Shown: one piece after another, positions 1 to 64,000 of the stretch
Layout: each line of letters starts with the position of its first letter
How positions within the stretch are numbered: position 1 is the first letter of the stretch
NCBI GenBank assembly: GCA_031286165.1
Contig: JAITUU010000032.1
Coordinates: 1 to 64,000 of the forward strand
Source: Bacteroidales bacterium
Lineage (GTDB): Bacteria; Bacteroidota; Bacteroidia; Bacteroidales; UBA1715
Length of the DNA: 64,000 bases
Direction of reading: 5' to 3'
Notes under the pieces: model-generated
What the model saw: only the letters and a program-made list of their open reading frames with translations
The model's database searches: none
Told to the model about the DNA's origin: nothing
Program-made: the position numbers and the translations under genes

Positions 1-360
1 ATTTCATCTTTCAATTCGCCATTCGCAACTTTCAATTCTCCGTTTTCAGTTTCTGCTGTGAATAATTGTCCTGCCAACTCAGTGTTTTTCTCGCCAAGTT
101 GTGCAATTTCTTTTTGCAATTCGCCATTCGCAACTTTCAACTCTCCGTTTTCAGTTTCTGCTGTGAATAATTGTCCTGCCAACTCAGTGTTTTTCTCGCC
201 AAGTTGTGCAATTTCTTCTTGCAACTCGCCATTCGCAACTTTCAACTCTCCGTTTTCAGTTTCTGCTGTGAATAATTGTCCTGCCAACTCAGTGTTTTTC
301 TCGCCAAGTTGTGCAATTTCTTTTTGCAATTCGCCATTCGCAACTTTCAACTCTCCGTTT
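1..360 (-). repeat. 105-bp in-frame tandem repeat coding for coiled coil
   Basis: The period is exactly 105 bp: the same unit starts at 61, 166 and 271, and positions 1-60 match the end of a preceding unit. Copies differ by only a few bases. Because 105 bp is 35 codons, or five heptads, adding or losing a unit keeps both the frame and the coiled-coil register. The array continues beyond the window edge or stops there; this cannot be seen. Confidence 0.9.
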
Positions 361-2498
361 GCAATAGTCAAATTTTGTTTTTCCGAAAACAACTCGCGGT
401 TTTCTTCTTTCAAACGATAGTAGCCTTTCTCCCATTGGAATTTCTCGGCATCCAATTTCTCGTTTTCAGCAGTTAATTTCTTAACTTCCTCTTCCAAATT
501 TCCGTTTGCTTCTTTCAAATCTCCGTTTTCTTTTTCAAGTTTTTCAACTTCTTCTTTCAAACCTGCGATTTCATCGTTCAACTCTCCATTTTCATATTTC
601 AACTCACTAATTTCTTCATTGAGTAGATTCAAGTAATCTTTCAGCGATTTGAAATTCGCAGTAAGAGAAATTTCGCGTTCATCGAACACAATGGTACGCG
701 GATTTTCGGTATTGCCATCACTCCAGCCTTCAAACACTGAGCCTACTTGTGCTATTGCCGTAAGTGTAGTATTATTTACACTCACCGCGCCAAGTGCTTC
801 GTTGCTCGAAATTCCTTGTAAGGTACAAGGAGACAACTTTTCTTCTACGGTTTTCCATCGAGTGTCCGCAACATATTTTCCTTCTGTTCCGCAAGGAATA
901 AGTATTTTGATAGATGGTGATGTGGTGCCGCCAAAAGTTGCTGAGGCATTTTGCGTTAAGGTAGGCGGTGTTTCACTCAATAGCGTTACGCTCATTAATC
1001 TATCGCAAGATTCAAAAGCACTATTTTCTATTTTTGTAAGACTGCGGGGAAGTTCTACCGATACGAGCCATTTACAAAAATAAAACGCTTGTGTTCCTAT
1101 ACTTGTAATTCCTTCGGGAATTACCATAGTTTTTAATCCCCGACAACCTTTAAACATTTCCAGACTTATTCGTGTAAGCGAAGTTGGAAGCGTAATAGAT
1201 TCTAATGCGATACAAGTATGAAAGGCTTGTGCATCAATATCTGTTATCGTATTGGCTAAACTCACATTCTCAAGGTTTCCGCAATACATAAATGCACTTC
1301 TTCCAATAGATTGTACACCTTCGGAACATATTACCGTGTGTAAGTTCGCACAGTTATAAAACGCTGATTCGCCTATGGTGGCTACCGAACCCGGAATGGT
1401 AATTGAAACTAAATTGCTGTTACTAAACGCTGATTCGCCAATGCTTGTAACCGAACTTGGAATAGTGATTGAAGCCAAACCGCTAAACGCAAAGGCATTT
1501 TTACCTATGCTTGTAACACTTTGAGGAATTACCACTGATTGTAATGCGTAACATTGGTAAAACATTCCTTGTGTTATACTCGTAATAGCATTGGGAAGTG
1601 TAACAGAAGTCAATTCATTGCAACCCCAAAACACATTGTCGCCAATACTTGTTACCGAATTGGGAAGTGTAATAGAAGTTAGTGCTTTACAATTATAAAA
1701 CGCATCGTTGCCTATGCTTGTTACCGAATTTGGAACGATAATCGACTGTAATTTTGTGCAGTTTTCAAAAGCACTTACACCAATACTTGTAAGCGAAGTG
1801 GGTAGTTGTACCGATTGTATAAAGTTTCTACCATAAAAAGCCTTTTCGCCAATAGCGGTAACTTTATCGGGAATCACTACCTCTGTACTTGTTCCGTTGT
1901 ATTTTATAAGCACCCCATTTTTTATCTCAAAATCACTTTGTTCTTCTCCTCCTATACCTTTTTCTGTAACTACAGCCCCATATTCCTCCAAAAAGGAAAA
2001 TGCAACCTGATAGTTTGTCGAAGAACCTGCCGGAATAATGAGTTGTTGCACACCAACAAACTGTTGATACCAAACCATCTTTATAACATCGTCACTGCTG
2101 CCCTCTCCCCATTCTGCTATAATAGGAGGATTGTCGCCCAAAAACTCTACTTTGAGCGGCGCACCCCCATAATAACCAAACGCCTCTTCTTCTATATCTG
2201 TAATGGTAGCGGGTATTACAACCGATGTGAGTCTTCCAGAAAAAGCAAACATTCCTATTCTACTTACCGTATATGTTACTCCACCCCATGTTACTTCACT
2301 TGGAATAACGAGATCTTTTGGTAATTCTTCAAACAGTAAGCCATCAGGATCGGAATAATAGGTAATCTTTGCTTCATATTTTTGCGTAGCCGAATTATAA
2401 TACTCGTCATAAAAAATGCCATCTTGCCAATAATCCTGCCCAAAGAGTTTGCAAGCAGCAAAAATGATTATAATTGAAATTATGTACTTTTTTGTCAT
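1..2498 (-). CDS. BspA-like leucine-rich repeat surface protein, C-terminal part beyond window
   Basis: The reading frame is open from an ATG at 2498 to the left window edge (832 codons), so the stop lies outside. A signal peptide (MTKKYIISIIIIF..., probable cleavage after LFGQ) is followed by an LRR_5/BspA-type array. After one isolated repeat near residue 80, about 13 copies of a motif like TSIGxxAFxxCxxLxSVxIP run from about residue 200 to 490. Next comes a segment like the GWSDG bacterial repeat (InlB B-like, about residues 560-615). From about residue 620 to the edge the protein is a Glu/Lys/Asn-rich coiled coil whose last part is a 35-residue (five-heptad) repeat. BspA-like proteins are cell-surface or secreted and often bind host or matrix proteins; that role is inferred here. 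The lipoprotein gene 48 bp upstream may share its transcript. Confidence 0.85.
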   Translation of the reverse strand, partial: MTKKYIISIIIIFAACKLFGQDYWQDGIFYDEYYNSATQKYEAKITYYSDPDGLLFEELPKDLVIPSEVTWGGVTYTVSRIGMFAFSGRLTSVVIPATITDIEEEAFGYYGGAPLKVEFLGDNPPIIAEWGEGSSDDVIKMVWYQQFVGVQQLIIPAGSSTNYQVAFSFLEEYGAVVTEKGIGGEEQSDFEIKNGVLIKYNGTSTEVVIPDKVTAIGEKAFYGRNFIQSVQLPTSLTSIGVSAFENCTKLQSIIVPNSVTSIGNDAFYNCKALTSITLPNSVTSIGDNVFWGCNELTSVTLPNAITSITQGMFYQCYALQSVVIPQSVTSIGKNAFAFSGLASITIPSSVTSIGESAFSNSNLVSITIPGSVATIGESAFYNCANLHTVICSEGVQSIGRSAFMYCGNLENVSLANTITDIDAQAFHTCIALESITLPTSLTRISLEMFKGCRGLKTMVIPEGITSIGTQAFYFCKWLVSVELPRSLTKIENSAFESCDRLMSVTLLSETPPTLTQNASATFGGTTSPSIKILIPCGTEGKYVADTRWKTVEEKLSPCTLQGISSNEALGAVSVNNTTLTAIAQVGSVFEGWSDGNTENPRTIVFDEREISLTANFKSLKDYLNLLNEEISELKYENGELNDEIAGLKEEVEKLEKENGDLKEANGNLEEEVKKLTAENEKLDAEKFQWEKGYYRLKEENRELFSEKQNLTIANGELKVANGELQKEIAQLGEKNTELAGQLFTAETENGELKVANGELQEEIAQLGEKNTELAGQLFTAETENGELKVANGELQKEIAQLGEKNTELAGQLFTAETENGELKVANGELKDE

Positions 2499-2546
2499 AA
2501 AAATTTGTTTAAATTGTTAATATATAGTTTTATTTTCGTTGTTCTT

Positions 2547-3239
2547 TTATTTGTTTCGGTGTTTTTTAACCAATGTAGCACCCGATTTTACTATCATGCT
2601 TTTGGTGTACGAATCAAATTCCCACTGCAAATTCACGCCCGAAGGTTTTGTGGAAGTTATCGTATTCACATCATTTGTATAATCTTCAAAATCATATACC
2701 ACATTCCAGCCTTTTTTTAAATTCAGGTTGTAAATACCGCCTTCGTCATTGCCCGTAATGCTTACATTTCTATCAACATATACCCACGAAACATAGCAAT
2801 CGCTATTTTCATTTTCCCAATACAAGTCAATATCACCTATTTTGCTATCATTTTGGTTATAGGCGTAAATCCTGTTAAGCCAAGTCCATTGAGCGTTTCT
2901 ATCACTTATTGCTACTCCTTCCTGCGCATCGTTTGCACACAAATACAAATCTTTGCTATCTATGGCAGTGGGAAGTTGCAGTGAAAATCCATTATTCACA
3001 AATACTGCTTGTGGTTGTAGCCAATCTTCAATATCGGCTTTCACGGTATGTATTGCTTGTGTGTTGCCGCTTACATTGCTTGCCGCAATGGTAAACACAC
3101 CACCCACACTCGCGCCGCCCATATTGAGTGTGCTGCCGCCATTTTTACTCGCATCATCATCTTTTCCGCACGAAGCACACACTGCTACGGCAAATCCTAC
3201 GGCTACTAATAGCCCAACATTGTAGAAAAATCGTTTCAT
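2547..3239 (-). CDS. Putative surface or periplasmic lipoprotein, unknown function
   Basis: 230 residues. The N-terminus (MKRFFYNVGLLVAVGFAVAV) is a hydrophobic signal ending in CASCGKDDD, a Bacteroidota-style lipobox in which a Cys followed by acidic residues would be the lipidated +1. The mature part is Ser/Asn/Asp-rich and predicted beta-rich, with a Gly/Ser linker (residues about 33-50), several Trp/Tyr-Val-Asp segments and a basic C-terminus. It resembles the small adhesin-like or fimbrium-associated lipoproteins of Bacteroidales in general style only; no family is recognised. It precedes the BspA-like gene on the same strand. Confidence 0.75.
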   Translation of the reverse strand: MKRFFYNVGLLVAVGFAVAVCASCGKDDDASKNGGSTLNMGGASVGGVFTIAASNVSGNTQAIHTVKADIEDWLQPQAVFVNNGFSLQLPTAIDSKDLYLCANDAQEGVAISDRNAQWTWLNRIYAYNQNDSKIGDIDLYWENENSDCYVSWVYVDRNVSITGNDEGGIYNLNLKKGWNVVYDFEDYTNDVNTITSTKPSGVNLQWEFDSYTKSMIVKSGATLVKKHRNK

Positions 3240-3330
3240 TTGTTTGTTTTGTTATATAATTTAATTGTGCCTCCACTTTTGGCTATCGGCTACTCCTTTT
3301 TTTTGCTCTATGATGTATGGCGTGCATAAA

Positions 3331-3371
3331 AAAACACGCAAGTCCGCATAAACTGCGAACTTGCGTGTTTT
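3331..3371. terminator. Bidirectional intrinsic terminator-like hairpin
   Basis: AAAACACGCAAGT (3331-3343) is perfectly complementary to ACTTGCGTGTTTT (3359-3371). The 15-nt loop holds a further CGCA/TGCG pairing. A-rich on the left and T-rich on the right, it could terminate in either direction, although neither neighbouring gene runs into it in an obvious way. Confidence 0.6.
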
Positions 3372-3378
3372 ATAAGCA

Positions 3379-3402
3379 AACAATGGGTTGCAACCCATTG
3401 TT
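3379..3402. repeat. 24-bp perfect palindrome
   Basis: The core CAATGGGTTGCAACCCATTG (3381-3400) is self-complementary and is flanked by AA/TT, which extends the symmetry to 24 bp with no loop. It lies between the terminator hairpin and the GCGTT microsatellite. It could be a dimeric regulator site or part of a dispersed element. Confidence 0.8.
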
Positions 3403-3422
3403 GAATATGTAGAAATTATTAT

Positions 3423-3477
3423 GCGTTGCGTTGCGTTGCGTTGCGTTGCGTTGCGTTGCGTTGCGTTGCGTTGCGTT
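3423..3477. repeat. Pentanucleotide microsatellite (GCGTT)11
   Basis: Eleven uninterrupted copies of GCGTT. The tract is not inside a credible gene. It lies between the start of the lipoprotein gene and tilS, 180 bp from the lipoprotein ATG and more than 300 bp from tilS. Pure pentamer tracts of this length are prone to slipped-strand copy-number change. Confidence 0.95.
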
Positions 3478-3782
3478 GTACACAATTCAATGAATTATGC
3501 AAACTTTCAAGCACAAAGTTATTCACAAAATCGTTATTTTTTTGCAACGCGCACATATTTCGTTATTTTCACTATTTCGAGCGGCAAAAATACACAATTT
3601 TTCATAATTCTTGCAACTCGTCAGAAAAAAATATGATTTTTTACATGAAATTATATGTTCAAAACAGCATAAACTCACCAAAAACCATTCTCTGATTGAG
3701 AACTTGAAACTCTTTTTTTCACTACTCTGTACTTGTGTGTAAAAAATTTTCTACTTTCAACTTTCAACTTTCAATTAAATTA

Positions 3783-3790
3783 TACTTTTG
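3783..3790 (+). promoter_or_regulatory. Bacteroidota -7 box for tilS
   Basis: TACTTTTG matches TAnnTTTG. Only four bases (CACC) separate it from the ATG at 3795, so transcription would begin at or next to the start codon. Confidence 0.6.
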
Positions 3791-3794
3791 CACC

Positions 3795-5081
3795 ATGAAA
3801 ACCCCTCTCGCACAAAGCATTTTGCACACAATTGAAAGTAATCAATTATTTTCAAAAAACGAGCACATTCTCGTGGCACTCAGCGGTGGCATAGATTCTG
3901 TGGTGCTCACGCACATATTGTGGCATTTGGGTTATTCTATGGCAGTGGCACACTGCAATTTTCACTTGCGCGGCGAAGAATCAAAGCGCGATGAGGATTT
4001 CGTGCGGAATTTTGCGCACACACACAATCTTCCTCTGCATTGCACGGAATTTGACACCACCAACTATGCTCGCACACAAGGAATTTCCATAGAAATGGCG
4101 GCGCGAGAATTGCGCTACGGCTACTTCGAGGAATTGTGTACCCGGCACGGCTACACAAAAATTGCCGTAGCCCACCATGCCAGCGATAGTGTAGAAACAT
4201 TTTTTATCAATCTTCTGCGTGGCAGCGGCATTAAGGGTTTGCAGGGTATTCCGCTACACAATGAGCGCATAGTGCGCCCCATGCTCGGCGCGTGGCGCAG
4301 CGAAATTGAAGAATATGCCGCAGAGCACAATCTCAGTTTTTGCTTCGATTCCAGCAATGCCGAAACCGATTTTGTGCGCAATAAAATTCGCCTCACCATT
4401 CTGCCCGAATTGCAGAACATACACAAACATGCGCCGCAGGCAATTTTCAATTCCATAACACACCTCGACTCGTATTACGCACTTGCGCAACCGCTCGTGC
4501 ACACACTCTGCGAAACGCTGTGTACACCCACTCCCTACGGATTGTGCGTAAACGAAACTGCACTATTGCAACAATCTTCGCCGGCGCAACTGCTCTATGA
4601 AATTCTCTCGCCCTATCAGTTCAACGCAGCGCAGGTAGCGCAACTATTCGAGTGTTTTTCACATCAAGCGGGCAAGCAATTTGTTTCGCCCACGCACGCA
4701 GTCTATCACGATAGACACAAACTCTATATTGTAGAACACAACAGTCCAAGCGATTTTCCTCCTGAAATTACGCTCTCCGAACTTCCGCACAAAAGTATTC
4801 GCATACCGCAAGGAAATTTGGAATTTTTGCACAATGTAATTCGTTTTACAGAGAATACTTCCGCCATTGTGCAAGAATTTTCAAGCGAAAATCTACAATT
4901 TCCACTCACACTACGCCCTTGGAAATCGGGCGACCGCATACACCTTCGCGCTTCGCGCGGCAGCAAAAAAGTGAGCGATGTGCTTACCGAAGCAAAAGTA
5001 CCGCTCCACCACAAAGCGCAAGTATGGGTGCTCGAAAGTGCCGGAAACATTCTGTGGGTCATAGGCTACCGCCGCGCATAG
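3795..5081 (+). CDS. tilS: tRNA(Ile)-lysidine synthase TilS
   Basis: TilS uses ATP to attach lysine to C34 of the CAU-anticodon tRNA-Ile, so that it reads AUA. The 428-residue protein has the PP-loop motif SGGIDS at residues 30-35, followed by VAHCNFHLRGEES, the usual N-terminal ATPase core. The second half (about residues 200-428) fits the TilS linker and C-terminal domain, ending in LRPWKSGDRIHLR...KVSDVLTEAKVPLHHK. The start is the ATG at 3795; upstream in-frame codons lie inside the promoter and give a non-homologous tail. It is monocistronic, with a hairpin downstream. Confidence 0.95.
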   Translation: MKTPLAQSILHTIESNQLFSKNEHILVALSGGIDSVVLTHILWHLGYSMAVAHCNFHLRGEESKRDEDFVRNFAHTHNLPLHCTEFDTTNYARTQGISIEMAARELRYGYFEELCTRHGYTKIAVAHHASDSVETFFINLLRGSGIKGLQGIPLHNERIVRPMLGAWRSEIEEYAAEHNLSFCFDSSNAETDFVRNKIRLTILPELQNIHKHAPQAIFNSITHLDSYYALAQPLVHTLCETLCTPTPYGLCVNETALLQQSSPAQLLYEILSPYQFNAAQVAQLFECFSHQAGKQFVSPTHAVYHDRHKLYIVEHNSPSDFPPEITLSELPHKSIRIPQGNLEFLHNVIRFTENTSAIVQEFSSENLQFPLTLRPWKSGDRIHLRASRGSKKVSDVLTEAKVPLHHKAQVWVLESAGNILWVIGYRRA

Positions 5082-5115
5082 AAAAATACAAACGCAAAAA
5101 AATCAGGCATAAAAA

Positions 5116-5143
5116 AAATCCCTACTCGAAAAAGCAGGGATTT
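5116..5143 (-). terminator. Intrinsic terminator between tilS and fecR
   Basis: AAATCCCT (5116-5123) pairs with AGGGATTT (5136-5143) around a 12-nt loop. An eight-A run at 5111-5118 becomes a U-tract on the minus strand, so it best serves the fecR transcript; it also lies just after the tilS stop. Confidence 0.6.
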
Positions 5144-5191
5144 ACGTGAAATAACAGTAGTCTGAATGTAATTATGAGTATATGAGAAGAA

Positions 5192-6160
5192 TTAAAGATG
5201 AACTGTTATTTCGTGGGAATTATGAGAGAGAGTAAAGTGAACTTGGGGAAAGGCGGAATGTATAATTTCTAAAATATCATTCAATTCCATATTCTGGTAT
5301 GTGCCGGTAATTTTACTTGTATGTATAGTGCTATCGGCTACGGTAATGGTGCATTTATAGTGGCGTTGCAAATCGCTGAACACCGTAGAAAGCGGTGTAT
5401 TTGCAAAGCGGAGTAATCCGGTGCTCCACGAAAGGAAATTTTCGTCTTCGTTTTTACTTTTTTGCAACGCATTTTTCTCCACATCTACGCGCTCATGTGC
5501 CGTTACGTTCACCTCTGCGTGAGTTGCCACATTGCACACCCGCACTTTTCCTTCTTCCACTATTACGTGGGCATTGCCGGCGGTAGTTTCTATTTCAAAT
5601 TCCGTTCCCAACACCTGCACCGTAAAATCCTTGCAGTTCACCGTAAAGGGAGCCTGTTCGTTTCGCGCAATTTTACAAAAAAGCACACCGCTCGCTTCTA
5701 TATTTCGCGCATTGGCGGCAAATTGCGCAGGATAGCTTACTTGGGCATTCTGCTGTAAAATAATTTCGGAACTATCGGGTAAAAATACGTGCAACGGCTC
5801 TATGGCGGTATTTGCTATGGTTACAAATTCCACGTGCGGTTCTGTACGCTGAAAAAAGAATAATCCCACAAAAAGCAACGCCACCGCTGCAATAGCAACA
5901 AGTGGTTTCCAAAATTGAATGATTTTTCCTTTTTGTTCGGTTTTGTGTTCTTCGGGTGTTATGTTCACTTTTTGAGCAAACTGCGCATAGGCTTTCTGTG
6001 CATCAAAGCGTTGTGCGCGAGCACTACCATACCATACTGCGCAAAAATCCAAAAACTCCCGCTCATTGGCAGGCGACCGACGAACCCACGCAAGCAATTC
6101 TCGACTTTCACTGTCGCTGCTCTGCCCCGTTACATACCGTATGATGAGTTCTTCGTTCAT
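5192..6160 (-). CDS. FecR-family anti-sigma factor
   Basis: 322 residues from the ATG at 6160 (MNEELIIRYVTGQSSDSE); the longer frame upstream adds a basic, non-homologous tail. The cytoplasmic N-terminal part has the FecR_N pattern, including LLAWVRRSPANEREF. One membrane helix (about residues 95-113, PLVAIAAVALLFVGLFFF) leads to a periplasmic FecR domain with GTEFEIE, and a C-terminal DUF4974-type domain (LLRFANTPLSTVFSDLQRHY). Such proteins hold an ECF sigma factor at the membrane and release it on a signal relayed by a TonB-dependent transducer. Its sigma partner is directly upstream, but no TonB receptor or SusCD pair is nearby, which is unusual for this family. Confidence 0.92.
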   Translation of the reverse strand: MNEELIIRYVTGQSSDSESRELLAWVRRSPANEREFLDFCAVWYGSARAQRFDAQKAYAQFAQKVNITPEEHKTEQKGKIIQFWKPLVAIAAVALLFVGLFFFQRTEPHVEFVTIANTAIEPLHVFLPDSSEIILQQNAQVSYPAQFAANARNIEASGVLFCKIARNEQAPFTVNCKDFTVQVLGTEFEIETTAGNAHVIVEEGKVRVCNVATHAEVNVTAHERVDVEKNALQKSKNEDENFLSWSTGLLRFANTPLSTVFSDLQRHYKCTITVADSTIHTSKITGTYQNMELNDILEIIHSAFPQVHFTLSHNSHEITVHL

Positions 6161-6218
6161 TTTTTTTCGATTTATACAAACATAGACATTTTTTTTATTC
6201 GTAGCCCTACACAATAGG

Positions 6219-6764
6219 TTAATTTTTTTGATGTAAAAAATCAGAAAACTGTGTTTTTAAAGTCGTCAAAGCCCTTGTAATGTTGGCTTCTACGGCTTTG
6301 AGAGAAATATCTAATTGTTCTGCAATTTCTTTGTTTTTTTTGTTTTCAAAACGGCTCAATTCAAAAACTTCGCGGCAACGATTGGGCAATGCCTGAATAG
6401 CCGTGTGTATGCGTTCCTGCAATTCGGTGGTCAAATACGGGTCTATGTGTTTTGCCTCTATTTCCTTCAATTCATCGTAGGCTACCGTAGCATAATTCTC
6501 CGCTATTTTTCTGTGTTTCAGTTGATTAAGGCAAGTATTTTTTACTGCACGAAATAAATACGCTTTGAGTGAAGTAATTCCTTCAAGACTTTCTTTTTGT
6601 TCCCATAGTTTCAAAATCACCGTTTGCACCACCTCTTCGGCTTCGTCTTCGTCTTGCAAAATAGATGCGGCAAATACACACAACATAGAATAATATTGTG
6701 TGTAAATAGATTGAAAGTAGTCTTCCCACTTTCTTTCTTCATTTTCGTGTGTGTGTGCAGTCAT
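6219..6764 (-). CDS. ECF-type RNA polymerase sigma factor
   Basis: 181 residues. Region 2 lies around residues 20-85 (ILQDEDEAEEVVQTVILKLW and LKAYLFRAVKNTCLNQLKHR) and region 4 around 120-175 (IQALPNRCREVFELSRFENK, then KEIAEQLDISLKAVEANI, the helix-turn-helix). This is the FecI/RpoE-like group typical of Bacteroidota. It is transcribed with fecR 58 bp downstream. A -7 box and TTTG -33 element lie just upstream, so basal expression probably uses the housekeeping sigma. Confidence 0.93.
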   Translation of the reverse strand: MTAHTHENEERKWEDYFQSIYTQYYSMLCVFAASILQDEDEAEEVVQTVILKLWEQKESLEGITSLKAYLFRAVKNTCLNQLKHRKIAENYATVAYDELKEIEAKHIDPYLTTELQERIHTAIQALPNRCREVFELSRFENKKNKEIAEQLDISLKAVEANITRALTTLKTQFSDFLHQKN

Positions 6765-6793
6765 CTATTTTTGCGTTGCGTACAACAATTTCG

Positions 6794-6821
6794 CAAACAT
6801 AAGACTTTTTTTTCAGTCAAA
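6794..6821 (-). promoter_or_regulatory. Promoter of the ECF sigma/fecR operon
   Basis: On the minus strand TATGTTTG (6794-6801) is a TAnnTTTG -7 box, and TTTG at 6818-6821 is a -33 element 16 bp upstream. The sigma ATG is 30 bp downstream of the box. Confidence 0.55.
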
Positions 6822-6919
6822 TAGTTGCACGGCGGCATTTTTTTGTGCATTTTTCTATGTTCAAGTGCAAAAAAATCGTATTTTTACTCATAGTTTCACA
6901 TTCACAAACACCTCTTAGT

Positions 6920-7453
6920 ATGACACTACTTCATTCACACACAAGCAGCGAGCACACCGTAACGGCGGCGGCGCACGCTATGGTTTCGGCAGCAATTACC
7001 GCACCCAAAGCACGAGGAATTTCGCATCTGCACGCCTGCGTGGTACTCGGCGAAACAAAACAAGCAATAGCGCAGAAAATGCTTGCACTTTCGCAAGAAT
7101 TTTCACTGCCAAGTTTTGAACGCGATGCACATAATTTAGAACACGCCGAAGCCTTAGTGCTTTTTGGCAGCAGCATAGAAACCATGAATTTAAAACTCTG
7201 CGGCATGTGCGGTTTTGAAAATTGCGCCGAAAAACGCAAACACCCGCTCGTTCCCTGCGCCTTCAATCCAGGCGATTTGGGCATAGCCATAGGTTCGGCG
7301 GTGAGTGTGGCTATGGATTACAGAATAGATAACCGCATACTCTATTCCGCAGGGCAAGCAGCACTGCGCATGGGAATTTTTCCGGAAGAAGTGCGCATTT
7401 GCTACGGAGTTGCACTCAGCGTGAGCCATAAAAACATTTTCTTCGACAGATAA
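6920..7453 (+). CDS. DUF2148 (ferredoxin-like domain) protein
   Basis: 177 residues from the ATG at 6920. An in-frame ATG at 6857 would add a short hydrophobic stretch and cannot be ruled out. The motif CGMCGFENCAEKRKHPLVPC (about residues 94-113) and the following GDLGIAIGSAVSVAMDYRIDNRI fit the DUF2148 family, which is described as containing a ferredoxin-like Cys cluster. Four Cys in this segment could bind an iron-sulfur cluster. The function is unknown. It is divergent from the ECF sigma operon and followed by tRNA-His. Confidence 0.85.
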   Translation: MTLLHSHTSSEHTVTAAAHAMVSAAITAPKARGISHLHACVVLGETKQAIAQKMLALSQEFSLPSFERDAHNLEHAEALVLFGSSIETMNLKLCGMCGFENCAEKRKHPLVPCAFNPGDLGIAIGSAVSVAMDYRIDNRILYSAGQAALRMGIFPEEVRICYGVALSVSHKNIFFDR

Positions 7454-7508
7454 TCACAAAAAAATCACGAAAAAGCGCGAAAAATAGTGTGCAATATAAA
7501 AAAATATG

Positions 7509-7516
7509 TATCTTTG
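7509..7516 (+). promoter_or_regulatory. -7 box for tRNA-His
   Basis: TATCTTTG matches TAnnTTTG and lies 19 bp before the tRNA 5' end. Confidence 0.55.
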
Positions 7517-7534
7517 CACACCAAAAAATTACAT

Positions 7535-7612
7535 GGTGGTTGTAGCTCAGTTGGTTAGAGCACTAGATTGTGGTTCTAGGGGTCGCCGGTTCGAACCCGG
7601 TCTCCCACCCCA
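7535..7612 (+). tRNA. tRNA-His (GTG)
   Basis: The cloverleaf has D-arm GCTC, anticodon stem CTAGA/TCTAG with loop TTGTGGT (anticodon GTG at 7570-7572), and T-arm GCCGG/CCGGT with TTCGAAC. An extra G at 7535 faces C at 7609, the G-1:C73 identity element of tRNA-His, and CCA is encoded at 7610-7612. Odd point: the acceptor strands GTGGTTG (7536-7542) and CTCCCAC (7602-7608) leave two mismatches (T5-C68 and T6-T67). Confidence 0.9.
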
Positions 7613-7646
7613 AAAAAGGTATCGGAACTTCTTCGATACCTTTTTT
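7612..7646 (+). terminator. Strong intrinsic terminator after tRNA-His
   Basis: AAAAAAGGTATCG (7612-7624) pairs perfectly with CGATACCTTTTTT (7634-7646) around a 9-nt loop: a 13-bp stem with a built-in T6 tract. It separates the tRNA from ribF 22 bp further on. Confidence 0.9.
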
Positions 7647-7667
7647 ACTTTTTAATACAGCAAAGCC

Positions 7668-8609
7668 ATGCACATACACCGCAATTTCGACCATTTTCAG
7701 GCGCAAAATCCAATTGTTACCATTGGAATGTTCGATGGAGTGCACGCCGGTCATCGCAGTATTTTAGCGCAGTTGCACCGCTTAAAACGCTTACATAGTG
7801 GCGAATCGGTGCTCATAACCTTCGACCCGCACCCGCAATTAGTGTTTCGCAACAATCCAAATTTCGGCATACTTACCACCCTTGAAGAAAAACTCGCACT
7901 ACTCGAACAAGTACACTTAGACCACTGCGTAATTCTGCCTTTTACAAGCGAATTTTCGCAACTCAGCGGCGAAGAATACATAGAAACCATTCTGTATAAA
8001 GGCACGCGAGCGCACACCGTAGTAATAGGCTACGACCACAATTACGGCAAACATGCGAGCGGCGATTTTGCCCTCATGCAGCGTATGGGCGAGCACTACC
8101 ATTTTGCGGTGGAAAAAATTGCCGCCTTCGATGTGCACGAAACTCACGTGAGTTCCACAAAAATTCGCAACGCCTTGCGCGAAGGAAATGTGGACAGTGC
8201 AAAAGAATTTTTGACCTACGCCTACTCACTTGCAGGAACAGTGGTGCAAGGCAAGCAGATTGGGCGCACGCTCGGTTTTCCTACGGCAAATATTGCTCCC
8301 GATAGCGACCTCAAAATTATTCCCGCTACGGGCGTGTATGCCGCGTGGTGCGAAATAGACAACAAAAAACACCCCACAGTGGTAAATATTGGCACCAATC
8401 CCACCATAGCACAGGGGTTGGCACAAACTATTGAAGCACATATTTTAGATTTCTCCGGCGATGTGTACGGAAAATCGGCACGCCTGTATTTTGAAAAACG
8501 CCTGCGCTCGCAAGAAACATTTTCTTCGCTCGAAGAACTCAAAACCGCCATTGGACGCGATTGTGCACAGGCTCGCACATTCTTCGGCGAAACTGCTTGC
8601 AAATTATAA
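7668..8609 (+). CDS. ribF: Bifunctional riboflavin kinase / FMN adenylyltransferase
   Basis: RibF converts riboflavin to FMN and then FAD. The 313-residue protein opens with the FAD synthetase nucleotidyltransferase domain: GMFDGVHAGH at residues 20-29, and VSSTKIRNALREGNV (about 159-173) as the ISSTxIR motif. The C-terminal flavokinase domain has GRTLGFPTANI (about 198-208) and the conserved VVNIGTNPT. Length is normal. It starts right after the tRNA-His terminator. Confidence 0.96.
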   Translation: MHIHRNFDHFQAQNPIVTIGMFDGVHAGHRSILAQLHRLKRLHSGESVLITFDPHPQLVFRNNPNFGILTTLEEKLALLEQVHLDHCVILPFTSEFSQLSGEEYIETILYKGTRAHTVVIGYDHNYGKHASGDFALMQRMGEHYHFAVEKIAAFDVHETHVSSTKIRNALREGNVDSAKEFLTYAYSLAGTVVQGKQIGRTLGFPTANIAPDSDLKIIPATGVYAAWCEIDNKKHPTVVNIGTNPTIAQGLAQTIEAHILDFSGDVYGKSARLYFEKRLRSQETFSSLEELKTAIGRDCAQARTFFGETACKL

Positions 8610-8663
8610 TTAATGCTGTATTTTTACGTTCGCAAAATAACACGGTAAATTCACTACGGAATT

Positions 8664-11357
8664 ATGGAAAAATCCGAAAAACTCTCAAAAATATGGCGTA
8701 TTGCTCGAAAAGTACTCCTGTGGCTCTCCATTGTTTTTGCGATACTGCTCATTACTTCCCTCGTTCTTTCTTACGTGTATCGCGATAAAATTACCAATTT
8801 CGTAGGTCAGGAACTTGTGAGCCAACTCAATGGCGACATTCGCATAGAAAAAATCAATCTTTCATTTTGGCACAGTTTTCCCAATGTTACCATACAATTA
8901 CACTCCGTATTGGCGCACTCCACCGATAGTTTCAATCGTGCTCAATTCTCTCACAACACCGATACCGCACTCTATGCCAATCGTATCTCGCTGGTTTTCA
9001 ATGCTATTGATTTTTTCAATCAACGCTATATTATTCAGCACATAGATATAAATAAAGCAAAATTATTTTACTATACCGATAAATCAAACCATCATAATTG
9101 GAATTTTATAAAACCTTCGGCAGATACCACCACCCAAAATTATTTCATAGAACTCTCAAAAATCTCACTTTTCAATACCTCTCTCACTCTGCATTTACTG
9201 CCACAAGAATTTTATACACGGCAATATGCCGAAGATTTACTCGTGCAGGGCGATTTTTTTAGCGAAACTATTCGTTGTGCCGTTTCGGGCGAAGTGCACA
9301 GCACATTTATAGAACTGAGTAACACACGCTATGCGCAGAATTACGACCTGAAATTCAAAACCGATATTGCAATAGATAGTGTAAGTGTGGCACTCGAAAA
9401 TTGTTCGCTTTCGCTGCCTTTCCTCGATTGCAAGGCAAACGCGCACATTAGCACCAATACAAAAAATCCGTACATCAACGCGCAATACACTATTTCAGTG
9501 CCTTCGTTCAAAGACTTGCAACCCGAATTACCCACCGATATTATAGAAACTATTGCCCCCTACGAAATTGACGGAAAACTAAACTTGCAAGGCTGGTGCA
9601 AAGGTACAATCAGCGACAAAACCATGCCGGCAATAGAGGCAAAAATTGTCTGCGAAAAGGGCGAAATGCTGGTAGAAAACGAAAAACTTACATTTTCATT
9701 CTCCACTATGGCAAAAAGTTCCGATGCCGGAAATCTCACCGCATACAAATTCAATGACCTGCAATTCGATGCCGCATTGAAAAATTCTACCGCCAGCGGA
9801 CTTGCCACATTGAGCGATTTGGAAAACCTCAACGCCGAAGTGCAGGCGCAAACGAACATAAATGTATCAGACCTTGCAACATTTACAAAATCAACCGACT
9901 ACACACTTGACGGCACAGTCAAAGGTAGGGTGCACTATCATGGAAGTTTACTTGATTTACAGAATATTACCCCTGCGTTTTTCACAAAAAAAATGCTTTC
10001 TGCACAATTGCAAGCCGAAAATGTGAGTTACACAGAAAACGAAAAATCACCCTTTGTTTTTTCTAAAATCAACGGAAAATTCGACATTCAAGGTACTGAC
10101 ATTCAATTAATTGATACCATAAGCGGCGTAGTGCAAAATAATACCTTCACCCTGCGCGGAAAACTTATGCACATTCTGCCCTATATGTGGAGCGACAATC
10201 ACTCTGCATCGCTTGTGGACGGCGCAATAGAACTCGGCGAACTCAATCTTACACCCTTTGTAAATTACCTTAATGCGCAGCCTGCGAGCAATTCGCAGCA
10301 AACACTTACCTTTGAAACTACCATAAAAGCGCAAAGTGTGCAATACGAAAAAAATCAGGTTAAAAATCTCTCCACGAAACTCCGCTACACCGGCGATGTG
10401 CTGCAACTCACGGCACTTTCGGCGCAGAGTTTACACTACGATAAACACGTGTTCAAAAACCTAAAAACCGAACTCACCTACGCCAACAATTCCCTGCATT
10501 TCCCCACCATACAGTGCGCATTTTTGAGCGGAACCTACGCAGGTTCGGCACTTGTAACCTTTGCCAACGATGCCACCACCCACTGCAAAATCGACGGTTC
10601 CATAAAAACCATGTCTATTCGCGAAGTGTTCAGTGCCTTCAACAATTTCGACCAAACCTTTTTGCAGGCACAGCAAATCAATGGCGTGGTGAATGCCGAT
10701 TTTGCACTTTCCATGAAATTGGATAAAAACAACGATGTGGACTACTCTACCGTGAATTTGAACAGTAAAATCAATGTAAAAAACGGCGAAATTTCCAATT
10801 TTGAACCCTTCGTGGCTATCGGGAAAAAACTCAAAGTCGATGGATTTAACAACGTAACTTTCAATCAAATAGAAAATACACTGACCATAAAAAACGATAC
10901 CGTGCACATTCCGCGTATGGATATAAATACCAACGTATTTGAACTCAAAGTTTCGGGCACGCACACCATTAGCAGCAATGAATTTAAGTATTTTATCAGC
11001 GTGTATTTGAAAAAAACCCTCGCCACCATGTTCCAAAAACACAACAAAACCGAAGATTTCGGCGAAATTGAACAAAATACCGATGGCAATATCATAGTGC
11101 CGCTCAAACTTTTCGGCACACCCGATACATTCAATATCGACTACGATTTTAAAACCTCGCTGCGCAATGTAAAACAAAGCGTGGAACAACAAAAAAGCGA
11201 GTGGCGCACCATCATCAGTGGCGGGCAAACACCTCCTCCTGCGGAAAATACCGAAAAATCACAATCGGGCAGCACACAACCAACTTCGGGCGACAACACT
11301 CAAAAAGCAAAGAAAAATACCCCTCCTATTTCCTCCGGTTTCGAGATTGAGTATTAA
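8664..11357 (+). CDS. AsmA-like inner-membrane/periplasmic protein
   Basis: 897 residues. One N-terminal membrane helix (about 15-40, VLLWLSIVFAILLITSLVLS) is followed by a long periplasmic body beginning FVGQELVSQLNGDIRIEKINL, typical of AsmA N-terminal domains. An AsmA-like C-terminal segment (about 690-800) contains DFALSMKLDKNNDVDYSTVN and IKNDTVHIPRMDINTNVFEL. The last 50 residues are a Pro/Ser/Thr/Gln-rich tail. AsmA-family proteins are repeating beta-groove proteins linked to outer-membrane assembly and lipid transport; which role applies here is unknown. No partner gene is adjacent. Confidence 0.85.
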   Translation: MEKSEKLSKIWRIARKVLLWLSIVFAILLITSLVLSYVYRDKITNFVGQELVSQLNGDIRIEKINLSFWHSFPNVTIQLHSVLAHSTDSFNRAQFSHNTDTALYANRISLVFNAIDFFNQRYIIQHIDINKAKLFYYTDKSNHHNWNFIKPSADTTTQNYFIELSKISLFNTSLTLHLLPQEFYTRQYAEDLLVQGDFFSETIRCAVSGEVHSTFIELSNTRYAQNYDLKFKTDIAIDSVSVALENCSLSLPFLDCKANAHISTNTKNPYINAQYTISVPSFKDLQPELPTDIIETIAPYEIDGKLNLQGWCKGTISDKTMPAIEAKIVCEKGEMLVENEKLTFSFSTMAKSSDAGNLTAYKFNDLQFDAALKNSTASGLATLSDLENLNAEVQAQTNINVSDLATFTKSTDYTLDGTVKGRVHYHGSLLDLQNITPAFFTKKMLSAQLQAENVSYTENEKSPFVFSKINGKFDIQGTDIQLIDTISGVVQNNTFTLRGKLMHILPYMWSDNHSASLVDGAIELGELNLTPFVNYLNAQPASNSQQTLTFETTIKAQSVQYEKNQVKNLSTKLRYTGDVLQLTALSAQSLHYDKHVFKNLKTELTYANNSLHFPTIQCAFLSGTYAGSALVTFANDATTHCKIDGSIKTMSIREVFSAFNNFDQTFLQAQQINGVVNADFALSMKLDKNNDVDYSTVNLNSKINVKNGEISNFEPFVAIGKKLKVDGFNNVTFNQIENTLTIKNDTVHIPRMDINTNVFELKVSGTHTISSNEFKYFISVYLKKTLATMFQKHNKTEDFGEIEQNTDGNIIVPLKLFGTPDTFNIDYDFKTSLRNVKQSVEQQKSEWRTIISGGQTPPPAENTEKSQSGSTQPTSGDNTQKAKKNTPPISSGFEIEY

Positions 11358-11467
11358 GGAGTTACTAATAAGATTTGTACCAATATGCTAATATGACACT
11401 ACGCAGATAAGAAAGCATTGTCGTTGTGTTTGCCACTATTCACAAACGCCTTCACTTTTTTGCACAA

Positions 11468-11494
11468 AAAAAGCAACTCTTAGAGTTGCTTTTT
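11468..11494 (-). terminator. Terminator of tRNA-Asp (and possibly of the AsmA gene)
   Basis: AAAAAGCAACTCT (11468-11480) mirrors AGAGTTGCTTTTT (11482-11494). On the minus strand the stem is followed by seven U residues (A-run 11466-11472), immediately after the tRNA-Asp 3' end. Confidence 0.85.
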
Positions 11495-11495
11495 G

Positions 11496-11569
11496 CGGTC
11501 TGGACGGGACTCGAACCCGCGACCCCATGCGTGACAGGCATGTATTCTAACCAACTGAACTACCAAACC
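11496..11569 (-). tRNA. tRNA-Asp (GTC)
   Basis: The minus strand reads GGTTTGG TA GTTC ... with acceptor partner CCAGACC (one G-T pair), anticodon loop CTGTCAC giving GTC, T-arm GCGGG/CCCGT with TTCGAGT, and discriminator G at 11496. CCA is not encoded, unlike the tRNA-His in this window. Confidence 0.95.
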
Positions 11570-11693
11570 TTGTTTTTCAGTGGTGCAAATGTACTACTAT
11601 TTTTCGTTCCTGCAAATTTTTCAATCACTTTTTTACGCTTTTTTTCTCCCGAAAATCTACTGTGCTTTTTTTCAATGGGTTACAATGTGTGCA

Positions 11694-13841
11694 TTATTTC
11701 AATTTTTGCCCTTTCCACTGTACTTCCATTATTGCCGAAGGCACTACCGTAGGTGTTTGACTTTTTCCATTAACTACAATAGATTGCTGCCCCACTTGTT
11801 TTGTTACATATTCACTCAATTCACCGAGAGTAACTTCGCCGTTACTTTCTTGTAATTTTTTAAGCACATAATAGGTAAACATTCCATGTCCTTTTTCGCG
11901 GTAAGGATAGGCAGTTTCGTTACCTTGCGCAGCAGAAAATACCACCATATTGCCCGTAGGTTCGCTTGGAGTAACTTTAATAGCCACACCTCGCGCCGAA
12001 GCAAGCATAGTACCGCTGCGCTGTGCTCCACTAAAACAAGCGTCCATGAATACCGTTACCGTTTGCGTAGGCATAGCACCAAGTTGTTTATACAAATCAT
12101 CGAGTTTATACGCACTTTGTACACTACTTCCATAACCGTCTATGGGCAGTAAATATGCAGATTTGGAACTTTCATCGGGAATACCATGCCCCGCATAGTA
12201 GAATAAAATATTTGCCTCGCCATTGTACGCATTGGCAACTTGATGTATCCAATCAAGTTCACTGCGCATTTCGTTGAGTGTGGCATCTACGGCAAAATGT
12301 ATGTTTGTTTCGGGAATACCAAGCGTTTGAACACAGTATTTTTTGAATGTTTCGCCATCATTGTGCGCAAATTCCACCTTCGATTCTTTCTTATAATTCT
12401 CATTGGCTATTATAATTGCAAATGTTTTATTGTTTTTACCACTTGTGGTGGGAATATTTATATCAACATCTGATTTTCCCACTGAAATATTTGTTGTAGA
12501 AATTGTTTGCGAACCTTGCGCCGTTTGTGAGGCAAATGTTTCATAGTATTCTGCATCGAGAGGTGCAAAATTGTAGGTAATTTGCGCAGTGGAATAATTG
12601 AGCGATGCCTGATTACTATATTTGTAATGTTTGCTCGATGCCGTAGAAAAAATCATTTCCGTAAGTTCAAGTTTATCGTTATTGATTACAAATTGAGGCA
12701 TTCTTTTACATGTTTCCCATTCTTTTTTGAAGGCTTTCGCTTCTTCAATAGGTACCGGAAGTAACAAATTTCCATACACACTGTTTTCTATCAAATACAC
12801 TTCATTATCGGCATCATACACGCCTATGGTCATACTTCCTATCGGCATTTTCGGCACAAATTCGGTAAGGTAGGCTTGTTCGGCTTCTTTGAATAATTCC
12901 GCAACTTTTACTTTTCGCGTATCTTCGTTCACTCGCTGCTGCCAATACACCGTTTTTTCGTACTCTCCTTTCTGTTGCCATTCATTAATTTGAGGTTCTA
13001 CATAATTTTTGGCAAATTGTACGAATAAAATTGTTGGTTGCAGTTCATTACTTTTTTCCTCTTTTGCCGGCGGTACTTGTACTTGTGCCACCTCAACGTT
13101 GTTTTCCGATGTTACTCTCTGTTCTGTGGGATTTACCACAGTTCCGGTTTTGTCAATAGAAACAAATTTTCTTTTTACTTGCACCGTAGCAAGTCCGTTT
13201 GAAAAATCTTCGGCATAGAAATATTGATACGGAATTACAAGATTCCCTGTTTTATCAATATAGCCCCAATATCCGTTTTTTCTTACTCGTGCAAATCCTT
13301 CGGAAAATTTTTCTACCCCATAATAATCCGCGGAGATTACAAGGCTTCCGGAAGTATCAATGTAACCAAAAAGCCTGTGAATACGTACCGGCGCAAGTCC
13401 CTCTGAAAAACATCCCACCCATTTATACGTACAAGGAATTATTATTGTGCCACTTTCATCGGCAAAACCACATTTTTTACCAACTCGAATAGGAGTCAAT
13501 GTTCCACCTGTGCTCTCATTTTTTTTCGGAGTGAGGTCTTGAACAACTTTTTGAGTTGAGATAGGAGCATTATAGTCCGCAGGATTTACAATTTGTCCGT
13601 CTTTATCTATATACAATTCCTTTCCGGCAATGTGCACTTTTGCAAGATTGGGAATTTCGGCAGAAAGCGGATATACGGTTACTGCCATTTTCCCATAATC
13701 GTAGGGCGGTATTATTTTACCTTTTGCATTCACTATACCATATTGCCCTTTGTTATTTTGTTTTACAAACGACTGTGCATAACACTGAGCAGTAACTGCC
13801 CAATAGAGTAGCATTGTTATTAAAATTCGTATCTTTTTCAT
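11694..13841 (-). CDS. Exported caspase-family (C14) peptidase with WG repeats
   Basis: 715 residues. A signal peptide (MKKIRILITMLLYWAVTAQC) leads to four or five WG/KWG-type repeats at about residues 28-235 (such as GYIDTSGSLVISADYYGVEK and GYIDKTGNLVIPYQYFYAED). A linker region (about 260-460) follows, then a caspase-like domain (NKTFAIIIANENYKKESKV...). The catalytic dyad is visible: His552 in FYYAGHG and Cys602 in MDACFSG. Known members are metacaspase- or gingipain-like cysteine peptidases; WG repeats are thought to bind peptides or surface ligands. It is the last gene of a four-gene exported set. Substrate unknown. Confidence 0.9.
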   Translation of the reverse strand: MKKIRILITMLLYWAVTAQCYAQSFVKQNNKGQYGIVNAKGKIIPPYDYGKMAVTVYPLSAEIPNLAKVHIAGKELYIDKDGQIVNPADYNAPISTQKVVQDLTPKKNESTGGTLTPIRVGKKCGFADESGTIIIPCTYKWVGCFSEGLAPVRIHRLFGYIDTSGSLVISADYYGVEKFSEGFARVRKNGYWGYIDKTGNLVIPYQYFYAEDFSNGLATVQVKRKFVSIDKTGTVVNPTEQRVTSENNVEVAQVQVPPAKEEKSNELQPTILFVQFAKNYVEPQINEWQQKGEYEKTVYWQQRVNEDTRKVKVAELFKEAEQAYLTEFVPKMPIGSMTIGVYDADNEVYLIENSVYGNLLLPVPIEEAKAFKKEWETCKRMPQFVINNDKLELTEMIFSTASSKHYKYSNQASLNYSTAQITYNFAPLDAEYYETFASQTAQGSQTISTTNISVGKSDVDINIPTTSGKNNKTFAIIIANENYKKESKVEFAHNDGETFKKYCVQTLGIPETNIHFAVDATLNEMRSELDWIHQVANAYNGEANILFYYAGHGIPDESSKSAYLLPIDGYGSSVQSAYKLDDLYKQLGAMPTQTVTVFMDACFSGAQRSGTMLASARGVAIKVTPSEPTGNMVVFSAAQGNETAYPYREKGHGMFTYYVLKKLQESNGEVTLGELSEYVTKQVGQQSIVVNGKSQTPTVVPSAIMEVQWKGQKLK

Positions 13842-13867
13842 AATCTGTACATATTTAATTGTTTGAT

Positions 13868-14479
13868 TTATTGCAATTTACCCCATTCTTTTACTCTGCC
13901 TATATCTATTCCCATACCGCAGCCAATAACAAATATCGCCTGCTCAAAATTAAATAGACAATGACTACTTCCTTTTACGAAAAGAAATGCCATTTTTCCA
14001 TGAAGTCCTAATTCTAATTCTGTTGAAAATCCCATTTCTTCTTCTGAATAATATTCTGAAACATAATAACCACCGCGAGAGGCATAGCCATAATTCATAA
14101 AATAATATCCGATACCTCCACGACATGCTGTATAAAAATATCCTGCTTTATTTTTCCCAAAGCGATTGCTGGGAAAACGAAGTCCTGTGTATGCTACAAC
14201 TCCCTCTCCACCAAAATCGGTATCAAAGGAGAACAAAGCTGATCCCCAGATAATCTTTTGTACTTTAATAATATCCCACCCAAAGCGAGGCGTAAAATTT
14301 CTTGTGGCACGAATACCCATATCAAAATACTCAGCAAATCCAACATTCAAATCAAATCCCACAGCAAACGGTTGATATTTTGGTTTTACATCGGCTGCCA
14401 TTATTTTTTCAGCACTTGTTTGCGCAACAGATAGTGCGCTCCATAGGACAATAGCACTCAATAGTACTAATTTTCTCAT
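13868..14479 (-). CDS. Exported protein of unknown function, possibly small beta-barrel
   Basis: 203 residues with a signal peptide (MRKLVLLSAIVLWSALSVAQ). The mature part has alternating aromatic/Gly patterns such as PFAVGFDLNVGFAEYFDMGI, GYFYTACRGGIGYYFMNYGY and a Tyr-rich loop. These are compatible with an outer-membrane beta-barrel or beta-sandwich, but there is no classical C-terminal Phe. No family recognised. It lies 26 bp upstream of the caspase gene and 4 bp after the DUF4384 gene, so it is very likely co-transcribed. Confidence 0.75.
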   Translation of the reverse strand: MRKLVLLSAIVLWSALSVAQTSAEKIMAADVKPKYQPFAVGFDLNVGFAEYFDMGIRATRNFTPRFGWDIIKVQKIIWGSALFSFDTDFGGEGVVAYTGLRFPSNRFGKNKAGYFYTACRGGIGYYFMNYGYASRGGYYVSEYYSEEEMGFSTELELGLHGKMAFLFVKGSSHCLFNFEQAIFVIGCGMGIDIGRVKEWGKLQ

Positions 14480-14483
14480 TGTG

Positions 14484-15353
14484 TTATTTTTTAATTGTTA
14501 ATACCATAATTTGTTCTGTCATTTTCGGGGCGTTATTCCTATTTTTCACTCGCCACCGTTGAAATTCATCAAACGATAATTGCCTCGGTAGTTGTGAATT
14601 TGCCTGCATATCGTTTGCTTTGTAAAATTCATTGGGCGAAAAAATAATGTAGAGAAAATTATATTCCACATCTTTGCTCGCCGTCAAACTATATTCGTCC
14701 ACCAACGCAGGTGAAATATAGTGCGCCAACTGTTTTGAAAAAAACACATAATCCTTGCCATGCTGAATTTTCATACTTCCCTGCGAGTCATTCCTATAAG
14801 GCAGCAGGCAATAGGCTGTGTTTGTTTCATCTACCAAATACACCGCTGCATACCCGGCAGTGGGCGAACGAAACCACAAAAACATATCATCATTGTGCGT
14901 AAAATCAGTACTTTCAAATTTCGGCTCCGTTCCATTCCGCAGCACTTTTGCCGCAAAATTAGGTGCATTGTACTGTTTTTCTCGCACATTGCCGCACGCC
15001 TCCACTTTCACTATCAACATATCTTGCTTATACGCAACCGTAAATTGCGGCTCTGAGGCATCGCTCAGCCACTCTCCTTTTGCTTCGCTGCTCATAAGCG
15101 AGCGAAAACGCACATCGGATTGTTCATTTTCATTTATAAGCATAGTTACATTGTTCTGCGAAATATTCGTACCGAATTTTTCGGCAACAATCTGTAATCG
15201 CGCCCTATCCAAAGCCATTCGCTTTGCTTGTTCTATCGACACATTTTCGGGCGCGTAATACGTATATTCTCCGCAAACCTTTACGGCTTTTTGCGCCCAA
15301 AGATTTGCAGAGAACAACAGTATTCCGGTAACAAATAATGAAATTTTATTCAT
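14484..15353 (-). CDS. Exported DUF4384 domain protein
   Basis: 289 residues. Signal peptide (MNKISLFVTGILLFSANLWA), then a domain with SIEQAKRMALDRARLQIVAE (about residues 38-57), a pattern shared with FlgT/LPP20-type proteins. Residues about 150-240 carry the DUF4384 signature, including MFLWFRSPTAGYAAVYLVDE and YCLLPYRNDSQG. From general knowledge, DUF4384 domains often accompany or are fused to caspase-like or Ser/Thr kinase domains. Here the caspase is a separate gene two positions downstream, which supports a joint function. Confidence 0.8.
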   Translation of the reverse strand: MNKISLFVTGILLFSANLWAQKAVKVCGEYTYYAPENVSIEQAKRMALDRARLQIVAEKFGTNISQNNVTMLINENEQSDVRFRSLMSSEAKGEWLSDASEPQFTVAYKQDMLIVKVEACGNVREKQYNAPNFAAKVLRNGTEPKFESTDFTHNDDMFLWFRSPTAGYAAVYLVDETNTAYCLLPYRNDSQGSMKIQHGKDYVFFSKQLAHYISPALVDEYSLTASKDVEYNFLYIIFSPNEFYKANDMQANSQLPRQLSFDEFQRWRVKNRNNAPKMTEQIMVLTIKK

Positions 15354-15368
15354 TGGTTTTCGCCACGC

Positions 15369-16079
15369 TTAAAATCCCAAAAGTTTGTCTAATTGATTGT
15401 GCAATTCATTACCTTTTTCTTCCAAATTCTGGCGAACGGCTTTTTTACCTGCTTCCATTGCCATGTCGGAATTATACGCAATGCGCACAAGCACTTCTTT
15501 GTTTTTATTGTTTTTCACGCGATAGGTTTCGGTTACAGAAATCACTCTTCCCAAACTCTGTGAAATTGCATTTTTACTCGCCATTACACTTTGTGTAATC
15601 GAAGCCGCTTGTTCTTTGGTTAATTGCTCATTCGCCACCGTGTTTTCTATAATTGCGGTAATTTCGGTTTGAATTTGTCCTGCAAGATTTTGTTTTGAAA
15701 GTTCAAGTGCTTGCATTTTTGCTGCATCATAGTTTTCTCCTATCGACATTGCTTCTGCCATAATGTATTTTGGCTGCAAATTATTGTCGTACTCATACTG
15801 CATTTGGTAGGCTTTATCCAACTGCTTTTCAAGAGGAAGTGCACCCGGAGTTACCAACCAACCTTGCGATTTCAATCGTTTTGCCTCTTTAAGAGCCGAT
15901 TTCGTTGCTTTGGCATTCAGTTGTGATTGTGTCATTTTCGCAATGGCTTTTTGTTCTTTGGTCAATTCTTTTTGTTCTTTTGCCATCGACTGTGTTTGTG
16001 CCGTTGCTATGTGTTGCGTTCCACAAAAAAATGCCGACACCATTACTATTTTTGTAACTATTGAAAATCCTTTTTTCAT
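15369..16079 (-). CDS. Exported LPP20-like protein, first gene of caspase operon
   Basis: 236 residues. A signal peptide (about 1-27, ending ATAQ) is followed by a Lys/Gln/Glu-rich helical region (30-75), then a domain with AKMQALELSKQNLAGQIQTE (about 118-137) and VISVTETYRVKNNKNKEVLV (about 179-198), reminiscent of the LPP20 lipoprotein family. There is no lipobox Cys. The weak LPP20 resemblance is my reading, not a search result. It sits 15 bp before the DUF4384 gene and opens the exported four-gene unit. Confidence 0.7.
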   Translation of the reverse strand: MKKGFSIVTKIVMVSAFFCGTQHIATAQTQSMAKEQKELTKEQKAIAKMTQSQLNAKATKSALKEAKRLKSQGWLVTPGALPLEKQLDKAYQMQYEYDNNLQPKYIMAEAMSIGENYDAAKMQALELSKQNLAGQIQTEITAIIENTVANEQLTKEQAASITQSVMASKNAISQSLGRVISVTETYRVKNNKNKEVLVRIAYNSDMAMEAGKKAVRQNLEEKGNELHNQLDKLLGF

Positions 16080-16192
16080 TTGTAGTTTTGTTTAACGTCC
16101 GCTCCTGTAAGCAGACTTTTAATTTGATTTTTTAAATTTTTATAACACCGTCCTCAAACCCAACTCATGGTTCACATACGCACATAAAAAAA

Positions 16193-16349
16193 GCGTGGAC
16201 AATTACTTGTAAGTTTTCATTTGCTTTTTGAGGCTCTGGACTGCCCGAAGTACAAATAAATAAAAAGTAAAGTCCACGCCGCAGCGTGAACGTCTCTACT
16301 TTATTCTTGTACTTCATTTTTTTGAAATTGTCCAGATTCCAAAAAGCAA
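16193..16349. repeat. Large nested inverted-repeat element with alternative pairings
   Basis: Outer arms 16221-16241 and 16330-16349 pair (TTGCTTTTTG and TCTGGAC blocks with a small bulge). Inside, GAAGTACAA (16247-16255) pairs with TTGTACTTC (16307-16315) and CACGC (16275-16279) with GCGTG (16284-16288), giving one hairpin of about 130 nt. Just upstream, GCGTGGAC (16193-16200) could instead pair with GTCCACGC (16272-16279), or GGACAATT (16197-16204) with AATTGTCC (16326-16333), so exclusive folds exist. It could be a MITE-like repeat or an RNA element. Confidence 0.65.
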
Positions 16350-16481
16350 GAACAAAAGCAATAACGCTTTTCCCAATATGTTTACAATATGCGTATCATT
16401 TTTACGCTATCTATTCATAGGCACAAAATTTAAAAATCATAATATAGGGCACAAAAATAACGTTTTTCTTTGAAAAAATAC

Positions 16482-16489
16482 TACTTTTG
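16482..16489 (+). promoter_or_regulatory. -7 box for the MORN-repeat gene
   Basis: TACTTTTG matches TAnnTTTG; the ATG is 24 bp downstream. nadB, 2 bp after the MORN gene, probably uses the same promoter. Confidence 0.55.
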
Positions 16490-16513
16490 TACATTATTTA
16501 ATTGTTGTAAATC

Positions 16514-17506
16514 ATGTCTCAAAACTTCTATTCGCTTGTAAAACAATCATTGTTCGTGTGTGTGTGTTGTTGTACCGTTCCTCTCCTTTCCTTTGCGCAG
16601 CCCAAAGGCGACCAAATTAATTATGTAGATGCTAACAATAAAAAACAGGGTTTGTGGATTAAGCGCGATGCGCAGGGCGTAAAACTCTACGAAGGAACAT
16701 TTAAAAACGATGTGCCGGTGGGCGAGTTTAAACGCTTTCACCCCAATGGCACGGTAAAACAATTAATGCTATATAGTTCCGAAAATCCCCTCGAAGTGGC
16801 AGTGCAAACTTTCAACGAACAAGGTGTGCTGGTGGCGCAGGGAAATTTTTACAATCAAAAAAAACATGGCGCATGGCAATATTTTGAAAACAAACAACTC
16901 ATAGCCGAAGATATGTACGACAATGGCGTGCTTGATGGCACTTCCACCATTTATTGGCAAACCACTCCACACCGGCAAACTGCCGAAATTAAGAATTGGA
17001 CACAAGGAAAAAAAGACGGCGCGTGGCTATGGTTCTACGAAAGCGGGCAGGTGCGCATGAATGCCAACTATGCCAACAATACCTTGCACGGAAAATTTAC
17101 CGTGTATTTCGCCAACGGTGCAACCATGCTTTCGGGAGTGTATAAACACGACCGTCGCGATGGCGATTGGACTTACAAAAATGAAGACGGCAGCACAAAA
17201 CTTGTGCTCAAATATGCCAACGGCAAAATGCTCAATCAAGATGAATTTGATAAAGAGCAAACCCGCCAACTCAACGAACAATGGAGCAACGTGCCCGATT
17301 TTGCAGAACCCGATATGAATAATCCCGAACTTGCAGAAGAAACCTCCACGCACATAAAAGACCCCAACGACCCAAGCAATTACGTAGATAATCCCGAAGA
17401 ATTTGTAATGCGCGAAATGGCTCCGGGAGTTGATTTCGATGCACAACAGGAAAATCCAAACACAAAAAAACAAAAAAGTGCGAAAAACACTACAAAACTA
17501 AAATAA
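16514..17506 (+). CDS. Exported MORN-repeat variant (YwqK-like) protein
   Basis: 330 residues with a signal peptide (about 1-28, ending LLSFAQ). Residues about 40-240 are MORN_2-type repeats, for example YEGTFKNDVPVGEFKRFHPN, GAWLWFYESGQVRMNANYAN and GDWTYKNEDGSTKLVLKYAN. The C-terminal 90 residues are acidic and Asn/Pro-rich. MORN-variant proteins are frequent in Bacteroidota; database labels as YwqK-family antitoxins are not good evidence of such a role. It lies 2 bp before nadB, which may reflect co-transcription only. Confidence 0.85.
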   Translation: MSQNFYSLVKQSLFVCVCCCTVPLLSFAQPKGDQINYVDANNKKQGLWIKRDAQGVKLYEGTFKNDVPVGEFKRFHPNGTVKQLMLYSSENPLEVAVQTFNEQGVLVAQGNFYNQKKHGAWQYFENKQLIAEDMYDNGVLDGTSTIYWQTTPHRQTAEIKNWTQGKKDGAWLWFYESGQVRMNANYANNTLHGKFTVYFANGATMLSGVYKHDRRDGDWTYKNEDGSTKLVLKYANGKMLNQDEFDKEQTRQLNEQWSNVPDFAEPDMNNPELAEETSTHIKDPNDPSNYVDNPEEFVMREMAPGVDFDAQQENPNTKKQKSAKNTTKLK

Positions 17507-17508
17507 TC

Positions 17509-19065
17509 ATGCAAATTTCTACCGATTATCTTGTTATAGGTTCCGGACTTGCCGGGTTGAGTTTTGCCCTCAAAGTTGCCGACACCGGCAGCGTTACCAT
17601 ACTCACCAAAACCAAACTCGATATAACCAACACTTCCTTTGCACAAGGCGGTATAGCGGCGGTAATTTCGCAACCCGATAATTTTGCCAGCCACATCAAC
17701 GATACGCTCGTAGCAGGCGCAGGTTTATGCGACCGCGCAGTAGTAGAAAAAGTAATAGAAATCGCACCGCACCTTATTCACGACCTTTTACAGTGGGGAA
17801 CACAGTTCGATACTGCGCAAAACGGCGATTTCGATTTGGCTCGCGAGGGTGGACACAGTGAATTTCGCGTGCTGCACCACAAAGATAAAACCGGCTACGA
17901 AATTCAACGCGCTCTGTGTGAACAAGTGCGCAAACACCCCAATATCCGCATTATTGAAGATTGTTTTGCCATCGACATTATTACCCAACATCACTTGGGA
18001 AAATTGGTAAAACGACACCTCACCGATATAGAATGTTACGGCGCGTATGCTCTTGATACTCAAAATGATACCATTATTACCATTTTGGCAAAAATTACCA
18101 TGCTTGCCAGCGGCGGTGCCGGTCATATTTATTCCAATACCACCAATCCTGCCGTTGCCACCGGCGATGGCATTGCTATGGTTTACCGAGCAAAAGGAAT
18201 TTTAGATAACATGGAATTTGTGCAATTTCACCCTACTGCACTATATAATCCTAAGGAAAAACCGGCATTTCTCATTACCGAGGCAATGCGCGGTGCCGGT
18301 GGAATTTTGAAAGATATTTCGGGTAATGAATTTATGCACAAATACGATGAACGCGGAAGCCTTGCACCGCGCGACATTGTGGCTCGCGCCATAGATAGCG
18401 AAATGAAAATTCACGGTAGCGAGTTTGTGTATTTAGATTGCCGCCATTTCAGCGAAGAATTGTTGCATGGGCACTTCCCCACCATTTACGAAAAATGCCT
18501 GAGCATAGGTATAGACATTAGCAAACAAATGATTCCGGTAACACCTGCGGCACACTATTTTTGCGGCGGAGTGAAAGTAGATTTACACGGAAAAACCAAC
18601 ATACAAAACCTCTACGCCGCCGGTGAAGTGAGTTGCACCGGACTTCACGGAGCAAATCGTTTGGCATCAAATTCCTTGCTCGAAGCCATTGCCTACGCCG
18701 ATTTTTCGGCAAAAAGTGCCACACAAATACTGCCAACCGTAGCATTTGCGCAGCATATTCCCGATTGGGACGACAAGGGAACCACCCAACCCGAAGAAAT
18801 GATTTTGATTACGCAGAATGTAAAAGAAGTGCAGCAAATTCTGAGTAATTACGTAGGTATTGTACGCAGCGAAGTTCGCCTGAAACGCGCCTTTAACCGC
18901 TTGTGGACTATTTACATGGAAACCGAAGAACTCTACAAACAGTCGAAACTTTCGCCGCGATTGTGCGAATTGCGCAACCTTATTCAAGTGGGCTACTTAG
19001 TTATCAAAGCCGCCAATGCCCGCAAAAAAAGCATAGGGCTTCACTATATGGCTGCGTATGAATGA
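17509..19065 (+). CDS. nadB: L-aspartate oxidase
   Basis: NadB oxidises L-aspartate to iminoaspartate, the first step of de novo NAD synthesis. 518 residues with the FAD dinucleotide motif GSGLAG at 11-16, the family motif TNTSFAQGGIAAV (about 41-53), LAREGGHSEFRVLHHKDKTG (about 110-129), FHPTALYNP and AGEVSCTGLHGANRLASNSL near the C-terminal part of the FAD domain. The NadA and NadC partners are not in the window. Confidence 0.96.
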   Translation: MQISTDYLVIGSGLAGLSFALKVADTGSVTILTKTKLDITNTSFAQGGIAAVISQPDNFASHINDTLVAGAGLCDRAVVEKVIEIAPHLIHDLLQWGTQFDTAQNGDFDLAREGGHSEFRVLHHKDKTGYEIQRALCEQVRKHPNIRIIEDCFAIDIITQHHLGKLVKRHLTDIECYGAYALDTQNDTIITILAKITMLASGGAGHIYSNTTNPAVATGDGIAMVYRAKGILDNMEFVQFHPTALYNPKEKPAFLITEAMRGAGGILKDISGNEFMHKYDERGSLAPRDIVARAIDSEMKIHGSEFVYLDCRHFSEELLHGHFPTIYEKCLSIGIDISKQMIPVTPAAHYFCGGVKVDLHGKTNIQNLYAAGEVSCTGLHGANRLASNSLLEAIAYADFSAKSATQILPTVAFAQHIPDWDDKGTTQPEEMILITQNVKEVQQILSNYVGIVRSEVRLKRAFNRLWTIYMETEELYKQSKLSPRLCELRNLIQVGYLVIKAANARKKSIGLHYMAAYE

Positions 19066-19224
19066 GTTCCACCCCATATCCTTTCTCGTTATTCCCTGTG
19101 AAGGCAGAATTCTAAAAAAAATACGCACACTATATGTAGCAGGTCATAAAAGCGGCTGTACATTCTCATAAAAATCACTGCAAACCTGCACCGTGATTTT
19201 CAAACGATTGCATGAATGTTTTTC

Positions 19225-19232
19225 TATTTTTG
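19225..19232 (+). promoter_or_regulatory. -7 box for the superoxide dismutase gene
   Basis: TATTTTTG matches TAnnTTTG, 38 bp before the ATG at 19271. It favours the short gene start, since longer in-frame starts overlap or precede the box. Confidence 0.45.
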
Positions 19233-19270
19233 AAGTAGCAATTTCAATGAAAAACACTCATACCAATCTC

Positions 19271-19951
19271 ATGAAAAAACACATTTTCATACTTTCGTCT
19301 GCGCTTTTGCTCTCTTTTTCAACAATGGCGCAATTTCAAGTGAATAAATTGCCCTACTCGTATAGCGCGTTGGAACCGTATATCGACAGTGCCACCATGT
19401 TTATTCACTACAATTTTCATCACACTGCCTTTGCCAATAATTTGAATCGTATTTTAGCCGATTATCCCGATTGGAAGAGCAAAAGTGATGTGTTTATTTT
19501 GCAGAATATCAATCTTTTACCTGCCGATATTCAAACTGCGGTGCGCAACAATGCCGGTGGTTTTTACAATCACAATCTGTTTTGGGATATTCTTGCACCT
19601 GCCGGCACTGCTCCCATTTCGGCGAAAATGAAAGAGGTGATTGTGCAAAATTTCGGTTCGTTTGAAGCCTTTCAAGCGGAATTTAACCGATTTTCCTCTT
19701 CTGTATTCGGCTCCGGCTGGGTGTGGCTCATGAAAAACGACAAAGGCAAACTCTACATAGCCTCTACTCCCAATCAAGACAATCCCTTAATCAACGCGCT
19801 CTGCCAAAGCGATACGCCTATTCTCGCCCTCGATGTATGGGAACACGCCTATTATTTGGAATATCAAAATCGCAGAGGCGAATATATTGATGCCTTTTGG
19901 CATGTGGTGAATTGGAAAAAAGTAGAAGAATTGTATTTCAAAAAGAATTAA
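19271..19951 (+). CDS. Exported Fe/Mn-family superoxide dismutase
   Basis: 226 residues starting [20 protein letters not shown], a clear signal peptide, so the enzyme should act outside the cytoplasm. SOD body: [20 protein letters not shown], then [11 protein letters not shown] (N-terminal ligand His), [11 protein letters not shown] (second His), SGWVWL and [12 protein letters not shown] (Asp and His ligands). All four metal ligands appear present; Fe or Mn preference cannot be told. Typical Bacteroidales SOD is cytoplasmic, so export is notable. Catalase follows 34 bp downstream on the same strand. Confidence 0.9.
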
Positions 19952-19985
19952 AAAAAAAACGAACAATATACTAAAATTTACACTC

Positions 19986-21452
19986 ATGGAAAAGAAAAAA
20001 ATGACCTCCACCAATGGACGCCCCATTGCCGACAATCAGAATATACAAACTGCCGGACAGCGCGGACCCGTATTATTGCAAGACCCTTGGTTTTTGGAAA
20101 AACTTGCGCATTTCGACCGCGAAGTAATTCCCGAACGCCGTATGCACGCCAAAGGTTCGGGTGCGTATGGCACATTTACCGTAACGCACGACATTACGCG
20201 CTACACTCGCGCTTCGGTTTTTGCACAAGTAGGTAAAAAAACCGAGTGTTTTGTGCGATTTTCCACCGTTGCCGGCGAACGCGGTGCTGCCGATGCCGAA
20301 CGCGACATTCGCGGTTTTGCCATGAAATTCTATACCGATGCCGGAAATTGGGATTTAGTAGGAAACAATACGCCCGTGTTTTTCTTGCGCGACCCGCTCA
20401 AATTTCCCGATTTGAACCACGTGGTGAAACGCGACCCACGCACCAACCTGCGCAGTGCCAACAATAATTGGGATTTTTGGACTCTCCTGCCCGAAGCACT
20501 CCACCAAGTAACCATTGTAATGAGCGATAGAGGCATTCCGGCATCGTATCGCCACATGCACGGTTTTGGCAGCCACACATACAGTTTTATCAACAAAGAT
20601 AATGTGCGCACATGGGTAAAATTCCACTTAGTTACGCAGCAAGGAATTAAAAACCTCACTGACGAAGAGGCTTGTATGATAATAGGTAAAGACCGAGAAT
20701 CGCACCAACGCGATTTGTACGAAAATATTGAAAAAGGAAATTTTCCGCGTTGGGATTTCAAAATTCAAGTAATGACCGAAGACGAGGCAGACAAATACCG
20801 TATCAATCCCTTTGACCTTACCAAAGTGTGGTCGCACAAAGAATTTCCGTTGATTGACGTGGGTGTGTTGGAACTCAATAAAAATCCTGAAAATTACTAT
20901 GCCGAAGTGGAACAATCTGCTTTCAATCCTATGAATGTGGTGGACGGTATTGGATTTTCGCCCGATAAAATGTTACAAGGTCGCTTGTTTTCTTATGGCG
21001 ATGCGCAACGCTACCGCTTGGGCGTGAATCACAACGAAATTCCGGTGAATAAACCACGTTGCCCCTTCCATGCCTTCCACCGCGATGGACAAATGCGCAC
21101 CGATGGCAATCATGGTTCTACATTAGGCTATGAACCCAATAGTTACGGAGAATGGCAAGATTCTCCCGAAACGAAAGAACCGCCGCTCAAACTACACGGC
21201 GATGCCTACAATTACAACGAACGCGAATACGATGAGGATTATTACTCGCAACCCGGCGATTTGTTCCGCTTAATGACACCGGCACAACAACAAGTACTTT
21301 TTGAAAACACCGGTCGCGCTATGGGCGATGCCGAACTTTTCATAAAACAACGCCACACGCGCAACTGCTACAAAGCCGACCCTGCATACGGCACCGGCGT
21401 AGCAAAAGCACTCGGCATTTCGTTGGAAGACGCGTTGAAAGAAACACGATAA
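19986..21452 (+). CDS. katA: Monofunctional haem catalase
   Basis: 488 residues, the small-subunit (clade 3-like) size. Catalytic His54 lies in [12 protein letters not shown], and the distal-side Asn in [12 protein letters not shown]. The haem-ligand Tyr337 sits in [12 protein letters not shown]. It dismutes hydrogen peroxide, the product of the exported SOD encoded just upstream. No signal peptide is seen. The following oxidoreductase starts 23 bp after the stop, suggesting one stress operon. Confidence 0.96.
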
Positions 21453-21475
21453 CGCAACTATTGAAGATTCTAAAT

Positions 21476-22828
21476 ATGACATCGAATTATAGAAATATCG
21501 TGATAGGTTTCGGAAAAGCCGGACGAGCGTTGGCAAAAAGTTTGGCAATTCACGGAGAATCGGTATTGCTGGTGGAAAAAGACACCGAAATGTATGGTGG
21601 CACCTGCCCCAATGTGGGCTGTGCTCCGTCCAAAGCATTGATTGTGCGGGCAAATAGAAACGAAAATTTCACCCAAGCAATAGCCGAAAAACGCGAATTG
21701 GTGCTCAAATTGCGCTCAATGGCAACCGGTATGCTCACTTCGGAAAGTAATATAGTGATTTTGAACGGAGAAGCATCGTTTGTGAACGATAAAGAAATTA
21801 CAGTGTTACTGCCAAACGGCACAAATGTGAACTTTACCGCTAATCGCATTTTTATAGATACCGGTGCAACACCGGTGATGCCGCCTATTTCGGGACTAAA
21901 CGAGAGCAAAAACGTGATTACCACCAAAGAGGCACTGAATCTCGACACTCTGCCCAAGCATTTTGTAATCATTGGTGCAGGCTTTGCCGGATTGGAATTT
22001 GCAGCAATGTATCAACGTTTTGGTGCGAAAGTTTCGGTGATTGATTATCACAAAAATTTCATACCTTCGATGGACGAAGATGTATCCGAACAAATTTTCT
22101 GCGATATGCACCATGACGGTATTCAGTTCTTTTTAGATTCGCAAATTACTGAAATACAGTACGGTGAAAAACATAGCACGATAGTATTTACGCACAATGG
22201 CAAGCAACATTCGTTGATAGCCGATAAAATTTTGGTAACAACCGGCAGAAAAGCAAATATTGCAGCACTTGGTTTGGAGCACACGAATATTCAAGTAACA
22301 CCACAAGGAACAATTCAGGTAGATGATAAACTACAAACCAGCGTGAGCGGCGTATGGGCAATGGGCGATGTGCGGGGAGGGTTGCAATTTTACTACCTCT
22401 CCACCGATGATTTTCGGATTGTGGAAAATCAATTATTTGGCGACAACACTCGTTTGTTGAGCGACCGCACCCCTGTACCATACTGCGTATTTATCAATCC
22501 TACTCTGTCGCACATAGGGCTGACAGAAAAAGAGGCGAAGGCACAAAATATTCCGTATCGTTTGTTCAAAATGCAGGCTGCGCGAATTGTAAAAGCAAAC
22601 GTGGTGGGCGACACCAAAGGCGTGCTCAAAGCCTTAGTAAATCCGGTAAACGACCAAATTCTTGGTGCAACGCTCTATCACGAAGATTCTCACGAAGTTA
22701 TCAATCTACTTGCAGTTGCTATAAAAGCACGCATACCTTACACATTACTACAAAAAAACATTTTCACACACCCAAGCATGAGCGAAGGCTTGAATGATTT
22801 GTTTTCATCGGAAATTATTGAGGCGTAA
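21476..22828 (+). CDS. Pyridine nucleotide-disulfide oxidoreductase, RclA/mercuric-reductase-like
   Basis: 450 residues from the ATG at 21476. The FAD motif is atypical (IGFGKAG) and is followed by GGTCPNVGCAPSKAL, whose two Cys form the redox-active disulfide. The NAD(P) motif GAGFAGLEFA and second FAD motif VSGVWAMGDVRGG follow, and the C-terminal dimerisation domain includes FTHPSMSEGLNDLF. The combination and the catalase context resemble RclA (YkgC), a copper/NAD(P)H flavoenzyme for reactive-chlorine stress, more than dihydrolipoamide dehydrogenase. This assignment is by resemblance; substrate unproven. Confidence 0.8.
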   Translation: MTSNYRNIVIGFGKAGRALAKSLAIHGESVLLVEKDTEMYGGTCPNVGCAPSKALIVRANRNENFTQAIAEKRELVLKLRSMATGMLTSESNIVILNGEASFVNDKEITVLLPNGTNVNFTANRIFIDTGATPVMPPISGLNESKNVITTKEALNLDTLPKHFVIIGAGFAGLEFAAMYQRFGAKVSVIDYHKNFIPSMDEDVSEQIFCDMHHDGIQFFLDSQITEIQYGEKHSTIVFTHNGKQHSLIADKILVTTGRKANIAALGLEHTNIQVTPQGTIQVDDKLQTSVSGVWAMGDVRGGLQFYYLSTDDFRIVENQLFGDNTRLLSDRTPVPYCVFINPTLSHIGLTEKEAKAQNIPYRLFKMQAARIVKANVVGDTKGVLKALVNPVNDQILGATLYHEDSHEVINLLAVAIKARIPYTLLQKNIFTHPSMSEGLNDLFSSEIIEA

Positions 22829-22956
22829 GTTTTAATAATGGTTACTTTACTCATAAAAACGGGCACAAGACATGGGGCAAACTCTCATGTCTTGTGTTTT
22901 TTATGCGTATTGCAATACTCTTTGTGCACACTGCAATTGTATTACAAGAAAATTTG

Positions 22957-22964
22957 TACCTTTG
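22957..22964 (+). promoter_or_regulatory. -7 box for rpiB
   Basis: TACCTTTG matches TAnnTTTG, 15 bp before the rpiB ATG; a TTG at 22937-22939 lies 17 bp upstream as a possible -33 element. Confidence 0.55.
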
Positions 22965-22979
22965 CAGAAAATTATACGC

Positions 22980-23411
22980 ATGAAAGCAAAAATTGCAGTA
23001 GCCGCCGACCACGCAGGTTTTTACATGAAAGAATTTATTTTTAGCACTCTTGAAAAAGAAGGGTATGAAGTAAGAAATTTTGGCACGTTTTCCGACAATT
23101 CGGTGGATTATCCCGATTTTGCCCACACACTCGCGCAGGCGGTAAGTGCCGGCGAATACGACTATGGATTTCTATTTTGCGGTTCGGGGAATGGCGTGAA
23201 TATGACCGCAAACAAACATAAAAATGTGCGCTCGGCACTCTGTTGGGAAAGCGAAATTGCGCGATTGGCGCGTGCACACAACAATGCCAACGTGTGTGCC
23301 ATTCCTGCTCGATTTATCAGTGCCAACGAAACTGCAAGCATTGTAACCGCATTTTTGAACACTTCCTTTGAAGGTGGACGACACGAACAACGTGTGCAAA
23401 AAATATGCTAA
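22980..23411 (+). CDS. rpiB: Ribose-5-phosphate isomerase B
   Basis: RpiB interconverts ribose-5-phosphate and ribulose-5-phosphate in the pentose phosphate pathway. 143 residues from the ATG at 22980, normal family length. Motifs: AADHAGFYMKEFI (about 8-20), DYPDFAHTLAQAV (about 41-53) and the catalytic-Cys loop FCGSGNGVNMTANK (about 65-78), then the conserved His/Asn segment AHNNANVCAIPARF. The window-upstream in-frame extension precedes the promoter and is not used. Confidence 0.94.
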   Translation: MKAKIAVAADHAGFYMKEFIFSTLEKEGYEVRNFGTFSDNSVDYPDFAHTLAQAVSAGEYDYGFLFCGSGNGVNMTANKHKNVRSALCWESEIARLARAHNNANVCAIPARFISANETASIVTAFLNTSFEGGRHEQRVQKIC

Positions 23412-23469
23412 TTAACAATGATTCAATACGTTAATTACCCATTACTCAATTATTCAGTTATTTTTCACT

Positions 23470-24840
23470 ATGTCGAATAAATCACTATTTCAAAAAAAAG
23501 CAGAGAAAATTGCCTTCAACGAAAATCATAGAAAAACCATTCGGTTTAATATGGGGAAATACTACGCAGCGGTGAACGCAGGCAAGGCTCGTTATAACAA
23601 TTTGGAGGCTACTCGCACTCGCACTGCCAATATAAAACGACATACGCTGGAAAATTTGGCGCAGTATTTACAAGAATTTGAAGAAACTTTTACGCGCAAT
23701 GGTGGCGAAGTACTGTGGGCACGTACAGCAGACGATGCAGTGCAATTTATTTCACGTATTCTACAAGAACACAACGTAAAATCGGTGGTAAAAAGCAAGT
23801 CGATGACCACCGAAGAAATAGAATTGAATCACGAACTTGAAAAAATCGGTATAGAATCGGTGGAAACCGATTTGGGTGAATATATAGTGCAACTTGCCGG
23901 CGAAAAACCCTATCACATAGTAACACCGGCTATGCACAAATCGAAACGCGATGTGGCGGAATTATTCCACAACCATTTTAATTTTCCCCTCGATAGCACA
24001 GCAGAAGAAATGACGGCGTTGGCACGCGAGAAACTACGCGAAAAATATTTGGCGGCAGGCGCGGGAATTACCGGTGCAAATTTTGTGATTGCCAACAAAG
24101 GTGCAATTTGCGTTACCGAAAATGAAGGAAACGCAATTATGAGTACCGCTTTCCCTCCTATTCACATTGCCATTGCCGGAATAGAAAAAGTTATTCCTTC
24201 CATGCAGGATTTGGCGGTATTTTGGGCACATTTAGCGCAACACGGTACAGGGCAGGCAATTTCTTCGTATAGTTCCATGTTTAGCGCAGCGAAAAAAGAA
24301 GGCGAAAGCGATGGTCCGAAAAAAATGTACGTGATATTGCTCGACAATGGTCGCACGAATTTATACAAAAACAAAACTTTCAATGTTGCGCTTTCGTGCA
24401 TACGCTGCGGAGCCTGCCTCAATGCCTGCCCGATTTATAAAAACATAGGCGGCTACACTTACAATACCACCTATCAAGGTCCTATTGGCACGGTCATTAC
24501 ACCGCATTTAAAAAATTTTGCCGACTACGTGCATTTAAGTTCGGCATGTTCACTTTGCGGCGCGTGTTCATCTGTGTGCCCTCAGCGCATACCGCTCCAC
24601 GAATTAATTCTCGAAAACAGAAAATTGGCGGTACAAGAAAAACTTTCTCCCGAAATTGAACGAATAGGCATGAAAGGATTTGAGTTTATTACCGCCAAAG
24701 GTTCGCGCATGGATAGCGTGAATGGTACCGTAAAAAATACCGCCATAGCACTTTTTGCAAAAAATGCGTGGGGCAAAAAACGCGCTATGCCACGATTTGC
24801 AACATTATCCTTCCGTAAATTATATAAAAAGAATACGTAA
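23470..24840 (+). CDS. lutB: LutB/LldF-type iron-sulfur protein (lactate utilisation)
   Basis: 456 residues. The N-terminal domain is of the LutB/YkgF kind (KSMTTEEIELNHELEKIGIE and GAICVTENEGNAIM, about 110-225). Two CxxCxxCxxxC clusters follow: CIRCGACLNACPIYKNIGG (about 312-330) and SACSLCGACSSVCP (about 357-370), for two [4Fe-4S] centres. LutB is the middle subunit of LutABC, which oxidises L-lactate. Here no lutA or lutC is adjacent on either side, so the partners must lie elsewhere or the protein has another electron-transfer role. Confidence 0.9.
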   Translation: MSNKSLFQKKAEKIAFNENHRKTIRFNMGKYYAAVNAGKARYNNLEATRTRTANIKRHTLENLAQYLQEFEETFTRNGGEVLWARTADDAVQFISRILQEHNVKSVVKSKSMTTEEIELNHELEKIGIESVETDLGEYIVQLAGEKPYHIVTPAMHKSKRDVAELFHNHFNFPLDSTAEEMTALAREKLREKYLAAGAGITGANFVIANKGAICVTENEGNAIMSTAFPPIHIAIAGIEKVIPSMQDLAVFWAHLAQHGTGQAISSYSSMFSAAKKEGESDGPKKMYVILLDNGRTNLYKNKTFNVALSCIRCGACLNACPIYKNIGGYTYNTTYQGPIGTVITPHLKNFADYVHLSSACSLCGACSSVCPQRIPLHELILENRKLAVQEKLSPEIERIGMKGFEFITAKGSRMDSVNGTVKNTAIALFAKNAWGKKRAMPRFATLSFRKLYKKNT

Positions 24841-24899
24841 ATCGAGTTTTCTGCCTTCGCAGGAACGGCGAAGTCCTCAACGGAGTTAAAGACACATTC

Positions 24900-26237
24900 T
24901 TATTTCTGTTTCATTATGGTAAAAATGGTGGACAATTTCACTTTTTTACCATACATAAGCAGTCCCGATTTATACATTCGCGCGGCGAAAAACATACTTG
25001 CCACGCAGGAAAGCAGGAGTGTAAATACCGAAAGTAGCACTTGCCAATAAGGAACGCCGAAGGGCAAACGCGCCATCATTGCAATAGGAGCGGTGAAGGG
25101 TATGAACGAAAGCCACTGCGCCACTACTCCTGTGGGATTCACAATAATACTATTGAGCAACACTATACTGAGAATGAGCGGCAAACTCACCGGAATAATG
25201 AATTGCTGCGTATCGCTATCGTGGTCGAGCAGTGCACCAATACCGGCAAAAATACCGCCGTAGAGTAAATATCCAACTATGAAAAAGAAGAAAAACGCCG
25301 CGAACATAACACCCCAATTCACGCCGTCAAGTGTTTGAAATAGATCTATCACGTAATCGTATTGCACGGTATTCGGGGTAAATTGCACTGCATTTGTGGA
25401 ACTTTCCAGCGTTTGCGCAAGTTCGGGCAGTGGCGTAGGATTATAAATTTCGGGAAATATGAGTTTTTGTGCAGCAGTTACTATGGCAAAACTCAGTGCT
25501 ATCCACAACACAAATTGTACTAACCCTACCAAGCAAATGCCGAGAATTTTTCCCACCATGAGTTGAATAGGTTTCACCGAAGACACAATAACTTCCACCA
25601 CGCGATTGCTTTTTTCTTCTATCACTCCGCGCAGCACCAGCACACCGTACATAAATATGAAAAAATAAATCATAAGTGCCGCAGCCACCGCCATAATAGA
25701 TTTTTTGGTAAGCGAACTTTCTTCGTCTATATATTCACCATCACTTGTCCATTTTTGCACACCAATACTCACCGGCGTGCGCACACGCTTAATAGTTTCG
25801 GGCGACACATTTTCTTTTATCAACGCCATATATTCCAAATCGCGGCGCAAAACATAACCTACGTATGCTTTCAAGGCATTGTCTATCCACACGTTGGAAT
25901 AAATAATTGCCGTGTTCGAGGCAAAAATATTGCCCGGAATAAAGAGTACGGCATCAAACCCGGAATTTTCAAAATCCTTACGAATTTCTTCCACAGTAAC
26001 TTCGGTAACTATGGTAAAATGGTAGTTTTCAAAATCTTTAATCGTTTCACCAAGTATATGAGTTTCGTCTATAATTGCAACGGTATGAATTTGATTTTTC
26101 TCGATTTTTTGCAACCACAGCGGCACAATCAACATAGCAGCAATAAGCAAGGGACCCACAATACTCATTACAATAAACGATGTTTTTTGTATGCGTGAGG
26201 TAAATTCGCGTTTGAATATCAGTGAAATAATGTTCAT
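24900..26237 (-). CDS. ABC-2 type transporter permease (NatB-like)
   Basis: 445 residues. A cytoplasmic start (MNIISLIFKREFTSRIQKTS) leads to TM1 (about 22-42, FIVMSIVGPLLIAAMLIVPL). A large extracytoplasmic domain (about 45-180) follows, then five to six membrane helices from about 185 to 435, including IYFFIFMYGVLVLRGVIEEK, whose EKSNRVVEVIVSS is typical of ABC-2 permeases. Its ATPase is three genes upstream (28333-27407), with the radical SAM and Cys-rich genes between, 20 bp from the latter. Substrate unknown; NatAB-like exporters move sodium, drugs or peptides. Confidence 0.9.
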   Translation of the reverse strand: MNIISLIFKREFTSRIQKTSFIVMSIVGPLLIAAMLIVPLWLQKIEKNQIHTVAIIDETHILGETIKDFENYHFTIVTEVTVEEIRKDFENSGFDAVLFIPGNIFASNTAIIYSNVWIDNALKAYVGYVLRRDLEYMALIKENVSPETIKRVRTPVSIGVQKWTSDGEYIDEESSLTKKSIMAVAAALMIYFFIFMYGVLVLRGVIEEKSNRVVEVIVSSVKPIQLMVGKILGICLVGLVQFVLWIALSFAIVTAAQKLIFPEIYNPTPLPELAQTLESSTNAVQFTPNTVQYDYVIDLFQTLDGVNWGVMFAAFFFFFIVGYLLYGGIFAGIGALLDHDSDTQQFIIPVSLPLILSIVLLNSIIVNPTGVVAQWLSFIPFTAPIAMMARLPFGVPYWQVLLSVFTLLLSCVASMFFAARMYKSGLLMYGKKVKLSTIFTIMKQK

Positions 26238-26257
26238 TAATCAGCAAATGTAAGTAG

Positions 26258-26737
26258 TTAATTATTAGTATCTTCCTGCAAAACAACTTCACCCAAGAGT
26301 GGTACTTCGTCAAGCGGCGGAGTTTCCGGTACCGGCATTATGCCCGAAAGTTGCCATTCGTCATCAGAATTTTGCTGCGTTTCGTTTCCTCCTTGCGTGC
26401 ATTTCGGATTGTCTTGCTGCTCTTGTTTTGTTGTATCTTGCGGCATAGGCATATCTCCTTGCAATGGTTGTTCTACGGCATCGCCCATACACGCCGCCAT
26501 AGAAAGTGCCACTCCCAGCGACACGGTGGCTATACTGATACGTTTTCCGGCGCATTTACGTTTATACAGTTCATTTTCTATATAGCGCAACTCCGCATCG
26601 CAGCGCGGACAAGTTCCTTTGCACTCGCCGACAAAGATACATTCTTCGGTACTGTACTCTATTTCATTTTCTTGTGCTATGCGCAGGCGAATTTCTTTCA
26701 GTTGTTCGCAAATATCTTTTCCTTTTGTCTTTTTCAT
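26258..26737 (-). CDS. Small Cys-rich protein with one membrane/lipoprotein segment, possible rSAM substrate
   Basis: 159 residues from the ATG at 26737, whose first bases overlap the radical SAM stop as ATGA; an ATG two codons earlier is possible. The N-terminus KKTKGKDICEQLKEIRLRIA is charged. Cys33, Cys39, Cys43 and Cys46 form CIFVGECKGTCPRC, a probable metal site, with Cys10 and Cys62 nearby. A hydrophobic stretch (about 67-82) ends in SMAAC83MGD, a lipobox-like site. The rest is a Pro/Gln/Asp-rich tail with Cys113. I recall similar KGKD...GTCPxC proteins in gut Bacteroidota without known function. Tight coupling to the radical SAM enzyme makes it a candidate substrate or partner. Confidence 0.8.
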   Translation of the reverse strand: MKKTKGKDICEQLKEIRLRIAQENEIEYSTEECIFVGECKGTCPRCDAELRYIENELYKRKCAGKRISIATVSLGVALSMAACMGDAVEQPLQGDMPMPQDTTKQEQQDNPKCTQGGNETQQNSDDEWQLSGIMPVPETPPLDEVPLLGEVVLQEDTNN

Positions 26738-27426
26738 ACGCATTTTATTCTGTTGGCATTATTATCGCCCATTAATTTAGATTCTCTTATATTTTTTTTG
26801 CGAGTGATGTTATAGGTAAAAATTTCAATATCGGTCAATCCCATTTCATGCAAAGTGCTCACGCTGGTTTCAATATCGGTTTCGGTATTATAATTCTCAA
26901 TTCTCGGCACGCGCACTCGTATTTTTTTAGACTTTCCTTGCTCTATCAAAAACTTCAAATTCGTAATTGTGTGCAAGTTACTCTTTTTTGTGTATTTTTC
27001 ATACGTTTCAGGATTCAAATCTTTGCAATCCACAATCCAATAATCTACCACAGATACGAGTTTTTCTATATTTTCAAAAGGAACATTCAGCGAAGTTTCC
27101 ATTGTTATCGTCCATTCCGCACCGCACATTTCGCGAAATTTCGCAATAAAATCGGGATATAAACAAGGTTCGCCGCCGCCAAAGGTAATTCCGCCGCCGG
27201 TTGCCGCAAAATACAAATTGTCTATTTTTACCGCATCGTACAATTCTTGGGGTGTATAGTGCTGTACTTTCGCATCAACACTCAGCGAATGAGGATTTAA
27301 ACAATATGCGCACCTAAGCGGACAGCCCCAAAACGCAGCCAACGTGGTTACTCCCACACCGTCTGTTGCCAAGCGATGGCGCGAAATTCCTATAAAGGGT
27401 GCAGGTTTATTTGTTTGTTTGTTCAC
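26734..27426 (-). CDS. Radical SAM enzyme (activating-enzyme-like)
   Basis: 230 residues from a GTG start at 27426, which overlaps the ABC ATPase gene by 20 bp. The cluster motif is C35xxxC39xxC42 (GCPLRCAYC), followed by GGGITFGGGEPCLYPDF (about 76-92), the SAM-binding GGE motif in the form used by pyruvate formate-lyase and ribonucleotide reductase activases. There is no second ferredoxin-type cluster and no SPASM Cys set at the C-terminus. No glycyl-radical enzyme is in the window, so modification of the Cys-rich protein encoded next is one explanation. The gene overlaps that neighbour by 4 bp. Confidence 0.88.
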   Translation of the reverse strand: MNKQTNKPAPFIGISRHRLATDGVGVTTLAAFWGCPLRCAYCLNPHSLSVDAKVQHYTPQELYDAVKIDNLYFAATGGGITFGGGEPCLYPDFIAKFREMCGAEWTITMETSLNVPFENIEKLVSVVDYWIVDCKDLNPETYEKYTKKSNLHTITNLKFLIEQGKSKKIRVRVPRIENYNTETDIETSVSTLHEMGLTDIEIFTYNITRKKNIRESKLMGDNNANRIKCV

Positions 27427-28333
27427 GACTCACCAAATCTATAAAAATACTGTGCATATCAGGAATTACCTGCGAAAATGACACTATTGCGCCAAACTGC
27501 GTGCAGTGGCGTATCACATCGTTTGCCGAAGAATTGTCGAGCAACTCCAACACAAATTCACTTTGTTCGTCCTCTTTATGTTGTTCTATAATTTTATACG
27601 AAGTATTGAGCGAAAGCATCAAGGTATCTACATAACCCGAAAAACGAATGCGATATTGATTTTTCGCAAAACTTTGCTTGATGTGCGCAAGATTTCCTTC
27701 AAGAATTTTTTCAGATTTATGAATCAAAGCAATGGAATTGCACAATTCTTCCACAGAATTCATATTATGCGTAGAAAGAATAATAGTCATACCTTCTGCT
27801 TTCAAACGCAAAATTTCTTCCTTCAATCGCTGTGCATTCACAGGGTCGAATCCACTAAATGGTTCATCGAGTACAAGAATTTTCGGTTTATGAATAACCG
27901 ATACTATGAACTGAATTTTTTGTTGCATTCCTTTTGAGAGTTCCTCCACTTTTTTGTGCTCCCAATTTTGAATTTGCAAGCGTTCTGTCCACAAATTCAA
28001 TTCGTGCTGGGCATTGTGGCGGCTCATGCCTTTGAGTGCCGCAAAATAATAAATTTGTTCGGCAACTTTCATTTTTTTATACAATCCGCGTTCTTCGGGC
28101 AAATAGCCCATACGGTGCACATCGGCGGCTGCAAGTGACTGCGAATTGATGGTAATACTACCACTATCGGCAGTAAAAATTTGATTTAAAATGCGTATAA
28201 ACGTAGTTTTTCCGGCACCATTTGGACCCAGCAAACCGAAAATTTCTCCTTCGGCTATCGACACACTCACATTGTTCAATGCTTTGGTGTTGGCAAATTC
28301 TTTTGAAATATTCTGTGCGCAAATGTAAGTCAT
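27407..28333 (-). CDS. ABC transporter ATP-binding protein
   Basis: 308 residues. Walker A LLGPNGAGKTT (about 34-44), Q-loop GYLPEERGLYKKM, signature LSKGMQQK (about 131-138), Walker B ILVLDEPFSGFDP (about 151-163) and switch His in LSTHN. A C-terminal domain (about 220-308) of the DUF4162 kind is common on NatA-like ATPases. The cognate permease is probably 24900-26237. The start is 15 bp after the proB stop, so all five genes may be one transcript. Confidence 0.93.
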   Translation of the reverse strand: MTYICAQNISKEFANTKALNNVSVSIAEGEIFGLLGPNGAGKTTFIRILNQIFTADSGSITINSQSLAAADVHRMGYLPEERGLYKKMKVAEQIYYFAALKGMSRHNAQHELNLWTERLQIQNWEHKKVEELSKGMQQKIQFIVSVIHKPKILVLDEPFSGFDPVNAQRLKEEILRLKAEGMTIILSTHNMNSVEELCNSIALIHKSEKILEGNLAHIKQSFAKNQYRIRFSGYVDTLMLSLNTSYKIIEQHKEDEQSEFVLELLDNSSANDVIRHCTQFGAIVSFSQVIPDMHSIFIDLVSREQTNK

Positions 28334-28348
28334 AATTCTTCGTTTTTT

Positions 28349-29152
28349 TTACACATTTGCCGGCGCAACAAAAAGCGTCCCCAAATCATCGCCATTCAAA
28401 ATATTATACAATATATGTGGGTCTTCGGCATTGGCTATTATGGTATCTATATTGTCGGCATGGCAAATTTGCACTGCCGTAATTTTAGTACTCATCCCCC
28501 CCGTGCCAAAACTTGAACCGGCATCGCCCGCTTTTGCCTCCACATCACTATCTATGTGCGTTACTATGGGAATCCGCTTTGCTTCGGGATTTTTGCGCGG
28601 GTCGCTATCAAAAAATCCGTCAATATCGGAAAGCATAATGAGTAAATCTGCTTTACAAATAGATGCAACCATTGCCGAAAGACGGTCGTTGTCGCCCACC
28701 ACAATTTCATCGGTTGCCACAGTATCGTTTTCATTCACTATGGGCACTGCGCCAAATTCCAGCAATTTTGCAAAGGTATTTTCAGCGTTTTTGTGTTTCA
28801 TTGCATCGGTAATTACATCGTAAGTCAAGAGCACTTGCCCCACATGAATGGCGTGAATACCGAAAAATTTCCGATAGATTTTTGCCAATACCGCCTGCCC
28901 TATTGCCGCCGCCGCCTGTTTGTCGGGAATACTCACCGGACGTTTTTTTTGCCCTAATTTACTCACTCCCACCGCAATAGAACCCGAAGACACCAACACA
29001 ACCTGTTTACCTTGTCGTTTCAGCGTGGCTATTACATTCACCAACTGTTCTATGCGTGCAAAATTCATGCGTCCATTGGGAAAGGTGAGCGAAGAAGTTC
29101 CTATTTTTATAACAATGCGCTTTTTTGAGCGAAGTTTTTCTCTGTAATTCAT
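28349..29152 (-). CDS. proB: Glutamate 5-kinase, short form without PUA domain
   Basis: ProB phosphorylates glutamate at the gamma carboxyl, the first step of proline synthesis. 267 residues from the ATG at 29152 (MNYREKLRSKKRIVIKIGTS). Amino acid kinase motifs: VIKIGTSSLTF, VLVSSGSIAVGVSKLG, VPIVNENDTV, FGDNDxLS-like GDNDRLSAMVA and GTGGMSTKITA. The C-terminal PUA domain of the E. coli enzyme is missing, as in many short ProB proteins. No proA is adjacent. Confidence 0.93.
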   Translation of the reverse strand: MNYREKLRSKKRIVIKIGTSSLTFPNGRMNFARIEQLVNVIATLKRQGKQVVLVSSGSIAVGVSKLGQKKRPVSIPDKQAAAAIGQAVLAKIYRKFFGIHAIHVGQVLLTYDVITDAMKHKNAENTFAKLLEFGAVPIVNENDTVATDEIVVGDNDRLSAMVASICKADLLIMLSDIDGFFDSDPRKNPEAKRIPIVTHIDSDVEAKAGDAGSSFGTGGMSTKITAVQICHADNIDTIIANAEDPHILYNILNGDDLGTLFVAPANV

Positions 29153-29177
29153 TGCTTTGTGTAACAAAATATAGTGG

Positions 29178-29185
29178 CAAATATA
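29178..29185 (-). promoter_or_regulatory. -7 box for proB and the following operon
   Basis: On the minus strand TATATTTG matches TAnnTTTG and lies 25 bp before the proB ATG. Confidence 0.5.
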
Positions 29186-29240
29186 CAAATTAAATCGTTA
29201 TGCAACACACATTCGCACTTCCATATTGCGCATAAAAAAA

Positions 29241-29268
29241 GAGATTGCTTTTTGCAAAGCAACCTCTC
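29241..29268 (-). terminator. Terminator of the ribosomal protein operon
   Basis: A minus-strand hairpin pairs TTGCTT/AAGCAA and GAGA/TCTC with a two-base bulge, followed by seven U residues (A-run 29234-29240). It lies 25 bp after the rplQ stop and is the only hairpin of this strength seen between rpsL and here. Confidence 0.75.
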
Positions 29269-29292
29269 CTTTCTATGAAAAAACAACTTTTT

Positions 29293-29772
29293 TTATTCTT
29301 CTGTTTTTGCAGGTTCTGCGGTAGCAGCCTCTGGTTGCGCAGTTGCTTTTTTAGCACGACTACGGCGTACCGGTGCTTTTTTCGCAGGTGTTTTCCCTTC
29401 TTTCACGTATGTTTCGTTGAAATCAACCAATTCAATGTAGCACATTTCAGCAGCATCTCCCAAGCGAGCACCCAATTTGATTATGCGAGTGTAACCTCCG
29501 GGACGGGTTGCAACTTTTACCGAAACTTCACGAAACAATTCCGTTACCGCAAACTTGTTTTGTAAATATTTGAATACGATACGACGTGAATGTGTAGAAT
29601 CCTCTTTTGATTTGGTAATCAGTGGATCCACATATTTTTGTAAAGCCTTTGCTTTTGCAACAGTTGTTTTTATGCGTTTGTGCATAATCAGTGAAGTTGC
29701 CATATTTGAAAGCAGAGCTGCTCTGTGCTCATGCGTTCTTCCTAAATGATTTATTTTTTTTCCGTGTCTCAT
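29293..29772 (-). CDS. rplQ: 50S ribosomal protein L17
   Basis: 159 residues. The L17 core begins with [20 protein letters not shown] and runs to about residue 120. A C-terminal Ala/Lys/Pro-rich tail from about residue 125 ([17 protein letters not shown]...) extends the protein beyond the E. coli form, a common Bacteroidota feature. It is the last gene of the operon, 13 bp after rpoA. Confidence 0.97.
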
Positions 29773-29785
29773 TGCGTCTCTATAA

Positions 29786-30781
29786 TTATTCTTTATCTAA
29801 TTTATATTTGCTTATATCCATACCAAACGTAAGGTTTAAGTCTTCCAAAAGTTCGTCTAATTCAGTAAGTGATTTTTTACCGAAATTTCTGAATTTCAAT
29901 AGGTCGTTTTTGTTGAACGATACCAATTCTCCAAGAGTTTCTACATCGGCTGCTTTCAAGCAGTTGAGTGCTCTTACACTCAAATCCATATCTACCAAGC
30001 GCGATTTCAATAATTGACGCATGTGCAATACTTCTTCGTCGAACTCTTCGTTACCGAATTTATCCTCATTTTCCACAGTGATTTTCTCGTCTGAGAACAA
30101 CATAAAGTGATGAATCAAAATTTTCGCAGTTTCTTTCAACGCATCTTTCGGGTGAATTGAACCATCGGTTTTGATTTCCAACACCAATTTTTCAAAGTCA
30201 GTTTTTTGCTCTACACGATAATTTTCTATGGTATATTTCACATTTTTGATAGGTGTGAAAATAGAATCTACCGGAATTACGCCAAATTCTGCTCCCAACA
30301 TTTTATTTTCTTCGGCAGGCACATATCCACGTCCTTTGTCAATCCAAAAATCAATTTTGAGTTTCACAGGAGCATTAATATTGCAAATTACCAACTCAGT
30401 GTTGAGTACTTGAAAATTAGTTAAATACGCATTCAAATCGCCTGCGGTGAATTTATCTTTGCCTGCTACGGTAATCGAAACTTTTTCCGATTGAGCATTT
30501 TCCGAAGAAACTCTTTTGAAACGAATTTGTTTGATGTTCAAAACTATTTCAGTTACATCTTCCACTACACCTTTTATGGTAGAAAATTCATGGTCCACAC
30601 CATCAATTTTAATATTTGTTACCGCATATCCTTCGAGAGAAGAAAGTAGCACACGGCGAATGGCATTACCCACTGTAATTCCATATCCCGGTTCTAAGGG
30701 GCGAAATTCAAATATTCCTACGTTGTTATCCGATTCAAGCATTATAACTTTATCGGGTTTTTGAAATGCTAATATTGCCAT
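29786..30781 (-). CDS. rpoA: RNA polymerase subunit alpha
   Basis: 331 residues from the ATG at 30781 ([15 protein letters not shown]); a TTG two codons upstream is less likely. The N-terminal dimerisation domain (about 1-230) has [20 protein letters not shown]. The C-terminal domain shows [19 protein letters not shown] and [20 protein letters not shown], the helix-hairpin-helix that contacts DNA and activators. It sits between rpsD and rplQ as in most bacteria. Confidence 0.98.
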
Positions 30782-30803
30782 AGACAAAAGTCTTACTTAA
30801 TTA

Positions 30804-31412
30804 TTATTTAGAGTAAAGTTCTACTATTAATTGTTCTTTGATAGTTTCCGGTATTTCGGTACGTTCCGGAATGTTAAGGAATTTTCCTTGCATTTCGTTT
30901 TTATCAAATTCCAACCATGAATATTTACTTACCGAATTGGTACTCAGTGATGATTGTACAATTTCCAAACTGCGTGATTTTTCGCGTACTGCTATAATAT
31001 CGCCCGGTTTCACGCTGTATGATGGAATATTTACCACTTTACCATTTACCGTAATATGACGGTGTGAAACCAACTGACGCGCAGCATTACGAGTTGATGC
31101 AATTCCTAAGCGATATACTACATTGTCCAAACGTTGTTCCAATAATTGAATCAAAATTTCACCCGTAATACCCGGACGGCGATTTGCCTCGTGAAATAAA
31201 TTTTCAAATTGGCGTTCCAATACGCCGTACATATATTTTGCTTTTTGTTTTTCTTGTAATTGCACACCATACACCGATTTTTTACCTCTGCGTTTTGATG
31301 GTCCGTGCTGTCCGGGTGCGTAATTTTTCTTTTGCAATGCACTATCGGGTCCGTAAATTGGTTCGCCGAATTTGCGTGCTATTTTTGAAGTTGGTCCTGT
31401 GTATCTTGCCAT
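30804..31412 (-). CDS. rpsD: 30S ribosomal protein S4
   Basis: 202 residues. [20 protein letters not shown] replaces the Cys-containing N-terminus, so this is the zinc-free form. The S4 RNA-binding domain is at about 93-155 ([20 protein letters not shown]). S4 is a primary 16S binder and nucleates 30S assembly. Confidence 0.98.
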
Positions 31413-31433
31413 TATTCAAATCGTATTAAATTT

Positions 31434-31820
31434 TTAAACTCTTCTTCTTTTCGGAGGGCGACAACCATTGTGTGGAAGTGGGGTTACATCTACTATTTCT
31501 GTAACTTCTATTCCTGCATTGTGAATTGTACGAATTGCAGACTCACGTCCGGCTCCCGGTCCTTTTACAAACACTTTTACTCTGCGCAAACCTAAATCAA
31601 AGGCTTCTTTTGCACAATCGGTTGCAGCCATTTGTGCAGCATAAGGAGTGTTTTTCTTTGAGCCTCTAAATCCTTTTTTACCCGATGACGACCATGATAT
31701 TACTTGACCTTCTCCATTGGTAAGGGTTACAATAATATTGTTGAACGATGCGTGTATGTGCGCTTGTCCTGCGGCATCAACCTTTACAATCTTTTTTACT
31801 GACTTTGTCTTTTTAGCCAT
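31434..31820 (-). CDS. rpsK: 30S ribosomal protein S11
   Basis: 128 residues. A Lys-rich start is followed by [36 protein letters not shown] and the terminal [15 protein letters not shown], all diagnostic. S11 lines the mRNA exit platform. It is 18 bp downstream of rpsM. Confidence 0.98.
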
Positions 31821-31838
31821 AATAAATTCTAATTAATT

Positions 31839-32216
31839 TTATTTAGTTACTTTTTTCTTGTTAGCAACTGTTTTTTTCTTTCCTTTTCTTGTACGAGCAT
31901 TGTTTTTCGTAGATTGTCCTCTCACAGGTAATCCTAAACGATGGCGTATTCCTCTGTAACAACCTATGTCCATCAAGCGTTTGATGTTCAACTGTACTTC
32001 CGAACGCAATTCGCCCTCTACTTTAAATTCTTCAGATATTACATTACGGATTGAAGTAGTTTGATGGTCGTCCCAATCTTTTACTTTCGTGTTTTTATCC
32101 ACGCCGGCTTTATCTAAAATTTTAACAGCACTTGAACGTCCTATACCATATATATAGGTCAATGCTATTTCTCCTCGTTTGTTTTTTGGTAAATCAATAC
32201 CAGATATTCTTGCCAT
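31839..32216 (-). CDS. rpsM: 30S ribosomal protein S13
   Basis: 125 residues, beginning [20 protein letters not shown] with [10 protein letters not shown] and [17 protein letters not shown] in the helix-two-turn-helix. The basic tail ([16 protein letters not shown]) reaches toward the P-site tRNA. Confidence 0.98.
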
Positions 32217-32253
32217 AATACTTACTTTGAAATTGTGTGCAAAATTATAAAAA

Positions 32254-32370
32254 TTATCCTTGTCTTTGTTTAAATTTCGGATTTTTTTTGTTAATAACGT
32301 AAATTCTTCCTTTTCGGCGAACTATTTTACATTCGCTACTTCTTTTTTTTACTGATGCTCGAACTTTCAT
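32254..32370 (-). CDS. rpmJ: 50S ribosomal protein L36
   Basis: 38 residues, easily missed because of length. The minus strand from the ATG at 32370 reads [20 protein letters not shown] and ends [14 protein letters not shown] before TAA. Only one Cys is left of the usual four zinc ligands, so this is the zinc-independent form. It lies between infA (10 bp) and rpsM. Confidence 0.96.
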
Positions 32371-32380
32371 ATCCTTTGTT

Positions 32381-32599
32381 TTATTTATATCGAAATGTTA
32401 TTCTTCCTTTCGTTAAATCATACAGCGACATCTCAACTTTCACTTTATCGCCCGGCAATATTCGTATGAAATGCTGACGCATTTTTCCCGATATGTGCGC
32501 GATTATTATATGTCCGTTGTTCAATTGAACTCGAAACATTGCATTCGACAATGCCTCTACGATTGTACCGTCTTGTTCGATTGATTGTTGTTTTGCCAT
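32381..32599 (-). CDS. infA: Translation initiation factor IF-1
   Basis: 72 residues, a single OB-fold. Diagnostic parts are [39 protein letters not shown] and [13 protein letters not shown]. It directly follows secY; the map gene often found between them is absent. Confidence 0.98.
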
Positions 32600-32622
32600 A
32601 TACGTTTACTCTATTCTAATTA

Positions 32623-33963
32623 TTAAATTGCGTTTGCCATCATTCCCGATGAACGTCCCTTGATTCGTCCGGTTTTCATCAAACCGTCATAATGTCTGTT
32701 CAATAAATGACTTTCTATTTGTTGTAATGTATCCAATATTACACCCACCATAATGAGCAGCGATGTTCCGCCAAAAAATTGAGCGAACTGGTTACTCACT
32801 CCGGCTACTGTGGCAAACGCCGGCAATATTGCCACGATTGCTAAGAATATAGAACCCGGAAGAGTAATGCGTGATATTACATTGTCTATAAACTCTGCGG
32901 TTTTTTTGCCCGGTTTAATGCCGGGTATAAATCCACCGTTACGTTTCAATTCTTCGGCTATTTGCTGCGGATTCATAGTAATGGCAGTGTAAAAATAGGT
33001 AAACAATATAATTAAAATTGCATACACTAAATTGTACCACACGCCAGTATAGTTGGCAAATGCCGACAAAAATCCCGAAGCACTGCCCGTTGCCGAAAAT
33101 CCTGCTACGGTAATCGGAATAAACATCAATGCTTGCGCAAAAATGATAGGCATTACACCCGCAGCATTCACTTTCAACGGTAAATACTGACGAACACCGC
33201 CGTATTGTTTGTTTCCAACCACGCGTTTTGCGTATTGCACCGGTATTCTTCGCGTACCTTGTACCAAAAGGATTGCCAGCGTAATAATTACAAGCAGCAT
33301 AAGCATTTCGAGTAAGAATACTATCAATCCTCCCGCACCTTCTATGCGTACTCCAAATTCTTGGAACAGTGCCGATGGAAAGCGTGCAATGATACCTATC
33401 ATAATGATAAGTGAAATACCATTACCCAAACCTTTGTCGGTTATGCGCTCGCCAAGCCACATTACAAACATGGTGCCTGCTATCAATACTATAATAGACG
33501 ATACCCAGAACAACCCGCCTTGTACCAAAATTGCTTCGGGCGGTACCATGTTTTTTAAGTTACCCAAGTAACTCGGAGCCTGCGCCGCGCATATCAATAC
33601 AGTGAGCAAACGGGTAATTTGAGTGATTTTTTTACGTCCGCTCTCGCCTTCTTTCTGCAATCGCTGAAAGTACGGAATGGCTATACCGAACAACTGCACC
33701 ACGATAGATGCCGAAATGTAAGGCATAATACCCAGCGCAAATACCGAAGCATTGGCAAAGGCACCCCCTGAGAACATATTAATCAAACTCAACAAACCCG
33801 AATCGGCTTGTGCTGCCAATTTTTCCAACCCGTCAGGGTCTATTCCCGGCAATACCACAAACGAACCCAAGCGGTAGATTAATATCAAACCCAATGTAAA
33901 TAAAATTCGAGAGCGTAACTCTTGAATTTTATAAATGTTTTTTAAGGTTTCTATGAATTTCAT
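32623..33963 (-). CDS. secY: Preprotein translocase subunit SecY
   Basis: 446 residues with about ten membrane helices. The protein has the plug and pore region near residues 60-80 (FSGGAFANASVFALGIMPYI), the SecY signature around GLGNGISLIIMIGI, and cytoplasmic loop RRIPVQYAKRVVGN. It forms the inner-membrane export channel used by all signal-peptide proteins in this window. It is 12 bp after rplO in the spc section. Confidence 0.97.
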   Translation of the reverse strand: MKFIETLKNIYKIQELRSRILFTLGLILIYRLGSFVVLPGIDPDGLEKLAAQADSGLLSLINMFSGGAFANASVFALGIMPYISASIVVQLFGIAIPYFQRLQKEGESGRKKITQITRLLTVLICAAQAPSYLGNLKNMVPPEAILVQGGLFWVSSIIVLIAGTMFVMWLGERITDKGLGNGISLIIMIGIIARFPSALFQEFGVRIEGAGGLIVFLLEMLMLLVIITLAILLVQGTRRIPVQYAKRVVGNKQYGGVRQYLPLKVNAAGVMPIIFAQALMFIPITVAGFSATGSASGFLSAFANYTGVWYNLVYAILIILFTYFYTAITMNPQQIAEELKRNGGFIPGIKPGKKTAEFIDNVISRITLPGSIFLAIVAILPAFATVAGVSNQFAQFFGGTSLLIMVGVILDTLQQIESHLLNRHYDGLMKTGRIKGRSSGMMANAI

Positions 33964-33975
33964 TGTGTTATTAGA

Positions 33976-34422
33976 TTACAGTTGTTCAATAGAACCACCT
34001 TGTGCTTCAATAATTTCTTGTGCTTTTTTCGAGAACGCATCTACCTTAATACTCACTTTGGTAGAAAGGGTGCCTTTCGCCAAAATTTTTATTAAATCGT
34101 TTTTCGATGCTAATCCACATTCAACGAACACACTATTGTCCAATTCTGTGATTTTTCTGCTATCAACTATGCTTTGAACAGAACTCAAATTGATTGCTTT
34201 GTATTCTACTCGGTTGATATTTTTAAATCCGAATTTTGGCACACGGCGTTGCAATGGCATTTGACCGCCTTCAAAACCTTTTTTCTTTGAATAACCACTA
34301 CGTGATTTCGCACCTTTGTGTCCACGTGTACTGGTTCCACCTTTTCCCGAACCGGCTCCACGACCGATTTTTTTGCTTGATTTTGTAGAACCTTTTGCTG
34401 GTTTTAATGTCTCTAAATTCAT
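33976..34422 (-). CDS. rplO: 50S ribosomal protein L15
   Basis: 148 residues. The Gly-rich N-terminal extension GRGAGSGKGGTSTRGHKGAK and the FEGGQMPLQRRVPKFGF motif identify L15; the C-terminal globular part ends KKAQEIIEAQGGSIEQL. Confidence 0.98.
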   Translation of the reverse strand: MNLETLKPAKGSTKSSKKIGRGAGSGKGGTSTRGHKGAKSRSGYSKKKGFEGGQMPLQRRVPKFGFKNINRVEYKAINLSSVQSIVDSRKITELDNSVFVECGLASKNDLIKILAKGTLSTKVSIKVDAFSKKAQEIIEAQGGSIEQL

Positions 34423-34429
34423 TGTTATA

Positions 34430-34609
34430 CTATATTTCTTCTGTTACAACTAAGTGTTTCACTTTATCTATCATGCCTGCTATTGCCGGATTTAGTTCTT
34501 TTTCTACCGATGAGTTGATTTTTCCCAATCCTAAGGCTTCAAGTATTAACTTTTGATTATTCGGTCTTCCGATTTTACTTCTTTTGAGTGTTATGCGTAC
34601 TTTCGACAT
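34430..34609 (-). CDS. rpmD: 50S ribosomal protein L30
   Basis: 59 residues, short but clear. The minus strand from the ATG at 34609 gives [16 protein letters not shown], then [14 protein letters not shown] and [13 protein letters not shown] before TAG at 34430. It is placed between rpsE and rplO, the standard spc position. Confidence 0.96.
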
Positions 34610-34621
34610 AATTTCTGATTT

Positions 34622-35134
34622 TTATCCGTTAAATACTTTTGATAATTCTACTCTACGTTGCTGTGCTACCATATTGGCATCACGCATTTCCGAAAGAGCC
34701 TTAAATGTTGCTTTCACCACATTGTGTGGGTTTGACGAACCTTTTGATTTTGCCAACACGTCTGTAATTCCCGCACTTTCAAGCACTGCACGCATTGCGC
34801 CACCTGCTTTTACTCCCGTACCATGCGATGCCGGTTTCATAAACACGGTTGCTCCGCTGTATTTTGTTTCTTGTTGGTGAGGTACAGTTCCTTTGATAAT
34901 AGGTACTTTGATGAGATTTTTTTTCGCATCTTCCACTCCTTTTGCAATCGCTGCGGTTACTTCACCGGCTTTTCCCAAACCGTATCCTACGATACCGTTT
35001 TCATCGCCCACCACTACTATTGCAGAAAAACTGAATGTTCTACCACCTTTGGTTACTTTGGTAACGCGGTTGATTGCTACTAATCTATCTTTTAACTCTA
35101 AATCAGCTGTTCTAACTTTTCTAATATTATCCAT
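34622..35134 (-). CDS. rpsE: 30S ribosomal protein S5
   Basis: 170 residues. [20 protein letters not shown] and [20 protein letters not shown] mark the dsRNA-binding-like N-terminal domain; the C-terminal domain has [20 protein letters not shown]. The residues tied to accuracy and spectinomycin response (loop around VTKGG) look wild type. Confidence 0.98.
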
Positions 35135-35140
35135 ATTCGG

Positions 35141-35503
35141 TTAAAAATTTAATCCATTACTACGTGCGGCTTCTGCCAATGATTTCACTCTACCATGATA
35201 CAGGTAGCCATTGCGGTCAAATACTACGGTACTCAATCCTTGTGCGCTTGCTTTTTTGGCTGCTGCCTCGCCCACTATCGCTGCTTGCTCAATTTTTGTT
35301 TTACCGGCACATTGTGCGGCAATCTCTTTGTCAAGCGACGAAACTGCGAGCAACGTTGCTCCGGCATTATCGTCAATTAATTGTACTGATATTTGTTTGT
35401 TACTTCTAAAAACGCTCATGCGGGGACGCTCTGCGGTGCCGCTTACGATTTTTCGTATGCGTTTTTTTATTCTGAATCTTCTTTCTGTTTTTGTGATAGC
35501 CAT
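35141..35503 (-). CDS. rplR: 50S ribosomal protein L18
   Basis: 120 residues. [20 protein letters not shown] and the C-terminal [20 protein letters not shown] are diagnostic. L18 binds 5S rRNA in the central protuberance. Confidence 0.98.
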
Positions 35504-35521
35504 CTTCTCAACTATTTTTTA

Positions 35522-36073
35522 TTATTTACCTGCTGATTTACCTGCTTTACGGCGTAATTGCTCATTTTGGAAACGAATACCTTTTCCTTTATACGGTTCA
35601 GGTTTACGGAATGAACGAATTTTTGCCGCCACTTGACCCAACAATTGTTTGTCTATACTGGTCATGGTTAAAATTGGATTGCTACCGCGTTCCGATTTTG
35701 CCTCAGCGTGAATTTCTTTTGGTAATTGAAACACAATAGCGTGCGAAAATCCAAGTGCCATCTCTACATTCTGACCGGTAACGTTCACACGATAACCTAC
35801 CCCTACAAATTCTTGTACTACGGTATAACCTGTGCTCACGCCTACCACCATATTGTTGATTAAAGAACGATACAATCCGTGTTTTGAACGAACGTCTTTT
35901 TCTTCCGATGCGCGTACTATTTCTACTTGGTTTCCTTCTTGTTTGAGTTCAAAACCATTTTCTATTTTTTGTGTCAATTCCCCTTTCGGTCCTTTCACCG
36001 TAACTACGTTATCGGCAACGGTTACGCTAACTTTATCGGGAAGATTGATAAGTGATTTTCCTATACGTGACAT
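35522..36073 (-). CDS. rplF: 50S ribosomal protein L6
   Basis: 183 residues with the duplicated L6 fold: MSRIGKSLINLPDKVSV at the N-terminus and the C-terminal signature KPEPYKGKGIRFQNEQLRRK. It contributes to the base of the factor-binding site. Confidence 0.98.
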   Translation of the reverse strand: MSRIGKSLINLPDKVSVTVADNVVTVKGPKGELTQKIENGFELKQEGNQVEIVRASEEKDVRSKHGLYRSLINNMVVGVSTGYTVVQEFVGVGYRVNVTGQNVEMALGFSHAIVFQLPKEIHAEAKSERGSNPILTMTSIDKQLLGQVAAKIRSFRKPEPYKGKGIRFQNEQLRRKAGKSAGK

Positions 36074-36085
36074 TACTTTCCTTTT

Positions 36086-36481
36086 TTAATAAATGTAACA
36101 TAAAACCTCTCCACCAACATTGAGCGTGCGTGCTTCTTTATCGGAAATCACACCTTTGTTGGTCGATAAAATTGCTATACCTAAACCATTGAGTACTCGT
36201 GGCAATTCTTCGGTTGATACGTATTTACGTAAACCCGGTTTACTTACTCGTTGGATTGATTTTATAGCCGGTGTTTTGGTTATCGGATGATATTTAAGGG
36301 CTATTTTGATAACTCCTTGGGGTCCTTCATTTTCAAATTTATAACTTAAAATGTACCCTTTGTCATGTAGTACTTTGGTCATTTCCTTTTTCAAATTCGA
36401 TGAAGGAATTTCTACTACTTTATGACGTGCTGTTTGAGCATTTCTAATGCGTGTTAGAAAATCTGCTATTGGATCTGTCAT
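36086..36481 (-). CDS. rpsH: 30S ribosomal protein S8
   Basis: 131 residues. MTDPIADFLTRIRNAQ at the start and the terminal STNKGVISDKEARTLNVGGE/LCYIY fit S8, a primary 16S binder that in E. coli also represses the spc operon. Confidence 0.98.
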   Translation of the reverse strand: MTDPIADFLTRIRNAQTARHKVVEIPSSNLKKEMTKVLHDKGYILSYKFENEGPQGVIKIALKYHPITKTPAIKSIQRVSKPGLRKYVSTEELPRVLNGLGIAILSTNKGVISDKEARTLNVGGEVLCYIY

Positions 36482-36501
36482 GTTACTTTTTCTATATTAT
36501 T

Positions 36502-36771
36502 TTACCAACTTGCTTTTTTTACTCCCGGAATTAATCCTGCCGATGCCATTTCTCTGAATTGAATACGGCTGATTCCGAATTGTCTCATATATCCTTTCGG
36601 ACGTCCTGTGATGTTACAACGATTGTGTAATCGGTTAGGCGATGAGTTTTTGGGTAATTTTTGCAACCCTTCAAAATCTCCACTCGCTTTTAACTCTGCG
36701 CGGCGTTTTGCGTATTTATTTACTAATTTTTGTCGCTTAACTTCGCGTGCTTTCATTGATTCCTTTGCCAT
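36502..36771 (-). CDS. rpsN: 30S ribosomal protein S14 (zinc-free form)
   Basis: 89 residues, the long Cys-poor S14 type. [20 protein letters not shown] and [18 protein letters not shown] are diagnostic; only one Cys remains where zinc-binding S14 has four. Confidence 0.98.
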
Positions 36772-36779
36772 ATCTCTTC

Positions 36780-37325
36780 TTATTTTTTAAATGGGAAACC
36801 AAATTCTTTTAATAATGCAAATCCTTCTTGGTCGGTATTTGCCGTTGTAACTATGGTAATATCCATACCCATCATGGTAGTGATTTTATCAATTTCAATT
36901 TCGGGAAAAATAATTTGTTCCTGAATACCGAAGGTATAGTTACCGCGTTTGTCCAATTTTGTGTTAAATCCTTGGAAATCACGAATACGTGGCAATGCTG
37001 CCGAAATCAATCGTTCCAAAAATTCATACATCTTATCGCGGCGCAAAGTTACGCGCACTCCTACCGGAACGCCTTTTCGCAATTTGAAGTTTGAAATATC
37101 TTTTTTAGAATAGGTAGCGATTGCTTTTTGACCGGCGATTAATGTGAGTTCATTAATTGCGGTTTCAATCAGTTTTTTATCGGCTACTGCTTTTCCAATA
37201 CCTTGATTTATTACAATTTTTTCAATGCGAGGAACTTGCATATTCGATTTATAACCAAATTCCTTTTGTAAGTTAGCCTGAACTTTTTCAAGATATACTT
37301 TTTTGAGTGTAGGTGTATAAGCCAT
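36780..37325 (-). CDS. rplE: 50S ribosomal protein L5
   Basis: 181 residues. Motifs include [40 protein letters not shown] and the terminal [18 protein letters not shown]. Its ATG overlaps the rplX stop by one base, indicating translational coupling. L5 binds 5S rRNA and the P-site tRNA. Confidence 0.98.
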
Positions 37326-37648
37326 TATTTAATTTCCTCCCCTGTCTTTTTTGAATAACGCACTAATTTTCCACTATCATTTGCTTTTCTGCCTACTCTC
37401 GTTGGTTTTCCCGTAGCAGGATTGATAAGCATAAGATTTGAAACATGAATAGGAGCCTCTTGTTTGATAATTCCTCCTTGAGGATTTTTTGCATTTGGTT
37501 TCGTGTGTTTTGAAATCAAATTTAAACCTTCCACTATGGCTCTGTCGGTTTTAGTTACCATTTTGAGAACTTTTCCTTCTCGTCCTTTATCCTCACCCGA
37601 CAACACCAACACGGTATCTCCTTTTTTTATGTGATATTTACTTTGCAT
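37325..37648 (-). CDS. rplX: 50S ribosomal protein L24
   Basis: 107 residues. The KOW motif [20 protein letters not shown] is at about 9-28, and the C-terminal half contains the [15 protein letters not shown] segment. It is one of the two assembly-initiating 50S proteins. Confidence 0.98.
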
Positions 37649-37668
37649 TTCTGTTATCTAATTACAAA

Positions 37669-38037
37669 TTATAATACTTCCGGTGCTAATGAAACAATTT
37701 TCATGTATTGTTTATCGCGCAATTCACGACCAACCGGACCAAATATACGAGTTCCTCGCATTTCACCCGCTTCGTTCAATAATACAACTGCGTTGTCATC
37801 GAAACGAATGTATGAGCCATCGGGACGTTTTACTTCTTTTTTTGTGCGCACTATCACAGCCTTGGTTACTTGTCCTTTTTTTACGTTACCATTGGGCATT
37901 GCATCTTTCACGGTTACCACAATTTTATCTCCAATTGAGGCATAACGTCGAGCAGTTCCTCCAAGTACACGAATACAAAGAACTTCTTTCGCGCCACTGT
38001 TGTCGGCTACATTTAATCTTGATTCTTGTTGTATCAT
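37669..38037 (-). CDS. rplN: 50S ribosomal protein L14
   Basis: 122 residues, starting [20 protein letters not shown], with [20 protein letters not shown] and the terminal [12 protein letters not shown]. One base separates it from the rpsQ stop. Confidence 0.98.
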
Positions 38038-38038
38038 C

Positions 38039-38293
38039 TTATTTCGCTCTTTCTATTATTTCTACTAATCGCCAGCATTTTGTTTTGCTCAATGGGCGAG
38101 TTTCCATTATTCTTACAGTATCACCTTCTGCACAGTCATTCTTTTCGTCGTGGGCGACAAATTTAGTAGTTTTTTTCAAAAACTTACCATACATTGCGTG
38201 TTTTACTTTTCTTTCTACTGCAACCACTATGGATTTATCCATTTTGTTGCTTACTACGACTCCGATTCGTTCTTTTCTGAAATTTCTTTCCAT
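38039..38293 (-). CDS. rpsQ: 30S ribosomal protein S17
   Basis: 84 residues. The OB-fold protein shows [20 protein letters not shown], then [20 protein letters not shown] and a conserved CWRLVEI end. Confidence 0.98.
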
Positions 38294-38304
38294 TGTAGAT
38301 ACTA

Positions 38305-38496
38305 TTATTTAAGTTCTCGTTCTTTTATTATCGTATTGATACGAGCTATCGTTTTACGAGCTTCTTTTATTTTATTTGGATTTTCCAAAGGAGTAATTGC
38401 ATGATTCAATTTCATGCGCGAATAGTTATCTACCTCTACTTGGAGTTTCTCAACTATTTCTTTTTCCGATAGTTCTCTGATTTCTGCTACTTTCAT
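38305..38496 (-). CDS. rpmC: 50S ribosomal protein L29
   Basis: 63 residues, two helices: [20 protein letters not shown] and [20 protein letters not shown]. It sits at the polypeptide exit tunnel next to L23. Confidence 0.97.
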
Positions 38497-38514
38497 TGTA
38501 TTGTTAATTTTCTA

Positions 38515-38934
38515 CTATTCTTGATAATCATTACGTACAATAAATTTGGTAGTTACCGGAAGTTTTTGTGCTGCCAAGCGTAATGCTTCTTTCGCAATTT
38601 CTAACGGCACGCCTTCGGCTTCAAATAGTATGCGACCCGGTGTTACCGGTGCAACCCAATGTGATAAGGCTCCTTTCCCTTTACCCATACGAACCTCTGC
38701 CGGTTTCGATGTTACTGGTTTGTCGGGAAATATACGTATCCAAATTTGTCCTTCACGTTTCATATAACGAGTTACCGCAATACGAGCAGCCTCTATTTGA
38801 CGTGATGTTATCCAACATGTTTCCAATGTTTTGATGCCAAACGAACCAAATGCAAGTTCCGTTCCTCTATGAGCAACGCCTTTCATTTTGCCTTTTTGCT
38901 GTTTTCTGTATTTTGTTTTCTTTGGTTGTAACAT
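38515..38934 (-). CDS. rplP: 50S ribosomal protein L16
   Basis: 139 residues. [20 protein letters not shown], then [20 protein letters not shown] and [20 protein letters not shown], the loop near the A-site tRNA and the peptidyl transferase centre. Confidence 0.98.
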
Positions 38935-38953
38935 TGCTTTATAATCTTATAAA

Positions 38954-39661
38954 TTATTTTTTACGTTTTCTGAGTGCTTGCGATGATTTTTTCGGTGCAC
39001 CGGCTGATTGACTGCTGTTTGGGCTTAAATCAACTTTACCATATACTTCTCCTTTGAATATCCATACTTTCAAACCTAATTTTCCGTATGTAGTTTGTGC
39101 TGCCACCGAAGCATAATCTATATCGGCACGCAAGGTATGAAGCGGTGTACGTCCTTCTTTATACATTTCCGAACGTGCCATCTCAGCACCATTCAAACGT
39201 CCTGATATTTGAATTTTGATACCTTCTGCTCCCATGCGCATAGCTGAGGCTATTGCCATTTTGATTGCTCTGCGGTATGCCACACGTCCTTCTAATTGAC
39301 GTGCAATGCTATCTCCTACGATAATTGCGTCCAATTCCGGGCGTTTGATTTCAAATATATTGATTTGTACTTCTTTGTTTGAAATCTTTTTCAACTCTTC
39401 TTTCAGTTTATCTACTTCTTGACCGCCTTTGCCTATGATTACACCCGGACGAGCAGTGTTGATAGTGATTGTAACTAATTTTAAAGTTCTTTCAATGATT
39501 ATTTTTGAAATACTTGCTTTTGCAAGACGAGCGTACAAATATCTGCGGATTTTGTAATCTTCATGTAGTTTCTCTACATAATCATTACCTCCGTACCAGT
39601 TAGAATCCCAACCTTTTATAATTCCTAATCTGTTTGCTATTGGATTTACTTTTTGTCCCAT
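38954..39661 (-). CDS. rpsC: 30S ribosomal protein S3
   Basis: 235 residues. The KH domain has [20 protein letters not shown] (about 65-84) and the C-terminal domain [21 protein letters not shown] Ser/Lys-rich tail ends the protein. S3 lines the mRNA entry tunnel. Confidence 0.98.
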
Positions 39662-39672
39662 GAATAAAATTT

Positions 39673-40077
39673 TTATGCTTCTAAATTAATGGTATCTACT
39701 ACAACAGTAACGTGGTTTGAACGTTTACGTATTCTGTGTGCACGTCCTTGCGGTGCAGGTTGAATGCGTTTGAGCATTCGTCCTTCGTCCACAAAAATTT
39801 CTTTCACAAACAATTGGTTGTCTTCTATACGTTTGCCTTCATTTTTTTGTTGCCAATTGTTAATTGCACTCAACACAAGTTTCTCAACTTTTCGTGATGC
39901 TTCTTTTGTTGAATATTTCAAAAGGTCCAAAGCATTGTTTACTTCTCTCCCTCTAATCATGTCTGCAACCAAACGCATTTTTCGTGGCGATGAAGGGCAA
40001 TCACGTAAAATCGCAAAGGCTTTGCTTTTTTTAGCCTCTTTGTACTTATCGGCTGTTATTTTTTTTCTATTACTCAT
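39673..40077 (-). CDS. rplV: 50S ribosomal protein L22
   Basis: 134 residues. [20 protein letters not shown] and the C-terminal hairpin [20 protein letters not shown], which lines the exit tunnel and is a known macrolide-resistance site; it looks unaltered in length here. Confidence 0.98.
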
Positions 40078-40087
40078 GACTTAGCTC

Positions 40088-40363
40088 TTATTTCTTTTTA
40101 TTCTTTTTACCGGCATGACCTCTAAAATTTCTTGTTGGTGCAAATTCACCAAGTTTGTGTCCTACCATGTTTTCGGTAACATACACGGGAATAAATTTAT
40201 TTCCGTTGTGTACTGCCATAGTGTGTCCTACAAAATCAGGTGAAATCATAGATGCTCTCGCCCACGTTTTTACTACTGTTTTTTTGCCACTATCATTCAT
40301 TCCAAGAACTTTGCGTTCTAAATTGAAATCAATATATGGTCCTTTTTTTAGAGAACGACTCAT
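40088..40363 (-). CDS. rpsS: 30S ribosomal protein S19
   Basis: 91 residues: [20 protein letters not shown], then the conserved [20 protein letters not shown] and the [15 protein letters not shown] end that contacts the A-site region. Confidence 0.98.
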
Positions 40364-40381
40364 AACGTGTGTTTAATTAAA

Positions 40382-41206
40382 TTATTTCTTTCTTCTTTCA
40401 ATGATTAACTTAGTTGAGGCTTTTTTCGGTGCGCGTGTTTTGTACCCTTTTGCCGGCAAGCCTTTGCGTGAACGTGGATGTCCACCCGATGCTCTACCTT
40501 CACCACCACCCATTGGGTGATCCACAGGGTTCATTACCACACCTCTCACTCGCGGACGGCGACCCAACCATCGTGAGCGACCTGCTTTTCCTGAACGAAG
40601 AAGTGAGTATTCTGAATTGGAAACGCTACCTATTGTTGCTTTACAAGTAACTAATATCATACGAGTTTCGCCCGATGGCAATTTGATGATTGCAAATTTT
40701 CCATCACGTGATGCTAACTGTGCGTATGTGCCGGCACTTCGTGCAAGTTGCGCACCTTTGCCGGGAGTTAATTCAATATTATGAATAATAGTACCAAGTG
40801 GTATTTCTTTCAAATATAAGCAGTTTCCTACTTCGGGTTCAACCCCTTCGCCTGCTTCTATTTTTTGCCCCACTTGAATGCCGTTTGGTGCTATAATATA
40901 GCGTTTTTCGCCATCGGTATATTGCACCAACGAAATATAAGCACTTCTGTTTGGGTCATACTCCAAAGAAAGCACTTCTGCTTGAACGTTTTCTTTGTCG
41001 CGTTTGAAATCTATAATACGATATTTTCTTTTATGACCGCCACCTATATAACGCATTGTCATTTTACCTGTATTGTTTCGTCCACCTGTGCGTTTAATTG
41101 GTTCAAGTAGAGATTTCTCAGGTTTTATCTTTGTAAGTCCGGTATTTACGGCAACAATTTTATGACGTTGCCCCGGAGTTATCGGTTTTAATTTTTTTAC
41201 TGCCAT
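40382..41206 (-). CDS. rplB: 50S ribosomal protein L2
   Basis: 274 residues. The C-terminal signature [20 protein letters not shown] contains the His near the peptidyl transferase centre. The N-terminal RNA-binding part includes [20 protein letters not shown]. Confidence 0.98.
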
Positions 41207-41212
41207 CGCTTA

Positions 41213-41503
41213 TTAAATATTACTATAGAAGTCTATTTGTTCTCCTTTTTTTACAGATATTATCGCTTTTTTGAACGCATTTGTTCTTCCGGCAATTAAT
41301 CCTGCTTTTGTATTACGTGTTTTTACCTTGCCGGCATAACGCATAGTGTTCACCGCTTCCACAGTTACTCCGTATGTGTCTTCCACTGATTTTTTAATTT
41401 CATTTTTATCGGCACGTTTATCTACAATAAATCCATATTGATTCAACGTGTCGCCTTTTTTCGACATTTTCTCAGTTATGAGTGGTTTTTGTAAGATTTC
41501 CAT
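41213..41503 (-). CDS. rplW: 50S ribosomal protein L23
   Basis: 96 residues from the ATG at 41503 (MEILQKPLITEKMSK); a TTG two codons upstream is unlikely. EIKKSVEDTYGVTVEAVNTM and the GKVKTRNTKAG loop fit L23, docking site for trigger factor and SRP at the tunnel exit. Confidence 0.97.
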   Translation of the reverse strand: MEILQKPLITEKMSKKGDTLNQYGFIVDKRADKNEIKKSVEDTYGVTVEAVNTMRYAGKVKTRNTKAGLIAGRTNAFKKAIISVKKGEQIDFYSNI

Positions 41504-41511
41504 TACCAATT

Positions 41512-42138
41512 TTATTTTAAATTATTCTCAATTTCTTCTACCGAACTTTCAAGTATCACGATGTTTTTTGCCTTCAATAAATCATAAGTGTTTATATCAC
41601 AAGCATTTACGGCTGAAACTTGCTGTAAATTACGAGAGGACAAATATACATTTTTATTTGATTCAGGCACTACTATTAAAAAGTTTTTGTTATTTATTTT
41701 GAGATTTTCCTGAATCTTCACCATTTCTTTGGTTTTAGGTGCCTCAAAATCAAAGTCTTCCACTACTATAATAGCATTCTCTTTTAGTTTCGATGAAAGT
41801 ACCGATTTACGTGCTAAATCTTTTACTTTTTTATTTACTTTTTGAAAGTAATCATGCGGTTGCGGACCAAAAATTCTACCTCCACCACGATACATTGGGT
41901 TATTCGCGCTACCTGCACGAGCACCGCCGGTACCTTTTTGGCGTTTCAATTTTTTAGTACTTCCGGCTACCATGTTACGTTCTTTCGAGGCATGAGTACC
42001 TTGTCGTTTGTTTGCCAATATTGCTTTTACATCTAAATAAACAGCGTGTTCATTGGGTTCTATACCGAATATCGTTTCGTCTAACACTACTTTTTTATTC
42101 GTATCTTTTCCTTGTATATCTTTAACTACTACTTCCAT
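41512..42138 (-). CDS. rplD: 50S ribosomal protein L4
   Basis: 208 residues. KLKRQKGTGGARAGSANNPM and YRGGGRIFGPQPHDYFQKVN form the extended loop reaching into the exit tunnel. In E. coli L4 represses the S10 operon; no leader resembling that attenuator can be seen here. Confidence 0.98.
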   Translation of the reverse strand: MEVVVKDIQGKDTNKKVVLDETIFGIEPNEHAVYLDVKAILANKRQGTHASKERNMVAGSTKKLKRQKGTGGARAGSANNPMYRGGGRIFGPQPHDYFQKVNKKVKDLARKSVLSSKLKENAIIVVEDFDFEAPKTKEMVKIQENLKINNKNFLIVVPESNKNVYLSSRNLQQVSAVNACDINTYDLLKAKNIVILESSVEEIENNLK

Positions 42139-42146
42139 TATTCAGA

Positions 42147-42767
42147 TTATTTAGTCATTATTACATATCCGCCTTTCGCTCCGGGAATTGCTCCTTTCAC
42201 TAACACTACGTTTTTATCGGCAAGTATTTTCACTACTTCTAAGTTCTCTACTTTCACTTGATTGCCGCCCATTTGACCACCCATACGCATTCCTTTGAAT
42301 ACACGTGAAGGGGTAGAACAAGCACCAATAGAACCCGGCGCACGCAAACGGTTGTGCTGACCGTGTGTGCTTTCACCCACACCGCCGAAACCATGTCGGC
42401 GCACAACGCCTTGAAATCCGCGTCCTTTGCTATTACCTGTTACTGCGAGCAAATCGCCTTCGGCTACTAAACTTGCTACATCGAGTACATCGCCTAATTG
42501 TACTTCTTTTTCAAAATCGCGAAACTCTACAACTTGACGTTTGGGGGTAGAATTTGCTTTTTTGAAATGTCCCAATTCTGCTTTGGTAGTGTTTTTCTCT
42601 TTTTTATCGTCAAACGCTAATTGCACAGAATTGTATCCGTCTGTTTCTACAGTTTTCACTTGTGTAACCACACAAGGTCCTGTTTCTATTACTGTACATG
42701 CAATATTTTTACCATCGGGCAAAAAGATTGATGTCATACCTATTTTTTTTCCTAAAATACCGAGCAT
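42147..42767 (-). CDS. rplC: 50S ribosomal protein L3
   Basis: 206 residues. [20 protein letters not shown] and [20 protein letters not shown] are the loop near the peptidyl transferase centre, followed by [19 protein letters not shown]. Confidence 0.98.
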
Positions 42768-42788
42768 TTTTTTACTTTTTTTAAGTTA

Positions 42789-43094
42789 TCACACTTTAAT
42801 TTCTACTTCTACACCACTTGGCAACTCTAATTTCATTAACGCATCAACGGTTTTCGATGTACTGCTGTAAATGTCCAACAATCGTTTGTGCGCTGTTAAT
42901 TGAAACTGTTCACGAGCTTTTTTGTTTACGTGCGTAGAACGTAAAACAGTAAAAATTCTCTTGTGAGTTGGCAGCGGAATCGGACCACTTACTACCGCTC
43001 CGGTAGTTTTAACGGTTTTTACGATTTTCTCAGCAGATTTGTCCACGAGATTGTAATCGTATGATTTCAACTTGATTCTAATTTTTTGACTCAT
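42789..43094 (-). CDS. rpsJ: 30S ribosomal protein S10
   Basis: 101 residues. [20 protein letters not shown] and the loop [20 protein letters not shown] are diagnostic. It directly follows fusA; the tuf gene often found between them is absent, as is common in Bacteroidota. Confidence 0.98.
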
Positions 43095-43110
43095 GCCTAT
43101 TATTAATTAT

Positions 43111-45207
43111 TTATTGTTTACTTTTTGTAATTATTGCTTCTGCCAAGTTGGCAGGAACTTGTTCAAAGTGGTCGAACTCCATAGTAGAAGTTGCTCGCCC
43201 TGATGTAATGGTACGCAAATCGGTTACATAGCCAAACATTTCAGCAAGCGGCACAAATGCTTTCACTACGCTTGCGTTGTTTTTACTGTCCATACCGCGA
43301 ATTTGACCTCTTCGTTTGTTCAAGTCGCCTACTACATCACCCATATAATCTTCGGGAGTTACTACTTCCACTTTCATAATTGGTTCAAGTAATTTCGGGC
43401 TTGCTTTTACGCACGATTCGCGGAAAGCGATTTTCGCACAAATCTCGAATGAAAGGGCATCAGAGTCCACATCGTGATATGAACCGTCTAACAACTGTAC
43501 ACGAAGTGCTTCCACAGGGAAACCTGCTAATACCCCATTGTCCATGGCTTGTTTGAATCCTTTTTCAATAGAAGGAATAAATTCTTTTGGAATATTACCG
43601 CCTTTCACGTAGTCTTCAAAAATAAGACCTTCTTTGCCTTCGGGCGCAGGACCAATTTTGAATACAATGTCAGCAAATTTACCACGACCACCCGATTGCT
43701 TTTTGTACAATTCGCGATGTTCCACTTCGGCTGTAATACATTCTTTGTAATTTACCTGCGGTGCACCTTGATTACATTCCACTTTAAATTCGCGTTTCAA
43801 ACGGTCAATAAGAATATCTAAGTGCAACTCGCCCATACCGCTGATTACGGTTTGACCTGTTTCTTGATTTGTTTTTACGGTAAATGTTGGGTCTTCTTCT
43901 GCAAGTTTTGCAAGCGCATTACCCAATCTATCCACATCGCCTTTGGTTTTTGGCTCAATAGCCAAACCAATTACCGGTTCGGGGAATATCATTGATTCGA
44001 GTATGATAGGGTGTTTTTCATCGCAAAGCGTATCACCGGTTTTAATATCTTTAAAACCTACACCTGCACCTATATCACCAGCATCTATTCGCTCTACGGC
44101 ATTTTGTTTGTTGGCGTGCATTTGGAAAATACGAGAAATACGCTCTTTGTTTTCACTGCGAGTGTTATACACGTAAGAACCTGCTTCCAACGAACCTGAA
44201 TATACACGGAAGAAACACAAACGACCTACGAATGGGTCGGTTGCAATTTTGAATGCAAGCGCACTAAATGGTTCATCAACCGATGGATTGCGGTGAATTT
44301 CCGCACCGGTATTCGGGTCGGTTCCTTTTGCACCTTGTTTGTCGAGCGGACTTGGTAGAAGTTCTACCACATAATCCAACATAGTTTGCACACCTTTGTT
44401 TTTGAACGAAGAACCGCAACACATAGGAATTACCGAACCGGCAAGGCAGGCTTTGCGAAGTGCTGCAAGAATTTCTTCTACCGAAATATCATCGGGATTA
44501 TCGAAGAATTTTTCCATCAACGCATCGTCAAATTCCGATACTGCTTCAAGTAATTTTTCGCGCCATTCGGCTACTTCTTCTTTCATATCATCGGGAATTG
44601 GAACTTCGGTAAAGGTCATACCTTTATCTTCTTCGTTCCAAATCATACCTTTGTTTGTAACCAAATCCACCACGCCTTTGAATGTTTCTTCGGCACCTAT
44701 CGGTAATTGAAGCGGAATTGCGTTACCGCCCAACATTTCGCGCACTTGACGCACTACATTGAGAAAATCGGCACCTTGACGGTCCATTTTGTTCACAAAA
44801 CCAATACGGGTAACGTTGTAATTGTCTGCCAATCGCCAGTTTGTTTCCGATTGTGGTTCCACACCATCTACGGCTGAGAACAAAAACACCAAGCCATCGA
44901 GGATACGAAGTGAACGGTTCACCTCTACGGTAAAGTCCACGTGTCCCGGAGTGTCTATAATGTTGAATTTATACGAGTCGCCTTTATATTTCCAAAAGCA
45001 GGTAGTTGCTGCCGATGTGATTGTGATACCGCGCTCTTGTTCTTGCGCCATCCAGTCCATGGTAGCAGCACCATCGTGTACTTCACCAATTTTGTGATTT
45101 ACACCGGTGTAATAAAGAATACGCTCTGTTGTAGTGGTTTTACCCGCATCAATATGCGCTGCAATACCAATATTGCGTGTGTATGCAAGGTCTTGTTTTT
45201 TTGCCAT
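43111..45207 (-). CDS. fusA: Elongation factor G
   Basis: 698 residues. GTPase motifs: [19 protein letters not shown] (G1), [12 protein letters not shown] (G2), DTPGHVDF (G3) and [10 protein letters not shown] (G4). Domain IV contains [20 protein letters not shown] and domain V the [15 protein letters not shown] signature. It is the translocase of protein synthesis. Sequence around fusidic-acid sites looks typical, so resistance cannot be inferred. Confidence 0.98.
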
Positions 45208-45228
45208 TGTATTTGTGGTCGTTTAAAA

Positions 45229-45705
45229 TTAAAATCTAAAATGAGAGAATGCTTTGTTTGCCTCAGCCATTCTATGAGTATCTTCTTTCTTTTTATAAGC
45301 CGAACCTTCTTCGTTGAAAGCGGCTAAAATTTCAGCAGCCAGTTTTTCTCTCATAGAGTGTCCCGAACGCTTGCGTGAAAACGCAATAAGGTTTTTCATG
45401 CCGATAGATTGACGGCGTGAAGGACGAATTTCTGATGGTATTTGAAAGGTAGCACCACCTACGCGGCGGCTACGTACTTCAACCAACGGTGTTACATTGT
45501 CTAATGCTTTGCGCCATACTTCAAGTGCCGATACATCTTGTGCTGTTTTTTTAGTTTCCACTATTTCCAATGCACCATAGAAAATATCAAACGCTATACT
45601 TTTTTTACCGTCAAGCATTATGTTATTAACAAACTTTGTTACTTCCACACTTCCGAATTTTGGGTCTGGAAGAATTACACGTTTTTTTGGTTTACTTTTT
45701 CTCAT
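45229..45705 (-). CDS. rpsG: 30S ribosomal protein S7
   Basis: 158 residues: [40 protein letters not shown], and [20 protein letters not shown]. It is a primary binder of the 16S 3' major domain. Confidence 0.98.
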
Positions 45706-45737
45706 TGTTCAATGATTTCTTACTTATTTACTTTGTT

Positions 45738-46142
45738 TTATTTTTTCTTTGCAGGAGCCGCTGCTTGTCCCGGTTTCGGACGTTTTGCACCGTATTTTGA
45801 ACGTGATTGCAAGCGACCTTCTACGCCCGAAGCATCTAAGGCTCCGCGCACCAAGTGATAACGCACACCCGGAAGGTCTTTTACTCTACCGCCGCGCACC
45901 AATACTATGGAGTGCTCTTGTAATTTGTGTCCCTCTCCCGGAATGTAAGCATTCACTTCTTTTCCGTTCGACAAACGAACACGGGCAACTTTACGCATTG
46001 CCGAATTTGGTTTTTTTGGAGTGGTGGTGTACACACGTACACAAACGCCACGACGTTGCGGACAAGAATCCAACGCAGGAGATTTACTTTTCTCCACGAT
46101 TTCATTGCGTCCTTTACGTACTAACTGCTGAATTGTTGGCAT
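45738..46142 (-). CDS. rpsL: 30S ribosomal protein S12
   Basis: 134 residues. The decoding loop reads [20 protein letters not shown], with the Lys whose mutation gives streptomycin resistance left as wild type, and [21 protein letters not shown] Pro/Ala/Lys tail is added at the C-terminus. It is the first gene of the 32-gene operon. Confidence 0.98.
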
Positions 46143-46197
46143 AATACTTTGTTAAATATTCTATTTTATTGTTATAATTTCCCGAAAATTTGGGTTG

Positions 46198-46227
46198 CAA
46201 AGATAAACATTTTTTTTAACACACAAA
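46198..46227 (-). promoter_or_regulatory. Consensus promoter of the str-S10-spc-alpha operon
   Basis: On the minus strand TTTG (46224-46227) and TATCTTTG (46198-46205) are separated by 18 bp, a close match to the Bacteroidota -33/-7 arrangement. The expected 5' leader to the rpsL ATG is about 50 nt. Confidence 0.8.
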
Positions 46228-46269
46228 TACTTACGCGCTTTTTTTCGTATTTTGTTTGGGAATATTTTT

Positions 46270-47196
46270 CTACCGCAATGTTTTTGCCATTTGCTCCACG
46301 CATTTTTTCTTTTGCTCAAAATTGGGGTGCACATAGAGGTTGAGCGTGGTGGCAATATTGGCGTGTCCGAGCAGTACGCTCACCGTTTTGTAATCGCAAT
46401 TGCTTTCTATGCAGCGGGTGGCAAAACTGTGGCGCAAGCCATGAAATTTCAGTTTGGGAATTTTCAGCGTTTTCAACAGATTGTCGTAATAATTGCGGTA
46501 AATACGCGGTTCGGTGGGTTTTAGTTCGTTTGTAAGTACAAAAAAAGTATCGTTTACCACTTTTTTGAACGGTTTAATGAGTTTAATTACATTGTTTGTC
46601 AGGGGAATTTCACGAATGGAATTTTTTGTTTTGGGCGTGTCGAGCAAGAGTTCGGTGCGGCGACTGCCGTTTTCGATAACATAAATACGCTGAATTGTTT
46701 TGTGAACGGCAATAATTCCGTTTTCGGTATCAATATCGCCCCATGTGAGGGCACAGATTTCGCCGATGCGCATACCGGTACACAAACAAATGTACACGCC
46801 GAGATTTTTGAAGGTAAAATTTGTTTTTACATAATCCATGATTTTCTTTTGATTGGCGCGGCTCAGTACCTCTATATTGTGTGTTTCGTGTTCGGTGGGA
46901 TACTGAATATCGAAGGGAGTATAGGTACACATTTTGATTTTCGCACCGAATTTCAGTATCATTTTCAATACAATGACAATGTCTTTCACTGTTTTACGGC
47001 TTAACCCTTGCGCCAATTTATGAAGCACGAAACTCTGTACGTCAGCGTTTTCTACGCTGTATTTTGCGCCAAATGCCGGCAATACATGGTTTTCTATCAG
47101 CAGAATATACGCCGCATAACTCGATTTTTTCACATACTGCTTTTTATCGGCTTTCCATAAGTCGATAAGTTCCGAAATTGTTTTTTGATTTTGCAT
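46270..47196 (-). CDS. Tyrosine recombinase (phage-integrase family), probable hsdS invertase
   Basis: 308 residues. The N-terminal SAM-like core-binding domain is at about 1-110 and the catalytic domain at about 120-300. Catalytic residues are seen as TGMRIGE (Arg), the Lys-containing beta-hairpin near TPKTKNSIREIPL, HGLRHSFATR (His-xx-Arg), LGHANIATTLNLYVH (His and the Tyr nucleophile). The gene abuts the silent hsdS cassette, and recombinases at this position in Bacteroidota hsd loci invert hsdS genes. It reads toward the rpsL promoter 43 bp beyond its stop. An original role as island integrase is also possible. Confidence 0.9.
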   Translation of the reverse strand: MQNQKTISELIDLWKADKKQYVKKSSYAAYILLIENHVLPAFGAKYSVENADVQSFVLHKLAQGLSRKTVKDIVIVLKMILKFGAKIKMCTYTPFDIQYPTEHETHNIEVLSRANQKKIMDYVKTNFTFKNLGVYICLCTGMRIGEICALTWGDIDTENGIIAVHKTIQRIYVIENGSRRTELLLDTPKTKNSIREIPLTNNVIKLIKPFKKVVNDTFFVLTNELKPTEPRIYRNYYDNLLKTLKIPKLKFHGLRHSFATRCIESNCDYKTVSVLLGHANIATTLNLYVHPNFEQKKKCVEQMAKTLR

Positions 47197-47259
47197 AGAA
47201 TTTTAGTTTTAAACATTACTATCTCAAAAACGCAAACACAGCGAAAACATACAATCCTC

Positions 47260-47301
47260 AATGTTCCAAATTTGAGATTCCCGGAGTTTGAGGGGGAGTG
47301 G
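47260..47301 (+). repeat. Inverted repeat A, left copy
   Basis: Starts AATGTTCCAAATTTGAGATT and matches the reverse complement of 51876-51917 except at one base. It encodes the conserved N-terminal NVPNLRFPEFE of HsdS. Confidence 0.95.
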
Positions 47302-48408
47302 GAAAAATGCAAACTTTCTGACATTGCAAGTATTATAGGTGGTGGAACACCAGATACTACAAAAGAAGAATATTGGAATGGCGATGTACAATGGTTTACG
47401 CCAACAGAAATCAAAGCAAATTATGTTTCAAAAAGCCAAAGAACAATTAGTGAATTGGGGTTAGCAAATTCTTCTGCAAAATTTTTGCCTAAAGGAAGTA
47501 TTTTATTGACTTCAAGAGCCACAATTGGAGATTGTGCGATTGCACTTGAAGAATGTACAACAAATCAAGGTTTTCAATCTTTGATTGTAAAGAACGATAA
47601 TAGCAATATTTTTGTTTTGAATTGGCTCAAAACAAAGAAAGACGAATTAATCAGAAAGGCAAAAGGCTCTACTTTTTTAGAAATCAACAAGACTGAAATT
47701 GAAAACATTTCGATTTGTATTCCCTTTTTTCCCGAACAAACCAAAATAGCCACTTTCCTATCTTTACTTGACGACCGCATTTCAACCCAAAGGCAAATTA
47801 TTGAGGAATTGAAATCGTTGATTAAAGGGCTGCGGTATCTCATTTTTGAAAAAGATATTGATTTAAAAAAACAACACGAGGTAAGATTAAGCAATATTTT
47901 AGAGGAATATTCCGAAAAAAACACCAAAAATAACCTTACACCTGTAGCAGTTGGCAAATTTGGCATAAGAAAAAGAGAAGATATTTATTCAAAAGATTTG
48001 TCAGATGATTACTCAAAAAACAAAGTGATTATGAAAGACACTTTGGTTATTGGTATGGGTTCAACCCAAATTGATATAGGGATTTTATCTACAAATGATA
48101 AATATTGTGTTTCTCCTGCTTACACTACATACAAGATAAAAAATATCTCGGCTAAATATTTAGCGGAATACCTCATTTGTATCAACTCGTCATTGAGTAA
48201 AAAATATATGATTATAGGTGCTCGTCAGGGAAAATCAGTAGATAAAGCGGAATTATTAAATCATATAATTACAATTCATTATGAAACGGAACAACAAAAG
48301 ATAGCAAATACATTTTCAATATTTGACACAAAATTGGAAACCGAAAAACAGATATTGCAAAAATATATCGAACAAAAAAGGTATTTACTTGCTACTATGT
48401 TTGTGTAA
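47260..48408 (+). CDS. hsdS: Silent hsdS cassette (type I specificity subunit lacking its own start)
   Basis: The frame begins exactly at inverted repeat A with NVPNLRFPEFEGEWEKCK. Upstream the same frame has only TTG codons inside the recombinase gene, and the true start motif of the other copy (MKENRNKIA) is missing. Domains: TRD1 (about 20-160, with ASIIGGGTPDTTKEEYWNGD), central conserved helix PEQTKIATFLSLLDDRISTQ, TRD2 (about 210-345) and a C-terminal helix ending KRYLLATMFV. HsdS chooses the DNA target of the HsdRMS complex. Opposite to hsdR/M, it is probably stored and expressed only after recombination with the copy at 50811-51944. Confidence 0.85.
   Translation, partial: NVPNLRFPEFEGEWEKCKLSDIASIIGGGTPDTTKEEYWNGDVQWFTPTEIKANYVSKSQRTISELGLANSSAKFLPKGSILLTSRATIGDCAIALEECTTNQGFQSLIVKNDNSNIFVLNWLKTKKDELIRKAKGSTFLEINKTEIENISICIPFFPEQTKIATFLSLLDDRISTQRQIIEELKSLIKGLRYLIFEKDIDLKKQHEVRLSNILEEYSEKNTKNNLTPVAVGKFGIRKREDIYSKDLSDDYSKNKVIMKDTLVIGMGSTQIDIGILSTNDKYCVSPAYTTYKIKNISAKYLAEYLICINSSLSKKYMIIGARQGKSVDKAELLNHIITIHYETEQQKIANTFSIFDTKLETEKQILQKYIEQKRYLLATMFV
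47770..47822 (+). repeat. Inverted repeat B, left copy
   Basis: 53 bp identical to the reverse complement of 51421-51473; it encodes DDRISTQRQIIEELKSL of the central spacer helix. Confidence 0.95.
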
Positions 48409-48448
48409 AAATTTGACCCGATTAATTGCGTGAAATTTTATTAGATTA

Positions 48449-48480
48449 TTGCATTTTTCACGTAAAATTTTGTATCTTTG
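48449..48480 (+). promoter_or_regulatory. Promoter of the first Fic gene
   Basis: TTG (48449-48451) and TATCTTTG (48473-48480) are 21 bp apart. Only CGCT separates the box from the ATG, so the transcript would start at or beside the start codon. Confidence 0.6.
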
Positions 48481-48484
48481 CGCT

Positions 48485-49369
48485 ATGATATATCAAATAA
48501 CAAAAGACAAAATAGAGGCATTGCACAAGCAATACACTGAACTTTCAAAAGGTAATGAAATACTTTTGAAAGAAATTGCCATTGCCGAAATTTCCGAAAT
48601 GGTGTACAATTCCAATGCAATAGAAAACTCAACGCTTACGCTCGAAGATACCGAAAAAATTCTTGCCGGCGATGAGTTGCACGGCACAGTAAATGTGCGG
48701 GAAGTGTTTGAGGCGAAAAATTTGGCAAAAATTACCGAAACGCTGCTCGAAACGCCCAATCAAAAACTCACTGTCAAACTGATTTTGAGTTTGCACCGAA
48801 CCTTGCTCACAAACATTGACGACAGCATTGCCGGAAGATTTCGCAGCGGCAGAGAATGGGTGCGTGTGGGCAATCATTTAGGGGCAAATCCGCTGTTTGT
48901 TAATAATTTGATTTGCGAACTTGTAGATGCTTACAATAACTCCAAAGAACAGTATTTTTTAGATAGAATTGCACATTTTCATGCCGAATTTGAAACCATA
49001 CACCCGTTTTGCGATGGCAACGGACGAATGGGCAGAGTGCTTATCAATCTGCAACTGTCTAATTTAGGATTACCGCCAATTATCATTCAAAATAAAAGCA
49101 AACATAAAGAATATTATCCGCTTTTTAGTACGTATCCTGTTACAATGAAATTCGACGGTTTTACAGAACTTTTCGCTATACTCTTACAAGAAGCCTTGCA
49201 TAAAAGAATTGCGATGCTGACTGCCAAACGGATTATTCCACTTTCGCGTTGGGCTGAAAAAAATAATATAAAATCCACTATTGCCGCCAACAAAGCCAAA
49301 CGCCAAACTATTCCCGCATTCCGCCTGCGCGAAAAATGGGTAATTGACGAGGATTATTTGCCTATATAA
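48485..49369 (+). CDS. Fic-domain protein 1 (probable AMP transferase)
   Basis: 294 residues from the ATG at 48485; the longer frame precedes the promoter. The catalytic motif HPFCDGNGRMGR (about 177-188) is intact, with its His, the anion-binding turn and both Arg. The autoinhibitory helix motif NSNAIENS (SxxxEN, about 40-47) lies N-terminal, as in class II Fic proteins that keep themselves inactive. The C-terminal 90 residues look like a helical or winged-helix segment. Fic enzymes transfer AMP or related groups to protein hydroxyls. It lies inside the invertible hsdS segment and is followed by a 41-bp repeat. Confidence 0.9.
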   Translation: MIYQITKDKIEALHKQYTELSKGNEILLKEIAIAEISEMVYNSNAIENSTLTLEDTEKILAGDELHGTVNVREVFEAKNLAKITETLLETPNQKLTVKLILSLHRTLLTNIDDSIAGRFRSGREWVRVGNHLGANPLFVNNLICELVDAYNNSKEQYFLDRIAHFHAEFETIHPFCDGNGRMGRVLINLQLSNLGLPPIIIQNKSKHKEYYPLFSTYPVTMKFDGFTELFAILLQEALHKRIAMLTAKRIIPLSRWAEKNNIKSTIAANKAKRQTIPAFRLREKWVIDEDYLPI

Positions 49370-49380
49370 ACACACGAAAC

Positions 49381-49421
49381 CTCTTGAAACTTCGAGATTT
49401 TTAAAGAATCAAGAAGAATTT
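49381..49421 (+). repeat. 41-bp direct repeat, copy 1 (after Fic 1)
   Basis: Begins CTCTTGAAACTTCGAGATTT and is identical over 41 bp to 50765-50805. It lies 12 bp after the Fic 1 stop and upstream of the Fic 2 promoter box. Confidence 0.95.
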
Positions 49422-49434
49422 GCAAAAAATGTTG

Positions 49435-49442
49435 TATCTTTG
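49435..49442 (+). promoter_or_regulatory. -7 box for Fic 2
   Basis: TATCTTTG, 21 bp before the ATG at 49464. It lies just inside the direct-repeat-bounded unit, so Fic 2 carries its own promoter. Confidence 0.55.
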
Positions 49443-49463
49443 CCAATAAAAAACAGTTAAAAA

Positions 49464-50762
49464 ATGATTGAACGACCACCCATAGCAACGGCAAAAGAGG
49501 AATTTGAATCTTTTGAGATTGCCATGAATCCTGACATTCAAAGCATAAACGAAGAATATCCATACTGGGACAAGGTAAAATATATTCCTACAAAAGAGAA
49601 CATAAATCCGCAAAAATTGTGGTTTGCCTTGAAACTGATTCGTCAATGGAATAGAGTGGGTTTAGAATTTGGTAAATACAAATTCAGTTTCGTGGTTACA
49701 GACGAAATGTTTGAATTGTTACATTATTTCGATATGAATATCGGAGGAAGTTTGACAAGCGAAAATCTTATTCCGGCAGAAAACAAAAATCGCTATCTTG
49801 TATCGTCTATTATGGAGGAGGCAATCGCTTCAAGTCAAATGGAGGGGGCTGCTACCACTCGAAAAGTTGCCAAAGATATGCTGCGCAAAAGCGCAAAGCC
49901 GAAAAATACGGGGCAACAAATGATTCTAAACAATTATCTGACAATTAATTACATAAAAGAGATTTCGCGAAACGATTTTTCACTCGAAATTCTCAAGGAA
50001 ATACAGCGTTCGATGACTACTAATACATTGAACGAAGAAAAGGATTCGGGTACATTGCGAAAAGATAATAACATAATGGTAATGAATGGAATAACAGGCG
50101 ATATTGCTCATATTCCACCCGCACACGAAGAGTTGGAAACACTGCTTTTGGATTTTGAAAAATTTTTTAATAAAAGCAGCAAGACGTTTATCCACCCGAT
50201 TATCAAAGCCATTATCATTCACTTTATATTGGCGTATATTCACCCTTTTGTAGATGGAAACGGACGAACTGCTCGCGCCCTTTTTTATTGGTATATGATA
50301 AAACAGGGGTATTGGTTGGTGGAATATATGTCGATTTCGCGCATTATATACAAAACAAAAAAGCAATACGAATATGCGTTTTTACATACCGAATACGATG
50401 ATAACGATTTGACCTACTTTATTTTATATAATTTGCGTAAAATGAAAATTGCCTTTGAAGAATTGAAAACCTACCTCAAACGCAAAACGGAAGAAAACAA
50501 CAGTATTTCGTTGCTTGCTCATATAAAAGGAATTAATGAGCGGCAAGCACAAATTATTACAATTGTACAGGAAAAACCCGATTCTTCGTTTACCGTTAAA
50601 GAAATTGAAAATCGTTTTTCGGTTTCCAACTTTACGGCACGCACAGATTTAACCGCTTTGGTAGAACTTGGATATTTATCTGAAATACAACCAAATAAGG
50701 TAAAAAGAATCTATATCAAGTCGGACACGTTTGACTTCTTATTAGAAAGAAATCAACCATAA
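49464..50762 (+). CDS. Fic-domain protein 2 with C-terminal winged helix
   Basis: 432 residues. Residues about 100-130 include SSQMEGAATTRKVAKDML, the SxxxEG inhibitory helix. HPFVDGNGRTARALFYWYMI (about 260-279) is the complete Fic active site. The C-terminal part (about 355-430) is a winged helix-turn-helix (FTVKEIENRFSVSNFTARTD), suggesting DNA binding or self-regulation. It is only distantly related to Fic 1. The whole gene with its promoter sits between two identical 41-bp repeats, as if inserted as a cassette. Confidence 0.92.
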   Translation: MIERPPIATAKEEFESFEIAMNPDIQSINEEYPYWDKVKYIPTKENINPQKLWFALKLIRQWNRVGLEFGKYKFSFVVTDEMFELLHYFDMNIGGSLTSENLIPAENKNRYLVSSIMEEAIASSQMEGAATTRKVAKDMLRKSAKPKNTGQQMILNNYLTINYIKEISRNDFSLEILKEIQRSMTTNTLNEEKDSGTLRKDNNIMVMNGITGDIAHIPPAHEELETLLLDFEKFFNKSSKTFIHPIIKAIIIHFILAYIHPFVDGNGRTARALFYWYMIKQGYWLVEYMSISRIIYKTKKQYEYAFLHTEYDDNDLTYFILYNLRKMKIAFEELKTYLKRKTEENNSISLLAHIKGINERQAQIITIVQEKPDSSFTVKEIENRFSVSNFTARTDLTALVELGYLSEIQPNKVKRIYIKSDTFDFLLERNQP

Positions 50763-50764
50763 AT

Positions 50765-50805
50765 CTCTTGAAACTTCGAGATTTTTAAAGAATCAAGAAG
50801 AATTT
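50765..50805 (+). repeat. 41-bp direct repeat, copy 2 (after Fic 2)
   Basis: Identical to 49381-49421, starting 2 bp after the Fic 2 stop and 5 bp before the hsdS stop on the other strand. Confidence 0.95.
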
Positions 50806-50810
50806 TCCAT

Positions 50811-51944
50811 TCACACAAATAGTTGGTTTAGAAGGTATTTTTTCTGTTTTTGATATTCGGAAAGTAATTTTTGTTCAACTTCCACTTTTATCGTAAGAAC
50901 ATTTAATATTTTTACAATGTTTATTTGTTTCTCATATTCAGGAATATAGCATTTAATAGTATCAATATCTTTTATATATGCTGTTTTCATTGTTCCATGA
51001 GTAGTTATTTTACAAATCTCTCGTCTGAAATATTCAGAACTCATAAAATAAAACACATACTCCAATGAAACATTATCTTTTACGACAATTCCTAAAATAC
51101 CCTGTTTAGTTGTGACAGGGTATTTGTTAATCGAAATAGAGCCTATAGTTGCACCATTTGAGTAAATTATGGAATTTGCAGGAACAATCCACGCGGAAGA
51201 ACTTTTTAATCCTTTTTCTGTAATAAACCATTGGTTGTTTTCTAAATATTTATTTTTCAGGTCGTCAATTTTTATAAATGGGATTTTTCCATTTTCGTAA
51301 TATTCTGCCTTTTTTGTATCCGGTGTACCCCCTTCTTTTGCGATTGTATATAGTTCCGAAAAGAATACTTGTTTTGCATTGGTTTTAGTTTTTTCAAAAA
51401 TAAGATTATTCAGCCCTTTCATCAACGATTTCAATTCCTCAATAATTTGCCTTTGGGTTGAAATGCGGTCGTCGAGTAGAGATAGGAACGTGGCTATTTT
51501 GGTTTGTTCAGGAATAGGTGGAATTGAAACCTCAATGCTTTCTATTGTAGTTTTTGATAAACTTGGAACACCGGAGGCTTCATTGTATTTCAACCAATTT
51601 ATCTGTTCAAAAATATAGAAAAGAAACTTTGGGAACACATTTTTATACGAATGGGTATAGAATAACGTATCAACAGACCAAAATTTTCCATTGAAATAAA
51701 ACGGTTTGTTAATAGTCCCTTTTCTGCCAATACAAACACTTTCTCCGTCATAGAGATAATCATTGACAGAAGTCATATATCCGCCTGTGCCAAATACAGG
51801 AATATAGCCTTCGCCTAAATGTCTGTAATCCTTTCCATTTCCTACTTTTAGAATACAACCTAATGCCTTTTCCTTCCACTCCTCCTCAAACTCCGGGAAT
51901 CTCAAATTTGGAACATTTGCTATTTTATTTCTGTTTTCTTTCAT
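50811..51944 (-). CDS. hsdS: Type I restriction-modification specificity subunit, expressed orientation
   Basis: 377 residues. MKENRNKIANVPNLRFPEFE at the start, TRD1 (about 25-160, with VGNGKDYRHLGEGYIPVFGT), the central helix PEQTKIATFLSLLDDRISTQ, TRD2 (about 205-340, with KEGGTPDTKKAEYYENGKIP) and a terminal helix ending KKYLLNQLFV. It directs HsdM and HsdR to a bipartite site. It follows the DinD-like gene with a TAATG stop/start overlap and faces the same way as hsdR/hsdM. TRD2 is of the same GGTPDT type as TRD1 of the silent copy, while the other TRDs differ. Confidence 0.93.
   Translation of the reverse strand: MKENRNKIANVPNLRFPEFEEEWKEKALGCILKVGNGKDYRHLGEGYIPVFGTGGYMTSVNDYLYDGESVCIGRKGTINKPFYFNGKFWSVDTLFYTHSYKNVFPKFLFYIFEQINWLKYNEASGVPSLSKTTIESIEVSIPPIPEQTKIATFLSLLDDRISTQRQIIEELKSLMKGLNNLIFEKTKTNAKQVFFSELYTIAKEGGTPDTKKAEYYENGKIPFIKIDDLKNKYLENNQWFITEKGLKSSSAWIVPANSIIYSNGATIGSISINKYPVTTKQGILGIVVKDNVSLEYVFYFMSSEYFRREICKITTHGTMKTAYIKDIDTIKCYIPEYEKQINIVKILNVLTIKVEVEQKLLSEYQKQKKYLLNQLFV
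51421..51473 (-). repeat. Inverted repeat B, right copy
   Basis: Partner of 47770-47822 within the expressed-orientation hsdS. Confidence 0.95.
51876..51917 (-). repeat. Inverted repeat A, right copy
   Basis: Partner of 47260-47301, located nine codons after the ATG of the expressed-orientation hsdS. Confidence 0.95.
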
Positions 51945-52783
51945 TATTTTTCGTTCTTTTTGTTGCCTTTCAGTAACTTTTTTTCATCGCCGTCTAATTT
52001 TCGTTGTAGTTTTTTAATGTCTTCGGCAGGAGGCAGATTTTCCGGCACAATACCTCTTTTAGCCAGCATTTCTCTCACAGCAAGATTGTTATCAACGTGT
52101 TCTTTTTCAATTTTCGGCTGACCTTTCAAATCTTTAGTCTGCACATTGAGTCCGGTCATCTCTGCCGCCAAATCTTTTGCCTTAATACTGATTGTGGGCA
52201 AAAAATCGGCAACCGGACGACTATCGGGCACGCCCATCTTTCTTTTCAGCATCTGCGTATTGAGCCTAAATAAGGCTTGGTCGCCTTTGCTTCGTATAAT
52301 AGCAAATCCTTGATTATCAACACCTCTTTCGTACAAAATACCCGATAGTTGCTTCTCTGTTTGGCTTAATTTCTCTCTTGCTTTTATTCGTTCCGTTTCC
52401 AAAATGCGCTGCTCAATAATCTCGGCGCGGCGCGTTTGTACAGCAAAATAATTCTGCGCAAATGCTATTTGCTCTTTGCGGCTGTCGCCATTTTGCGCTA
52501 CCAAATAGCAGGCATAGCGCGTGAGCAGAATGTCATCTATCTCTTTTTCAGCCCCTTTTGGCATTACTATCGTTTTGCTGACGTCAGCAAAATGATAGGC
52601 AACATTTTCTCCTGCATTTTTACACGCTTCTTTGGCTTTATCAATGGTGTTTTCAAAATTACGCCATTGCGTGTAGCCCAAAAGCACTTGCAATTCTCGT
52701 GCACTCCAGCACTCTACGCCCTCTACCTCGGTAGCGGCATTTTCAAATTGTACAAACAATTCTTTAATTTCTTCTGATTTCAC
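51944..52783 (-). CDS. dinD: DinD-like protein
   Basis: 279 residues. CWSARELQVLLGYTQWRNFE (about 25-44), VSKTIVMPKGAEKEIDDILL and the SRYACYLxxxNGD-like LTRYACYLVAQNGDSRKEQI are characteristic of DNA-damage-inducible protein D; a charged Lys-rich tail ends it. In E. coli DinD inhibits RecA filament function. Homologues are common within Bacteroidota type I hsd loci. It shares the promoter at 52804-52811 with hsdS, so it may be co-expressed with the specificity subunit. Confidence 0.85.
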   Translation of the reverse strand: MKSEEIKELFVQFENAATEVEGVECWSARELQVLLGYTQWRNFENTIDKAKEACKNAGENVAYHFADVSKTIVMPKGAEKEIDDILLTRYACYLVAQNGDSRKEQIAFAQNYFAVQTRRAEIIEQRILETERIKAREKLSQTEKQLSGILYERGVDNQGFAIIRSKGDQALFRLNTQMLKRKMGVPDSRPVADFLPTISIKAKDLAAEMTGLNVQTKDLKGQPKIEKEHVDNNLAVREMLAKRGIVPENLPPAEDIKKLQRKLDGDEKKLLKGNKKNEK

Positions 52784-52803
52784 AATGGTGGTATTTATTT
52801 TTG

Positions 52804-52811
52804 CAAAGGTA
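52804..52811 (-). promoter_or_regulatory. -7 box for dinD-hsdS
   Basis: On the minus strand TACCTTTG matches TAnnTTTG, 20 bp before the dinD ATG. This provides a promoter for the active hsdS independent of hsdR. Confidence 0.55.
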
Positions 52812-52821
52812 CAAAATGATA

Positions 52822-52846
52822 GCGTAATTCGTAATTTTTAATTAAA
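52822..52846. repeat. AT-rich TTCGTAATTTTTAATT spacer repeat
   Basis: Contains GTAATTCGTAATTTTTAATT, shared with the spacers at 54174, 55614 and 57251. All lie between genes of the restriction island. Confidence 0.6.
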
Positions 52847-52877
52847 AGTCAATGCAACTTATTGTTTTTTACAAAAA

Positions 52878-54092
52878 TCAAATGCTCGCCATCGACAAAA
52901 ACTCCCGTAAGTGCATTTGTTTGATACCTTTATAATTACCTATGGAAATTTCGTCCATTGTAATTACCATTTTGGGGTATTGGTCGGGTATATTCATTAA
53001 ATTACCAAATTCGCGCTCAATGGTTGCATCTTCCGAAAGCATATATGCCACTTGAATATAAAGCCGTTCACCATCTTTTTCGGCAACGAAATCAATCTCT
53101 TTGTCGTCTATTTTCCCAACAAAAACGCGATATTTCTGCCGCATCAAATGCAGACAAACCACATTTTCCATCAATTTATTAATGTCTTTTCTGAAATTGA
53201 ACGTGCGAAGTGAGTTGCGAATACCAATATCCTCAAAATAATATTTCTCGCCCACCTCAAAAATTTTCAGCCCAACCACATCGGCACGCGGAATGCGATA
53301 CACAAAAAACGCATTGCAAAGGCTATGCAGATAGTTCAAAACCGTTTGCGGCGTGAGGTTTATTTGCTGCGATTTTAGGTATTTGCTGATATTGTACGCC
53401 GAAAGAATATTCCCTACATTATCAGATAAATACGACACCAAATTTTCTAAAAACGACACATTGCGAATACTCTCGCGGGCAACCACATCGCGAAGCAAAA
53501 TAGCAGAATATACATTTTTCAAATACTCAAAAGCCGAATCTTTATCAGCCGAAAAATGGGTTAAAAACGGCATTCCTCCCATAGTTAAGTAGCGATTGAG
53601 CGAGTGATTGGTGTTTTCCAAGCGGTGAAATTCCAAAAACTCCACATAACTGAGCGAGTGAATCTCAAACGCAACGTAGCGACCGGCTAAATGGGTTGCC
53701 AATTCGCCCGAAAGCAGATTGGCATTGCTGCCGGCGCAGAAAATATCGCATTTACCCTCGTTCAAAAGACTGCGCAGACAGAGTTCAAACGAACTGATTT
53801 CCTGCACCTCGTCAATAAAAAGGTAATTATTCGCCTCCTTCAACAGTGTGCCGATATGAGCATATAACTCTTTATGGTCTTGAATATGAGAAAATTCGTC
53901 TAATTCTTTATCTATAAAAATGATATGAGCAGTCGGATTTTGCAATTTGATTTCCTGCATTAGTTGCAGCAAAATATAACTTTTCCCCACACGCCGCTGC
54001 CCGGTCAGCACTTTTATAACCGGTTTGTCTATAAACGGCTTGATGCGCTCGGTGTATTCCTTTCTGAAAATAATATTTTTGCTGTCATTCAT
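52878..54092 (-). CDS. AAA ATPase, AAA_14/DUF4143 type (1)
   Basis: 404 residues. Walker A GQRRVGKSY (about 31-39) and Walker B YLFIDEVQEI (about 91-100) belong to an AAA_14 domain, followed by CAGSNANLLSGELATHLAGR, a sensor-like region, and a DUF4143 C-terminal domain with FVGKIDDKEIDFVAEKDGER, a PD-(D/E)xK-like fold. Such ATPases are abundant in Bacteroidota and archaea but have no settled function; some are suspected stress or defence proteins. Placed between dinD and a second ATPase of similar type inside the hsd locus. Confidence 0.85.
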   Translation of the reverse strand: MNDSKNIIFRKEYTERIKPFIDKPVIKVLTGQRRVGKSYILLQLMQEIKLQNPTAHIIFIDKELDEFSHIQDHKELYAHIGTLLKEANNYLFIDEVQEISSFELCLRSLLNEGKCDIFCAGSNANLLSGELATHLAGRYVAFEIHSLSYVEFLEFHRLENTNHSLNRYLTMGGMPFLTHFSADKDSAFEYLKNVYSAILLRDVVARESIRNVSFLENLVSYLSDNVGNILSAYNISKYLKSQQINLTPQTVLNYLHSLCNAFFVYRIPRADVVGLKIFEVGEKYYFEDIGIRNSLRTFNFRKDINKLMENVVCLHLMRQKYRVFVGKIDDKEIDFVAEKDGERLYIQVAYMLSEDATIEREFGNLMNIPDQYPKMVITMDEISIGNYKGIKQMHLREFLSMASI

Positions 54093-54173
54093 TTCTTTTA
54101 TACTTTAAACAAAGTGCGAAAATAAGAATTATTTCTTTTATATCATAAATAAGAGGAAATATTTAATGATAAT

Positions 54174-54218
54174 AATTCGTAATTTGTAAGTACCTTCGTT
54201 GAACTTTAATTCGTAATT
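54174..54218. repeat. AT-rich spacer repeat, degenerate copy
   Basis: Two TTCGTAATT segments (54176 and 54210) flank the short stretch between the two ATPase genes; related to the other island spacers. Confidence 0.45.
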
Positions 54219-54221
54219 GTT

Positions 54222-55490
54222 TTATTGTTTCAAACAGCCGATAGGAACTACAAGAACGCCATCTTTGCGCATATAAGCATATTGTCCGCCTGTGAGAACC
54301 ATCAAAAATGAGGGTTCACGCATTTTTTCGGTATTGATTTTATTTTTGAGTTCCCTTAAATTATGAGCGGCTTCTTCTATTTGTTTATTGCCAAGTTTTA
54401 CCTCTATTGCTCCCCAGCGACCGTCGCGCAGCGCAACAATCATATCGGCTTCCAATCCGCTTTTATCGCGATAGTGAAACACATCGCCGTCATTATGCTG
54501 CGCATACACCCTCACATCACGAGCACACAGAGCCTCAAATAAAAAACCGAAATACTCAAAATCTTGTAAAATGCCGGCAGGATTGACACGCATAACGGAG
54601 GTAGCAATGGAAGGGTCTGCAAAATGCAGTTTCGGCGAAGTGCGTATGGCTGTTTTTGAGCGTAACGAAGGCGACCACGCCGACATGGGTTCCAATACGA
54701 AAATACGCCGCAGCGCGTTATTGTATGCCGCAAAAGTTTTGTCGGAAATAGTAATTTCCGTACTTTCAATATCTTTTAAAATGGTTTGAGCCGTAGCCGT
54801 AGTAGCAATGTTTCGAGCAAGCGAGCGCAAAAACAGGCGCACGCGATTGGGATTTTTCTCCACACCATCCACTTGCGAAATATCGTGATTGATAACGGCT
54901 TCCACATAATCTATTGACATTTGCAGGGATACTTTTTCCGATTTTCCGATAGTGGCAGGAAAACCTCCCCTGCACATAGCAAAGGCAATTTGCTCAATAC
55001 TCAAATGAGAAATTTCCTCTATATCGTGTTTTCCGGAAAATAAATCGGAAAGCGAAACCGAGCCGTTCGATTCTCCGGATTCGTACAAACTCATGGGGCG
55101 CATCAAAATTCGGGCAAAGCGTCCGGTGCCGGTGTGGGCGGTAACATTATCGGCAGGCACAGCCGAACCGGTGAGTATAAACTGTCCGGGCTGATTTCGT
55201 TTGTCCACCTCAAAACGCACAGCGTCCCAAAGCACGGAAGCCATTTGCCATTCGTCTATCAAACGTGGTATTTCGCCTTTGAGCAACAAAGAGGGTTTTG
55301 TATCTGCCATATCCTGATACGACCGCGCATTATCCGGGTCTTGCATAAAGAGCGTACTTGCCGCAGCATTAATAGCGGTACTCGTTTTCCCACACCACTT
55401 TGCTCCCTCTATCAGCACTGCCCCCATAGTTGCAAGTGCATGCTGCAACTCCGCATCGCATATTCGTTCTATATAACTTTGTTTGTTCAT
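54222..55490 (-). CDS. AAA ATPase, AAA_14/DUF4143 type (2)
   Basis: 422 residues from the ATG at 55490, placed after a clear -7 box; a longer frame starts upstream of it. Walker A EGAKWCGKTSTA (about 29-40) and LIDEWQMASVLWDAVRFEVD (Walker B, about 77-96) define AAA_14. The DUF4143 domain (about 190-400) includes DISQVDGVEKNPNRVRLFLR and a C-terminal DKSGLEADMIVALRDGRWGA, with the E-x-K of a nuclease-like fold (IEVKLG). It is more divergent from ATPase 1 than a recent duplicate. The promoter has three 23-bp-spaced repeats. Confidence 0.87.
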   Translation of the reverse strand: MNKQSYIERICDAELQHALATMGAVLIEGAKWCGKTSTAINAAASTLFMQDPDNARSYQDMADTKPSLLLKGEIPRLIDEWQMASVLWDAVRFEVDKRNQPGQFILTGSAVPADNVTAHTGTGRFARILMRPMSLYESGESNGSVSLSDLFSGKHDIEEISHLSIEQIAFAMCRGGFPATIGKSEKVSLQMSIDYVEAVINHDISQVDGVEKNPNRVRLFLRSLARNIATTATAQTILKDIESTEITISDKTFAAYNNALRRIFVLEPMSAWSPSLRSKTAIRTSPKLHFADPSIATSVMRVNPAGILQDFEYFGFLFEALCARDVRVYAQHNDGDVFHYRDKSGLEADMIVALRDGRWGAIEVKLGNKQIEEAAHNLRELKNKINTEKMREPSFLMVLTGGQYAYMRKDGVLVVPIGCLKQ

Positions 55491-55509
55491 AATCAACTTA
55501 TTTTGAGTG

Positions 55510-55517
55510 CAAATATA
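55510..55517 (-). promoter_or_regulatory. -7 box for ATPase 2
   Basis: On the minus strand TATATTTG matches TAnnTTTG, 19 bp before the ATG and 5 bp from the triple repeat. Confidence 0.6.
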
Positions 55518-55522
55518 ACAAA

Positions 55523-55586
55523 ACTTCCGGATTTGGCAAACTTTCACTTCCGAGTTTGGCGCATTTTTACTTCCTGATTTGGCAAA
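55523..55586. repeat. Three regularly spaced 18-bp repeats upstream of ATPase 2
   Basis: ACTTCCGGATTTGGCAAA (55523-55540), ACTTCCGAGTTTGGCGCA (55546-55563) and ACTTCCTGATTTGGCAAA (55569-55586) start exactly 23 bp apart. They lie immediately upstream of the -7 box, over the -33 position, so they could be operator sites for a regulator, perhaps the ATPase itself. Confidence 0.85.
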
Positions 55587-55613
55587 AATAGTTATATCTG
55601 TTGTTTCGTAATT

Positions 55614-55665
55614 AGCTTCGGTGAGGGCTTCGCCGTTCGTAATTTTTAATTCGTAATTTTTAATT
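55614..55665. repeat. AT-rich spacer repeat with GAGGGCTTCGCCGTTCGTAA core
   Basis: Carries GAGGGCTTCGCCG followed by two TTCGTAATTTTTAATT units; nearly the same order recurs at 57251-57307. Confidence 0.65.
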
Positions 55666-57247
55666 CTCTCAAATACCCTTCAATCTCGGTATCCAATTGC
55701 GCACGCTTTGCTTCCAATGATTTAATTTCGCGCATTACGGCTTGAATGTCAATTTCTTCTTCCTCTTCCGAAATATCCACATAGCGCGAAATGTTCAAAT
55801 TGTACCCGTTTTCGGCAATTTCCGCCATTGGCACGCGGCGCGAATAGCGTTCTTCATCGTTCCGGAATTGATACGTTGTAACTATTTTATCAATATCTGT
55901 GGGGCGCAGCACATTTTGTTTCTTCACTTTTTCAAACGCTTTCGCGGCGTTGATAAAAAGCACATCTTCCACCTTTTTGCACTTTTTGAGCACCAAAATA
56001 CACACCGGAATACCAGTAGAGAAAAACAGATTTGCCGGCAGCCCTATCACGGTGTCTATATAGCCGTCTTTGAGCAGTTTGGTGCGTATGCGCTCTTCGG
56101 CTCCGCCGCGAAAAAGCACACCGTGCGGCAACACAATAGCCATAACTCCCTCATCGCTCAAAAAGTGAAATCCGTGCAGCAAAAAGGCAAAATCGGCAGC
56201 CGACTTGGGTGCTACACCGTAATTTTTGAAACGAAAATCATCGCTTGTGCTCTCGCCGGGTGTCCACGCAAGGCTGAAAGGCGGATTGGCAACCACGGCA
56301 TCGAAGCGGATTTTGCGAGCCGGATTCATTTCGCCGAGTATATCCCAATCGTTTTGCAAGGTATCGCCGCGAAAGATTTCAAACTCCGAATCCTTCACGC
56401 CGTGCAGCATCATATTCATTCGCGCAAGGTTGTAAGTGGTGGCGTTGTATTCCTGTCCGTAGATTTTTCCTATTCCGTTGGCTCCCATTTGGTGGCGCAC
56501 ATTGAGCAGCAGCGACCCCGAACCGCAGGCAAAGTCGAACACATTGTTGAGTTTGGTTTTTTTTCCGGCAGCGGGATTTTGGCTGTCGAGCGTTACTATG
56601 CGCGAAAGAATGGTACTCACCTGCTGCGGCGTGTAAAATTCACCCGCTTTTTTGCCCGCACCGGCGGCAAATTCCCCTATCAAGTATTCGTAGGCATCGC
56701 CCAGCACATCGGTATCGGTAGAAAATTTGGCAATTCCTTCGGAAATTTTCTGCACTATGCCGCACAGTTTTTTATTGCGCTCCTCGTAGGCGGCACCCAG
56801 CGCGGAATCGTCGAGCCTGATTTGCGAAAACAGCCCCTGAAAGGTGCGTTCAAACGATTCATTTTCTATGTACTTAAAGCCTTTTTCGAGCGTAGAGAGC
56901 AAGTCGCTGCTTTGCGTTCGCGCAAGTTCGGCTATGCTGCTCCACAAATAGCGCGGTTCTATCACATAGTGAATTTTGCGGCGCATCTGTTTTTCAAATT
57001 CGGGCACATCGGCGGCATTTTCAGCATACCACAGGGCAAGCGGCGTGCGTTTATCATCATTGGCAAGCGTGGGGTAATCGCGCCCCAACTCCTTTTTCGC
57101 CGCCTGCTCGTAGTTTTCCGAGAGGTAGCGCAAAAACAAAAACGAAAGCATATAATCGCGAAATCTATCTGCGTCCATAGAGCCGCGCAGTTGGTCGGCT
57201 ATTGCCCAAAGGGTCTTTCCCAATAATTGTTGATTTTCTATTCCCAT
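55646..57247 (-). CDS. hsdM: Type I restriction-modification methyltransferase subunit
   Basis: 533 residues. The N-terminal HsdM domain starts MGIENQQLLGKTLWAIADQL. The N6-adenine methyltransferase domain has the SAM motif FDFACGSGSLLLNV (about 238-251) and catalytic motif IV NPPF in DAVVANPPFSLAW (about 312-324). A C-terminal coiled segment (about 500-530) contacts HsdS. It methylates adenine on both strands of the HsdS-defined site. It lies 61 bp downstream of hsdR. Confidence 0.96.
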   Translation of the reverse strand: MGIENQQLLGKTLWAIADQLRGSMDADRFRDYMLSFLFLRYLSENYEQAAKKELGRDYPTLANDDKRTPLALWYAENAADVPEFEKQMRRKIHYVIEPRYLWSSIAELARTQSSDLLSTLEKGFKYIENESFERTFQGLFSQIRLDDSALGAAYEERNKKLCGIVQKISEGIAKFSTDTDVLGDAYEYLIGEFAAGAGKKAGEFYTPQQVSTILSRIVTLDSQNPAAGKKTKLNNVFDFACGSGSLLLNVRHQMGANGIGKIYGQEYNATTYNLARMNMMLHGVKDSEFEIFRGDTLQNDWDILGEMNPARKIRFDAVVANPPFSLAWTPGESTSDDFRFKNYGVAPKSAADFAFLLHGFHFLSDEGVMAIVLPHGVLFRGGAEERIRTKLLKDGYIDTVIGLPANLFFSTGIPVCILVLKKCKKVEDVLFINAAKAFEKVKKQNVLRPTDIDKIVTTYQFRNDEERYSRRVPMAEIAENGYNLNISRYVDISEEEEEIDIQAVMREIKSLEAKRAQLDTEIEGYLRELKITN

Positions 57248-57250
57248 TTT

Positions 57251-57307
57251 TTTCGTAATTTTTAATTAATTTCATTGAGGGCTTACGCCGTTCGTAATTC
57301 GTAATTG
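57251..57307. repeat. AT-rich spacer repeat between hsdM and hsdR
   Basis: TTCGTAATTTTTAATT, then GAGGGCTTACGCCGTTCGTA and TTCGTAATTG: the same building blocks as 55614-55665. Confidence 0.65.
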
Positions 57308-57308
57308 A

Positions 57309-60278
57309 TTATTCCTCCCACGCCGAAAGTCCCGAAATTTCGCGTCCGGCGGATAGTTTTTTCAGTAGCGGACACAAATCGTGCATCAATGCTTCCTGCC
57401 GTTGTTTTTTTGCCTTCCAGCCCAAATCGAAGGGCGCAAAAAGGAGGTCGAAGGTATCGGCATCGAAAATCATTCGTTGCATCACGGTTTCCACAAATCT
57501 TTGCACGGCAGCGGTTTCAAGTTCATTTCGCGCGGCAATTTCGGCTATCTCTTTGGCAAATTTTTCGGCTTTAAAAGTTTGATACGCTGCGCGTATTTCC
57601 TGCTCTGTTTTGCCGTTCAGGGCATCGTATTGTTTCGTAATAAAATCTTCCAAATTTTCGCGCTCGTCCATCATATTGGCACTCGAAGCAATCAGCCCTA
57701 TCAACTGCTCTTTGGTCATGTTTCGCTTACGCGGTTCGACTCCCGAATTTTTGGCAAGCAAGCCCATAATGTAGTCGTAATCGATGATGGCTGAGGCAAA
57801 AAGCACAAATTCAAAATCCAACTGTTGCACTTCGGGCGATGCGCTGGGTTTGGGCTGTTCTTCTCTCAGTTGCTGCGCCAATTCCAAGTAGGCACCTTTA
57901 AAGGCACGCCAATCCTCTTCGGGCAGGAGCGTGTTTATTTCCGCTTTTTGCGTTTCCTCTATGTCGGTGTATTGGTCTAACTTCGTTTTGAGGCGTTGCA
58001 CTTCTTTAAATCGGTTGATAAATTCCACTTTTGCCACATCGCCGCGCAAGTTATTCACCTCTTGCGGCTTACATTCCAATCCGTGCGCTTGCATAAAATT
58101 GTTCAGTTCCTCCACTCGTGCGGCATATTTTTCTATCACAACCGGAGCCGGTTCCACCAACCATATTTGCCGCGCCTGTTCTTCGCTTTTTTCGCCCGAA
58201 AACATAGCAATCGCCGTATCTACCGCCGCCTGCTGTCCGCGAAAATCAAGAATATTACCGTGCGGTTTGGTTTTATTCAAAATCCGGTTGGTGCGCGAAA
58301 ATGCCTGTATCAATCCGTGATATTTCAGGTTTTTATCCACATAAAGCGTGTTCAAATATTTACTGTCGAAGCCCGTCAGCAGCATATCTACCACTATGGT
58401 CAGGTCTATTTTCTGGGCGTGCGGCACATCTTTGTTGCTGTATTTTTGGTCTTTTATGCGTTTTTGCACATCTTGATAGTAGGAATCAAATTCGTTGATA
58501 CTGTGATTGCTGCCATACTGCCGGTTGTAGTCGTCTATTATCGCGGTCAGGGCTTTTTTCTTCACATCGGGTTCGTGTTGATTATCGGCTTTTTCCTGCG
58601 GCAAATCTTCCTGAATCTGTTGCACATCTTTATTGCCCTCCGAAGGCGGCGAAAACACGCACACTACGTTGAGCGGCACAAAATCGGCATCTTCCGCCTG
58701 CCGTTTCTGCTGTATGGTTTTGAATAGGTCGTAATATTCAATGGCATCGGCAATGGAGGCGGTTGCCAAAATAGCGTTGAACTGCCGCTGATTAGTAGCG
58801 GCAGGGTGTTTTTTCAAAATTTCGTGTATCACCGCCTGCTTGGTGAGCGTTCCATCGGCGTGGCGGCTATCGTTGCCCTTCGGCTCAAAGTAATCTATGT
58901 GAAATTTCAACACATTTCGGTCGTCAATGGCGTGTGTAATGGTGTAGGCGTGCAGTTGATGCCGGAAAATATCTTTGGTGGTTACGGCAGTTTTTTCTTC
59001 GCCGTTTATTTGCGTATAAGTGGCATTTTCGTCAAAAATAGGCGTTCCCGTGAAGCCGAACAGTTGGGCATTGGGAAAAAATTCCGTTATCGCTTTGTGA
59101 TTTTCACCGAATTGCGAGCGGTGGCACTCATCGAAAATAAACACCACGCGCTTTTTACTCAGCGGCAGCAGGCGTTCTTTGTAATTTCGGGGGTTGCTTG
59201 GGTCGAGTGCCAGCCCAAGTTTTTGAATGGTGCTAACTATCACTTTGTCGGCATAGTCGGCAGACAACATACGCCGCACCAGCGTTTCGGTATTGGTATT
59301 TTCCTCCACGCAATTCTCCTGAAATTTATTAAATTCTTCGCGCGTTTGGCGGTCTAAATCCTTTCGATCCACCACAAAAAAACATTTTTCAATATCGGGA
59401 TTGCTTTTGAGCAAGGTAGAAGCCTTGAACGAAGTAAGCGTTTTACCGCTGCCGGTGGTGTGCCACACATAGCCGTTGCCTCTATTTTCGTGAATACAGT
59501 TCACAATGGCACGCACCGCCGCCACCTGATAGGGGCGCATCATTATCAGTTTTTGCTCACACTCCACCAGCACCATGTAGCGGCTTATCATTTCGCCAAG
59601 CGTGCATTTGGCAAGAAACAGTTCCGAAAAATCGTCTAAATGGTTGATTTTCTTATTCTTTTCGCCGGCTAATTGGTAAATGGGCAAAAATTGTTCATCG
59701 GCATTGAAGCGGAAATGTTCGTTGTTGTTGTTGGTAAAATAGTGCGTATTGGTTTGATTGCTCACCACAAACAGTTGCACAAAACACATTAGCGTATGGA
59801 GATAACCGTTGCCGGGGTCGTTTTTATACTCCACAATTTGCTCCATAGCCTTGCGCGGCACCACACTCACGTCCTTCAACTCTATTTGCACCACCGGAAT
59901 ACCGTTGATAAGCAAAATTACATCGTAGCGGTGGTGGCTGTTGTGAGTATTGATGCGCAGTTGGTTGATAACTTCGTAGTCGTTTTTGCACCAATCTTTG
60001 GTGTTTACCAGCGAATAGTGCAGCGCAGAGCCATTTTCGCGCAAAAACGTATTCTGCTCGCGCAAGGTTTTGCTTGCCGCAAACGTGTCGGGCTTTACTA
60101 TGTTTTCGAGCAATCGGCTGAACTCCGTATCACTCAGTTTCACGCCGTTTAACTCCTCGAACTTGCTGCGAAAATTGCCTTCGAGCATATCTCTGTCGCG
60201 AATATCGGGGCGATAAATGTATTTAAGGTCTTGTAACTTCTCAATCAATCGCTTTTCTATTTGGGCTTCTTTGTGCAT
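57309..60278 (-). CDS. hsdR: Type I restriction-modification endonuclease/translocase subunit
   Basis: 989 residues. The N-terminal PD-(D/E)xK nuclease is visible as YDVILLINGIPVVQIELKDV (about 118-137). The SF2 motor has Walker A HTTGSGKTLTSFKAS, DEAD-box-like FIFDECHRSQFGE, motif III GFTGTPIF, and later LLTGFDSKYLNTLYVDKNL with ILNKTKPHGNILDFRG. A helical C-terminal region (about 780-985) binds the methylase core. It cuts unmethylated DNA after translocation. It is the first gene of the restriction operon, behind its own -7 box. Confidence 0.96.
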   Translation of the reverse strand: MHKEAQIEKRLIEKLQDLKYIYRPDIRDRDMLEGNFRSKFEELNGVKLSDTEFSRLLENIVKPDTFAASKTLREQNTFLRENGSALHYSLVNTKDWCKNDYEVINQLRINTHNSHHRYDVILLINGIPVVQIELKDVSVVPRKAMEQIVEYKNDPGNGYLHTLMCFVQLFVVSNQTNTHYFTNNNNEHFRFNADEQFLPIYQLAGEKNKKINHLDDFSELFLAKCTLGEMISRYMVLVECEQKLIMMRPYQVAAVRAIVNCIHENRGNGYVWHTTGSGKTLTSFKASTLLKSNPDIEKCFFVVDRKDLDRQTREEFNKFQENCVEENTNTETLVRRMLSADYADKVIVSTIQKLGLALDPSNPRNYKERLLPLSKKRVVFIFDECHRSQFGENHKAITEFFPNAQLFGFTGTPIFDENATYTQINGEEKTAVTTKDIFRHQLHAYTITHAIDDRNVLKFHIDYFEPKGNDSRHADGTLTKQAVIHEILKKHPAATNQRQFNAILATASIADAIEYYDLFKTIQQKRQAEDADFVPLNVVCVFSPPSEGNKDVQQIQEDLPQEKADNQHEPDVKKKALTAIIDDYNRQYGSNHSINEFDSYYQDVQKRIKDQKYSNKDVPHAQKIDLTIVVDMLLTGFDSKYLNTLYVDKNLKYHGLIQAFSRTNRILNKTKPHGNILDFRGQQAAVDTAIAMFSGEKSEEQARQIWLVEPAPVVIEKYAARVEELNNFMQAHGLECKPQEVNNLRGDVAKVEFINRFKEVQRLKTKLDQYTDIEETQKAEINTLLPEEDWRAFKGAYLELAQQLREEQPKPSASPEVQQLDFEFVLFASAIIDYDYIMGLLAKNSGVEPRKRNMTKEQLIGLIASSANMMDERENLEDFITKQYDALNGKTEQEIRAAYQTFKAEKFAKEIAEIAARNELETAAVQRFVETVMQRMIFDADTFDLLFAPFDLGWKAKKQRQEALMHDLCPLLKKLSAGREISGLSAWEE

Positions 60279-60296
60279 AGCTATTCATTTTACGCA

Positions 60297-60304
60297 CAAA
60301 GATA
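60297..60304 (-). promoter_or_regulatory. -7 box for hsdR-hsdM
   Basis: On the minus strand TATCTTTG, 18 bp before the hsdR ATG. Confidence 0.6.
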
Positions 60305-60344
60305 CATAAATTCCGTAATTTCCCTACACAGAAATTTTTGTATT

Positions 60345-61076
60345 CTAAAAGCCCTGTTTTGCAATCACATCGAGCAGTTTTTGGGTGAATGTTCTGTTAT
60401 TTGCACCCGCATAGCGTTTTTTGGTGAATACCTGCGCGAGGTTTTCTACGGCATTATCTACCACAAATTGCTGCGATTCTTTTTCGCGTTCTGCGTAGAG
60501 TTCGCGAATTTCCGCATCGGAAAAAGGTTGATAGTGTTCGCGGTGCACTACGGCTCGCTGCGGTAATCTGCCGGTGAGCGGTGCTTCTTCGGCGGCATAA
60601 CCCAACACAACTGTAGTAACCGGCACCACCAATGCGGGCAATTCCAAAATGTCTATAATCTGTTGTGCATTGTAATTTGTTGTGCCCAAATAGCAAATTC
60701 CCAATCCAAGTTTTTCGGCAGCCACACAAGCATTTTGTGCAGCAATAGCGGCATCTATGGTGGCGGTGTAAAAACTCAAAAAATTATTGTACTCCGGCTT
60801 GGCATTATTCAATTCGCACCACTGCGTAAATCGCTGTAAATCGGCGCAAAACGTAAGCAGCACCGGAGCCTGCTCCACCATGTTTTGATTAAAATGCGCC
60901 TGTGCACACAGTGCGTGTTTCAGCGCGGGATTGGTGGTTACTATAATTGAATACCACTGCATATTGCCGGTGTTAGAAGCCTGCGCTGCGGCACGCAAAA
61001 TCAGGTCCAAATCCTCTTCGGCGATTGCTTTGTCGGTAAATTTTCGTATTGACCTATGTTGAAGGAGTGTTTCCAT
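60345..61076 (-). CDS. Nitroreductase-family FMN oxidoreductase
   Basis: 243 residues from the ATG at 61076 (METLLQHRSIRKFTDKAIAE); the longer frame precedes the promoter box. HRSIRKF is the FMN phosphate-binding start of the family and ASNTGNMQWYSIIVTTNPAL the flavin-contact loop; AEKLGLGICYLGTTNYNAQQ and VVPVTTVVLGYAAEEAPLTG follow. Length and order fit NfsA-like NAD(P)H:nitro/quinone reductases. Natural substrate unknown. It marks the right border of the restriction island. Confidence 0.92.
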   Translation of the reverse strand: METLLQHRSIRKFTDKAIAEEDLDLILRAAAQASNTGNMQWYSIIVTTNPALKHALCAQAHFNQNMVEQAPVLLTFCADLQRFTQWCELNNAKPEYNNFLSFYTATIDAAIAAQNACVAAEKLGLGICYLGTTNYNAQQIIDILELPALVVPVTTVVLGYAAEEAPLTGRLPQRAVVHREHYQPFSDAEIRELYAEREKESQQFVVDNAVENLAQVFTKKRYAGANNRTFTQKLLDVIAKQGF

Positions 61077-61102
61077 ATTCTTACTTATATATGTTACTCT
61101 CG

Positions 61103-61110
61103 CAAAAATA
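61103..61110 (-). promoter_or_regulatory. -7 box for the nitroreductase gene
   Basis: On the minus strand TATTTTTG, 26 bp before the ATG. Confidence 0.45.
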
Positions 61111-61183
61111 CAAAAAAAAGCGTGAAAACACATTTTTCAAAAAAATATTCCTGAGTTTGCCGTAGTAATTCAAAAAAATAGCA

Positions 61184-61191
61184 TATTTTTG
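61184..61191 (+). promoter_or_regulatory. -7 box for the small lipoprotein gene
   Basis: TATTTTTG, 27 bp before the ATG at 61219; TTTG at 61156-61159 is 24 bp upstream, rather far for a -33 element. Confidence 0.45.
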
Positions 61192-61218
61192 AACATAATT
61201 TTTGAAAAACGAATAAAA

Positions 61219-61353
61219 ATGAGAAAATCAATTCTTGCAATAGTTATTGCAGCCGCTTTGGCGGCACTTGTGGGAGCGTGTAAAGTAGTTGATCCATGCC
61301 CTGCGTACTCAGGAGAATCGAGCGTGGAACACGTAGAAAACTCACGATTGTAA
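61219..61353 (+). CDS. 44-residue lipoprotein of the CKxVDxCPAY kind
   Basis: Too short for usual ORF cut-offs but bounded by a promoter box and a strong terminator. A signal MRKSILAIVIAAALAALVGA ends in the lipobox LVGAC, so Cys21 would be lipidated. The mature peptide is only 24 residues: CKVVDPCPAYSGESS, then VEHVENSRL. I recall similarly short lipoproteins containing CPAY in Bacteroidota; their role is unknown. It stands alone, divergent from the nitroreductase gene. Confidence 0.8.
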   Translation: MRKSILAIVIAAALAALVGACKVVDPCPAYSGESSVEHVENSRL

Positions 61354-61382
61354 TCACATTTTTGGTGATGTAATCAACTTTT

Positions 61383-61415
61383 TACAGAACATTATTCGTA
61401 ATGTTCTGTATTTTT
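61383..61415 (+). terminator. Terminator with UUCG tetraloop
   Basis: TACAGAACATTA (61383-61394), loop TTCG, then TAATGTTCTGTA (61399-61410) and T5. A 12-bp perfect stem closed by the very stable UUCG loop terminates the small lipoprotein transcript. The T-tract overlaps the aroA stop codon region. Confidence 0.9.
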
Positions 61416-62649
61416 ATTGCTGTATGCGAGCAAAATCATCGAAAAAGTGAGGATAGGATTTTGCCACACATTCGTGATTTTCAATTTCTATGGGATTTTT
61501 GGCGCAAATGGCAGCGCAGGCAGCAGCCATGGCTATGCGGTGGTCGTTGTGAGCAAATATACGTCCGCCCTGCAATTCGCCACCGTGAATGAGCATTTCG
61601 TTGGCGTGAATTTCTATATGCGCCCCCACTCGCGCAAATTCTTTTTGCAACACCTCCGCCCTGTTACTTTCTTTGTGAAACAATCGCTCCACACCCCGTA
61701 TGCGCGTAGTTCCTATGCAATGCACCGCCAATGCCACAAGCGGCGGAAATAAATCGGGACATTCCGTAGCATCGAAGGTAAAGGCACGTAAATTTTGTTT
61801 GCTAACAGTAAGGTTCTGTTCTGCCCACTCCACGCGAGCACCGGCATTTTTTAGCGCGTCTATCATGGCTATATCTGCCTGCGTGGAATCTTTACGCACA
61901 TTTGTAACCGTTACACTGCCGCCCAAAGCACCGGCAACGAGCAAAAACGATGCGCCGCTCCAATCACCCTCTACATAATAATTCTGCGCTCTATATTGCT
62001 GCCCCGATTTCACAAAAAATCGTTGGTAATTTTCATTGTCCACCCGCACACCGAAATCGCCCATAATTTGCATAGTCATATCTATATAGGGCTTGCTTTT
62101 GAGGTCTTTCACCACAAACATTGTGTCCGATTGTGCCTGCGCACTTGCTATAAGCAGTCCGGTAAGAATTTGCGAACTCAAATTTCCATTCACATAAGCC
62201 GTTCCGCCCTGCATGGGTCCTTGCACCTGCACCGGCACAAAGGTATTGTTGGTTTCTATATTCACGCCCAAATCGCGCAAAGGCTGTACCAAAGTATCTA
62301 TGGGGCGCGTTTTGAGCGAACCTTCGCCTTCGAGCGTAATTGTTTTGTGCCACAATGCGGCTATGGGAGTAAACATGCGGATTCCCAAACCAGCCTCGCC
62401 GCAATTAAGAATTGACGTGCGCGGCGCAAAATTTCCCTGTATGCTTATAGTTTCACCGTTTTTCTGAACCTCAGCACCCAAATCGTGGGCAATGCCGAGA
62501 GCAGCATCGCTATCGTTGCTCGGTGTGTAACCATGCAAAATACTCGTGCCCTGCGCCAAAGTTGCTATGGCAATGGCACGTTGCATCATACTTTTCGATG
62601 CCGGAGCAGGCAGTGAACCGGCTATGCGTGAGGGAAAAATTGTTTTCAT
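61414..62649 (-). CDS. aroA: 3-phosphoshikimate 1-carboxyvinyltransferase (EPSP synthase)
   Basis: AroA joins phosphoenolpyruvate to shikimate-3-phosphate in aromatic amino acid synthesis. 411 residues, slightly shorter than the E. coli enzyme. PAPASKSMMQRAIAIATLAQ holds the catalytic Lys, ILNCGEAGLGIRMFTPIAAL replaces the usual GNAGTAxR motif (class I and II both have Gly there, here GEAGLGIR), and NDHRIAMA occurs near the C-terminus. It follows dnaJ by 22 bp. Confidence 0.94.
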   Translation of the reverse strand: MKTIFPSRIAGSLPAPASKSMMQRAIAIATLAQGTSILHGYTPSNDSDAALGIAHDLGAEVQKNGETISIQGNFAPRTSILNCGEAGLGIRMFTPIAALWHKTITLEGEGSLKTRPIDTLVQPLRDLGVNIETNNTFVPVQVQGPMQGGTAYVNGNLSSQILTGLLIASAQAQSDTMFVVKDLKSKPYIDMTMQIMGDFGVRVDNENYQRFFVKSGQQYRAQNYYVEGDWSGASFLLVAGALGGSVTVTNVRKDSTQADIAMIDALKNAGARVEWAEQNLTVSKQNLRAFTFDATECPDLFPPLVALAVHCIGTTRIRGVERLFHKESNRAEVLQKEFARVGAHIEIHANEMLIHGGELQGGRIFAHNDHRIAMAAACAAICAKNPIEIENHECVAKSYPHFFDDFARIQQ

Positions 62650-62671
62650 GAGAGATTGCTTTTGCGCAAAA

Positions 62672-63826
62672 TTAAAAGAAATCCTTCATTTTATCGAAAA
62701 AACTTGTGCGTTTTTTCGGTTTCACGGCTTCGGATTGCGCCAGCGTTTCAAATAATTTTTTATCGTCTTTCGGAAGATTTTTAGGAATAAAAATTTGAAT
62801 ATGCACCAGCAAATCGCCACGTCCGTAGCCATTCACATCGGGTACGCCTTTTCCGCGCAAGCGCAGAATTTTCCCTGCCTGTGTGCCTTCTTCCACTTTT
62901 ATTTTCACCGGATTTTCCACCGTAGGAATTTCCACCGTAGCACCCAGCACCGCATCGGGTATGCTGATTTCCAATTCATACACTAAATCGTTGCCTTCGC
63001 GCTCCAAGAAAGGGTGTTTTTCTTCGGCTATGAGCACCAGCAAATCGCCGTTGATACCGCCGCGCACAGCATTTCCTTTACCTGCTATACTCATTTGCAT
63101 ACCTTCGGCTACACCTGCGGGAATTTTCACACTCACGGTTTCTTCGCCGTCCACCACTCCTTCGCCGTGACAGGTGGCGCATTTTTTGGTAATCACTTTA
63201 CCATCGCCGCCGCACACATTACAAGGCACTTGCTGCTGCATTCGTCCGAAAATACTATTTACTTCCTGCACCACATAGCCCGAACCATGACAGTGCGAAC
63301 AAGTTTGCACATCACTCGCACTCGCCGCACCGCTGCCATGACAGGTATTGCAGGTAATTTTTTTCTTCAATTTAAGTTTTTTCTCCACTCCCTGCACTAT
63401 TTCGGCAAGAGTAAGAGAAACTTTTACACGCAAATTAGAACCTTTGCGCACCGCACGCGAAGCCCCACCGCGACCGCGACCACTGCCGCCGAAACCGCTG
63501 AATCTGCCGCCGCCCATACCGCCTAAAATATCGCCAAAGTGCTCGAAAATATCGTTAATATCGGTAAAACCGCTAAAACCGCCACCCGGTGCACCACCGC
63601 CCGGTGCCGCATGACCAAATTGGTCGTACTGACGGCGTTTGTCATCGTTGCTCAGCACTTCGTATGCTTCGGCTGCCTCTTTAAATTTCTCTTCAGCCGC
63701 CTTATCGCCCGGATTTTTATCGGGGTGATACTGCACAGCAAGTTTGCGGTACGCTTTTTTCAATTCGTCCTTCGATGCACTTTTTTGCACACCCAATACT
63801 TCGTAATAATCTCTTTTTGACGCCAT
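62672..63826 (-). CDS. dnaJ: Chaperone DnaJ
   Basis: 384 residues. J domain with HPD at about 34-36 ([20 protein letters not shown]), Gly/Phe-rich region (about 75-135), four zinc-binding repeats [24 protein letters not shown] and CATCHGEG (about 155-225), and the C-terminal substrate domain. It stimulates DnaK ATPase and hands over unfolded proteins. grpE lies directly upstream. No CIRCE-like operator can be judged because the operon start is outside the window. Confidence 0.98.
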
Positions 63827-63903
63827 TTAACTAATGGTTAATGTTTAATGTTGAATACCTGAATAATTGAATAACTAAGTAACTGACAAATTCGTAATTG
63901 CAG

Positions 63904-64000
63904 TTATTCTCCTATTACTACTTTCGCAAAGCGTATCACTTTGTCGTGCAGTTGATAGCCTTTTTGAATTACATCTACCACTTTTCCTTTCAAACTTTTG
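63904..64000 (-). CDS. grpE: Nucleotide exchange factor GrpE, C-terminal end
   Basis: Only the last 32 codons are in the window. The minus strand reads KSLKGKVVDVIQKGYQLHDK then VIRFAKVVIGE and TAA at 63904, the conserved GrpE beta-domain end (compare GYxLxDRVIRPAxVxV). The rest lies beyond the right edge. Order grpE-dnaJ is standard. Confidence 0.92.
   Translation of the reverse strand, partial: KSLKGKVVDVIQKGYQLHDKVIRFAKVVIGE

Follow-up and report, generated by a model that had tools for sequence, protein, structure and literature searches.

A radical SAM enzyme and a Cys-rich head domain: a candidate one-enzyme, many-substrates protein modification system of gut bacteria

Results

The locus

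The window – the whole stretch of DNA that was analysed – comprises 64,000 nucleotides from a Bacteroidales bacterium (contig JAITUU010000032.1). An earlier note on this DNA described a set of four genes on the minus strand, and all four open reading frames are present. They are given here with the features of the Cys-rich protein.

27407-28333, minus strand: ABC ATPase (Pfam ABC_tran and DrrA1-3_C), judged a neighbour outside the system; its gene abuts that of the permease in 11/11 sister genomes
26734-27426, minus strand: radical SAM enzyme, 230 aa, GTG start (Pfam Radical_SAM; AF2 model)
26258-26743, minus strand: Cys-rich protein, 161 aa, comprising a head, a signal peptide with lipobox and a tail bearing motifs; the proposed substrate (alignments, genome searches)
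26492-26722, minus strand: conserved head domain and signal segment, residues 8-84, with invariant Cys 12, 35, 41, 45 and 48 and hundreds of relatives (alignments A1 and A3)
26489-26500, minus strand: lipobox-like MAAC with predicted lipidated Cys85, at least 90% conserved in alignment A3
26450-26464, minus strand: tail motif 1, LQGDM (Gly96), PWM score 10.9
26336-26350, minus strand: tail motif 2, LSGIM (Gly134), PWM score 10.0; Gly134 at least 90% conserved in alignment A3
26285-26299, minus strand: tail motif 3, LLGEV (Gly151), PWM score 5.7
24900-26237, minus strand: ABC-2 permease (Pfam ABC2_membrane_3), judged a neighbour outside the system

The 20-bp overlap reported for the ATPase and radical SAM genes is exact. 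The ATGA overlap reported for the radical SAM and Cys-rich genes holds when the latter starts at its second ATG (26737): the TGA stop of the radical SAM gene lies inside the sequence GTATGA, and translation from the first ATG (26743) would make the overlap 10 bp. A gap of 20 bp separates the Cys-rich gene from that of the permease. In the Cys-rich protein, the cysteine pattern ascribed to the head, CIFVGECKGTCPRC (Cx5Cx3Cx2C), is found to the letter, with an extra conserved Cys beyond it at residue 12; the lipobox-like segment, also anticipated, is the tetrapeptide MAAC, ending at residue 85. The protein has no Pfam match.

The radical SAM enzyme

The enzyme carries the cluster motif CPLRCAYC (CX3CX2C) and a DGxG motif, and is the only member of its subfamily in the genome. 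Its AF2 model (pLDDT 90) finds its best PDB match in 3cb8, PFL activase with bound peptide (TM 0.78), which suggests an activase-like fold; the sequence alignment of the two begins at the DGxG motif, and the Arg of the DGPGxR motif is a Thr in the radical SAM enzyme. Across the subfamily the only invariant cysteines are the three of the cluster. There is no sign of SPASM or Twitch: the radical SAM core takes up the whole protein, and no SPASM family was matched in Pfam. Among NCBIfam families the enzyme stands nearest to the activases of glycyl-radical enzymes, yet it falls under every curated cut-off (132.7 bits against TIGR02494, whose cut-off is 174.35, with all equivalogs far under theirs). 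TIGR04133 and TIGR04134, which we take to be a radical SAM/lipoprotein system, are not among the 25 listed NCBIfam matches of the enzyme, nor among those of the Cys-rich protein at E up to 1. Pfam gave no PqqD match for enzyme or head, a comparison in which divergent RREs are easily overlooked.

The earlier note had remarked that no glycyl-radical enzyme lies near this activase-like protein, and had left room for a partner encoded elsewhere that tracks it. PF01228, the glycyl-radical enzyme family, is missing from the entire window genome and from the sister genome G002; these are two of 9/14 head-bearing hosts in which it was not found, in a search that was positive in the controls (E. coli, Bacteroides and Lactococcus). 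No such partner tracks the enzyme, and because PF01228 is missing in these hosts we reject a role as activase of a distant glycyl-radical enzyme.

A modular family of head proteins

Judged by sequence, the Cys-rich protein belongs to a family of modular build. The head occupies the first ~80 residues and reads GKxxCxxLKxIRxxIAxxNxIxxxxxxCx5CxGTCPxC, followed by a second helix, GK and the signal segment; its five cysteines are invariant in an alignment of 55 full-length relatives. A whole-genome search with the Cys-rich protein gave six matches in a further genome of the genus and, in a different family, three more, a number of these matches lying in tandem; a single-sequence search of genome contigs with the entire window protein gave none. 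With the head alignment as query, 303 relatives were recovered from GTDB genomes. The 79 best loci belong to Bacteroidales, Lachnospiraceae/Oscillospiraceae and one Chloroflexota bin, and come, according to the titles of their records, mostly from rumen and intestine.

In gut Bacteroidales and Clostridia, head proteins number in the hundreds and their tails vary: some are short and acidic or Pro-rich, others TonB_C or CarboxypepD_reg-like. A lipobox-like site follows the head in 90/128 relatives and a signal-peptidase-I-like site in 25 more. The head reaches the cut-off of no family in Pfam, NCBIfam or PADLOC, and its structure model, itself of low confidence, matches no solved fold. Very weak matches to Fe-S proteins (one at E 0.0037, others at E about 1e-3) may be noise arising from Cys composition. 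Spread of the head by phage was considered and rejected, viral contigs having yielded a single partial match.

Enzyme and head travel together

Of 393 genomes from the window's order, 15 have the radical SAM subfamily, and these 15 are also the ones that have the head; the chance of that overlap would be about 1e-26.7 were the genomes independent of one another, though in fact they are not. Two further head matches at E about 1e-3 (in G226 and G328) read as hydrogenase/NuoG-like Fe-S proteins. In the phylum-wide sample the enzyme was found in only 2/395 genomes, both within the window's order. Across the best 79 GTDB loci the enzyme shares the locus with the head in 61, and each of the remaining 18 genomes has exactly one copy elsewhere. 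The nearest enzyme-head pair lies on one strand in 61/61 loci, and is separated by 20 bp or less, or overlaps, in 43 (by 4 bp in 11). Each genome has a single enzyme, with anything from one head to several. One host of the pair is the cultured commensal Palleniella intestinalis.

The earlier note had cast the enzyme and the Cys-rich protein as partners – a view to be given up should homologues of the latter prove mostly free of any radical SAM or ABC neighbour. The head profile search bears the partnership out: the enzyme accompanies the head in all genomes compared, be it 15/15 in the order or 61 plus 18 of the 79. The association between enzyme and Cys-rich protein is not a matter of chance, because conservation of the Cys head extends from one phylum to another and the link holds across the 79 GTDB loci and genomes. 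To explain a tree of 58 of the enzymes, several moves between Bacillota and Bacteroidota are needed, no fewer than two of them on well-supported branches. The tree is compatible with transfer in the gut, although single cases may be misbinned contigs.

The tail motif

The tails are rich in a short glycine motif. The loose pattern [LIVM]xG[DEIMVKAFQ][VIPMFL] occurs at 248 sites in tails versus 59+-7 after shuffling, a control that leaves the homology among tails in place. A PWM trained solely on Bacillota tails (L at -2, G at 0, D/E at +1, V at +2) finds 117 sites versus 3.2 shuffled in those training tails, and 64 versus 10.8+-3.0 in Bacteroidota tails it had never seen – again with shuffling that leaves tail homology. 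The density of LxG(D/E)V is 4.2 per 1000 aa in tails and 0.06 in 613 neighbouring proteins, a difference of 66 times. The most constant position is Gly, on which, however, the motif search had been seeded; conservation is also good for Leu at -2 and Val at +2. Counting against a general role for the motif, 39/82 Bacteroidota tails have no site over the PWM threshold, many of these having folded domains.

Fused and free heads

In one other genus the head is fused to the C-terminus of the radical SAM enzyme. Downstream of this fusion lies an open reading frame of 61-92 aa in 6/6 genomes; its product has a conserved N-terminus (MLIxDxxK, 6/6) and both xxG(I/L) and LxG(D/E) sites. These peptides score under the PWM threshold and their motif differs, taking the forms xxG(I/L)(I/L) and L(V/I)GDI. 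Two related genomes are devoid of the enzyme, and at their dnaA locus neither enzyme nor peptide was seen. With the head fused to the enzyme and the glycine motifs on a separate peptide, we infer that the head acts as the docking part, whether carried by enzyme or substrate, and that the glycine-motif stretch is the target. G245 provides a case that counts against the tail as target: there the enzyme sits beside a free 88-aa head with no tail.

The ABC pair

The permease is conserved throughout the family (13/14 genomes). Its gene directly adjoins or overlaps that of the ATPase, with no radical SAM gene between, in all 11 sister genomes that lie outside the genus. This operon is interrupted only in the window genome, by the enzyme and the head, and in G002, where two heads lie between the ABC genes and the enzyme is on another contig. 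The ABC pair is found at none of the other enzyme-head loci. The commonest neighbour family of head loci occurs in 11/79, and its representative reads as a RimO-like methylthiotransferase.

Given the unbroken operon in 11/11 sisters, we reject the ABC pair as a dedicated exporter, the role that the earlier note had assigned to it; the pair is missing elsewhere, and the head proteins have a signal peptide or lipobox of their own. Judged from gene order, the ABC genes are bystanders: an operon into which the enzyme and head genes were inserted in this genus. Co-transcription with them may set the expression of enzyme and head here.

Discussion

A critical issue is what the enzyme does to its partner. 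We favour, as the probable reading, a dedicated radical SAM enzyme that docks on the head and modifies glycine motifs in exported proteins. Substrates would consist of a head, then a signal peptide, in many cases bearing a lipobox, and then a tail of repeated LxG(D/E/I/M)(V/I/M). Co-occurrence and fusion suggest that the ~80-residue head docks on the enzyme, which in the anaerobic cytosol would generate a 5'-deoxyadenosyl radical. Hydrogen would then be abstracted at the tail motif, as motif enrichment and the activase-like nature of the enzyme suggest, most likely at the glycine alpha-carbon, as with the activases of glycyl-radical enzymes; within the model we see the balance for and against that particular site as about even. 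A stable modification would remain at every motif. Export would follow by the Sec route, directed by the substrate's own signal peptide; signal peptidase would cut off head and signal as a leader, and the modified tail would stay behind as a lipoprotein or as a periplasmic or surface protein. The head cysteines could serve as hydrogen donor or cluster ligand, and the surface lipoprotein tails suggest a putative envelope or intercellular role.

The modification-export model of the earlier note thus survives in part: the enzyme and the Cys-rich protein are partners and the tail of the latter is probably modified, but export by the ABC pair falls away. Very little credence can be given to the four genes as one operon for peptide modification and export, in which the ABC pair carries out the modified protein. 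It is true that the four genes lie on a single strand with overlaps or very short gaps, and that G002 likewise has head genes between its ABC genes; nonetheless ATPase and permease are adjacent without the enzyme in all 11 family genomes outside the genus, other enzyme-head loci do without the pair, even the top neighbour family is confined to 11/79 loci, and the substrates bear signal peptides. The C-terminus of radical SAM enzymes is the usual place of auxiliary-cluster domains. That the fused head lies precisely there, together with the very weak matches to Fe-S proteins (E 0.0037; E about 1e-3), might suggest that the head serves as a redox or Fe-S partner, or as an anchor, for an enzyme acting on a non-peptide substrate. 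But those matches may reflect cysteine composition, and both the tail motif and the presence of several heads per enzyme on differing exported domains are left unexplained: we think this quite improbable.

Two readings stay closer to the favoured one. The enzyme may alter the Cys-rich head itself, by a thioether or cluster-related change for example, the tails being mere spacers; the five head cysteines that are invariant across two phyla, and the tail-less free head beside the enzyme in G245, are in keeping with this. Yet the tail motif is common to both phyla and far over background, the fusion genus has its head within the enzyme and a separate glycine-motif peptide downstream, and a head that precedes the signal peptide would be cleaved away; modification of the head strikes us as distinctly unlikely. 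Alternatively, the enzyme-substrate system may be the same and a residue of the motif other than glycine be hit, with Val, Ile or Leu epimerised or side chains cross-linked. The conservation of Leu -2 and Val +2 fits such a target, and proteusin epimerases – which combine one cluster with a Cys, and have Val and Ile as targets – offer a precedent (PMC8326336): with just three invariant cluster cysteines in the enzyme, a head Cys could donate the hydrogen. Set against this, the nearest relatives in sequence and in fold are glycyl-radical activases and not epimerases, and Gly is the most constant motif position (in a search seeded on Gly). A non-glycine target is unlikely on this showing, though it is the chief rival to the favoured reading.

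Comparison with known systems places the enzyme and head between several of them. In its fold, CX3CX2C and DGxG motifs, single cluster motif and compact size (205-230 aa) the enzyme resembles the glycyl-radical activases TIGR02493 and TIGR02494; it departs from them in scoring under all cut-offs, in its Arg to Thr change in DGPGxR, in the missing glycyl-radical partner (window genome and 9/14 hosts) and in having an exported head protein as partner instead. As in the radical SAM RiPPs (sactipeptides, ranthipeptides, epipeptides, proteusins), the enzyme is encoded beside a substrate with a leader-like N-terminus and a variable, motif-bearing C-terminus, and one genus has a small precursor-like peptide 3' of the enzyme; taken broadly, as a leader and repeated core motifs adjoining a maturase, the predicted arrangement would count as a RiPP. 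Unlike those systems, however, it has no detected SPASM/Twitch, its leader is a Cys-rich domain of 80 aa with a signal peptide at its end, its substrates include TonB_C and carboxypeptidase-regulatory-like proteins, and no dedicated transporter or protease was seen. Like PEP-CTERM/EpsH (PMC1569441), it joins a short domain on many unrelated exported proteins to one enzyme with an identical profile; here, though, the domain lies at the N-terminus and is rich in Cys, and a radical SAM protein takes the place of the membrane sorting enzyme. The ATPase and permease on either side (ABC_tran, ABC2_membrane_3) are of the broad NatA/NatB type of ABC-2 exporters; unlike an intact pair, they belong to a family-conserved operon that is broken in this genus, and lie outside the radical SAM system. 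From these features the system appears to work like a radical SAM RiPP or substrate-tag system, and to lack some defining features of SPASM maturases and of true activases.

Our search of the literature (open-licence PMC only) found no description of the head or of the enzyme-head pair. Enzyme and head apparently form a widespread one-enzyme, many-substrates modification system of gut bacteria, undescribed so far. We put forward more tentatively, as possible but doubtful in its full extent, that a PFL-activase-type radical SAM enzyme was recruited to new glycine-alpha-carbon chemistry at LxGxV repeats, that a shared Cys-rich head brings every substrate and may complete the active site (with an extra Fe-S cluster or as hydrogen-atom donor), and that this would constitute a new maturation class of gut Bacteroidales and Clostridia. 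In rumen, termite and intestinal bacteria from two phyla, the proposed system would account both for an orphan activase-like radical SAM enzyme and for a large number of lipoprotein N-termini that lack annotation. Should glycine prove to be the target, the system would link the chemistry of glycyl-radical activases with the way in which surface proteins and peptides are modified.

Variant arrangements of the radical SAM–head pair

L127-L129 and L181-L183, downstream of dnaA: fusion of the radical SAM protein and the Cys-rich N-terminal head
L081 and L085, about 6637-10224: tandem head-protein arrays
L016, 4036-4533: TonB_C-like protein (domain name our reading) with a shortened head
L126 (G245:C11:1256000-1271000), 6444-13234: operon-like run with radical SAM gene and free head
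Window, 23470-24840, + strand: LutB/LldF-type lactate oxidation Fe-S protein, convergent with the ABC-2 permease gene

The fusion is followed by a glycine-motif peptide of 61-92 aa in all six genomes carrying it (one genus), and the two constitute a compact RiPP-like unit. The LutB/LldF-type gene of the window is unrelated to the radical SAM–head system.

At L081 and L085 a single radical SAM gene precedes up to five head proteins in tandem; the heads are near-repeated and the tails differ, as if tails had been exchanged between heads by recombination. The shortened head of L016 ends after the first helix, the Cys cluster being missing. Next to this protein are encoded two others whose heads are intact, as well as a KilA-N-like product (again our reading); the TonB_C-like gene looks like a decaying or recombining copy.

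The L126 head (88 aa) is free-standing and has no membrane segment. Its run also encodes a DUF1848 protein, a Sel1/BspA-LRR protein of 1250 aa and a DUF3800 protein, the last of which matches PADLOC candidate PDC-S51 (E 4.7e-102); a relaxase-like gene lies close by. L126 possibly represents a second, mobile use of the radical SAM–head pair, one that is perhaps defence-related.
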